Part shown: positions 1-40,633 of the stretch, piece by piece
Numbering within the stretch: position 1 is the first letter of the stretch
How the letters are laid out: each line of letters opens with the position of its first letter
DNA from: Bacillota bacterium
GTDB lineage: Bacteria; Bacillota; Limnochordia; Darwinibacteriales; Darwinibacteriaceae
Assembly: GCA_012840725.1 (NCBI GenBank)
Contig: DURQ01000043.1
Location: forward strand, 1 to 40,633
Reading direction: 5' to 3'
DNA: 40,633 bases
Made by a program: the position numbers and the translations under genes
Notes under the pieces: model-generated
What the model saw: the letters and a program-made list of their open reading frames with translations, nothing else
Database searches by the model: none
Told to the model about the DNA's origin: nothing

Positions 1-864
1 CGCCATCATATTGAGGCCATTTTCCCGGTGATCCAGGAAGCGCTTCAGCAGGCCGATGTCGAGCTGGCCGATATTGAGGTGATCGCCGTAACCTACGGGC
101 CGGGTCTGGTGGGCAGTCTGCTTGTGGGGATAGCCGCAGCCAAGGCCCTTGCTTTTGCTGCCCAAAAACCCCTTGTCGGGGTCAACCACATCGAAGGCCA
201 CATCTACGCCAACTTCCTGACCGGCCGGGAGATCCACCCGCCCCTTGTCTGCCTTACGGTTTCTGGCGGGCACACAGATCTGCTGGTCATCCCCCGTCTG
301 GGGGAATATGAGATCTTGGGGCGCACCAGGGATGATGCCGCCGGCGAAGCCTTTGACAAGGTGGCGCGGGTTTTGGGCCTTCCCTATCCGGGCGGCCCGC
401 AGATCGAGAAACTTGCCCAAGGCGGAGACCGTGAGGCAATTGCCTTCCCCCGGGGGCTCCTCGACGGAGAGAGCCTGGATTTCTCCTTCAGCGGCCTCAA
501 GACTGCGGCTCTGAACTACCTTAACGAGGCCCGCCAGAAAGAACAAGAGGTGCCTCTGGCAGACTTCGCGGCAAGCTTCCAGTGGGCGATCATCGATGTG
601 CTTACCGAGAAGTTGATGGCAGCCGCCGAGGTTCACAGGGTGGACAAGGTTATCCTCTCTGGCGGAGTGGCGGCCAACAGGACCTTTAGGGAGCATGTAG
701 CTGCCGAAGCGGCCTCTCGGGGCCTGGAACTGCTTTACCCTCCCGTGCATCTCTGCACGGACAACGCAGCCATGATAGGAAGCGCCGGCTATTTCCGTTA
801 TCTTGCCGGCCAGCGCAGCGATTACTCTCTTAATGCCGCAGCTAATCTGCGCCTCGGAGACTGA
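1..864 (+). CDS. tsaD: tRNA N6-adenosine threonylcarbamoyltransferase TsaD, 5' end missing
   Basis: The reading frame is open from base 1 and ends at TGA 862-864, so the start lies upstream; judged against the family about 50 N-terminal residues are missing. TsaD transfers the threonylcarbamoyl group to A37 of ANN-decoding tRNAs, working with TsaB and TsaE in the cytoplasm. The visible part begins in the conserved HHIEAIFP region, contains the metal-binding HxxxH in VNHIEGH (residues 63-67 of the visible part), the ASKHA-fold segment SGGHTDLL, and the late conserved motifs LSGGVAANRTFRE and CTDNAAMIG. All key motifs in the visible part are intact. An 11-nt gap separates it from the next gene, so the two are probably co-transcribed. 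Identification is secure. Confidence 0.97.
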   Translation, partial: RHHIEAIFPVIQEALQQADVELADIEVIAVTYGPGLVGSLLVGIAAAKALAFAAQKPLVGVNHIEGHIYANFLTGREIHPPLVCLTVSGGHTDLLVIPRLGEYEILGRTRDDAAGEAFDKVARVLGLPYPGGPQIEKLAQGGDREAIAFPRGLLDGESLDFSFSGLKTAALNYLNEARQKEQEVPLADFAASFQWAIIDVLTEKLMAAAEVHRVDKVILSGGVAANRTFREHVAAEAASRGLELLYPPVHLCTDNAAMIGSAGYFRYLAGQRSDYSLNAAANLRLGD

Positions 865-875
865 GGGGGATACTT

Positions 876-1583
876 GTGCGCGTTGAAGTCATACTAAGTC
901 CCGACGAAGTCGTGCACCACGACCTTACGGGCAGGATCTGTGTCGTGATCGATGTTTTCCGCTTTACCACCACCATTCTGACTGCTTTGGAGGCTGGCAT
1001 CGAGAGGTTCCTGCCCGTTGCTGAAGTGGATGAGGCACTCGGCCTCAAACAGGCCAATCCCCAGCTGATGCTGGCCGGCGAAAGGCAGGCGCTGAAGATA
1101 CCTGGCTTTGATTTCGCTAACTCCCCCCTCGAGCACTACGGCAGGTGCTATCCCGGCGGTGAGTTGGCATTCACCACCACCAACGGAACGAAGGCCGTTC
1201 AGTCGGCCAGAGGGGCTGCTCAGGTCATTTTGGCCTGTCTCCGTTCGGCGGAGGCGGTTGCCGCGTACCTTGCCAGGGAGGGCCGGGACGTGGTCTTTCT
1301 GCCTGCGGGAGTGTACGGGCGCTTCTCACTGGAGGACACTTGGTGCGCTGGTTTCATCGCCAAGCTCCTGCCCGCGGAGGAGTATGGGGATGGGGCCAAG
1401 GCAGCGCTGCTCGTCTGTGATCACATTCCGCGGGAGGGTTTGGTGAACAGCGAGCACGGACGGCGGCTGCAAGCTCTGAACCTTTGGGATGACCTGCACT
1501 TCTGCCTGGAATGCGGGGTGTCCTCAGGAATAGTCGCTTGGGACCAGGAAACGGGTTGGGGTGCCTTGGTGAGAGAACGCTAG
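876..1583 (+). CDS. comB: ComB-family 2-phosphosulfolactate phosphatase
   Basis: Protein of 235 aa starting at GTG 876 behind a purine-rich GAGGGGG. It matches the ComB family (2-phosphosulfolactate phosphatase), recognisable from the N-terminal VVIDVFRFTTTILTAL block (residues about 23-38) and the central FTTTNGTKAV block. In methanogens ComB dephosphorylates 2-phosphosulfolactate on the way to coenzyme M. In Bacillota the likelier context is sulfolactate made during sporulation (the B. subtilis YitC protein is of this family). No comA or comC partner is visible nearby, so the substrate here is inferred from family only. Length is normal for the family and the gene looks intact. It probably shares a transcript with tsaD. 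Confidence 0.85.
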   Translation: MRVEVILSPDEVVHHDLTGRICVVIDVFRFTTTILTALEAGIERFLPVAEVDEALGLKQANPQLMLAGERQALKIPGFDFANSPLEHYGRCYPGGELAFTTTNGTKAVQSARGAAQVILACLRSAEAVAAYLAREGRDVVFLPAGVYGRFSLEDTWCAGFIAKLLPAEEYGDGAKAALLVCDHIPREGLVNSEHGRRLQALNLWDDLHFCLECGVSSGIVAWDQETGWGALVRER

Positions 1584-1653
1584 CTTTCGGGAGCTATGTT
1601 TCCAGAACGGGATATCTTGGCCGGAAATCAGCTTTTCTGCTGGTTGGGAAGGT

Positions 1654-1692
1654 TTGCAAATATTGGTGACGTTGATTAACATATGGTATAGG
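1654..1692 (+). promoter_or_regulatory. candidate groESL promoter region
   Basis: Two imperfect sigma-A-type pairings precede the CIRCE element: TTGCAA (1654-1659) with TAACAT (1677-1682) at 17-nt spacing, or TTGGTG (1663-1668) with TATAGG (1687-1692) at 18-nt spacing. The first would place the transcription start just before CIRCE, the usual arrangement. I cannot choose firmly between them. Confidence 0.35.
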
Positions 1693-1693
1693 T

Positions 1694-1720
1694 TTAGCAC
1701 TCACCACCAATGAGTGCTAA
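1694..1720 (+). promoter_or_regulatory. CIRCE operator (HrcA-binding site)
   Basis: A perfect inverted repeat TTAGCACTC - 9 nt - GAGTGCTAA, identical to the CIRCE consensus, lies 33 bases before the groES start. CIRCE is bound by the HrcA repressor, which releases it on heat shock when GroEL is titrated by unfolded protein. Its place directly upstream of groESL supports HrcA control of this operon. The hrcA gene itself is not in the window. Confidence 0.97.
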
Positions 1721-1753
1721 CAAGAGGATGAAACACAAAGGGGGTACACACAG

Positions 1754-2041
1754 TTGAACATCAAACCATTAGGAGATCGTGTTGTTCTCAAGGTTGTGGA
1801 GGCAGAGGAGAAGACTGCCAGCGGCATCGTTTTGCCAGACACAGCCAAAGAAAAGCCGCAGCAGGGTAAGGTTCTTGCGGTGGGCCCTGGTAAGTACGGC
1901 GAGGACGGCAAACTCCTTCCTATGACTGTAAAAGAAGGCGACACCGTGCTGTTTGCCAAGTATGCCGGTACAGAGATCAAGTATCAGGGCGAAGAACTGC
2001 TTATCCTGAGAGAATCTGATCTGCTGGCGATCATCGAATAA
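1754..2041 (+). CDS. groES: Co-chaperonin GroES
   Basis: Protein of 95 aa, the usual GroES length, starting at TTG 1754 ([11 protein letters not shown]) after an AAGGGGG ribosome-binding site at about 1738-1744. GroES forms the heptameric lid of the GroEL folding chamber. The family signature at the N-terminus (PLGDRVVLK), the mobile-loop region (residues about 17-32, [16 protein letters not shown]) and the C-terminal [18 protein letters not shown] are all present. It is the first gene of an operon with groEL (24-nt gap) under the CIRCE operator at 1694-1720. The TTG start is unusual for so highly expressed a gene, but no ATG or GTG with a better binding site lies nearby. Confidence 0.97.
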
Positions 2042-2059
2042 TCTAAACGAGGAAGGTGA

Positions 2060-3682
<1,623 letters not shown>

Positions 3683-3697
3683 GCAAGCGGTGAACAG

Positions 3698-3726
3698 ACT
3701 CCGCCCTATCCGGGCGGGGTCTTTTT
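3698..3726 (+). terminator. Intrinsic terminator after groEL
   Basis: Nine-base stem ACTCCGCCC / GGGCGGGGT (one G-U pair) with a 5-nt loop, followed by CTTTTT. It sits 15 bases after the groEL stop and ends the groESL operon. Confidence 0.92.
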
Positions 3727-3801
3727 AAGTTTACACCCCATTTACAAGGGATCAAGTACAGGTTGGCGAAAATATGACTACGAAAATCGTCAGCAGGTGG
3801 G

Positions 3802-4323
3802 ATGAGGTTGCAGCTGAGAGTTCTGATCGACGCTGAAGAGATCGCACATCGGGTGCAGGAGTTGGGACAGCAGATTTCCGCAGATCATCAGGGACAGAAA
3901 CTTGTGGTGATCGGCATCCTGAAGGGTGCCGTGGTCTTCCTCAGCGATCTGATCAGGCATATTACGGTACCTCTGGAAGTGGACTTTATGGCCATTTCCA
4001 GTTATGGAGCGGCCACCCAAACTTCTGGAGTGGTGCAGCTGCTCAAAGACCTGGATCGGCCCATAGAAGGCGAGCATGTACTCATCGTGGAAGACATCAT
4101 CGACTCGGGCCTGACTCTGTCGTACCTCTACCAGCTGCTGAAGTCGCGCAATCCTGCCAGTCTGAGAACGGCTGTTCTCCTTGATAAGCCGGAGCGGAGG
4201 CAGACGGAATTCACACCCGACTACGTTGGGTTCACCATACCGGACATGTTTGTAATAGGATACGGCCTCGATTACAATCATAGGCATAGGGAACTGCCCT
4301 ATGTGGGTGTGCTCGAGAGTTGA
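3802..4323 (+). CDS. hpt: Hypoxanthine-guanine phosphoribosyltransferase
   Basis: Protein of 173 aa from ATG 3802, typical HPRT length. It salvages hypoxanthine and guanine with PRPP to form IMP and GMP in the cytoplasm. The PRPP-binding motif [13 protein letters not shown] (residues 93-105) is intact, as is the early [10 protein letters not shown] block and the purine-binding [10 protein letters not shown] near the C-terminus. The following GMP synthase gene starts 16 nt after this stop, so the two probably form a purine operon; in B. subtilis hpt instead sits with tilS and ftsH. The 3727-3801 interval upstream follows the groEL terminator and must hold the promoter, but I see no convincing sigma-A match there. 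Confidence 0.96.
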
Positions 4324-4339
4324 GGCGGAGGGTTGCTTG

Positions 4340-5584
4340 TTGAAACGGATCTTAGTGGTGGATGGCGGCTCTCTCCATGCTCAGGACGGGGCCAGGCAGG
4401 TGCGAAACCTGGGTGTCTACAGTGAAATCGTCCCCGGTTCGGCCGCAGTTGAGGTGCTGCAGGATTCCCTTAAGGGGCCAGACCTGAAAGGCGTCCTTGT
4501 TGTGGGGATGGTTTCTGCGCGCTTAAATGAACTGCTCGCTCAAGTGTCTGTGCCCGTTCTGTCTCTAGACGATGCTGCTCCGTCAGTCAGCGTTCTAGAG
4601 TCTTTTTTGTCAGAGACCTGTGGAACTGAGCGGGATTGGAACATGGACACTTACCTGGTCCAAGCGGTGGAGAGGATCAAGGCTCAGGTGGGCAGCGGTA
4701 GAGCGGTGTGCGGCCTCAGCGGCGGAGTCGACTCGGCCGTGTCCGCAGCCTTGGTACACCGGGCTGTTGGTGACCAGCTGACCTGCATTTTCGTGGACCA
4801 CGGGTTCATGAGGGCTGGGGAGGGCGAACAGGTTGTCGCTACTTTTAGGGAGCGTTTCGGGATCCCTTTGATCCACGTTCAGGCCCAAGACCGCTTCCTG
4901 GAAAAGCTGGCGGGCGTTGCCGACCCGGAGCAAAAACGGCGGCTCATCGGCATAGAGTTTATTAGGGTTTTCGAAGAAGAAGCGGCCAAGCTGGGAGACG
5001 TCCGTTTCCTGGTGCAGGGGACTGTCTACCCAGACATCCTGGAAAGCGGGATGGGGCCGGGTACTCTGGTTAAGTCCCACCACAATGTGGGCGGACTGCC
5101 AGCCGATCTGAACTTCGAACTCGTGGAACCCTTGAGGACGCTTTTCAAAGACGAAGTGCGCCAGCTCGGGGAAAAGTTGGGACTGCCCCGGGAGATGGTC
5201 TGGCGGCACCCCTTCCCGGGTCCGGGTCTGGCCGTGCGCTGCTTGGGCGAACTAACCCGTGAAAAGCTGGACATCCTCCGAAAAGCGGATGCGATCGTCA
5301 TCGAAGAACTGCGCCAAGCTGGCTGGTATGACAAGATCTGGCAGGCGGCAGTGGTTCTCACTAACGTACGCGCCGTGGGCGTGCAGCGGGGCGGGCGCAC
5401 CTACGACTATGTGGTCGGGCTCCGCTTTGTGGATAGTCGCGATGGGATGACTGCCGATTGGGTGCGTGTTCCCTATGAACTGCTGGAGTCCATCAGCAAT
5501 CGGCTGCTGGGGGAAGTAGATGGCGTCGGCCGCGTGGTGTACGACATCAGCCGCAAACCGCCGGCCACCATCGAGTGGGAATAG
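4340..5584 (+). CDS. guaA: GMP synthase with truncated, catalytically dead glutaminase domain
   Basis: The chosen start is TTG 4340 ([10 protein letters not shown]), 7 nt after GGAGGG at 4327-4332, giving 414 aa against about 510-525 aa in normal GuaA. The ATP-pyrophosphatase and dimerisation parts are complete: PP-loop GLSGGVDS (residues 125-132), [33 protein letters not shown] and the C-terminal [14 protein letters not shown]. These amidate XMP to GMP. The N-terminal class I glutaminase domain is only a remnant of about 105 residues: its first strands still align (RILVVD.., [15 protein letters not shown]), but the segment [10 protein letters not shown] stands where VPVFGVCYGM carries the nucleophile Cys, and the half holding the catalytic His and Glu is gone. 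The frame is continuous, so this is not a simple frameshift. I infer use of free ammonia or of a separate glutaminase subunit. Confidence 0.93.
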
Positions 5585-5599
5585 GATGGGGGTGAGGTT

Positions 5600-6235
5600 G
5601 TGATTAAGTACGACGAGAACGGCCTGGTACCAGCCATAATCCAAGACACCCAGGGACGGGTTTTGATGATGGCCTACATGAACGAAGAGGCGTTCAACAA
5701 AACCCTGCAGACCGGCGAAACCTGGTTTTACAGCCGCAAGCGCAAGCAGGTCTGGAAGAAGGGTGCCGAGTCTGGTAATGTGCAGAAAGTGCGGCGCATC
5801 ACCGCCGACTGCGATCGGGACACGGTTTTGATCACTGTGGACCAGCACGGCCACGGGGCATGTGATGATGATGGAGAGTCCTACACCTGTTTTCATAACC
5901 TAATTATGTCCGATGGCCCGGACCAGAGTGATCTGCTGCCGCAGCGCGAGGCCCTCTCCTGGCTCTACGCCAGCATCGAAGACCGCAGGCGCTCGCCCAA
6001 GGTTGGTTCTTACACCAACTACTTAATGGACAACGGACTGGATAAGATCCTGAAGGCTTTTGGAGAAGAAGCAGTAGAAGTGATTATCGCCGGGAAGAAT
6101 CAAAGCGATGAGGAACTGGTTTATGAGGTGAGCGATCTGCTCTACCACCTCCTGGTCCTTCTGGTCTTTAGACGCATCAACCTGGAGGCTGTGTGGGAAG
6201 AACTCCTCGGCCGCTCCAGCCTCTCGGGCCACTGA
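5600..6235 (+). CDS. hisIE: Bifunctional phosphoribosyl-AMP cyclohydrolase / phosphoribosyl-ATP pyrophosphatase
   Basis: A HisI-HisE fusion of 211 aa starting at GTG 5600 after GATGGGGGTGAGG. It performs the second and third steps of histidine synthesis. The HisI half (residues about 1-110) shows TWFYSRKRKQVWKKG, SGNVQKV and the DCDRD metal-binding motif; the HisE half (about 120-205) shows LYASIEDRRR, SYTNYLM and the GEEAVEVIIA helix. The HisI zinc region is atypical: the usual ACHxGxxSCF, with cysteines seven apart, is here GACDDDGESYTCF, with cysteines nine apart and His replaced by Asp. No other his gene is in the window; the gene follows guaA by 15 nt and is closed by a terminator. Confidence 0.94.
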   Translation: MIKYDENGLVPAIIQDTQGRVLMMAYMNEEAFNKTLQTGETWFYSRKRKQVWKKGAESGNVQKVRRITADCDRDTVLITVDQHGHGACDDDGESYTCFHNLIMSDGPDQSDLLPQREALSWLYASIEDRRRSPKVGSYTNYLMDNGLDKILKAFGEEAVEVIIAGKNQSDEELVYEVSDLLYHLLVLLVFRRINLEAVWEELLGRSSLSGH

Positions 6236-6263
6236 TCCCTGGGGCGGAGAGCTTCTCCAAAAA

Positions 6264-6290
6264 ACACCTCCCGCGCTGGGAGGTGTCTTT
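6264..6290. terminator. Terminator between convergent hisIE and lipoprotein gene
   Basis: Perfect nine-base stem ACACCTCCC / GGGAGGTGT with a 5-nt loop, flanked by A-rich sequence on the left and CTTT on the right. It lies between two genes that converge and could serve both strands, though the T-tract is short on the plus side. Confidence 0.8.
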
Positions 6291-6294
6291 ATGC

Positions 6295-7038
6295 TCACTT
6301 GAAAAAGCGGTGATTGCCGATGGTGACGGTGGGCGTCCTGGTCCACACCCAGGACCCCTTGGCCACTTTGGCCGGAGCGAAGAACCCGGTCGCCCCGCCG
6401 CTGGGATCCCAGCCGGCCAGGGCATCGGCCACGGCATCTTTCGCCGTTTGGCTGGCGGGTTTGTGGATGGTCCCGTTCAGCACAGGCTCATACTGGTAGT
6501 AGCGCTTGCCGCCAGAGACGGTCACCTGGCTGATCACACCCGAAAGGGTGTTGGGGTAGTCGGGGTGCGCAACCCGGTTGAGCACGGTGGCGGCGACCGC
6601 CACCTGCCCTTCGTAGCTCTCACCCTTGGCTTCAGCGTGGACAAGGCGGGCCAGAAGGTCCAGTTCTTGAGCTGAAAAGATGGGCTTGAGGTCCACAGAG
6701 ATGGTGAAGTCTCCGCCTGTGACCGCCACTTCCTGCTGCAGCTGCTTGTAAAAGAGAGCTTTGATGGTGAGCGTATAAGTACCTGTCGCAACGCCCGTAA
6801 ACTGAAAGGCGCCGCCGCTGATGGTGGTGCTGTAGCCAGGGCTGCCGGGACGGGTGAGGGTGACCTGCCCGCTCCAAAGTTTGAGCCCTGAGAGAGCGTC
6901 TGAGACTGTCCCCGTGAGGGATGCTTTGGCGCTACCCGGCGGCGGGCTTGGATCACCTGAAGGGGGAAGAGAACTCAGGCAGCCTCCAAGGCTGACCGCC
7001 AGCAGGATGATTATCGAGAGCAAAGTATAATGCCGCAA
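6295..7038 (-). CDS. Lipoprotein with carboxypeptidase-regulatory-like and SleB/CwlJ-type hydrolase domains
   Basis: Protein of 247 aa on the minus strand starting at TTG (7038-7036) behind an AAGGAAGGAA stretch. A lipoprotein signal peptide ends in LGGC with the lipidated Cys at residue 20, followed by a Pro/Ser-rich linker. Residues about 40-118 form a carboxypeptidase-D-regulatory-like beta domain (LTGTVSDA..., GAFQFTGVATGTYTLTI). Residues about 124-247 match the Hydrolase_2 family of SleB/CwlJ germination-type cell-wall hydrolases: LVHAEAKGE carries the presumed catalytic Glu (136), then VAATVLNRV, YQYEPV and the closing IGNHRFF. It should be anchored outside the membrane and act on peptidoglycan. 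A role in spores is possible but not shown. It is divergent from pcrA and convergent with hisIE, so it is transcribed alone. Confidence 0.87.
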   Translation of the reverse strand: MRHYTLLSIIILLAVSLGGCLSSLPPSGDPSPPPGSAKASLTGTVSDALSGLKLWSGQVTLTRPGSPGYSTTISGGAFQFTGVATGTYTLTIKALFYKQLQQEVAVTGGDFTISVDLKPIFSAQELDLLARLVHAEAKGESYEGQVAVAATVLNRVAHPDYPNTLSGVISQVTVSGGKRYYQYEPVLNGTIHKPASQTAKDAVADALAGWDPSGGATGFFAPAKVAKGSWVWTRTPTVTIGNHRFFK

Positions 7039-7174
7039 AATGAGTGTTCCTTCCTTCCATTTTTGTCGCTATTTTCTGCAGGACTTATTTCTCGCTTCAG
7101 GAACGCTGCCCTGCAGGGAATCGCTGGTAACACCTATCTGGATAGGAAGGCCTTTTTGCTTAAGGGAGAGGAAA

Positions 7175-9328
7175 ATGGACTATTTGCAGGACTTAAACTC
7201 CATGCAGAGACTGGCTGTGACCACAGTAGAAGGGCCGCTCCTGGTGGTAGCTGGCGCAGGCAGCGGCAAAACCAGGGTGCTGACAACCCGAATTGCCCAC
7301 CTGATCAGGGATCACCAGGTTCCTCCCTACAGGATCGTGGCAGTCACCTTCACCAACAAGGCGGCCCAGGAGATGCGGGAGCGCCTGGAGTCTCTGATCG
7401 GACCGAGCGCTGCCCATGTGGTCATGGGTACGTTTCACTCGCTCTGCGTGCGCATTCTGCGCGCCGATGGGGCCTATGCTGGCTGCGCGCGGGATTTTCA
7501 GATCTTCGACGACAGCGAGCAGCAGGCCGTAGTTAGGGACGTTCTCAGGGAGCTGAACCTCGATCCGCAGCGCCTGCCGCCCAAACGCCTCCTTGCCGCC
7601 ATCAGCAGGGCCAAGGAGGAACTGGTAACCCCTGAGGAGTATCCGACCAATGGGGACTTCTGGGAGCAGACCGTCGCGAAGGTCTACACCCATTACCAGC
7701 AGAAGCTTCAGAGGAGCAATGCTCTGGATTTTGACGATCTCATCATGAGAGTGGTGCGCATGTTCCAGGAGCACCCGGAGGTGCTGGGCAAGTACCAGGA
7801 GCGGTATGACCATATCCTGGTCGATGAGTATCAGGACACGAACAGAGCCCAGTACGTGCTCGTCCGCCTCCTAGCAGGCCGCACGGGCAACATCTGTGTA
7901 GTGGGCGATGAAGATCAGAGCATCTACGCTTTCCGCGGTGCAGATATCCGCAACATCCTGGAGTTCGAGAAAGATTTCCCCGGGGCGGCCGTGATCAAGC
8001 TCGAGGAAAACTACCGCTCCACCAAGAACATCTTAGGTGCAGCAAACTCGGTGATCAGGAACAACACGGAGCGCAAAGAGAAGAACCTGTGGACCCAGAG
8101 GGGCGAAGGGGAGAAGGTAACGTTTTTCCAGGGGGCAAGCGAGTGGGAAGAAGCGCGCTTCACCGCCGATGCCATCCGGGAACTGCGGAGAAGATCGGGT
8201 TTGGCGTTCCGTGACTTCGCGATCCTTTACCGGACCCATGCCCTGTCCCGGGTCTTGGAAGAGGAGTTCATGCGCAGCGGCATACCCTACCGCATAGTCT
8301 CCGGCGTGCGCTTCTACGAGCGCAAGGAGATCAAAGACCTCCTGGCTTACCTGCGGCTTGTCCACAACCCCGACAGCGATGTGAGTTTTCTGCGGGTGGT
8401 CAACACTCCCCGGCGCGGCATCGGAGCGACTACCCTGGACCGCCTCAGCTCATACGCCCGGCAGTTCGAACTGAGCTTGTTCGCCAGCCTGTCCTACCTT
8501 GACGGTGTGGACGGCATCAGCACCAAGGCAAGCAGGGCGCTGAGCGGCTTTGGGTCGCTGGTGAACAGCTGGCGGGAGCGTTTAGTGAGTCTCTCGCTGA
8601 CGGCGTTGGTCACGGCAGTGCTCGAAGAGAGCGGGTATCTAGCTGATCTGCAGAGTGATCGTGATGAAGATGCCCAGGAGCGCCTGGAGAACCTGCAGGA
8701 GTTTATGTCCCTGGCAAAACAGTTCGAGACGGGCAGTACGGTTGAGGATCTGGGTACCCTGTTGGAGTATGTCGCCCTGATCAGTGATGTGGACACTTAC
8801 GACACTCAGGCCGACGCGGTGAGCATGATGACCGTGCACGCCTCCAAGGGCCTGGAGTTTCCCGTTGTGTTTGTTGTCGGCCTGGAGGAGGGGATCTTCC
8901 CCCACGCCCGGTCGGCATGGGAAGACGGGCAGCTGGAGGAAGAAAGGCGCCTGATTTACGTTGCCATGACGAGGGCCCAGGAATACCTGTTTCTAACCTG
9001 CGCCAGGCAGCGTACCCTGTTCGGTGCGGTGAAACCCAGTGCCGTTTCCAGTTTTGTGAGAGAAATCGATCCGCGTTACCTCAAAGAAGTAGGTTCGAGC
9101 TTCTTGGGCTTCTCCAGCCTGCAGACGGCGCCAACCCGGCAGAGGGGAGCAGAAGGAGGCCCGGAAGCGGCTTTCCGGGTAGGAGACAAGATAGATCACA
9201 AGGTATGGGGCCGGGGCATGGTCGTAGCGGTGGATGACTCGGGCGGCGATCTGCTCCTGACCATCGCCTTTCCCGAGCAGGGCCTCAAGAAGGTGCTTGC
9301 TCACCTGGCGCCCATCACGAAGGTCTAG
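7175..9328 (+). CDS. pcrA: ATP-dependent DNA helicase PcrA/UvrD
   Basis: Superfamily 1A helicase of 717 aa. I place the start at ATG 7175 (MDYLQDLN) because AGGGAGAGG precedes it and the protein begins like other PcrA proteins; an open frame continues upstream to 7040 but is not PcrA-like. Motifs in order: Walker A GAGSGKT (about residues 27-33), DEYQDTN (Walker B), GDEDQSIYAFRGA, LEENYRST, TVHASKGLEFPVVF and EERRLIYVAMTRA. The last 50 residues (GDKIDHKVWGRGMVV...) form the Tudor-like tail that in PcrA contacts RNA polymerase. PcrA removes obstacles in replication and acts in nucleotide excision repair. It heads the pcrA-ligA-gatCAB run, an arrangement common in Bacillota. Confidence 0.97.
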   Translation: MDYLQDLNSMQRLAVTTVEGPLLVVAGAGSGKTRVLTTRIAHLIRDHQVPPYRIVAVTFTNKAAQEMRERLESLIGPSAAHVVMGTFHSLCVRILRADGAYAGCARDFQIFDDSEQQAVVRDVLRELNLDPQRLPPKRLLAAISRAKEELVTPEEYPTNGDFWEQTVAKVYTHYQQKLQRSNALDFDDLIMRVVRMFQEHPEVLGKYQERYDHILVDEYQDTNRAQYVLVRLLAGRTGNICVVGDEDQSIYAFRGADIRNILEFEKDFPGAAVIKLEENYRSTKNILGAANSVIRNNTERKEKNLWTQRGEGEKVTFFQGASEWEEARFTADAIRELRRRSGLAFRDFAILYRTHALSRVLEEEFMRSGIPYRIVSGVRFYERKEIKDLLAYLRLVHNPDSDVSFLRVVNTPRRGIGATTLDRLSSYARQFELSLFASLSYLDGVDGISTKASRALSGFGSLVNSWRERLVSLSLTALVTAVLEESGYLADLQSDRDEDAQERLENLQEFMSLAKQFETGSTVEDLGTLLEYVALISDVDTYDTQADAVSMMTVHASKGLEFPVVFVVGLEEGIFPHARSAWEDGQLEEERRLIYVAMTRAQEYLFLTCARQRTLFGAVKPSAVSSFVREIDPRYLKEVGSSFLGFSSLQTAPTRQRGAEGGPEAAFRVGDKIDHKVWGRGMVVAVDDSGGDLLLTIAFPEQGLKKVLAHLAPITKV

Positions 9329-11626
<2,298 letters not shown>

Positions 11627-11630
<4 letters not shown>

Positions 11631-13054
11631 GGAGACTGGCGCAGCTGCTTGCGGCGGGCGAGGTTACCAGTACTGAGCTGGTGCGGCGCTGCCTGGAGCA
11701 GATCAAAGAAAGAACAGAGCTGAACGCCTTTATCACCGTGGATGAGGAAGGAGCCCTAGCGCAGGCGGCGGAATCCGATGCGCGCCGGGTGCGGGGCGAG
11801 GCCCTTTCTCCCTGGGACGGAATTCCCCTTGCCATCAAGGACAACATCTCAACCAAAGGGCTGCGCACTACCTGCGCCTCCCGTTTTCTCCAGAACTACC
11901 GGCCCGTCTTCGACGCCACCGTGGTGGAGCGGGTGAAGAAGGCTGGACTGCCCATAATCGGCAAGACGAACCTTGATGAGTTCGCCATGGGCTCCTCAAC
12001 AGAATACTCTGCTTTTGGAGTGACCCGCAATCCCTATGACCTGGAGCGGGTGGCGGGAGGTTCCTCCGGCGGATCGGCGGCGGCCGTTGCCGCGGAGATG
12101 GTGCCCTGGTCCCTGGGAACGGACACGGGGGGATCGATCCGCCTTCCTGCGGCCTTTTGCGGCGTGGTCGGGCTGAAACCGACCTACGGCCGGGTCTCTC
12201 GCTATGGAGTGGTGGCCCTGGCTCCCTCTCTGGATCAGGTGGGTCCTCTCGCCAGGACGGTGGAGGATGCTGCCGCCTTGTTTGCGCTCATCGCTGGGGC
12301 GGACCCCAAGGATGCCACGTCGGCAGGCTCCCCCGCCTTCCAGGTACCGACCTGGGATGGGGTGGTGCTGCGGGGGCTCCGCATCGGGGTTCCAGAAGAA
12401 TTCTTCGGCGACGGCGTCAGCCCTGAAGTGCGGGCAGCAGTGCGGGGAACCCTGGAGAGCCTGGAGCAAGAGGGAGCCATCCTAAAGCCGGTTTCCCTCG
12501 CCACCAACGAATACGCCATAGAGACCTACCTTACTCTGGTCACGGCGGAGGCAAGCTCCTGCCTTGCCCGCTTTGACGGCGTGCGCTACGGTGAACGGGT
12601 CGCGGCACCCGACTCCAATACCATGTTTGCCCGCAGCAGGGGGGCAGGTTTTGGGCCGGAAGTTAAGCGGCGCATCATGCTCGGCACCTACGTACTCAGT
12701 GCCAGCCACTACGAGGCCTACTACGAGCAGGCCCAGCGCGTGCGGACTCTGATCAAGCGGGAAGTGGAGAAGGCCTTTGAGCAGGTGGACCTGATCGTTA
12801 CCCCAACGACTCCAGCCACAGCCTTCCGGATCGGGGAGAGGCGTGATCCTCTGCAGATGTACCTCTCAGACTTGTTCACAGCCACCGCCAATCTGAGCGG
12901 GATCTGCGCTCTGACCCTTCCCTGCGGGCGCGATTCCCAGGGCCTGCCCATCGGGCTGCAGATCATGGGCAGCCACTTCCAGGAAGAACTGCTCTTCCAG
13001 GCGGCCCATGCTGTGGAGGAAATTGTGCAAAGGGGGGCCTCAAGTGAACTATGA
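11627..13054 (+). CDS. gatA: Asp-tRNA(Asn)/Glu-tRNA(Gln) amidotransferase subunit A
   Basis: Amidase-signature protein of 475 aa starting at ATG 11627 inside the gatC stop. GatA hydrolyses glutamine and sends ammonia through a tunnel to GatB. The Ser-cisSer-Lys triad can be placed: Lys71 in LAIKDN, Ser146 in AGGSSGGS and Ser170 in DTGGSIRL, with the same spacing as the Staphylococcus enzyme. Downstream signatures [18 protein letters not shown] and the late [18 protein letters not shown] are intact. Length is normal for bacteria (about 480-490 aa). It overlaps gatB by 11 nt. Confidence 0.98.
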
Positions 13055-14495
13055 TGTTGTGATCGGCCTAGAGATCCACGTAGCCCTGCTCACGGAGAGC
13101 AAGTTCCTCTGCAGCTGCTCCACTACCTTCGGGGCGCCCCCGAACACGCAGTGCTGTCCCGTCTGCCTGGGCCTGCCTGGGGCTCTGCCGGTAGTAAATG
13201 AGAAGGCCGTGGAATACGCGGTTAAAGCGGGCTTCGCCTTGAACTGCGAGGTGCACAGCTTCAGCCGCTTTGACCGGAAGAACTACTTCTACCCTGACCT
13301 TCCCAAGGCTTACCAGATAACCCAGGATAAATACCCGCTATGCACCAACGGCTATCTGGAGTACTACATGGGCGAGGAGCTGTGCCGCACGGCCATCACC
13401 CGCCTGCATATGGAAGAGGAAGCAGGCAAGCTGATCCACAGCGCCGGCAGCATCGTGAATTCCGAGTACTCCCTCGTGGACTGCAACCGAGCCGGAATCC
13501 CTCTCATCGAGATCGTAACAGCGCCCGATCTGAAAAGCCCCCGCCAGGCGCGACTGTTCCTTGAGCAGCTGCGGCTTGTGATGCGCTGGATCGGCGTGTC
13601 CGACGGCAAGATGGAAGAGGGTTCGCTGCGCTGTGACGCCAACATCTCCTTGAAACCGCAGGGCAGCCCCATCTTGGGGACGAAGGTCGAGATCAAGAAC
13701 CTCAATTCCTTCAGAGCCCTGGAACGGGCTTTGGAATACGAGGCTGAGAGACAGCGGATGGTCCTTGAGGGCGGCGGGAAGATTAAGCAGGAGAGCAGAA
13801 CGTGGGATGAGCGTTCCGACCGGACGATGCCCATGCGGTCAAAAGGCGATGCTCCTGATTACCGCTACTTCCCCGAACCAGATCTGCCGCCTCTTCGGAT
13901 GGATCCGGCCTGGATAGCCAGGCTGAAAGAGTCCCTGCCCGAGCTTCCCCTGGAGAGGCTCTGGCGCCTGGAAAGGGACTTCGGGCTTTCCCGTTATGAA
14001 GCGACTTTCTTGGTCAACTACCCCGATTTCGGCGAGCTGTTCCTGGAGCTCGCGTCTGAAGGGTGCGATAACACCGCTGTTGTCAACCTGCTTATGGGCG
14101 ACTACGCACGCCTTGCCCGGGAGAATGGACACCTGGAACCCCGCCGCCTGGAAGAACTGCTGCAGATTGTGGCGGAAGGGCAGATCACCTCGAGCCAGAG
14201 CAAGACCGTCCTCGAAGAACTCTTCCGTTCGCCCCTTGGGCCGCGGGAGATCGTTCAGGCCAAGGGACTTGAGGTAGTGCGGGACTCGGAGCAGCTGCGG
14301 CAGGCGGTGCGGGAAGTCCTCAAGCAGAACCCCGATCTTGTGGAGCGTTACAAGGCTGGAGAGCAGAAGCTCATGGGCTTCTTCGTAGGCCTTGTTATGC
14401 GGGCGGCTGAAGGGAAGGCCGATCCCAAGATGGTCAACCAGCTGCTGCGGGAAGAGCTGGCTGCAGCTGACGGGAGCGAGATCCAGCCTGTTTGA
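13044..14495 (+). CDS. gatB: Asp-tRNA(Asn)/Glu-tRNA(Gln) amidotransferase subunit B
   Basis: GatB of 483 aa; start GTG 13044 ([15 protein letters not shown]) follows AAAGGGGGG with 7-nt spacing. The subunit phosphorylates and transamidates the glutamyl end of misacylated tRNA. Typical segments are the zinc-site cysteines (FLCSCSTTFG ... NTQCCPVCLGLPG), FDRKNYFYPDLPKAYQI, the HMEEEAGKLIH loop and YRYFPEPDLPP. The C-terminal YqeY-like tail domain (about residues 330-483) that binds the tRNA elbow is present. It completes the gatCAB set, which implies the organism makes Gln-tRNA (and perhaps Asn-tRNA) by the indirect route. Confidence 0.98.
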   Translation: MNYDVVIGLEIHVALLTESKFLCSCSTTFGAPPNTQCCPVCLGLPGALPVVNEKAVEYAVKAGFALNCEVHSFSRFDRKNYFYPDLPKAYQITQDKYPLCTNGYLEYYMGEELCRTAITRLHMEEEAGKLIHSAGSIVNSEYSLVDCNRAGIPLIEIVTAPDLKSPRQARLFLEQLRLVMRWIGVSDGKMEEGSLRCDANISLKPQGSPILGTKVEIKNLNSFRALERALEYEAERQRMVLEGGGKIKQESRTWDERSDRTMPMRSKGDAPDYRYFPEPDLPPLRMDPAWIARLKESLPELPLERLWRLERDFGLSRYEATFLVNYPDFGELFLELASEGCDNTAVVNLLMGDYARLARENGHLEPRRLEELLQIVAEGQITSSQSKTVLEELFRSPLGPREIVQAKGLEVVRDSEQLRQAVREVLKQNPDLVERYKAGEQKLMGFFVGLVMRAAEGKADPKMVNQLLREELAAADGSEIQPV

Positions 14496-14565
14496 TATTA
14501 CTGGAAAAACGGCAGGAGTTTGTCTCACAAAGAGGGAATAATTGCGGTGGAGGCAGGAGCGGTCT

Positions 14566-15384
14566 ATGGAGAACATCCTCTTTTACTTCGCCAACTTTCC
14601 AGTTTACTCGTACGGCGCTATGCTCGGGTTAGGGCTGCTCATCGGGTCTTGCCTGGCGCAGCAGGAAGGCAAGCGCAAAGGCTTCGGCCCAGATTTCATC
14701 TTCAACTTTGTCGTTGGAGTGGCACTGGCCTTCATGCTTGGCGGCCGCATTTACACCGTCTACCAGGTTCACGGCTGGCGCATGATCCTCTACCCCTGGG
14801 TTCTGTTCAGCGGTCTCCAGATGGATGAACGCGCCGGCGGGATTGCCGCGGGGGTTTACGCCATCTACTTCGTCCTCCGCTATGTTTCCAACGGGGCCGC
14901 CTTCCTCGATGTGCTGACCCCTCCCGTGGCGCTCATCCAGTCCCTCGGTTATCTGGGATCCAGCGTGCTGGGCAGGCAGACGTTCAGCCCCTGGGGAGTG
15001 AACTTGGGCGAGTTCAACCTTCACCCGCTGCCCCTGTACGCCGCCTTGATCTACTACGTCGTTTTCTCGTTCTTGTGGAGGATGCGGCGCAACCTGCGCT
15101 ACGATGGCCAGCTCTTCTTGGGCTACCTGGCTCTATCGGCCCTGGCGCAGCGCATCCTGATACCCTTCAGAGAAGAGTCGCCGGAAACGGTTCTCCCGTG
15201 GCTCTATACTCTGGCCTTTGTGGTGTTTGGACTTGTCTGGCTGTATCTCTTCACACAGGCACCCTTGACGGATATGAGGCGGAGGCGGGATCTGCGCAGC
15301 TGGCGCTCATGGGTGGCCTATCTGGTTTCTTTGATGGGTGTGGGGTTTTTGATGATGAGGTTTTTCTACTGGCGCTTTAGTTAA
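14566..15384 (+). CDS. Divergent Lgt-like integral membrane protein
   Basis: Protein of 272 aa from ATG 14566, 6 nt after AGGAG. It has about seven hydrophobic segments and the overall layout of prolipoprotein diacylglyceryl transferase: YSYGAMLGLG near the start, GGRIYTVYQ (about 59-67), an AGG turn, an LGYLGSSVLGRQT segment (about 117-129), NLHPLPLYAALIYY, and YLALSALAQRILIPFREE. However, residues essential in E. coli Lgt are missing where they should be: the His of the HGG motif (His103) aligns to Ala90, and the GRxGNFxNGE signature is replaced by GYLGSS, so Arg143 becomes Tyr119 and Asn146 becomes Ser122. It may be a paralogue with another lipid substrate or a non-catalytic relative; a genuine Lgt would be expected elsewhere in the genome. 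It lies 70 nt after gatB and 14 nt before the Fur-family gene. Confidence 0.7.
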   Translation: MENILFYFANFPVYSYGAMLGLGLLIGSCLAQQEGKRKGFGPDFIFNFVVGVALAFMLGGRIYTVYQVHGWRMILYPWVLFSGLQMDERAGGIAAGVYAIYFVLRYVSNGAAFLDVLTPPVALIQSLGYLGSSVLGRQTFSPWGVNLGEFNLHPLPLYAALIYYVVFSFLWRMRRNLRYDGQLFLGYLALSALAQRILIPFREESPETVLPWLYTLAFVVFGLVWLYLFTQAPLTDMRRRRDLRSWRSWVAYLVSLMGVGFLMMRFFYWRFS

Positions 15385-15398
15385 GAGGGGGTGGGGCA

Positions 15399-15872
15399 AT
15401 GCTGAAGGACCGGGTTAAGGCCAAGCTGGAGGAGGAATCCTACCGGCTGACTCCCCAAAGAAGTGCCGTCTTAGACGTGCTGATTGCCAACTCCGATGAC
15501 CACCTTTCCGCTGAGGAAATCTACAATCATACCAAGGAACTGCACAGTGAAATCGGCCTGGCGACTGTGTACCGCAACCTGGAGCTCCTGGAAAAGCTGG
15601 GCATCGTGCACCGCTTCGATTACGGCGATGGGCAGAGCCGCTACGAACTGCGGCTCGGATCGGAACACGAGCATTACCATCATCACCTGATCTGCAAGCA
15701 GTGCGGGTTTATCGGGGAGTTTCACAGCGACCTGCTCGAAGAGATCGAACAGCGCATCGCCCAAGAAAGCGGGTTTCAGGTGACAGACCACTGCCTGCGC
15801 TTCTTCGGGATCTGCGCTGAGTGCCAGAAAAAGGCCAAGGAGAAAGAAACTCAGGAAAAGCCCAATACTTGA
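15399..15872 (+). CDS. Fur-family metal/peroxide-responsive transcription regulator
   Basis: Protein of 157 aa from ATG 15399 after AAGAGGGGGTGGGG. The winged-helix DNA-binding domain (residues about 1-80) shows YRLTPQRSAVLDVL and the recognition segment ATVYRNLELLEKLGIV. The dimerisation domain holds the structural zinc site with two CxxC pairs (Cys99/Cys102, Cys139/Cys142) and the regulatory His-rich stretch EHEHYHHH (about 90-96). The residue matching the oxidation-related Asp85 of B. subtilis PerR appears to be Glu83 (RYEL), which points to Fur or Zur rather than PerR, but sequence alone cannot settle the metal. The acidic/basic tail after 145 is poorly conserved. The valS promoter -35 box overlaps its stop codon. 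Confidence 0.9.
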   Translation: MLKDRVKAKLEEESYRLTPQRSAVLDVLIANSDDHLSAEEIYNHTKELHSEIGLATVYRNLELLEKLGIVHRFDYGDGQSRYELRLGSEHEHYHHHLICKQCGFIGEFHSDLLEEIEQRIAQESGFQVTDHCLRFFGICAECQKKAKEKETQEKPNT

Positions 15873-15897
15873 CAGCAGGCAGTGTGCATTGTAAGAT
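15869..15897 (+). promoter_or_regulatory. Sigma-A-type promoter of valS-folC
   Basis: TTGACA (15869-15874), 17-nt spacer, TAAGAT (15892-15897): a near-consensus housekeeping promoter. Its -35 box overlaps the TGA stop of the Fur-family gene. Transcription would start near 15904, just before the T-box leader. Confidence 0.85.
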
Positions 15898-15912
15898 AAA
15901 CTCAATTACACA

Positions 15913-16149
15913 GGTGCGTTGATGGGGAGGAGTACACAGCTGGCCCTTTCAGAGAGGAAAGCCAAGCGGTGTGAGCTTTCTAAGGAAGCGGTTGTGGAAG
16001 TCGCCCCGGAGCTTCTCGAGTGAAGCTTAGTAGCTCGAGACGGTGGTTCCGTTATAACCTCCATTGAGGGCCTCCCGGCTTTGCTGGGGGGAACTAAGGT
16101 GGTACCGCGAGAGCAGCTCTCCGTCCTTAGCCGGGCGGGGAGTTTTTTT
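15913..16149 (+). promoter_or_regulatory. T-box leader (tRNA-Val sensing) of valS
   Basis: The 305-nt interval between the Fur gene and valS is filled by a T-box riboswitch. Visible elements are the AGAGAGGAAAG internal-loop motif near 15951, a probable specifier GTC (valine) at 16000-16002 in the context GGAAGTCGCCCC, the T-box core AAGGTGGTACCGCGA at 16096-16110, and an intrinsic terminator at 16117-16149. The bulge UGGU would pair with an ACCA tRNA 3' end, as expected for a tRNA with discriminator A. When uncharged tRNA-Val binds, the antiterminator forms and valS is transcribed. The class is certain; the specifier position is read by eye. Confidence 0.93.
16117..16149 (+). terminator. T-box attenuator terminator
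   Basis: Ten-base stem CTCTCCGTCC / GGGCGGGGAG (two G-U pairs), 6-nt loop TTAGCC, then seven T. It forms when tRNA-Val is charged and stops transcription before valS. Confidence 0.92.
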
Positions 16150-16177
16150 CTGAGAAGATATTGGGGAGTGAACGGCA

Positions 16178-18811
<2,634 letters not shown>

Positions 18812-18813
18812 TC

Positions 18814-20076
18814 ATGACAGCTATCGGAACCAGACAGCGTTTTGGAAGTCACCTCGGCCTTGAACGGATCGCTCTGGTCTGCGAGGCCTTGGGCAATCCC
18901 CAGAAGGATCTAAAGTTCGTGCACATCGCCGGTACCAGCGGCAAGGGATCCGTGGCGGCGTATCTTGCTGCGGTGCTCAAGCGCAGCGGTCTAAGGGTGG
19001 GGCTCTTTACCTCACCCCACCTGGTTGACTACGCCGAGCGCTTCCAGCTTAACGGCGATCTGATCGATGCAGAGACCTTAGAGATGGTTGTTGACCAGGC
19101 AGAGTGGGCCTGCCGCCAGGTGGAAGAGGAGCATCCTGAGTACGGCCCCGTGACCGAGTTCGAGCTGGCCACTGCCGCTGGTTTCCTCTTCTTCCGCCAG
19201 GCCCGGGCGGACATTGTTGTCCTGGAAACGGGCCTGGGCGGCCGCCTCGATGCCACGAATGTGGTGAAGCCTGAGATCAGCGTGATCACAACAGTCCATC
19301 TTGATCACCAGGACCGCTTGGGCAGCACCGTTGCGGAAATCGCCCGGGAAAAGGGCGGCATCATCAAGGAAGGCGTTCCCGTGATCAGCGGTGCGAAGCT
19401 GCCGGAGGCAGATGATGTTCTCAGGGAGATTGCTCGAGCTAAAGGCGCACCCTATTTCCGGGTCAAGGATGTGCCCTGGGAGGGCCTTGGCTGGGATCTG
19501 GGAGGCGGCCGCCTGCTCTTCCCGGGCTTGGGCGAGGTGAGCATCGGCCTTTTAGGAGATCACCAGCTGGAGAACGCGGCAGTGGCGCTGCTCACACTGG
19601 AGAAACTGAGAGAATCAGGTTATAATCTGCCGGATGAGGCCATATATGGAGGAATGAAAGAAGCAGTCTGGCCGGGAAGGCTGGAGATAGTATCCCCCAG
19701 TCCTCTGTTCATCCTTGATGGAGCGCACAACCAGGAGGGTTTGACCGCTCTGGAGCGAAGCCTCCGGGAGCTGCAGGAGCGCTGCGGGGCTGAGAAGTTT
19801 ACCATCGTGTTCGGCATGCTCGGCAACAAGGACTGCGGACTTCTTGATCCGCTGCTGCCGCTCGCCCGCCGTTTCGTGTTTACGGCGGCCCAGAGCAGCC
19901 GGCTGCCGCCCATGCAGCCTGAAATCCTGAAGGCTTACGTCGAGAGCCGGGGGGTTGAGGCTTCAGCTTTCAGCAGCGTGGTCCAAGCCTTGGAGGAAGC
20001 TCAGAAAACCAACCCGGTGTGTGTCTGCGGCTCGCTTTACTTGGTGGGTGAGGTCAAGAGGGTTTTACCCTCCTGA
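18814..20076 (+). CDS. folC: Folylpolyglutamate synthase / dihydrofolate synthase
   Basis: FolC of 420 aa from ATG 18814, two bases after the valS stop, hence probably translationally coupled. It adds glutamate to dihydropteroate or to folates. The Mur-ligase-type P-loop GTSGKGSVAAY (residues 40-50), the TSPHLVDYAERFQLNG segment, LETGLGGRLDATNVV, TTVHLDHQDRLG with the metal-binding His, and the C-terminal LDGAHNQEGL motif (about residues 303-312) are intact. It shares the valS promoter and T-box control. Confidence 0.97.
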   Translation: MTAIGTRQRFGSHLGLERIALVCEALGNPQKDLKFVHIAGTSGKGSVAAYLAAVLKRSGLRVGLFTSPHLVDYAERFQLNGDLIDAETLEMVVDQAEWACRQVEEEHPEYGPVTEFELATAAGFLFFRQARADIVVLETGLGGRLDATNVVKPEISVITTVHLDHQDRLGSTVAEIAREKGGIIKEGVPVISGAKLPEADDVLREIARAKGAPYFRVKDVPWEGLGWDLGGGRLLFPGLGEVSIGLLGDHQLENAAVALLTLEKLRESGYNLPDEAIYGGMKEAVWPGRLEIVSPSPLFILDGAHNQEGLTALERSLRELQERCGAEKFTIVFGMLGNKDCGLLDPLLPLARRFVFTAAQSSRLPPMQPEILKAYVESRGVEASAFSSVVQALEEAQKTNPVCVCGSLYLVGEVKRVLPS

Positions 20077-20122
20077 TCTGGAATTACTGCAGCACCGGGC
20101 ACTTACAGGGAGGGGAGTGATC

Positions 20123-20656
20123 ATGAGCCGGAAGAAGAAAAAGAAGAAGAAGGGTTCCGGACAGGGTGTGAACTTCATCATCAGCCTGGTGGCGTTGAGC
20201 ATCATCTTCGTCATGGTGGGGTATTTGATCGGGAATTACGCTGTTAAGGCCCTCCAGACCCAGCACCGCCAGAGCATGCAGGCCACCCGGGAGCAGGCCA
20301 GCACGCCGGTGGTGGTTTCCAACCAGCCGGCGCCGGCGCCGCCTCAGAACTCCACACCGCCTTCCCCTCAGTCCACTTCAAACAGCGCAAGCAGTCAGAG
20401 TCAGCAGAGTGCTCCGGTCCAGGAACAGCCTTCGGCTCCCAGCACCGCCCTTTACAAGGTGCAGGTGGGTGCCTTTTCGGAGCGGGCCAACGCCGACCGC
20501 GTAGCTGCCCAGCTCAAGGAAGCCGGGTACGAAGCGGTGATCATCTCGGGCCCGCCCCACCGGGTGCAGACTGGGGCCTTCAGCTCGCAGGAGAACGCCA
20601 ACAAGCTCGCCGAAGAGCTGCGCCAAAAAGGATTTGAGGCCATAGTTGTCCGCTGA
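20123..20656 (+). CDS. SPOR-domain membrane protein in the spoIIB position
   Basis: Protein of 177 aa starting at ATG 20123 after AGGGAGGGGA; an open frame upstream overlaps folC but is not coding-like. A very basic N-terminus (seven Lys in a row) precedes one transmembrane helix (about 17-38), then a Pro/Ser/Gln-rich low-complexity linker (about 58-108), then a SPOR domain (about 110-177) made of two repeats, YKVQVGAFSERANADRVA and HRVQTGAFSSQENANKLA. SPOR domains bind denuded glycan strands of septal peptidoglycan. In B. subtilis the SPOR protein SpoIIB lies between folC and maf, the same place, and helps septal peptidoglycan removal during engulfment; this protein is much shorter than SpoIIB but topologically alike. 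I infer a division or engulfment role. Confidence 0.85.
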   Translation: MSRKKKKKKKGSGQGVNFIISLVALSIIFVMVGYLIGNYAVKALQTQHRQSMQATREQASTPVVVSNQPAPAPPQNSTPPSPQSTSNSASSQSQQSAPVQEQPSAPSTALYKVQVGAFSERANADRVAAQLKEAGYEAVIISGPPHRVQTGAFSSQENANKLAEELRQKGFEAIVVR

Positions 20657-20677
20657 GTCCTCCGCTCAGGCATAAAC

Positions 20678-20717
20678 CCCCTCCTACGCTTCATAGTTAT
20701 GAAGTGGGTAGGAGGGG
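20678..20717 (+). promoter_or_regulatory. Hairpin burying the spoIID ribosome-binding site
   Basis: Long inverted repeat: CCCCTCCTAC (20678-20687) pairs perfectly with GTAGGAGGGG (20708-20717), and inside it CTTCATA (20689-20695) pairs with TATGAAG (20698-20704). The 3' arm contains AGGAGGGG, the only good ribosome-binding site for spoIID (start TTG 20724). The tract ATTTCTTT follows, so it could also act as a weak intrinsic terminator. Either way it should limit spoIID expression from upstream transcription. Confidence 0.8.
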
Positions 20718-20723
20718 ATTTCT

Positions 20724-21689
20724 TTGCCGACGAAACGCAGAAGGCGCAAACGCAGATCACAGAAACCCTCGTGTCTTCCCCTGCTTCTGCTGCTGCTGGC
20801 TGTGGTGGGGGTGCCGGCACTGTTGGTTCGCAGTTGCACGGTTTCTTTTTTTTCTACGCGGGAAATCCCCATGGTTGCTCTATGGGACGTGAAGAAGAGC
20901 AGGCTGATCTCCCTGACGCTGGAGGAATATGTACAGGGGGTGGTCGCCGCCGAAATGCCGGCCAGTTTCCATCTGGAGGCGCTTAAAGCCCAGGCGGTGG
21001 CTGCCAGGACATATGCCTACCGGCGCATTTTGAGCGGGGAGGGAATCCCCGAGCATCCCGAGGCCCATCTCTCCTCTGACTACCGTTCGGGGCAGGCCTG
21101 GGTGAGCTGGGACGAGTTTCTTCAGAGCCACGGAGCAGCTGCCGGCCGCGTCCTGCAGCGCAAGATCCGCAAGGCCGTTAAGCAAACCGAAGGATTGATT
21201 GCGGTCTATGGGGGCGAACCCATCCTGGCTGTTTATCATTCCACCAGCGGAGGCCGGACCGAAAACTCGGAGCATTACTGGAATGAAGCCCTGCCTTACC
21301 TGCGTTCAGTGGAGGATCCGTTCAGCATAAACTCCCCCGTGCACTACTCCACCGCCACCATCTCCTTGGGAAAGCTGGCGGAGGTGCTGGGTGTGGACAG
21401 GGTCAACAACTTCAAGGTGATCGAACGCTATCCTTCGGGGCGCGCCAAGACCGTTGAGGCCGGCGACAGGTGGTTCAGCGGCAGGGAGATCCGGGAGCGT
21501 CTCAACCTGCGTTCCACATGGTTTACGGCGGAGATCATGGGCGAGGAGATGGTGTTTTCCGTCTGGGGCTATGGGCACGGCGTCGGCATGAGCCAGTACG
21601 GTGCGCAGGGCATGGCCGAGCAGGGGTATAGTTACGATCAGATCCTGCAATACTACTACCAGGGCATCGAACTGCAGCGGGCTTACTGA
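20724..21689 (+). CDS. spoIID: Stage II sporulation protein D (lytic transglycosylase)
   Basis: SpoIID of 321 aa, start TTG 20724, six nt after AGGAGGGG. A strongly basic N-terminus is followed by one membrane anchor (about 17-36) and an extracytoplasmic SpoIID domain. The signature EEYVQGVVAAEMP (about 67-79) holds the presumed catalytic Glu77, and the later YHSTSGGRTENSEHYW and GYGHGVGMSQYGAQGMA blocks are intact. SpoIID cleaves glycan strands made stem-less by SpoIIP, driving engulfment of the forespore. Its position next to a SPOR protein and before maf differs from B. subtilis, where spoIID lies elsewhere. Its binding site is locked in the hairpin at 20678-20717. Confidence 0.93.
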   Translation: MPTKRRRRKRRSQKPSCLPLLLLLLAVVGVPALLVRSCTVSFFSTREIPMVALWDVKKSRLISLTLEEYVQGVVAAEMPASFHLEALKAQAVAARTYAYRRILSGEGIPEHPEAHLSSDYRSGQAWVSWDEFLQSHGAAAGRVLQRKIRKAVKQTEGLIAVYGGEPILAVYHSTSGGRTENSEHYWNEALPYLRSVEDPFSINSPVHYSTATISLGKLAEVLGVDRVNNFKVIERYPSGRAKTVEAGDRWFSGREIRERLNLRSTWFTAEIMGEEMVFSVWGYGHGVGMSQYGAQGMAEQGYSYDQILQYYYQGIELQRAY

Positions 21690-21708
21690 GCGGGATGGAG
21701 GGGAGGCT

Positions 21709-21903
21709 GTGCAGGATTACGAGGCGGGCAAGCGCCAGGCTGATCTGGAGGAGCAGCTGATCATCCCTTGGGATTGGGCCTGGGAAAGCTACCGCCACGC
21801 GGATGGCTGGGAGCTTAACAGAAACAGGATCGGTATCGACAAGTATCTCGTGGAAATGGGGAAGGAACTGGGCCCGACCACAATTCCCCACCGCCGGAGA
21901 TGA
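21709..21903 (+). CDS. Small hypothetical protein (64 aa)
   Basis: Open frame of 64 codons starting at GTG 21709 three nt after a very strong binding site GGAGGGGAGG (21697-21706), 19 nt after the spoIID stop, and ending just before an intrinsic terminator. I do not recognise the family. The product is soluble, charged, and unusually rich in Trp for its size (four, in PWDWAWESY and DGWEL), with a basic end HRRR and no signal peptide or membrane segment. The placement as last gene of the SPOR-spoIID unit and the binding site make it likely real. It could be sporulation-linked, but nothing in the sequence proves that. Confidence 0.65.
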   Translation: MQDYEAGKRQADLEEQLIIPWDWAWESYRHADGWELNRNRIGIDKYLVEMGKELGPTTIPHRRR

Positions 21904-21908
21904 GGCGA

Positions 21909-21935
21909 AGAGTCCTTGATGGGCTCTCTTTTTTT
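21909..21935 (+). terminator. Intrinsic terminator after the spoIID unit
   Basis: Stem AGAGTCC / GGGCTCT (one G-U pair), loop TTGAT, followed by C and seven T. It begins six bases after the small gene's stop and separates the spoIID unit from maf. Confidence 0.88.
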
Positions 21936-21945
21936 GAGAAGGGAA

Positions 21946-21975
21946 TTGGACCGACAGGGTGAATATAAAAATGAT
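21946..21975 (+). promoter_or_regulatory. Weak candidate promoter for maf-radC-mre
   Basis: TTGGAC (21946-21951) and AATGAT (21970-21975) at 18-nt spacing, each a 4-5 of 6 match to sigma-A boxes, lie between a terminator and maf, where a promoter is needed. Read by eye only. Confidence 0.3.
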
Positions 21976-22002
21976 GCTTGTTCACATTGGAGTGCATGGC
22001 GC

Positions 22003-22575
22003 ATGGATCTCATCTTAGCCTCGCAATCACCTCGTCGCAAAGCCCTGCTCGAACAGTTCGGTTTGACTTTCCGGATTCAGGCGCTGCCCGTCAAGGAAAA
22101 GGCATCTGGCGATCCTCTGGAAACGGCGAGAGCAAACGCAGTGGCCAAGGCCAAACCGGTCAGTGTCCAAAACCCCGCTGCTCTGGTGCTCGGAGCCGAT
22201 ACCATCGTTGTTCTGGACGGCCGCATCTTGGGCAAACCCAAAGATGCCGCCGAAGCAGAAGAAATGCTCTGTGCCCTCAGCGGCCGCCAGCACAAGGTGA
22301 CTACTGTTGTCGCCCTGCTGGTAGGTGGTCAGGAAGCAGAGGTCTTCAGCGAAACAACTGAAGTGCAGTTCCGCAGGCTCAGTGCGGCAGAAATTTCCGG
22401 TTATATAGCCACAGGAGAACCCTTTGATAAAGCCGGTGCCTACGGCATCCAGGGTTTTGGCGGTCTACTTGTACAGAGCATAAAAGGTTGCTATTATAAT
22501 GTTGTAGGCCTGCCCATGCCCAAACTTGTAGAGAAGCTGCGGCCCTTCGGGATCGAGGTTTTTCCCGCCACGTAG
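22003..22575 (+). CDS. maf: Maf-family nucleoside triphosphate pyrophosphatase
   Basis: Protein of 190 aa; start ATG 22003 (MDLILASQSPRRKALL) is the usual Maf beginning, with GGAGTG upstream. Maf proteins hydrolyse non-canonical or excess dTTP/UTP-type nucleotides to monophosphates and influence septum formation when overproduced. The substrate-binding SQSPRRKALL, GADTIVVLDG, the KPKDAAEAEEML segment and YGIQGFGGLLV near the C-terminus are all present. It opens the maf-radC-mreBCD-min block, conserved with B. subtilis. A terminator lies upstream, so a promoter should sit at about 21940-21990. Confidence 0.96.
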   Translation: MDLILASQSPRRKALLEQFGLTFRIQALPVKEKASGDPLETARANAVAKAKPVSVQNPAALVLGADTIVVLDGRILGKPKDAAEAEEMLCALSGRQHKVTTVVALLVGGQEAEVFSETTEVQFRRLSAAEISGYIATGEPFDKAGAYGIQGFGGLLVQSIKGCYYNVVGLPMPKLVEKLRPFGIEVFPAT

Positions 22576-22614
22576 TTCCTGAACCTGCCCAGGGATTGGG
22601 GAAAGGAGCAGCAT

Positions 22615-23301
22615 GTGGATACCCCAATCAGGATGAAAGACGTCCCCAGGGAGGAACGTCCGAGGGAACGGTTGAGGCGCCATGGAGCGGAGCGTCTGGC
22701 CAACAAAGAGCTGTTGGCTATCCTCCTGCGTACGGGAAACCAGCGAGAGTCCGCACTCACTCTAGCGGAAAAGCTCCTTGCCCGCTTCGGTTCTCTGGCC
22801 AACATAGCCTCAGCAAGTTTTGAGGAACTCGTCGCGGTGAACGGTATAGGCCCTGCTAAGGCTGCAGATATCCTGGCCGCGTTTGAGCTGGCCAAGCGGC
22901 TGGCAGAGTCCCGCATGGAGTTTCAGGGCGTGGTCAACAGCCCCGCCGATGCAGCCCAGCTGGTGCTGCGCGAATTAAGCTTAGCCGACAAAGAGCACTT
23001 CATGATCATCATGCTCAATACCAAGAACCGGGTTATTGCCAAGAAGACGGTCTCTATTGGGCATCTGCAAGCCTCCCTAGTTCATCCCCGGGAGATGTTT
23101 AAGGAAGCCATCAAACGAAGCAGCGCTGCCCTCATCCTCGTCCACAACCATCCCAGCGGTGATCTAACTCCCAGCAGAGAGGACATAACTACGACTGAGC
23201 GCCTGAGGGAGGCAGGGGCGGTACTCGGTATTGACGTTTTGGACCATATTATCGTCGGCGATAACCGGTATTTCAGCTTCAGGGAACACGGACTGCTATA
23301 A
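22615..23301 (+). CDS. radC: RadC-family JAB/MPN protein
   Basis: Protein of 228 aa from GTG 22615 after AAAGGAG. The N-terminal part contains the [25 protein letters not shown] region and a helix-hairpin-helix (about 70-90, [15 protein letters not shown]). The C-terminal JAB domain carries the metalloprotease-type motif [14 protein letters not shown] (about 177-190). Despite the name, RadC's function in repair is unsupported and its real substrate is unknown. It lies 40 nt after maf and 18 nt before mreB, as in B. subtilis. Confidence 0.96.
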
Positions 23302-23318
23302 AAGGAAGGGGAAACTTC

Positions 23319-24347
23319 ATGTTCTTCAGGCGCTTCAGCAAAAACATCGGTATCGATCTGGGAACAGCGAACACCCTTGTGTTGGTGGAAGGAAAGGGTA
23401 TAGTCATCAACGAGCCGTCAGTGGTGGCGATCGATCGGGATACCAATGAAATCTTCGCCGTGGGCAACAAAGCCAAAGAGATGGTTGGCAGGACCCCAGG
23501 CAATATCGTGGCAATCAGGCCTTTGAAGGACGGGGTCATTGCCGACTTTGAGGTCACCGAGCGCATGCTCAGGGACTTCATCAGCAAGGCGATGCGGCGC
23601 TCTCGCTTCAGAAGGCCCAGAGTGGTGATCGGGGTACCTTCTGGAGTCACGGAAGTCGAGAAGAGGGCCGTGATCGATGCCGCCCTTTCGGCGGGAGCAC
23701 GGGATGCCCGGGTGGTCGAGGAACCCATGGCAGCGGCGATCGGCGCAGGGCTGCCCGTGCAGGAACCCATGGGGACCATGATCGTGGATATCGGTGGCGG
23801 GACAACTGAAGTGGCAGTGATCTCTCTTGGGGGCATCGTTGCTCACCGCTCCATCAGGGTTGCCGGCGACGAAATGGACGAAGCCATCGTCCAGTATGTC
23901 CGCCGTTCGTACAGCCTTCTGATCGGAGAACGGACAGCTGAGAAGATCAAGATCGAAATCGGGTACGCCCTGATCGAAGGAAAAGAAGAAGAATCCATGG
24001 AAGTGCGGGGCCGGGATCTCGTTACCGGCCTGCCCAAGACAGTGGTGGTTTCTTCCACTGAGATCCACTCGGCTCTAGAAGAGCCCATCCAGGCCATCGT
24101 CGATGCCGTGAAGGTGACGCTAGAGCAGACTCCTCCCGAGCTGGCTGCGGACATCATGGATCGGGGTATTGTCCTCGCCGGCGGCGGAGCGATGCTGAAG
24201 GGCCTCGATGAACTCTTGATCAGGGAAACGGGCATGCCAGTACATATCTGCGAACATCCTCTGACAGCTGTGGTGGAAGGGGCTGGGCAGGTCCTCAAGC
24301 ACTTCGACGTGCTGCAGCGCGTTACGCTTGGACAGAAGCGCTACTAA
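23319..24347 (+). CDS. mreB: Rod shape-determining protein MreB
   Basis: Actin-like protein of 342 aa from ATG 23319 ([21 protein letters not shown]) after GGAAGGGGAAA. MreB filaments under the membrane guide the elongasome that lays down lateral cell wall. The phosphate-1 motif [12 protein letters not shown], the PSVVAI segment, phosphate-2 motif [19 protein letters not shown] and the adenosine motif [16 protein letters not shown] are intact, and length is typical. The basic, Phe-rich N-terminus (FFRRF) could help membrane contact. It begins the mreB-mreC-mreD-PBP2 elongation set. Confidence 0.99.
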
Positions 24348-24371
24348 CGCTGGCGCCGGAGTTGATAGGCG

Positions 24372-25214
24372 GTGAAGCGAGTGTTGGAACACATCCTGCG
24401 CTGGAAGGTTCCCCTGATCATACTGCTTGTGGTCATCATGGTGGGCACGATCCACTACACCTCTTCATCTCGACTCACCATCGGGCTGCTTGAGGGCATC
24501 GGCCGTGACATCTTGGTTCCCTTTCAGTGGGCGTTCACAAGAGTACAGCGCTTTATCCTGCAGACTGTGGAGAACATCCACACCCTCAGTACCTTGAAAG
24601 AGCGGAACGCTGAACTGGAGAAGCAGGTTAAGGAACTGCGGGCGGAAGTGCTGGAGCTGAGAAATTACAGACGGGAAAACGAATGGTTGCGGGAAGCCCT
24701 CGATTTCAAGAATGAACGGGAGCATGACCTGCTGGTTGCAGAAGTGATCGGTCGCTCTCCCAGCAACTGGGAGAGCACTATCATTTTGAATAAGGGTTTT
24801 GCCCATGGCGTTCAGCAGGGCATGGCCGTGGTGACAAGTGAAGGAGTGGTGGGCAGCGTCATATCCTGTTCGCGCTACTCCAGCACCGTTCTGCTGATCG
24901 TGGATGCGCAGAGCGCGACCGGTGGTTTGGTGCAGGCCACCGGAGATTTAGTATTGGTGGAAGGGGGACAGGCTGACCGGGAGACTTTGGCGGCCAGGCC
25001 CCTCAGCCGCGATACGGTAGTGGAAGTGGGCGATGTGATCGTGACTTCCGGCGTGAGCACGGTATACCCGAAGAACATCCCCATCGGCGAGGTGATCGCG
25101 GTTGAACCCCGCCAGTACAACTTGTCCTTTACAGCCGTTGTGCGTCCCTTTGTCGATTTCAACCGGCTGGAGTACGTCTTGATCGTACTGCCTCAGGGCA
25201 ACGGAGAGAACTGA
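24372..25214 (+). CDS. mreC: Rod shape-determining protein MreC
   Basis: Protein of 280 aa, start GTG 24372; no strong binding site is visible, which suggests coupling to mreB 24 nt upstream. It has a short cytoplasmic start, one transmembrane helix (about 12-30), a coiled coil (about 68-110, rich in heptad Leu/Glu such as LEKQVKELRAEVLEL) and a beta-rich extracytoplasmic region (about 118-275) with the typical VIGRSPSNWESTIILNKG and GLVQATGD segments. MreC links MreB, MreD and PBP2 and activates the elongasome. The stop is one base from the mreD start. Confidence 0.96.
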   Translation: MKRVLEHILRWKVPLIILLVVIMVGTIHYTSSSRLTIGLLEGIGRDILVPFQWAFTRVQRFILQTVENIHTLSTLKERNAELEKQVKELRAEVLELRNYRRENEWLREALDFKNEREHDLLVAEVIGRSPSNWESTIILNKGFAHGVQQGMAVVTSEGVVGSVISCSRYSSTVLLIVDAQSATGGLVQATGDLVLVEGGQADRETLAARPLSRDTVVEVGDVIVTSGVSTVYPKNIPIGEVIAVEPRQYNLSFTAVVRPFVDFNRLEYVLIVLPQGNGEN

Positions 25215-25215
25215 G

Positions 25216-25728
25216 ATGAGATTTGTCGTCTGTGGATTGCTGCTGCTGCTCGCCCTGGTCCTGGAGACCGCCGGGGTGCCTGGTATCGCTTTCGGCGGTG
25301 TTAAGCCAGAACTCATGCTTATGCTGACCCTGCTTGCAGCCATGATCATGCCTTTGGGCGAGGCGGTGGGTGTTGGGTTTGCGGCCGGTCTAGCCCAGGA
25401 TCTGGTGGTGGGCCGGTTTATCACGCTGCACGCGGGCGTGTTCGTGCTCGTGGCTCTGGCGGTGGGCCTCGTCGTCCAGCGCTTTTATCGCGAGAACTTC
25501 CTGGTGCGCCTGTGCTGCCTCCTGTTCGGGACGGCCCTTGGCGAGGTGATGTACCTTCTGGGAGCCGCTTCCTTCGGCCTGTCGCGGCCGTGGACAGTGA
25601 ACCTCTGGTCCAGGATCGCAGTTGTGAGCATAGTCAACGCGGTCTTGGGGACTCTGCTCTACAGGCCCCTCGCCCGGCTCTACAGGCGCCTTCTTGATCA
25701 TGATGAACTGGTGAAAAGAACGGGGTGA
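25216..25728 (+). CDS. mreD: Rod shape-determining protein MreD
   Basis: Hydrophobic protein of 170 aa from ATG 25216, overlapping functionally with mreC's end (one-base gap). It shows about five transmembrane helices, GGVKPELMLMLTLLAAM near residue 27 and the LAQDLVVGRFITLHAG loop (about 58-73), typical of MreD. It works with MreC in the membrane part of the elongasome. Identification is by position and family-like layout, since MreD sequences vary. Confidence 0.93.
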   Translation: MRFVVCGLLLLLALVLETAGVPGIAFGGVKPELMLMLTLLAAMIMPLGEAVGVGFAAGLAQDLVVGRFITLHAGVFVLVALAVGLVVQRFYRENFLVRLCCLLFGTALGEVMYLLGAASFGLSRPWTVNLWSRIAVVSIVNAVLGTLLYRPLARLYRRLLDHDELVKRTG

Positions 25729-25733
25729 CGTCA

Positions 25734-27566
25734 GTGACAGAAGTGGAAAAGGAGAAGCGTCTCGTCGTTCTTTTTCTGATCGTCCTGTTCTGCGTCGCCA
25801 TCATCGTGGGACGCCTGTGGTATCTGCAGCTGGCCAAGGGCGATTACTACGCCCGTTTGGCTGACGGAAACCGCATGCGCCAGCTGCGCCTGCTTCCCGC
25901 CCGCGGAGAGATCAGAGACCGGGATGGACAGGTGCTGGTGCGCAGTAAATGGGCCTTCACCGTTTCTGTGGTTCCGGGAGGCCTTCCGGAGAATGACGAG
26001 AGTGTTATGGCACTGCTGAGCGATCTGCTGGGGATGACCAGCGAAGAGCTGGTTGAGGCCATCGAAAAGGGGAGGGGATTCCCCTACGAACCGGTGCGCA
26101 TCCAGCGGGAGGTGGCGCCGGAGACGCTCGTCGCCATCGAAGAAAACCGGGTCAACCTGCCTGGCATCTTCATCGAAGAAGAACCGGTCCGGGAGTACCT
26201 GCAGGGGAGCCTCGCAGCCCATGTCCTTGGGTATCTGGGGATCATCAGCGCCAGCGAGCTGCAGGACTTCGGAACGACGTACAGGGGCAGTGACCTAATA
26301 GGCAAGAGTGGAATCGAACGCACCTACGAAACGCTGCTCAGGGGCGAGAACGGGACGATGACTGTGGAAGTGAACGCCCTCAGCCGTCCCATCCGGACCG
26401 TGAACATCCTCGAGCCCGTACCGGGATGCAACATCACTTTGACCATCGACTCCCGCCTGCAGAAGGTGGCAGAAGAAGCCTTTGCTGAGCACATCCTCAC
26501 CCTAGAAGACAACCCGGGCACCCAGACCGGTGCGGTGCTGGTTATGAACCCAAAGACCGGGGAGATCCTGGTCATGGCCAGCATCCCCGGTTATGATCCG
26601 GCGGTGCTCAATGACCAGTCCAAGCGCAACCAGTATTACAATGCCCTGATCTCCGATCCCAGGCTGCCCCTTTTCAACAGAGCGACCCAAGCGCTCTACG
26701 GCCCAGGCTCTACCTTCAAGCCCGTAACTGCCCTGGCCATTTTGGAAGAAGGGGTTATGGGCCCCAAAGACCGCTTCAATGCTACGGGAGTGAGTCAGTA
26801 CGGGGTCAGGGACTGGGTGATCAACATGGGGCTGGCCCCTTTCGGGCAGATCAACCTCAATGACGCCCTCGGTATGTCCAGCAACCACTATTTCGCTGAC
26901 AATGGGGCCAAGGTTGGCATCGACCGCCTTTCTGCCTGGATGCGGGAACTTGGGTTCGGGCAGCCAACCGGTCTAGAGCTCTACCCCCCAGAGGCCACAG
27001 GGATCGTGCCCAGCCGGGAATGGAAGCGCGAGGCTTTCAAAGACCGGCCCGTGTCGGAACAGAACTGGTATCCTACGGATACGGAGCAGATCTCCATCGG
27101 CCAGGGATTCCACCAGATGACCCTGCTGCAGCTAGCCCAGGCCTATGCTGCTATCGCCAACAGGGGAAAGATCTACACCCCGCAGATCGTGAAAGAGATC
27201 GAGGCACCCGATGGGACAGTGGTCTTTAGGGCAGAGCCGGAACTGTCCCGGGAAGTTGTGGCTAAGCCTTCTACCTGGGATGCGCTGCTCGAAGCGCTGC
27301 GTCAGCCGATCATCCATCCCAGAGGCACAGCCCGGACTGCCATGGGCGATTTCCCCGTCCCCATTGCTGGCAAAACGGGCACTTGGGAAGTGGCGGGCAG
27401 TATCTCCAACGGACTTTTTGTGGGATTCGCCCCGGCCGATGATCCGGAAGTGCTGGTGGCTGTGGTAGTGGAAAAGGGCGGCGGAGGGTCCAGCACCGCA
27501 ACGCCCATCGCCCGCAGGATCTTTGACGCCTATTTCGGATTAGACGCAAGTGGCGAGGAAGAGTGA
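25734..27566 (+). CDS. mrdA: Penicillin-binding protein 2 (class B transpeptidase)
   Basis: Class B PBP of about 610 aa. The start is GTG 25734 (after GGGG at 25722-25725) or GTG 25725, which would overlap the mreD stop by 4 nt and add three residues. One membrane anchor (about 10-28) is followed by the PBP dimerisation domain (LPARGEIRDRDGQVL at about 54) and the transpeptidase domain: SxxK as STFK (Ser326, Lys329), SxN as SSN (382-384) and KTG (547-549). It cross-links peptidoglycan during elongation with RodA, which is not in the window. It sits directly after mreD, which fits an elongasome operon. The acidic tail ASGEEE is unremarkable. Confidence 0.95.
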   Translation: MTEVEKEKRLVVLFLIVLFCVAIIVGRLWYLQLAKGDYYARLADGNRMRQLRLLPARGEIRDRDGQVLVRSKWAFTVSVVPGGLPENDESVMALLSDLLGMTSEELVEAIEKGRGFPYEPVRIQREVAPETLVAIEENRVNLPGIFIEEEPVREYLQGSLAAHVLGYLGIISASELQDFGTTYRGSDLIGKSGIERTYETLLRGENGTMTVEVNALSRPIRTVNILEPVPGCNITLTIDSRLQKVAEEAFAEHILTLEDNPGTQTGAVLVMNPKTGEILVMASIPGYDPAVLNDQSKRNQYYNALISDPRLPLFNRATQALYGPGSTFKPVTALAILEEGVMGPKDRFNATGVSQYGVRDWVINMGLAPFGQINLNDALGMSSNHYFADNGAKVGIDRLSAWMRELGFGQPTGLELYPPEATGIVPSREWKREAFKDRPVSEQNWYPTDTEQISIGQGFHQMTLLQLAQAYAAIANRGKIYTPQIVKEIEAPDGTVVFRAEPELSREVVAKPSTWDALLEALRQPIIHPRGTARTAMGDFPVPIAGKTGTWEVAGSISNGLFVGFAPADDPEVLVAVVVEKGGGGSSTATPIARRIFDAYFGLDASGEEE

Positions 27567-27624
27567 GCAGGAGTAAGGAGGACTTCTGAAGAAATAAGCT
27601 TGGGAAGTTAGGAGTTGACGGGTC

Positions 27625-28257
27625 ATGAACACTCAGCTGTGTGCAATCAAGGGCAGCCGTGACGGGCTGGTAGTAACGATTAACGATTCAACGAACTTCA
27701 CCGCAGTTTTGGATGCGCTAGAGCAGCAGCTCATTGCCTCCCAGAGTTTTTTCCAAGGCAGCACCGCCAAACTCCTGGTCAAGCAGGGAACGCTCAGCTT
27801 AAGCCAGCTGGACGAGATCGAGCGGCTGATCGCCCGGTACGGGATGGTCCTCGATCGCAGGCCGCCCCAATGGTCAGTTACTCCCAGCGTAAGCCAGCAG
27901 AACAGCGAAGAGCGGGGGTCTGTGGAAGACAGTACCCTGCTGGTGAAACGCACCATCCGTTCGGGACAGCGGCTGCACTATGATGGGAACGTGGTCGTGA
28001 TGGGCGATGTCAACCCCGGTGCCGAGATCGTCTGCACCGGTGACATCCTTGTGCTTGGTTCGCTGAGAGGCGTGGCCCATGCCGGCGCAGAGGGCAAGAC
28101 CGATGCGATTGTCTTTGCCTTCCGCTTGGAGCCCACTCAGCTGCGCATTGCTCATCTTATCTCACGGGCGCCAGATGAGAAGCTTCCTCAGCCCGAGGGC
28201 CCGGAGGTCGCCAGGGTTGTGGGAGATCGTATCCAGCTGTCAGTTTACAACCATTAA
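27625..28257 (+). CDS. minC: Septum site-determining protein MinC
   Basis: Protein of 210 aa from ATG 27625, about 10 nt after TTAGGAG. The N-terminal FtsZ-antagonising domain (about 1-95) is divergent, as usual, and the C-terminal beta-helix domain (about 105-205) is recognisable from RTIRSGQRLHYDGNVVVMGD, VNPGAEIVCTGDILVLGSLRG and HAGAEG. MinC, recruited by MinD, blocks FtsZ rings near the poles. The 58-nt gap after PBP2 also contains a second, orphan AAGGAGG at about 27577 with no gene behind it. Confidence 0.95.
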   Translation: MNTQLCAIKGSRDGLVVTINDSTNFTAVLDALEQQLIASQSFFQGSTAKLLVKQGTLSLSQLDEIERLIARYGMVLDRRPPQWSVTPSVSQQNSEERGSVEDSTLLVKRTIRSGQRLHYDGNVVVMGDVNPGAEIVCTGDILVLGSLRGVAHAGAEGKTDAIVFAFRLEPTQLRIAHLISRAPDEKLPQPEGPEVARVVGDRIQLSVYNH

Positions 28258-28278
28258 GGGTTGAGGGAGGAACTGGTT

Positions 28279-29079
28279 TTGGGCAAAGTCATCGTAGTCA
28301 CAAGCGGAAAAGGCGGAGTAGGCAAGACCACGACTACTGCCAATTTGGGGACCGGCCTGGCGGCCATGGGGCAGAAAGTCTGCTTGGTCGATACCGACAT
28401 CGGTCTTCGAAACCTGGACGTGGTCATGGGTCTGGAAAACAGGATTGTCTATGATCTTCTCCACGTGGTGGAAGGGCAGTGCCGGCTGCGGCAGGCTCTC
28501 ATAAAGGACAAGCAGTATGGCGACAGGTTGGTACTCCTGCCCGCCCCTCAGACCCGAGAAAAGGATGCCGTTACGCCCGAGCAGATGAAGCAGCTCGTCA
28601 AGGAACTCAAAGAGGACTTTGACTTTGTGCTTCTCGACTGCCCGGCAGGTATCGAACACGGCTTTAAAAACGCCATCGCCGGTGCTGACTCGGCCATCGT
28701 GGTCACCACACCAGAGATCGCTGCCGTACGGGACGCCGACCGGATCATAGGCCTTTTGGAGGCTGAAGGGCTCTACGAGCCGCAGCTGATCATCAACCGG
28801 GTGCGTCCGGGCATGGTTCGCCGTGGCGATATGATGAGTATCAGCGACATTGACGACATTCTGGCCATTGAGATTCTGGGCGTTGTGCCCGACGATCCTG
28901 ACATTATTGTTTCCACCAACAAGGGCGAACCGGTGGTGACCAACTCCCGGTCTCGGTCGGGTCAGGCGTACCGCAACATCGTCCGCCGTCTGTTGGGTGA
29001 GGACGTGCCGCTGATGGACCTCAATGAACGGAAGGTTATGCACTGGTTCAAGCGGCTCCTCAGCGGAGAAGCCCACTAA
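28279..29079 (+). CDS. minD: Septum site-determining ATPase MinD
   Basis: ParA-type ATPase of 266 aa. I chose TTG 28279 (MGKVIVVTSGKGGVGKTT) because GGGAGGAA at 28265-28272 is 6 nt away; TTG 28261 is also in frame but would place that site inside the gene. The deviant Walker A GKGGVGKTT (about 10-18), the VDTDIGLRNLD switch I and LLDCPAGIE switch II are intact. The C-terminal amphipathic membrane-targeting helix (about 252-262, VMHWFKRLLSG) is present. MinD-ATP dimers bind the membrane and recruit MinC and MinE. Confidence 0.97.
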   Translation: MGKVIVVTSGKGGVGKTTTTANLGTGLAAMGQKVCLVDTDIGLRNLDVVMGLENRIVYDLLHVVEGQCRLRQALIKDKQYGDRLVLLPAPQTREKDAVTPEQMKQLVKELKEDFDFVLLDCPAGIEHGFKNAIAGADSAIVVTTPEIAAVRDADRIIGLLEAEGLYEPQLIINRVRPGMVRRGDMMSISDIDDILAIEILGVVPDDPDIIVSTNKGEPVVTNSRSRSGQAYRNIVRRLLGEDVPLMDLNERKVMHWFKRLLSGEAH

Positions 29080-29093
29080 GAGGAGGGAGCGGC

Positions 29094-29360
29094 ATGTTCG
29101 AGTTTCTCAGCAGGCTTTTCGGTGGTTCCGACGGCAGCAAGAACCGGGCCAAGGAACGTCTCCGTTTGGTACTCGTGCACGACCGGGCCAGTCTCTCTCC
29201 CGGCCTTTTGGAAGCCCTGAAAGAGGATCTGATCCAGGTGATCACCAAGTACCTGGAAATTGACGAAGAGGGTCTGGAAGTCAACCTCGACAAGAGCGAT
29301 GATTCGGTTGCTCTGATCGCTAACATTCCGGTGAAGAACGTCAAAAGAGGGACGAAGTAG
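29094..29360 (+). CDS. minE: Cell division topological specificity factor MinE
   Basis: MinE of 88 aa from ATG 29094 after AAGAGGAGGG. The short amphipathic start MFEFLSRLFG serves as membrane-targeting sequence; the contact helix (about 18-35, NRAKERLRLVLVHDRA) stimulates MinD ATPase and the following topological-specificity domain (LKEDLIQVITKYLEIDEEGLEV) dimerises the protein. MinE makes the Min system oscillate. B. subtilis lacks minE and uses DivIVA/MinJ, so its presence sets this genome with clostridia-type Bacillota. It follows minD by 14 nt. Confidence 0.97.
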   Translation: MFEFLSRLFGGSDGSKNRAKERLRLVLVHDRASLSPGLLEALKEDLIQVITKYLEIDEEGLEVNLDKSDDSVALIANIPVKNVKRGTK

Positions 29361-29373
29361 AGGCACGGAGCAT

Positions 29374-29420
29374 GATCAGGCATCACAGGGCATATACTTG
29401 CCGTGAGGGGGTGCCTGATC
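29374..29420 (+). promoter_or_regulatory. Nested hairpin holding the ribosome-binding site of the next gene
   Basis: Three nested arms pair exactly: GATCAGGCA (29374-29382) with TGCCTGATC (29412-29420), TCAC (29383-29386) with GTGA (29403-29406), and GGCA (29389-29392) with TGCC (29399-29402), around loop TATACT. The unpaired GGGGG bulge (29407-29411) is the likely Shine-Dalgarno sequence and the GTG start 29421 follows the outer stem at once. It has no T-tract, so it is not a simple terminator. Confidence 0.75.
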
Positions 29421-29654
29421 GTGGCTGAGCGTTTTGTCCGCCATTTGGTCTTTGCGGCTGTCATATTCGCGGTGATCGCCGCATTGGTCTACAGTGAACT
29501 TGAGCTGGTCAGACCAGTTACCGAGTATGTGAACTACGTTGTCACCACCGATATCTCCCTCCAGCCTCTGCTGGAGCGCATAGATCTGGCTGAAAGACTG
29601 CCGCAGTGGCAGACCTGGCTCAAAGGGTGGACTGAAACCACCGCTGGCTGGTGA
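29421..29654 (+). CDS. Small single-pass membrane protein in the spoIVFA position
   Basis: Protein of 77 aa starting at GTG 29421, 9 nt after AGGGGG (GTG 29403 is an in-frame alternative adding six residues). It has one transmembrane helix (about 9-24) and a short extracytoplasmic tail (about 25-77) with two Trp-rich segments near the end. It sits directly between minE and the SpoIVFB-like protease, exactly where B. subtilis has spoIVFA, which holds SpoIVFB inactive until a signal arrives. SpoIVFA has in addition a LytM/M23-like domain, which is absent here. I infer a reduced SpoIVFA-like partner, but there is no clear sequence proof; it may be an unrelated small protein. Confidence 0.6.
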   Translation: MAERFVRHLVFAAVIFAVIAALVYSELELVRPVTEYVNYVVTTDISLQPLLERIDLAERLPQWQTWLKGWTETTAGW

Positions 29655-29658
29655 GGAG

Positions 29659-30546
29659 ATGCGCATAGGCAGCTGTTTTGGGATTCCGCTCAAAGTGAAT
29701 CCCTTTTTCATTCTCTTCCTGCTGATCGCGCTGTACTGGGGGAGGATTGGGGAAGCGCTGCTCCTGTTCGCCATCGTTTTGTGGCATGAGGGCTTCCATG
29801 TGGTGGTGGCGGCCAGGTACAAGCTCCCGGTGGCAGACATCGAGCTTTTGCCCTTTGGCGGAGTGGCCCGTATTGAAGCCTTTTTACAGCTCAACCCAGA
29901 AAGGGAATGGCTGGTAGCTGCAGCCGGCCCCCTGAGCAACCTGCTCCTTGTGGGAGCAGCTTACGCAGTGTTCCCCCATCTTACGATCAACCCCTATTGG
30001 TTCCGGTTTTTTGCCCAGGCCAACTTAGGAATGGCCCTCTTTAACCTCATCCCTGTGCTTCCCCTTGACGGGGGGCGTGTGCTGCGCAGCATCATGGCGC
30101 GCTGCCAGGGGTTTGCCCGGGCTACCCGCACCGCGGCCAGGCTTGGCCAGGTCTTCAGCGTGCTGCTCACAGCCTGGGCCGTTTACAATGTGATCTGCCA
30201 GAGGTATAATTTCATCTTAGTGCTCCTCACAGGTATCATGTTATTTTTCGCGGCCCGGAACGAGCAGGACAGCGCTGCCTATGCTTTCATGCGCTATCTG
30301 ACAAGCAGAAAACGCCATTTGGAGCTTGGAAAAGTCGTGACTGTTAGGCACCTGGCTGCCACAGCTGAGAGTTCCCTGGGCGAGGTGCTGCGCAGGCTGA
30401 AGCCCCCCTGTTACCACCTGGTTTGGGTTGTGGACGCAGAGGGCAGGGTCGCTGGGTTTGTTGGGGAACTTGAATTGATCGGAGCACTGTTCGAACACGG
30501 GCTGTCCTGCCGCTTGGGCTCAGTGCCGGCGCGCAGGCTTCCCTGA
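29659..30546 (+). CDS. spoIVFB: Site-2 protease of the SpoIVFB type (peptidase M50)
   Basis: Membrane metalloprotease of 295 aa from ATG 29659; the AGGAG directly before it is closer than ideal, suggesting coupling to the previous gene. The zinc motif HEGFH (residues 43-47) and the second motif NLIPVLPLDGGR (Asp137) define an M50 site-2 protease. About six transmembrane segments occupy the first 205 residues, and a cytoplasmic CBS-like region (about 220-290) follows, as in SpoIVFB. In B. subtilis SpoIVFB cuts pro-sigma-K in the mother cell; the synteny with minCD and rplU supports the same role here. No sigma-K gene is visible. Confidence 0.9.
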   Translation: MRIGSCFGIPLKVNPFFILFLLIALYWGRIGEALLLFAIVLWHEGFHVVVAARYKLPVADIELLPFGGVARIEAFLQLNPEREWLVAAAGPLSNLLLVGAAYAVFPHLTINPYWFRFFAQANLGMALFNLIPVLPLDGGRVLRSIMARCQGFARATRTAARLGQVFSVLLTAWAVYNVICQRYNFILVLLTGIMLFFAARNEQDSAAYAFMRYLTSRKRHLELGKVVTVRHLAATAESSLGEVLRRLKPPCYHLVWVVDAEGRVAGFVGELELIGALFEHGLSCRLGSVPARRLP

Positions 30547-30570
30547 CTGCACACGGAGAGGAGTGGTTCT

Positions 30571-32424
30571 ATGGACAAGCGCCTATTGCCGCTCTTGCCA
30601 TTGGTGACCAAGCCCGCGCGCTACACCAACCACGAGTTGAACGCGCAGCACAAGGAATGGTCTCCAGATCGGGTCAAGATGGCACTGGCCTTTCCAGATA
30701 TATACGATGTGGGCATGGGGCATCTGGGTTTCAAAATCCTCTATGCCATAGTTAACGGCCGCAGTGATGCCTTGGCTGAACGGGTCTATGCCCCTTGGGT
30801 GGACATGCAGCAGCTGATGGAAGAGCGGGCAATCCCCTTAAGTTCGCTGGAATCGGGCAGCGATCTTGCGTCCTTTGATTTGGTGGGCTTCACCCTGCAG
30901 CATGAACTGAGCTACACCAACATCCTGAAGATGCTGGATCTGGCAGGCATTCCCCGGCGCAGCAGTCAGCGGGGTGAAAGCGATCCGCTGGTGCTCGCGG
31001 GCGGTCCCTGCGCCTTTAACGTCGAGCCCCTTGCCGATTTCTTCGATTTTGTTGTCCTGGGTGAGGGCGAGGAAGTCATCCACGAAATCCTGGACATGGT
31101 CAAAACCCTTAAGCAGCAGAGGGCAGGCCGCCAGGAGATGCTCAGGGAACTTGCCAAACTGAAGGGCGTGTATGTCCCCAGTTTCTACCGTCCAGTCTAT
31201 GAGGATGGGAAGTTCCAAGGATTAGAGCCGCTTTACCCGGGAATCCCCGCCCAGATCGAAAAACGGGTTGCGCCCGATCTGGGTGCCCTGCCTTTCCCTG
31301 AAGACTTTGTGGTACCCTATGCGGAGGTAGTCCACGACCGGGTGATGGTTGAGATCCTCCGGGGCTGCACCAGGGGCTGCCGTTTCTGCCAGGCCGGCAT
31401 GATCTACCGGCCGGTGCGGGAGAGGGACCCTGAACAGATCAAGGCTCAGGTGGAGAAACTGGTTCAGAGTACCGGTTATGACGAGATTTCCCTCTCATCG
31501 CTGTCCAGCGGCGACTACAGCCAGATCCGTTCTCTGGTTGCCGATCTGATCGAGGCTTACCAGGGCTGCGGCGTGACAGTGGCCCTGCCTTCCCTGCGTT
31601 TAGATTCGTTCGCAGTGGAGCTGGCCCAGGAGATTCAGAAGGCTCGTAAGACAGGGCTTACCTTCGCTCCCGAGGCAGGCACGCAGCGCCTGCGGGATGT
31701 GATCAACAAGAATGTGACTGACCAGGACCTGAAAGAAGTGGTGCAGGGCGCCTTCCAGGCGGGCTGGCACCGCATCAAACTTTACTTCATGATCGGACTT
31801 CCCACTGAGACGGAGGCTGATCTGGACGGGATCGCTGATCTCGCCCGAAGCGTGTTGGAGTGGGGCCGCGAGTCCCGCACATCCCGCAAGAGGCCGGAAG
31901 TCACTGTCAGTGTGGCTTCATTTGTCCCCAAACCCCATACACCCTTCCAGTGGATGGGGCAGGATCCCCTGGAGGTGCTCACTGCCAAGCAGGAATACCT
32001 CCAGAAGCGGCTGAGGCGTCCCGGGGTACAGTTCAGCTTCCACCAGGTGGAGCAGAGTTTTCTCGAGGCCGTTTTTGCCAGGGGCGACAGGAGGCTCGCG
32101 GCAGTGCTGGAGCGGGCAGTCGATCTCGGCTGCCAGTTCGACAGCTGGGGCGAACAGCTGCATTTCGACCGCTGGCTTCAGGCCTTCCAGGAAGTTGGGC
32201 TTGATCCAAGGGACTATGCCCAGCGCTGGCTCGATCCCGAGGCACCCCTGCCCTGGTCGCATCTGAGCCCCGGGGTGGACGACGAGTTTCTGCGGCGGGA
32301 GTGGCAGCTGGCTCAGGAGGCAGTGCCCACTCCGGACTGCCGCTGGGACCGCTGCAGCCGGTGCGGGGTATGCTTCAAGCTGCCCGTGGTTAACAGGCTC
32401 GTGGAGGTGGCCGGGCGTGGGTAG
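30571..32424 (+). CDS. B12-binding-type radical SAM protein (TIGR03960 family)
   Basis: Radical SAM protein of 617 aa from ATG 30571 after GGAGAGGAG. The N-terminal half (about 1-230) resembles a cobalamin-binding-type domain (ALAFPDIYDVGMGHLG, VLAGGPCAFNVEPLADFFD), then the [4Fe-4S] motif CTRGCRFC (Cys266, Cys270, Cys273). A four-cysteine cluster near the C-terminus (CRWDRCSRCGVC, about 590-601) may bind a second metal centre. The family is always paired with the DUF2344 protein encoded next, here overlapping by 8 nt, and often lies beside rng and rplU. Its substrate is unknown; RNA or ribosome modification is only a guess from the neighbours. Confidence 0.9.
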   Translation: MDKRLLPLLPLVTKPARYTNHELNAQHKEWSPDRVKMALAFPDIYDVGMGHLGFKILYAIVNGRSDALAERVYAPWVDMQQLMEERAIPLSSLESGSDLASFDLVGFTLQHELSYTNILKMLDLAGIPRRSSQRGESDPLVLAGGPCAFNVEPLADFFDFVVLGEGEEVIHEILDMVKTLKQQRAGRQEMLRELAKLKGVYVPSFYRPVYEDGKFQGLEPLYPGIPAQIEKRVAPDLGALPFPEDFVVPYAEVVHDRVMVEILRGCTRGCRFCQAGMIYRPVRERDPEQIKAQVEKLVQSTGYDEISLSSLSSGDYSQIRSLVADLIEAYQGCGVTVALPSLRLDSFAVELAQEIQKARKTGLTFAPEAGTQRLRDVINKNVTDQDLKEVVQGAFQAGWHRIKLYFMIGLPTETEADLDGIADLARSVLEWGRESRTSRKRPEVTVSVASFVPKPHTPFQWMGQDPLEVLTAKQEYLQKRLRRPGVQFSFHQVEQSFLEAVFARGDRRLAAVLERAVDLGCQFDSWGEQLHFDRWLQAFQEVGLDPRDYAQRWLDPEAPLPWSHLSPGVDDEFLRREWQLAQEAVPTPDCRWDRCSRCGVCFKLPVVNRLVEVAGRG

Positions 32425-33115
32425 TACCATTCGCTTTCAGTTCAGTAAAGGGCCAGAAGTGAGGTTTGTATCCCACCTCGACTTGGCGCGGGCCATGGAG
32501 AGGGCACTGCGGCGGGCGGGCCTGCCAGTCGCCCTATCAGAGGGGTTCTCGCCCCGGCCGCAGATCAGCTACGGCTTTGCCCTGCCGGTGGGAGCGCTCT
32601 CCGAGGCGGAGTACGCCGATCTGCGCCTGTCTGAAGACATGGACCCTGCAGACTTTATCGAGGTTTACAACAATCACATTCCCCCGGGCTTCAAAGTGCT
32701 TCAGGCAGAGCGCCTTGCGGAAGGAACCCCTTCTTTGATGAGCGAGATCAATGCCGCTTTGTGGAAGCTGGAACTGCCGGGCATGTCCTCTGAGTCACTG
32801 CAGCAGCGCTGGCAGAAGCTGCAGGGGGAGGATAAGTTTGTGGTAGAACGGCAGACTAAGAAGGGGAGCCGTCAGGTTGACCTGCTGCCCCTGGTACACG
32901 GCTTGGTGCGGATCGAGGATGTGTCAGGCGGGGCGGAAGTCGAGCTCATGGCGGCCGTGGGACGAGAAGGGAACCTTCGCGTCGAGGAAATGGCCCTGCT
33001 GCTGGGCTTCAACCAGGCGGAGGCGGTTGTCACCAGATTGGGCCAGTTCAAGAAAGCGGGGAGCTGTTACCAACCTCCCTTGGGGAATCGAGGTTTCACA
33101 TGGACAGAAAGATAG
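32417..33115 (+). CDS. DUF2344 protein (TIGR03936 family), partner of the radical SAM gene
   Basis: Protein of 232 aa starting at GTG 32417 inside the end of the radical SAM gene (8-nt overlap). The family signature is clear at the N-terminus: IRFQFSKGPEVRFVSHLDLARAMERALRRAG, continuing into LSEGFSPRPQISYGFALPVG. In some bacteria this domain is fused to the C-terminus of the radical SAM protein, so the two probably act as one enzyme. No catalytic residues are known. It overlaps the RNase E/G start by 16 nt. Confidence 0.9.
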   Translation: MGSTIRFQFSKGPEVRFVSHLDLARAMERALRRAGLPVALSEGFSPRPQISYGFALPVGALSEAEYADLRLSEDMDPADFIEVYNNHIPPGFKVLQAERLAEGTPSLMSEINAALWKLELPGMSSESLQQRWQKLQGEDKFVVERQTKKGSRQVDLLPLVHGLVRIEDVSGGAEVELMAAVGREGNLRVEEMALLLGFNQAEAVVTRLGQFKKAGSCYQPPLGNRGFTWTER

Positions 33116-34749
33116 TCATATCTTCCCTGCTGCAGCATGTTCAGGTCGGCCTGGTGGAGGACGGCCGGCTGGTAGAATACTACCTGGAAAGCGATGTCCA
33201 GGACCGCTTGATGAACAACATCTACAAAGGCCGAGTGGAAAATGTCCTGCCCGGGATGGACGCGGCCTTTGTGGACATTGGCCTGAGCAAAAACGCCTTC
33301 CTCTTCCTGGCCGACCTCCCTGATGAACAGGCCGCCCGCAAGCTTCGCAGCGGTGACTCTCTTTTGGTGCAGGTGGTAAAGGAAGCGGAGGGAGCCAAAG
33401 GTCCGCGGGTGACCACGCATATTACGCTGCCGGGGCGATTCGTGGTGCTGCTTCCCTCCCAGAACAGTGTGGGTATCTCGCGGCAGATCTCGTGTGAGGA
33501 CGAGCGGACCCGCCTGAAAGAACTGGCTGAGGAGCTCAAGCCCGAAGGTATGGGCCTGATCGTGCGCACCATGGCCGAAGGGGCGGAAAAGGAAGAGCTC
33601 AAGGAAGATCTGGATGCCCTTCTCCAAGAGTGGTCGCGCATCCAGCGCAAGTTCAGATCCAAGGGCAGTGGCCCGCTGATTTATCGAGACCATGATCTTA
33701 TCTACCGCATCCTGCGGGATCTCTACGATCCGGAGCAGACGGAGATCATTGTTGATACCAAGGCTCTGCAGAACCGAGTCCAGCGGGAGCTGGATGATCT
33801 AGATCTCCCCTCTTCCCAAGCTGAACTATACGAAGGCAAACTGAACATCTTCACATACATGGGCCTGGACAAGGATCTGGAGCGAGCCCGCAGTCCTCGG
33901 GTCTGGTTGGACTGCGGCGGTTACCTGGTTTTCGCTCAGACAGAGGCTCTCCACACGATCGACGTGAACACGGGCAGGTTCGTGGGCGGTGCCGACCTGC
34001 AGGATACAGTCCTGACGACCAACTTGGAGGCAGCAGGAGAGATCGCCCGCCAGCTCCGCCTGCGCAACATCGGCGGCATAGTGATCATCGACTTTGTGCA
34101 CATGATGCGGGAAGCCGATCGCGAGCTGGTGCTGGCCCGTCTTGCGGAAAGCCTGGGCGCAGACAAGACCCGCACGAAACTGTACGGTTTTACACGCCTC
34201 GGACTGGTAGAGCTGACCCGCCGCAAAGCCAAGCGGCCCCTCGCACAGATGCTGGAAGTGGAATGTCCCCTCTGCCGGGGCACTGGCCGCGTGGATTCCG
34301 ATCCCACAACCGCCCTGGCCGCTGCCAGAGCTGTCCGGGCGGCGGCAGCCGAAGACGATGTCCCCGCAGTTCTGGTGCGCTGCCATCCGGCTGTGGCTGC
34401 GCAGCTGATCGGGCCGGGAGGCAAGTACCTGGAGCTCTTGGAGAAGGAAACTGGTAAGCCGGTGTTTGTGCGGGGTGACGAAGACCTGCCTAAAGGAGAG
34501 TACGAGATCTCCTGCGGGACGGCGGAAGCCCTGGAAAGGAGGGCTCTCCCGGTGATGGTGGGGGATCGGCTTGAGGTGCAGATCCTGGAACCTCATGCAA
34601 GGAACCGCCGCAGCGGCCTGGCGCGCCTCCACGGCTACGCGATTGAGTGCCTGGATTGCTCGGCTCTGGTAGGCCAAACCGTTGAGGTGGAAGTAGTCGA
34701 GGTCTACCGCACCAGTGCCGTGGCCCGACTGGCGGAAAACCAGAATTGA
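33100..34749 (+). CDS. rng: Ribonuclease E/G family endoribonuclease
   Basis: Protein of 549 aa from ATG 33100, overlapping the DUF2344 gene by 16 nt. It cleaves single-stranded RNA and matures 16S rRNA 5' ends or degrades mRNA. Residues about 37-120 form an S1-like domain (GRVENVLPGMDAAFVDIG). The catalytic centre is DVNTGRF with Asp288 and Asn290, and Asp331 in VIIDFVHM, with the same spacing (43) as Asp303/Asp346 of E. coli RNase E; the second acidic residue of the usual DFIDM is His334 here. The zinc-link CPLC (389-392) is present. The C-terminus (about 485-549, GDRLEVQILEPH... VGQTVEVEVVEVYRT) looks like a TRAM-type RNA-binding domain. Confidence 0.95.
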   Translation: MDRKIVISSLLQHVQVGLVEDGRLVEYYLESDVQDRLMNNIYKGRVENVLPGMDAAFVDIGLSKNAFLFLADLPDEQAARKLRSGDSLLVQVVKEAEGAKGPRVTTHITLPGRFVVLLPSQNSVGISRQISCEDERTRLKELAEELKPEGMGLIVRTMAEGAEKEELKEDLDALLQEWSRIQRKFRSKGSGPLIYRDHDLIYRILRDLYDPEQTEIIVDTKALQNRVQRELDDLDLPSSQAELYEGKLNIFTYMGLDKDLERARSPRVWLDCGGYLVFAQTEALHTIDVNTGRFVGGADLQDTVLTTNLEAAGEIARQLRLRNIGGIVIIDFVHMMREADRELVLARLAESLGADKTRTKLYGFTRLGLVELTRRKAKRPLAQMLEVECPLCRGTGRVDSDPTTALAAARAVRAAAAEDDVPAVLVRCHPAVAAQLIGPGGKYLELLEKETGKPVFVRGDEDLPKGEYEISCGTAEALERRALPVMVGDRLEVQILEPHARNRRSGLARLHGYAIECLDCSALVGQTVEVEVVEVYRTSAVARLAENQN

Positions 34750-34774
34750 CAGGGACGAACGTTGATGTTAGAAT
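34746..34774 (+). promoter_or_regulatory. Sigma-A-type promoter of rplU operon
   Basis: TTGACA (34746-34751), 17-nt spacer, TAGAAT (34769-34774): near-consensus. The -35 box overlaps the rng stop codon. Transcription would start near 34781 and include the leader hairpins before rplU. Confidence 0.87.
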
Positions 34775-34780
34775 GTCTGA

Positions 34781-34880
34781 TGTAAGTGCGCCGGTCGGGA
34801 GGACCGGCCGCTGAAACCGCTCAGAAGAGGTCGGAAATCCCTTTGGGGTACCTCTATGGCGAGTCTGGAGAAGGAGGTGC
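34781..34880 (+). ncRNA. Structured 5' leader of rplU (L21-leader-like)
   Basis: About 100 nt of untranslated leader contain two stem-loops: CCGGTC / GACCGG (34791-34807, loop GGGAG) and AGAGGT / ACCTCT enclosing ATCCC / GGGGT (34826-34855). A leader of this type, thought to bind L21 for autoregulation, precedes rplU in many Bacillota. The structures are seen directly; membership in the known L21-leader family is inferred from position. Confidence 0.6.
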
Positions 34881-34885
34881 ACGAG

Positions 34886-35197
34886 GTGTACGCCATCATC
34901 GAAACCGGTGGTAAGCAGTACCGCGTGTCCGCAGGTGATACCATCTACGTCGAGAAACTCGCTGTTAACGAAGGCGACGAGGTCATCTTCGACCGAGTCC
35001 TTTTGGTGAACAAGGATGGTCAGATCCAGGTGGGCAAACCCTACATTGAGGGTGCGCAGGTAGTGGCCAAGGCCGTGAAGCAGGGCAAGCAGAAGAAGAT
35101 CATCGTCTTCAAGTTCAAGCCCAAGAAGAACTACAAGAAGAAGCAGGGCCACCGTCAACCCTACACCAAACTGGTTGTTGAATCGATCACTGCTTGA
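34886..35197 (+). CDS. rplU: 50S ribosomal protein L21
   Basis: L21 of 103 aa, the standard length. I place the start at GTG 34886 ([14 protein letters not shown]) six nt after a perfect AAGGAGGTG (34871-34879); a frame open from ATG 34856 would add ten non-conserved residues and put the binding site inside the gene. L21 binds 23S rRNA and is an early assembly protein. Conserved GGKQYRV, the central RVLLVNKDG and the C-terminal [15 protein letters not shown] are intact. It begins rplU-prp-rpmA, the order typical of Bacillota. Confidence 0.98.
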
Positions 35198-35202
35198 GAA
35201 TT

Positions 35203-35589
35203 ATGATCCGCATTGAGTTTCTGAAGTCGCCGCAGGGCTGGCACGGCTTCCGTGCTCAGGGGCATGCCGGATACGCTGACCAAGGACAGGACATTGTTTG
35301 TGCAGCAGTGTCTGCCTTGACTCAGACGGCGGTGCTGGGCCTCACAGAAGTCGTGGGCGTGCCGTGCCAGGTGGTTGTGTCAGAAGAAGATGGATTGTTG
35401 GAATGCCTTCTTCCCAGGGAGCTGCCCCATGATCAGTGGCAGCGATCCCAGCTCATCCTGGGAGTTCTCTTTACAGGACTCAAAGCCACGGAGAAGGAAT
35501 ACAAGCGATATGTTCGTGTGAAGGAGGTGCCATACCGTGAGGATGAATCTACAGCTTTTCGCCTCCAAGAAGGGGGCCGGAAGCACTAA
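35203..35589 (+). CDS. prp: Ribosomal-processing cysteine protease Prp
   Basis: Protein of 128 aa from ATG 35203 ([11 protein letters not shown]), 5 nt after the rplU stop; TTG 35194 is an in-frame alternative. Prp removes the N-terminal extension of L27, an essential step in Bacillota. The catalytic dyad is visible as His21 in AQGHAGYA and Cys33 in [10 protein letters not shown]. Prp is normally near 110 aa; this reading frame runs about 15-20 residues past the usual end ([19 protein letters not shown]) and overlaps rpmA by 53 nt. Its target motif is present in the next gene's product. Confidence 0.94.
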
Positions 35590-35824
35590 GAACGGCCGGG
35601 ATTCGGCAGCGAAGCGCCTGGGCGTGAAAAGCCATGATGGACAGTTTGTGACAGCGGGAAGTATCATCGTCCGGCAGCGGGGAACCCGGATCAAGCCAGG
35701 TCTCAACGTTGGCCTGGGAAGCGATGACACCCTGTTTGCCAAAGTGGATGGCTACGTTTCCTTCGAACGCAGAGGAAAGAATGGAAAAGCGGTCAGCGTT
35801 TTAGCAGACGCGGTGCTTGCGTAA
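35537..35824 (+). CDS. rpmA: 50S ribosomal protein L27 with Prp-cleavable extension
   Basis: L27 of 95 aa. Start GTG 35537 is 7 nt after a perfect AAGGAGGTG (35521-35529); ATG 35543 is a nearer-to-textbook codon but too far (13 nt). The N-terminal extension MRMNLQLF is followed by [15 protein letters not shown], the mature start exposed by Prp cleavage after Phe, as in Staphylococcus and Bacillus. The cleaved end reaches the peptidyl transferase centre. The body ([27 protein letters not shown]) is typical. It is followed by a strong terminator. Confidence 0.98.
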
Positions 35825-35829
35825 GAAAG

Positions 35830-35866
35830 ATCCCCTTTTGTGCTTCGGTGCAAAGGGGATTTTTTT
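35830..35866 (+). terminator. Intrinsic terminator after rpmA
   Basis: ATCCCCTTT... / ...AAAGGGGAT stem topped by a TTCG tetraloop within TGCTTCGGTGC, followed by six further T. It begins five bases after the rpmA stop and separates the ribosomal operon from obg, though read-through to obg is common in this cluster. Confidence 0.92.
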
Positions 35867-35881
35867 CGGGAGGGACAAGAC

Positions 35882-37165
35882 ATGTTTATCGATCGAGCCC
35901 GCATCTATCTCAAGGCCGGCAACGGCGGCGACGGCGTGGTCCGCTTTCGGCGGGAGAAGTACATCCCTGCCGGCGGTCCGTCGGGAGGCGATGGTGGAAG
36001 GGGCGGCAGCATCTACTTCGTGGTGGATGAAGGGCTGTCCACACTCATGGACTTCCGCTACCGCCGCAAATTCGTCGCGCCCTCGGGAGAACCGGGGGGT
36101 TCTAAGGACATGGCGGGCCGCGATGGTGAAGATCTGGAGATCAGGGTCCCTCCTGGAACGATTGTGAAAGACGATGAGACTGGCGCAGTGCTCCTCGATC
36201 TCACCGTGCCGGGAAGCAGGGTTCTCGTTCTGCCCGGCGGGCGGGGTGGACGGGGCAATGCACGCTTTGCCACGCCAACCAGGCGAGCTCCGGCTTTTGC
36301 CGAGCGCGGTGAGCCCGGGCCTGAGCTCTGGGTGCAGCTCGAACTGAAGCTCCTCGCTGACGTGGGGCTGGTGGGGTACCCCAATGTGGGGAAGTCTACT
36401 CTGCTGTCAGTGGTCTCGGCAGCTCGCCCCAAGATCGCCAACTACCATTTCACCACACTGCAGCCCAACTTAGGGGTGGTGGCGCTCGAAGAAGGAAACT
36501 CCTTTGTGCTGGCAGATATCCCTGGACTGATCGAGGGAGCCCACACCGGTGTTGGGCTGGGCATGGAGTTCCTGCGCCACATAGAGAGGACGCGCCTTCT
36601 GCTGCACATCGTCGACGCCGCTGGTGTTGACGGGCGGGATCCAGTGGATGATTACCACAAGATCAACGAGGAACTGCGCCTTTACAATGCAGAGCTTGCG
36701 GAACGCCCGCAGATCTTGGTGGCCAACAAGGCAGACCTGCCAGAAGCCCAGGCCAACCTGCCCCGCCTAAAGGAACTGGCAGCCAGCCGCGGGCAGGAGT
36801 TCTTCGCGATCTCTGCCGCGACCAGACATGGCGTGGATGCCCTCATGAGGCGCGCCGGACAGATGGTGCGCGACCTGAAGAAAGCAGAACCCGCGGCCGA
36901 ACAGGTGCAGGAGCTTGTGCTGCCAAAGGAGGAACCTGCCCCGCTGGAGGATTTCACCATCACTGAGGTGGACGGTGAGTACATCGTGGAAGGGCCCGGC
37001 CTTGAGCGGTTTCTGCGCAGGCTGGACCTGAACAACCGGGAGACAGTCCGCTATCTCCAGACCCTTCTTGCAAAAATTGGGGTGTACCGGAAACTGGCGG
37101 AAATGGGCATTCCGGAAGGAGCAACCGTGAAGGTTGGAGAATTAGAGTTTGAATATATGGAATGA
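35882..37165 (+). CDS. obgE: GTPase Obg/CgtA
   Basis: Obg of 427 aa; start ATG 35882 (MFIDRARIYLKAGNGG) six nt after GGGAGGGA. It is a slow GTPase that assists 50S assembly, senses (p)ppGpp and in B. subtilis is needed to activate sporulation. The glycine-rich OBG fold (1-158), G1 GYPNVGKST (165-173), the G3-type DIPGLIEG, G4 NKAD, and a C-terminal OCT domain (about 345-427, PLEDFTITEVDGEYIVEGPG) are intact. The OCT domain is a mark of Bacillota and Actinobacteria-type Obg. In B. subtilis spo0B lies between rpmA and obg; it is absent here. Confidence 0.98.
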   Translation: MFIDRARIYLKAGNGGDGVVRFRREKYIPAGGPSGGDGGRGGSIYFVVDEGLSTLMDFRYRRKFVAPSGEPGGSKDMAGRDGEDLEIRVPPGTIVKDDETGAVLLDLTVPGSRVLVLPGGRGGRGNARFATPTRRAPAFAERGEPGPELWVQLELKLLADVGLVGYPNVGKSTLLSVVSAARPKIANYHFTTLQPNLGVVALEEGNSFVLADIPGLIEGAHTGVGLGMEFLRHIERTRLLLHIVDAAGVDGRDPVDDYHKINEELRLYNAELAERPQILVANKADLPEAQANLPRLKELAASRGQEFFAISAATRHGVDALMRRAGQMVRDLKKAEPAAEQVQELVLPKEEPAPLEDFTITEVDGEYIVEGPGLERFLRRLDLNNRETVRYLQTLLAKIGVYRKLAEMGIPEGATVKVGELEFEYME

Positions 37166-37174
37166 GGGTTTTTG

Positions 37175-37462
37175 ATGCTGACAAGTAAGCAAAGGGCGTA
37201 TCTGCGCAGCCTGGGAAATGAACTGGAACCTGTCTTCCAGATCGGTAAGGGCGGCCTGTCGGAGGAGATCGTTGACCAGCTTGATCTGGTCCTTGAGGCA
37301 AGGGAGCTGATCAAAGTCAGGGTCCTGAAGACCTGCCTCGATGATCCTGCTGAGCTGGCCGAGGAAATCGCCGAAGCGTTGGATTGTGATGTCGTGCAGA
37401 AGATCGGCAGGATCTTCCTGCTGTACCGGCCGGCTGTGGAGCCCAAAATCGAACTGCCCTGA
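37175..37462 (+). CDS. yhbY: YhbY-type CRM-domain RNA-binding protein
   Basis: Protein of 95 aa from ATG 37175 (MLTSKQRAYLRSLG), 9 nt after the obg stop with GAGGG upstream. The CRM domain signature GNELEPVFQIGKGGLSEEIV and later the LIKVRVLK segment are clear. YhbY binds pre-50S particles and is thought to aid assembly of the large subunit. Position between obg and nadD is typical for Bacillota. Confidence 0.95.
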   Translation: MLTSKQRAYLRSLGNELEPVFQIGKGGLSEEIVDQLDLVLEARELIKVRVLKTCLDDPAELAEEIAEALDCDVVQKIGRIFLLYRPAVEPKIELP

Positions 37463-37476
37463 AGGAGATTTGGAAG

Positions 37477-38130
37477 ATGACCAGGAAGGTTAAGGCCTTG
37501 GGCATCATGGGCGGCACGTTTGACCCGATCCACTATGGACACCTGGTGACAGCGGAAGGGGCGCGGTGCACCTTCGGTCTGTCTCAGGTGCTGTTCGTTC
37601 CGTCCGGCCGGCCTCCGCACAAGGAAGGCGCCCAGGTTACCGATGCAGAGCACCGCTACATGATGACAGTTCTGGCCACGCTGACCAACCCCTATTTTGA
37701 GGTATCCAGGACGGAGATAGATCGCGTAGGGGTGAGCTATACCATTGACACCCTGCGCATCCTCAGGGAGCAGTACGGGCCCGATGTGGAGCTGTTCTTC
37801 ATCACTGGCGCAGATGCCATCTTCGATATCGTCAGCTGGAAGGACAGCAGCCGGTGCCTGGAAATGGCGCATTTTGTTGCCGCCACCAGGCCGGGCTTTT
37901 CCCTCGAACACCTGCCTGAGGCAACGCGCCAATGGGTCGCGGGGCACAAGGAGCGCTTCCATATCCTGCAGGTGCCAGCCATGGCCATCTCTTCCACGGA
38001 GATCAGAGAGCGCGTCAGAGAAGGCGTGTCCATCCGCTACCTTGTTCCCGAACCGGTGGAACACTATATCCGCCGTCAAGGGCTATATAAGCAGACCCTA
38101 CCCCCAAGTCAGGAAAACAGTGCGAATTAG
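37477..38130 (+). CDS. nadD: Nicotinate-nucleotide adenylyltransferase
   Basis: NadD of 217 aa from ATG 37477 after AAGGAGA. It converts nicotinate mononucleotide and ATP to deamido-NAD. The nucleotidyltransferase motif GGTFDPIHYGH (12-22) and the late ISSTEIRERVREG motif (about 170-182) are intact, as is the FITGADAIFDIVSWK region. The C-terminal YIRRQGLY matches family ends. In many Bacillota yqeK (an HD-domain Ap4A hydrolase) follows; here it is absent and the LCP gene comes next. Confidence 0.97.
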   Translation: MTRKVKALGIMGGTFDPIHYGHLVTAEGARCTFGLSQVLFVPSGRPPHKEGAQVTDAEHRYMMTVLATLTNPYFEVSRTEIDRVGVSYTIDTLRILREQYGPDVELFFITGADAIFDIVSWKDSSRCLEMAHFVAATRPGFSLEHLPEATRQWVAGHKERFHILQVPAMAISSTEIRERVREGVSIRYLVPEPVEHYIRRQGLYKQTLPPSQENSAN

Positions 38131-38150
38131 TCTACATAGGGAGGGGGGCT

Positions 38151-39413
38151 ATGATGCTTTCAGATGAAGAAGTCCTCAGGCGAAGGCAAGAGCTGGAAGA
38201 GCGCCGCGCCTGGAAACGCAAGAACCGCCGCAGGCAGATCATCTTTTATTCCTTGTTTTTTGCCATTGGTATCATCCTTATGGTCTTTACTGCCCGCTAC
38301 ACCTACCTCCGGCAGGCTGCAGCCACGAACGCCGGTGGAACTGATGAAGGGCGTATGCTGGTGCTGTTTTTGGGCACCGACGATAAGCTCGAGGCAAGTA
38401 CAAGGGCGGATACGATCATCCTGTTGTCTGTGGACACCAAAACCGGCGATGTTGGGGCACTGTCCATCCCCAGGGACACCAGGGTGTGGTCGCCTTCTCG
38501 GCAGCGCTGGGAGCGCATCAACGCGCTGTACGCCCACGGCGGGGCGAAACTGGTCATGGAGGCTGTTTCGCAGCTGGTTGGGATGTCTGTCCGCTACTAC
38601 GTCCACACTGACTTCAACGGCTTTGAGCAGCTCGTGGATATCTTGGGCGGTGTGGAAATCACCGTTGAGAAGCGCATGCAGTATGTGGACAAGGCCCAAG
38701 GCTTGGAAATCGATCTTTATCCCGGGACGCAGGTTTTGAACGGGGCCAAGGCCCTGCAGTATGTCCGCTACCGCGATGGCTTGGGCGATATTTCCTTGGT
38801 CGATCCCTTTGGCGAGAGTTATGGAGGCCGGGTAGAGCGGCAGAGGAAGTTCGTGGAAGCCCTGGCGGACAAGATGCTCAGTTCGACTGGCCTGGTAAGG
38901 CTGCCGCAGCTGGTTGCCCAGATGTTCAAGATCATCGATACCAACATGCCATGGGAGACTGTGCTGTCCCTCGCTGTATCGGCAGGCAAGTTCTCTGTAG
39001 ACAAAATGCAGACCGCCGTTCTGCCCGGTAACAGCCAGGTGATGGGCAGTGAGGGCTGGTACTGGATTGTCAACGAACAGAAGGCTGCTCAGGTGATCGA
39101 TACCATTGTCAAGGGAAGGCCCGAACCTCTGCAGCTGGTTGTACTGAACGGCAGCGGACGGGCCGGGATCGCCTCGCAGGTCAGCGATCTGCTGAAGGAG
39201 TACGGCTATACCGTGGTATCCTACGGCAATGCCGACCACTTCAACCATGCCTCAACTTTGGTTGTGACTGCGCCCAAAAACGCGGAGCGGGTCAAGCCTT
39301 TAGCTGAGTTTCTCGGCGCTTCCATCCAGGAGGAAGCTGGGGCAGGATCGGAAGTGACCGTGATAATAGGTAAGGACTTTAACCCAAACAGGGAGAGGAG
39401 AGTGGGGATTTGA
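38151..39413 (+). CDS. LytR-CpsA-Psr (LCP) family cell-wall ligase
   Basis: Protein of 420 aa from ATG 38151 or the adjacent ATG 38154, after AGGGAGGGGGG. A charged cytoplasmic start precedes one membrane helix (about 28-50). The LCP domain (about 80-245) shows RADTIILLSVDTKTG, LSIPRDTRVW, HTDFNGFEQLVDILGGVEI, ALQYVRYRD and the late RVERQRKFVEAL Arg cluster that grips the polyprenyl pyrophosphate. A LytR_C domain (about 325-412, LQLVVLNGSGRAGIA) follows. LCP enzymes attach teichoic acids or other glycopolymers to peptidoglycan. It overlaps rsfS by 4 nt, an order common in clostridia. Confidence 0.94.
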   Translation: MMLSDEEVLRRRQELEERRAWKRKNRRRQIIFYSLFFAIGIILMVFTARYTYLRQAAATNAGGTDEGRMLVLFLGTDDKLEASTRADTIILLSVDTKTGDVGALSIPRDTRVWSPSRQRWERINALYAHGGAKLVMEAVSQLVGMSVRYYVHTDFNGFEQLVDILGGVEITVEKRMQYVDKAQGLEIDLYPGTQVLNGAKALQYVRYRDGLGDISLVDPFGESYGGRVERQRKFVEALADKMLSSTGLVRLPQLVAQMFKIIDTNMPWETVLSLAVSAGKFSVDKMQTAVLPGNSQVMGSEGWYWIVNEQKAAQVIDTIVKGRPEPLQLVVLNGSGRAGIASQVSDLLKEYGYTVVSYGNADHFNHASTLVVTAPKNAERVKPLAEFLGASIQEEAGAGSEVTVIIGKDFNPNRERRVGI

Positions 39414-39763
39414 CCGAAGCCAGCGCCGTGAGGATAGCCAAGGCTGCTGCTCGCGCCGCAGACGACAAGAAGGCTGACGATGTGCAGGTTCTGAAGATGC
39501 CTGAGGTGATGGCAGAAACGGAGTACTTCGTGATCTGCAGCGCCGAGACCCACGTGCAGGTGCGGACCATCGTCGATGCGGTGGTCGATGCTCTGGCCAA
39601 AGAGGGCGTGAAGCCGCTGCGCCAAGAGGGCGGGCCCGGCAACAGCTGGATTCTCTTGGACTTCGGAGCGGTCATTGTCCATGTCTTCCTGGAGGGAGAC
39701 CGTGAATACTATTCTCTGGAGCGGCTCTGGGCCGATGCCCAGCCTGTGGCCTGGGATGCCTGA
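39410..39763 (+). CDS. rsfS: Ribosome silencing factor RsfS
   Basis: Protein of 117 aa starting at TTG 39410 within the LCP stop (TTGA overlap). RsfS binds L14 on the large subunit and prevents subunit joining when nutrients are low. Family landmarks are DDKKADDVQVLKM, YFVICSAETHVQVRTIVDAV, the GGPGNSWILLDFGAVIVHVF core and YYSLERLWADA near the end. It overlaps the next gene by 8 nt. Gene order nadD-(LCP)-rsfS-yqeM matches Bacillota. Confidence 0.96.
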   Translation: MTEASAVRIAKAAARAADDKKADDVQVLKMPEVMAETEYFVICSAETHVQVRTIVDAVVDALAKEGVKPLRQEGGPGNSWILLDFGAVIVHVFLEGDREYYSLERLWADAQPVAWDA

Positions 39764-40517
39764 AGCTTACTCCATCCTGGCCAGGTTCTACGACCTCTGC
39801 ATGGAAGCGGATTACGCTGAGTGGGTGGATTATCTGCTGGAACTGTGCAGATACCACGATCATGCACCGCACACGGTTGTCGATCTGGGCTGCGGTACGG
39901 GCAACTTGACCCTACCCCTGGCGGAGCTGGGCTGCCAGCTCACCGGCGTCGATCTGTCCCCGGCCATGGTGGCCGAGGCGCGCCGCAAAGCTGCGCAGCG
40001 CGGGCTGGATATTGCCTTCCATGCAGCCGATCTCCGGACGTTTTCCCCAGTTGAGGGTGCATTCGATACGGCCATCAGCGGTTGCGATGTCCTGAATTAC
40101 TGCACAACAAAAGAGGATCTCCGGGCCGCGTTCGCCAGCGTCAAGCGGCTCCTGGCGCCGGGCGGTCTCTGGCTCTTTGACTTGAATTCTTCCTGGAAGC
40201 TGCGGGAACTTTATGGTAACCAGTCCTACGCCGACCTGCGCGAGGACTTCGCCTATTTTTGGGACAATGCTTACGATGAGGCGGCGGGCGTCTGCACCAT
40301 GGACCTCACTTTCTTCGTGCTGACGCCGGATGGTAAGTATGAACGGGTCGCGGAACGCCACGTTCAGAAACTGTGGCTTCCTGAGCAGATTTCGGAGCTG
40401 TGCGATGAGTTTGGCTTTGCCCTGCTGAGCTGCTGTGATTTCCCGACCTTGGACCCTGCAAGTGCCGAAGGGGAGAGGTGGCAGTTTGTGGTAAAGAAGC
40501 CGGAGGAACCAAATTAG
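39756..40517 (+). CDS. yqeM: YqeM-type SAM-dependent methyltransferase
   Basis: Class I methyltransferase of 253 aa; start ATG 39756 (MPEAYSILARFYDLCM) overlaps the rsfS end by 8 nt, and the N-terminus reads like YqeM. The SAM-binding motif VVDLGCGTGN (41-50), the acidic GVDLS after strand 2 and the LLAPGGLWLFDLNS segment are clear. YqeM follows rsfS in B. subtilis as well; its substrate is unknown. A terminator follows at 40541-40566. Confidence 0.9.
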   Translation: MPEAYSILARFYDLCMEADYAEWVDYLLELCRYHDHAPHTVVDLGCGTGNLTLPLAELGCQLTGVDLSPAMVAEARRKAAQRGLDIAFHAADLRTFSPVEGAFDTAISGCDVLNYCTTKEDLRAAFASVKRLLAPGGLWLFDLNSSWKLRELYGNQSYADLREDFAYFWDNAYDEAAGVCTMDLTFFVLTPDGKYERVAERHVQKLWLPEQISELCDEFGFALLSCCDFPTLDPASAEGERWQFVVKKPEEPN

Positions 40518-40540
40518 AAGAACGCTGGAGATGAAAATGG

Positions 40541-40566
40541 AGAAGCACCTTGGCGGTGCTTCTTTT
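40541..40566. terminator. Intrinsic terminator after yqeM
   Basis: Perfect nine-base stem AGAAGCACC / GGTGCTTCT with a 5-nt loop, then TTT. It ends the obg-to-yqeM run and has a T-rich flank on the opposite strand too, so it may serve a convergent gene. Confidence 0.87.
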
Positions 40567-40569
40567 GGT

Positions 40570-40633
40570 CTATGGGTTTCTGAATCCCGTGGGGCGCTGC
40601 GTCCCGAGCAGTTCCTGTTCGGCCAGGGCGATC
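40570..40633 (-). CDS. Possible 3' end of a convergent gene
   Basis: On the minus strand the last 61 bases read as 20 sense codons ending in TAG at 40572-40570, with C-terminal residues AEQELLGTQRPTGFRNP. A terminator lies right beyond the stop, which would suit a converging gene. Twenty residues are too few to identify or confirm it. Confidence 0.25.
   Translation of the reverse strand, partial: IALAEQELLGTQRPTGFRNP

Follow-up and report, generated by a model that had tools for sequence, protein, structure and literature searches.

An Lgt-like membrane protein without most of the known Lgt active-site residues, kept at a housekeeping locus in a class of Bacillota

Lgt is generally treated as a single-protein step of lipoprotein maturation and as a drug target, and a protein that matches the Pfam family PF01790 is easily called 'lgt'. 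The enzyme has seven transmembrane helices; in some distant Lgt the residue corresponding to N146 of the Escherichia coli protein is Cys, and in some Lgt the His of the HGGL motif, H103, is Tyr, Trp or Phe. The closest described system is the phosphatidylglycerol:prolipoprotein diacylglyceryl transferase of E. coli (PDB 5azb and 5azc), in which binding roles have been assigned to R143 and R239 (PMC4728403). According to a report from 2026, Y26, H103, R143, N146, G154 and R239 are essential in this enzyme, the H103A, R143A, N146A and R239A variants giving no growth support, and D129A, E151A and E243A are tolerated (PMC13251419). The same source counts roughly 1,300 genomes that carry lgt twice and describes a second, deviating Lgt in M. 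smegmatis, MSMEG_5408, as well as an LGT subgroup devoid of both R143 and R239 from groups outside Bacillota (Deinococci, Anaerolineales and Myxococcales). Second lgt-type genes with a dedicated context are also known from copper-induced operons of Listeria and Enterococcus, which carry lgt2 (PMC8275575). The ordinary Lgt pathway is the subject of PMC12636315. The archaeal AliA/AliB pair (PMC12186497) was considered as a precedent for two paralogues and set aside, the archaeal genes being called not homologous in PMC13251419. Our literature searches, which covered titles, the starts of abstracts and few subscription papers, recognised no paper on the Lgt-like family described below.

The member of this family examined here is encoded in a stretch of 40,633 nt (hereafter the window) from Bacillota bacterium GCA_012840725.1, contig DURQ01000043.1 (Bacillota; Limnochordia; Darwinibacteriales; Darwinibacteriaceae), the genome of which (G000) is 84% complete and comprises 2.06 Mb in 103 contigs. 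The gene occupies positions 14566..15384 of the plus strand, with an ATG at 14566 and a stop codon ending at 15384, and specifies a protein of 272 aa; AGGAG at 14555..14559 (plus strand), read from the sequence six bases 5' of the ATG, is the likely ribosome-binding site. The protein belongs to PF01790 at the family level (65.7 bits against a cut-off of 24.9, E 5.2e-18) and scores far below the equivalog-level Lgt models NF000778 (58.8 versus 334 bits) and TIGR00544 (25.2 versus 118.9).

An Lgt fold is predicted for the protein. The AlphaFold model (mean pLDDT 88.3, pTM 0.85) was computed from a 46-row alignment of the protein itself and its second-copy or 'GCD' relatives, with none of the order's canonical Lgt included, and in a fold search of the PDB its sole match at E 0.001 or better was E. 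coli Lgt (5azb, E 2.5e-8). The two structures align over 231 residues, covering model residues 1–233, with a Z of 19.8 and an rmsd of 3.3, and the next chain reaches a Z of 6.1; a sequence search of solved structures with the same protein yielded no match at E 1. A second model, for a member of family f15 of the class (pLDDT 89.7), likewise aligns with 5azb over 231 residues (Z 17.2, rmsd 4.1; next chain Z 6.9), so that the Lgt fold outlives the known chemistry in the class. A library of viral folds returned a single match at E 0.001 or better (E 2.5e-4), BFVD A0A3G5A9U5, a protein of the giant virus Hyperionvirus named prolipoprotein diacylglyceryl transferase.

The original prediction, made from the DNA alone, that the Lgt layout is followed from end to end holds for the fold and fails in two places. 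None of the 33 intact orthologues has a residue at the columns of F147, N149 or G150, and the head loop that follows the GYLGSS motif is shortened in the alignment relative to E. coli Lgt. At the other end, a helix formed by residues 246–271 (codons 15301..15378, plus strand) is not covered by the match to E. coli Lgt and, on the strength of the model, the fold comparison and hydropathy, is predicted to be an eighth transmembrane segment. By hydropathy prediction, two segments are found C-terminal to the R246 column in 32 of the 33 orthologues, as against one in each of 46 canonical rows, and from the Lgt topology the C-terminus would be expected outside. Beyond the order, two such segments are predicted for 9 of 11 second copies of f10, all six of f15, f7 and f12, four of five 'GCD' rows and two of five f11 copies, one for both f16 copies and none for the three of f6, an uneven picture outside the order.

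Active-site residues were compared in an alignment of 110 Lgt-family rows and the E. coli Lgt taken from the K-12 genome, with all letters counted per column; the groups compared were the 33 orthologues and 42 canonical rows, L047, L054 and L106 standing outside both. Unlike E. coli Lgt, none of the orthologues has H103, R143, N146, E151, E202, Y235 or E243, and R239 is present in three and R246 in 19. By contrast, the equivalents of Y26, R73 and H196 are retained in 32 and those of D129, G145, G154, P197 and Y201 in all 33, the H196-P197 and Y201 equivalents falling by alignment within HPLPLY (residues 153–158; codons 15022..15039, plus strand). R143 is found in all 42 canonical rows and R239 in 41, and both are also present in L047, L054 and L106. 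The absence of catalytic residues that had been predicted for this reading frame is therefore upheld by the alignment, most firmly for R143.

The R143 column is occupied by Tyr in 13 orthologues, Ala in six, His in four, Asn in four, Ser in three, Gln in two and Cys in one, and in none of the 33 is there an Arg within two residues of it. The R239 column contains Gln (20), His (5), Arg (3), Leu (2), Met (2) or Lys (1), and neither Arg column has a fixed replacement residue. As an Arg stands at the R239 column or one residue off in 16 of the 33, including the window protein (Gln195 followed by Arg196), the loss of R239 is, as far as the alignment tells, softer, and that of R143 the firmest of all. 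The stretch QRILIPFR (residues 195–202; codons 15148..15171, plus strand) places Gln195 in the R239 column and Arg202 in that of R246; RILIPFREE, previously read as an Lgt-like motif, thus begins one residue past the R239 column. The Lgt signature GRLGN is indeed replaced by GYLGSS, although the earlier numbering was off by ten: the motif spans residues 128–133 (codons 14947..14964, plus strand), and by alignment R143 and N146 correspond to Tyr129 and Ser132 rather than to Tyr119 and Ser122. Ser occupies the N146 column in 32 orthologues and Tyr in one, and nine have an Asn within two residues. The His of the HGG motif is missing as predicted, but its column holds Arg89 and not Ala90, which corresponds to G104; Arg89-Ala90-Gly91 (codons 14830..14838, plus strand) align with H103, G104 and G105, the preceding columns being gappy. 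No orthologue has His at this column, seven have Tyr, and eight have a His within four residues; the window protein contains just two His, at positions 69 and 153. The nearby G99 column is kept in 12 orthologues and is a gap in 20, in a gappy stretch where the alignment is uncertain.

The wider family of second copies in the class is not uniformly stripped of these residues, since several families retain more of them. R143 is lost in all 11 copies of f10 (Ser in each), with R239 kept in one, and both Arg are lost in all five of f11; in the two f16 copies R143 is lost and R239 retained, as it is in all six of f15, f7 and f12, where the signature loop is largely deleted. The three f6 copies retain H103, R143, R239 and E243 and have Cys in place of N146.

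The gene is no peculiarity of a single genome. An intact orthologue is encoded in 33 of the 36 genomes of the order, the source genome included. In G020 the gene is present as two pieces on two contigs, and in G034 as a fragment of 31 residues where a contig ends, next to gatB; no orthologue was found in G006, where gatB was not found either, and the absence is thus no evidence of loss. A scan of a genome collection returned 52 stretches and two relatives (L033 and L034), which probably come from the same genomes as G001:C75 and G002:C28, and a plasmid search with the protein returned five records at 23–28% identity, four of them annotated as lgt. A canonical PF01790 match is present in 33 of the order's 36 genomes; G021, G022 and G034, which gave none, are 86–88% complete. 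Among the 72 genomes of the class 71 have a PF01790 match and 60 have two or more. The source genome itself carries a canonical lgt on another contig (G000:C14, PF01790 E 1.2e-53), together with lspA, as had been anticipated from the presence of a lipoprotein gene in the window; consequently, lipoprotein maturation need not depend on the Lgt-like gene. A pattern scan of the window did recover one lipobox candidate, on the minus strand from 7038. The putative lipoprotein in question (6295-7038, minus strand) has a TTG start and an LGGC lipobox, and Pfam assigns to it a carboxypeptidase-regulatory-like domain and a cell wall hydrolase domain.

In a tree of 86 of the 110 Lgt-family rows (24 were dropped), the orthologues form one group with support of 100/100, and the second copies of f1–f7, f10–f12, f15 and f16 are split from the canonical and 'GCD' rows with support of 94/95; the second copy of f13 (L107) and a third copy found in an f10 genome (L106) lie on the canonical side of this split. 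Given the long branches and a weak backbone (30/90 at the drawn root split), we draw no conclusion on the order in which the second copies diverged. The tree speaks against a recent duplication of the canonical Lgt of the order: constraining 18 orthologues and 13 of the order's canonical rows to a single clade comes at a cost of 33.9 log units and is rejected (AU p 0.011). With a canonical lgt present, the residues absent and the protein not a recent copy, the counter-case envisaged in the original prediction, that of a sole and functional lgt or of ordinary Lgt with misaligned residues, does not apply.

Gene order provides an argument for common descent that is independent of the tree. In the window, gatB (13044..14495) lies upstream and valS (16178..18811) downstream, both on the plus strand and both identified by Pfam and conserved position, and the layout ligA-gatCAB-[EamA]-Lgt-like-[fur]-valS recurs at the second copies of further families in the class. 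In the 27 genomes of the order that were read with wide flanks, the upstream neighbour is gatB in 21 and ligA in six, and valS is found downstream in 23; of the other four stretches, three end within 0.7 kb downstream, and in L092 no valS was found in the 2.7 kb downstream of the gene. The six loci with ligA directly 5' of the gene all belong to f3 (L035, L036, L038, L091, L092 and L093), and gatA and gatB were not found there within the stretch read. Outside the order, gatA-gatB precede the second copy in f16 (2/2), f11 (5/5), f15 (3/3) and f7 (2/2), and the single f12 locus has ligA upstream. At the ten f10 loci read, EamA is upstream in all and valS follows at 2.6–2.8 kb in six, and gatB was not found. 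An EamA transporter gene (for example, L098:2905-3849) directly precedes the second copy in all ten f10 loci read, five of five in f11 and two of two in f16, and in the last two families it sits between gatA-gatB and the second copy. Three f6 loci and one f13 locus yielded none of the seven neighbours that were looked for, although some of these stretches are short on one side. The position is thus shared in eleven of the class's sixteen families (for f10 on the basis of EamA and valS), which argues for descent from one second copy.

Taken together, these observations lead us to favour, with evenly balanced confidence, a reading in which the protein is an ancient Lgt paralogue at one housekeeping locus that no longer performs Lgt chemistry and functions without catalysis, possibly in support of canonical Lgt. 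Transfer from phosphatidylglycerol to prolipoprotein has likely been lost, judging from the alignment, because the residues required for it are gone and both the R143 and the H103 column vary without evident constraint. The paralogue, kept at that locus in many families of a Bacillota class, has lost catalytic and phospholipid-binding residues and has a shortened head loop and an eighth predicted transmembrane helix; its remaining membrane cavity may hold lipid or a prolipoprotein signal peptide without catalysis, and it would most plausibly partner or regulate the canonical Lgt with which it shares the membrane, a role that we infer because the conserved fold, the canonical Lgt alongside and the added helix all fit it. 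A more specific version, that the eight-helix, short-headed branch is a dedicated non-catalytic partner which loads lipid or signal peptides for canonical Lgt, or gates it, and so makes maturation a two-component process, is speculative and in our estimate rather unlikely. LGT proteins without R143 and R239 are already known; what is added here is a class of Bacillota in which such a gene keeps its locus and the protein has a short head and an eighth helix, Bacillota not being among the groups named in the section of PMC13251419 on the R143/R239-less subgroup. A conserved and selected paralogue without the known active site shows that the Lgt fold has a second life, offers a natural separation of scaffold from chemistry and illustrates how family-based annotation can over-call the enzyme. 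Should the paralogue turn out to partner Lgt, lipoprotein maturation in these bacteria would begin with a step that takes two proteins.

The main rival, and a serious one, is that the protein remains an enzyme but one whose specificity or mechanism has changed, the Lgt scaffold carrying a new active site that acts on another lipid or acceptor, a possibility that we entertain only tentatively. It draws on the 21 columns that are invariant in the 33 orthologues, among them Asp115, Arg174 and Arg178, at identities down to 35%. Tyr16 and Gly136, the equivalents of the essential Y26 and G154, are kept in 32 and 33 orthologues, respectively, and the N146 column is Ser almost throughout; Ser132 and His153, each in 32 of 33, would be candidate active-site residues together with Asp115, Tyr158 and Arg61. 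The authors of PMC13251419 suggest a different substrate or mechanism for the R143/R239-less subgroup of other bacterial groups. However, canonical Lgt shares the conservation of the D129, G154, H196, P197 and Y201 equivalents, which may therefore be structural, the D129A variant of the E. coli enzyme is tolerated (PMC13251419), and R37, R174, R178, Gly181 and Gln182 would, from the Lgt topology, lie at the cytoplasmic end. Moreover, R143 has been replaced by no single new residue.

We consider it improbable that the protein is a non-catalytic membrane component unrelated to lipoproteins, serving, for instance, the adjacent Fur-type regulator or another envelope process. The regulator gene, assigned by profile matches at the level of the Fur family, begins 14 bp downstream in the window (15399..15872, plus strand), and fur follows the Lgt-like gene in all 27 wide-flank loci of the order; the identified neighbours, ligA, gatA, gatB, fur, valS and folC, include no lipoprotein gene. 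The functional link is weakened outside the order, where fur was found only in f16 (2/2) and f15 (2/3) and the stretches read for f7 (2), f10 (10) and f11 (5) yielded none, and housekeeping neighbours tell little about function. A scan for promoters and terminators across 14300–16200 gave one site of each kind, against 0.7 and 2.3 in shuffled sequences.

The protein is very unlikely to be a functional Lgt in which the catalytic residues have been replaced or seem lost only through misalignment. It does pass the Pfam LGT cut-off, Arg stands at or beside the R239 column in nearly half of the orthologues, and H103 is evidently replaceable in nature: Gln occupies its column in five and Tyr in two of the 42 canonical rows. 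The canonical Lgt of the source genome (L001, G000:C14:5616-6314) itself has Gln there, within GGMSSQGA, and E. coli H103Q is reported to grow better than H103A (PMC13251419). Against this stand the loss of R143 in every orthologue, with no Arg nearby, the concurrent loss of N146, E202, Y235 and E243, and the presence of canonical Lgt in most genomes of the order. A decaying pseudogene, to which the lost active-site residues might point, is scarcely credible given the intact frames in 33 genomes, the conserved position and NG86 dN/dS values of 0.03–0.11 in seven pairs (dS 0.7–1.9, the higher values near saturation); the gene is under purifying selection.

The non-catalytic paralogue that we favour resembles the described second Lgt proteins to different degrees. 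Like MSMEG_5408 of M. smegmatis, it deviates from and coexists with a main Lgt, and like the R143/R239-less subgroup it is missing both Arg (PMC13251419). With lgt2 it has in common a dedicated context, which for lgt2 is copper resistance (PMC8275575) and here is ligA-gatCAB-fur-valS; five marker patterns for copper and thiol genes, sought within up to 1.5 kb (a few flanks being shorter), were found at none of 29 loci of the order.

A related short-head type of Lgt, with the motif 'GRVGCDVFG' (L136–L159), made up the top 24 matches of a search of 299 genomes of the phylum, at 276 bits or more, the next match scoring 253. In the five aligned rows of this type, four from those genomes and L107, the residues H103, R143 and R239 are retained and N146 is Cys; L139, L154 and L159 have Gln instead of His. 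The copper/thiol marker patterns lie within 1.5 kb of 14 of the 24 genes, and within 1 kb of 13, compared with none of 36 canonical loci. Relatives of this type that are 44–50% identical to L045 are plasmid-borne in Metabacillus, Cytobacillus and a Fusobacteria isolate (L170, L171 and L172), with genes for a heavy-metal P-type ATPase, copper-binding or DUF2933 proteins within 6 kb. Finally, genes of the isoprenylcysteine methyltransferase family PF04140 adjoin L138 (= L044), L147 and L107 or lie at most 2 kb from them.
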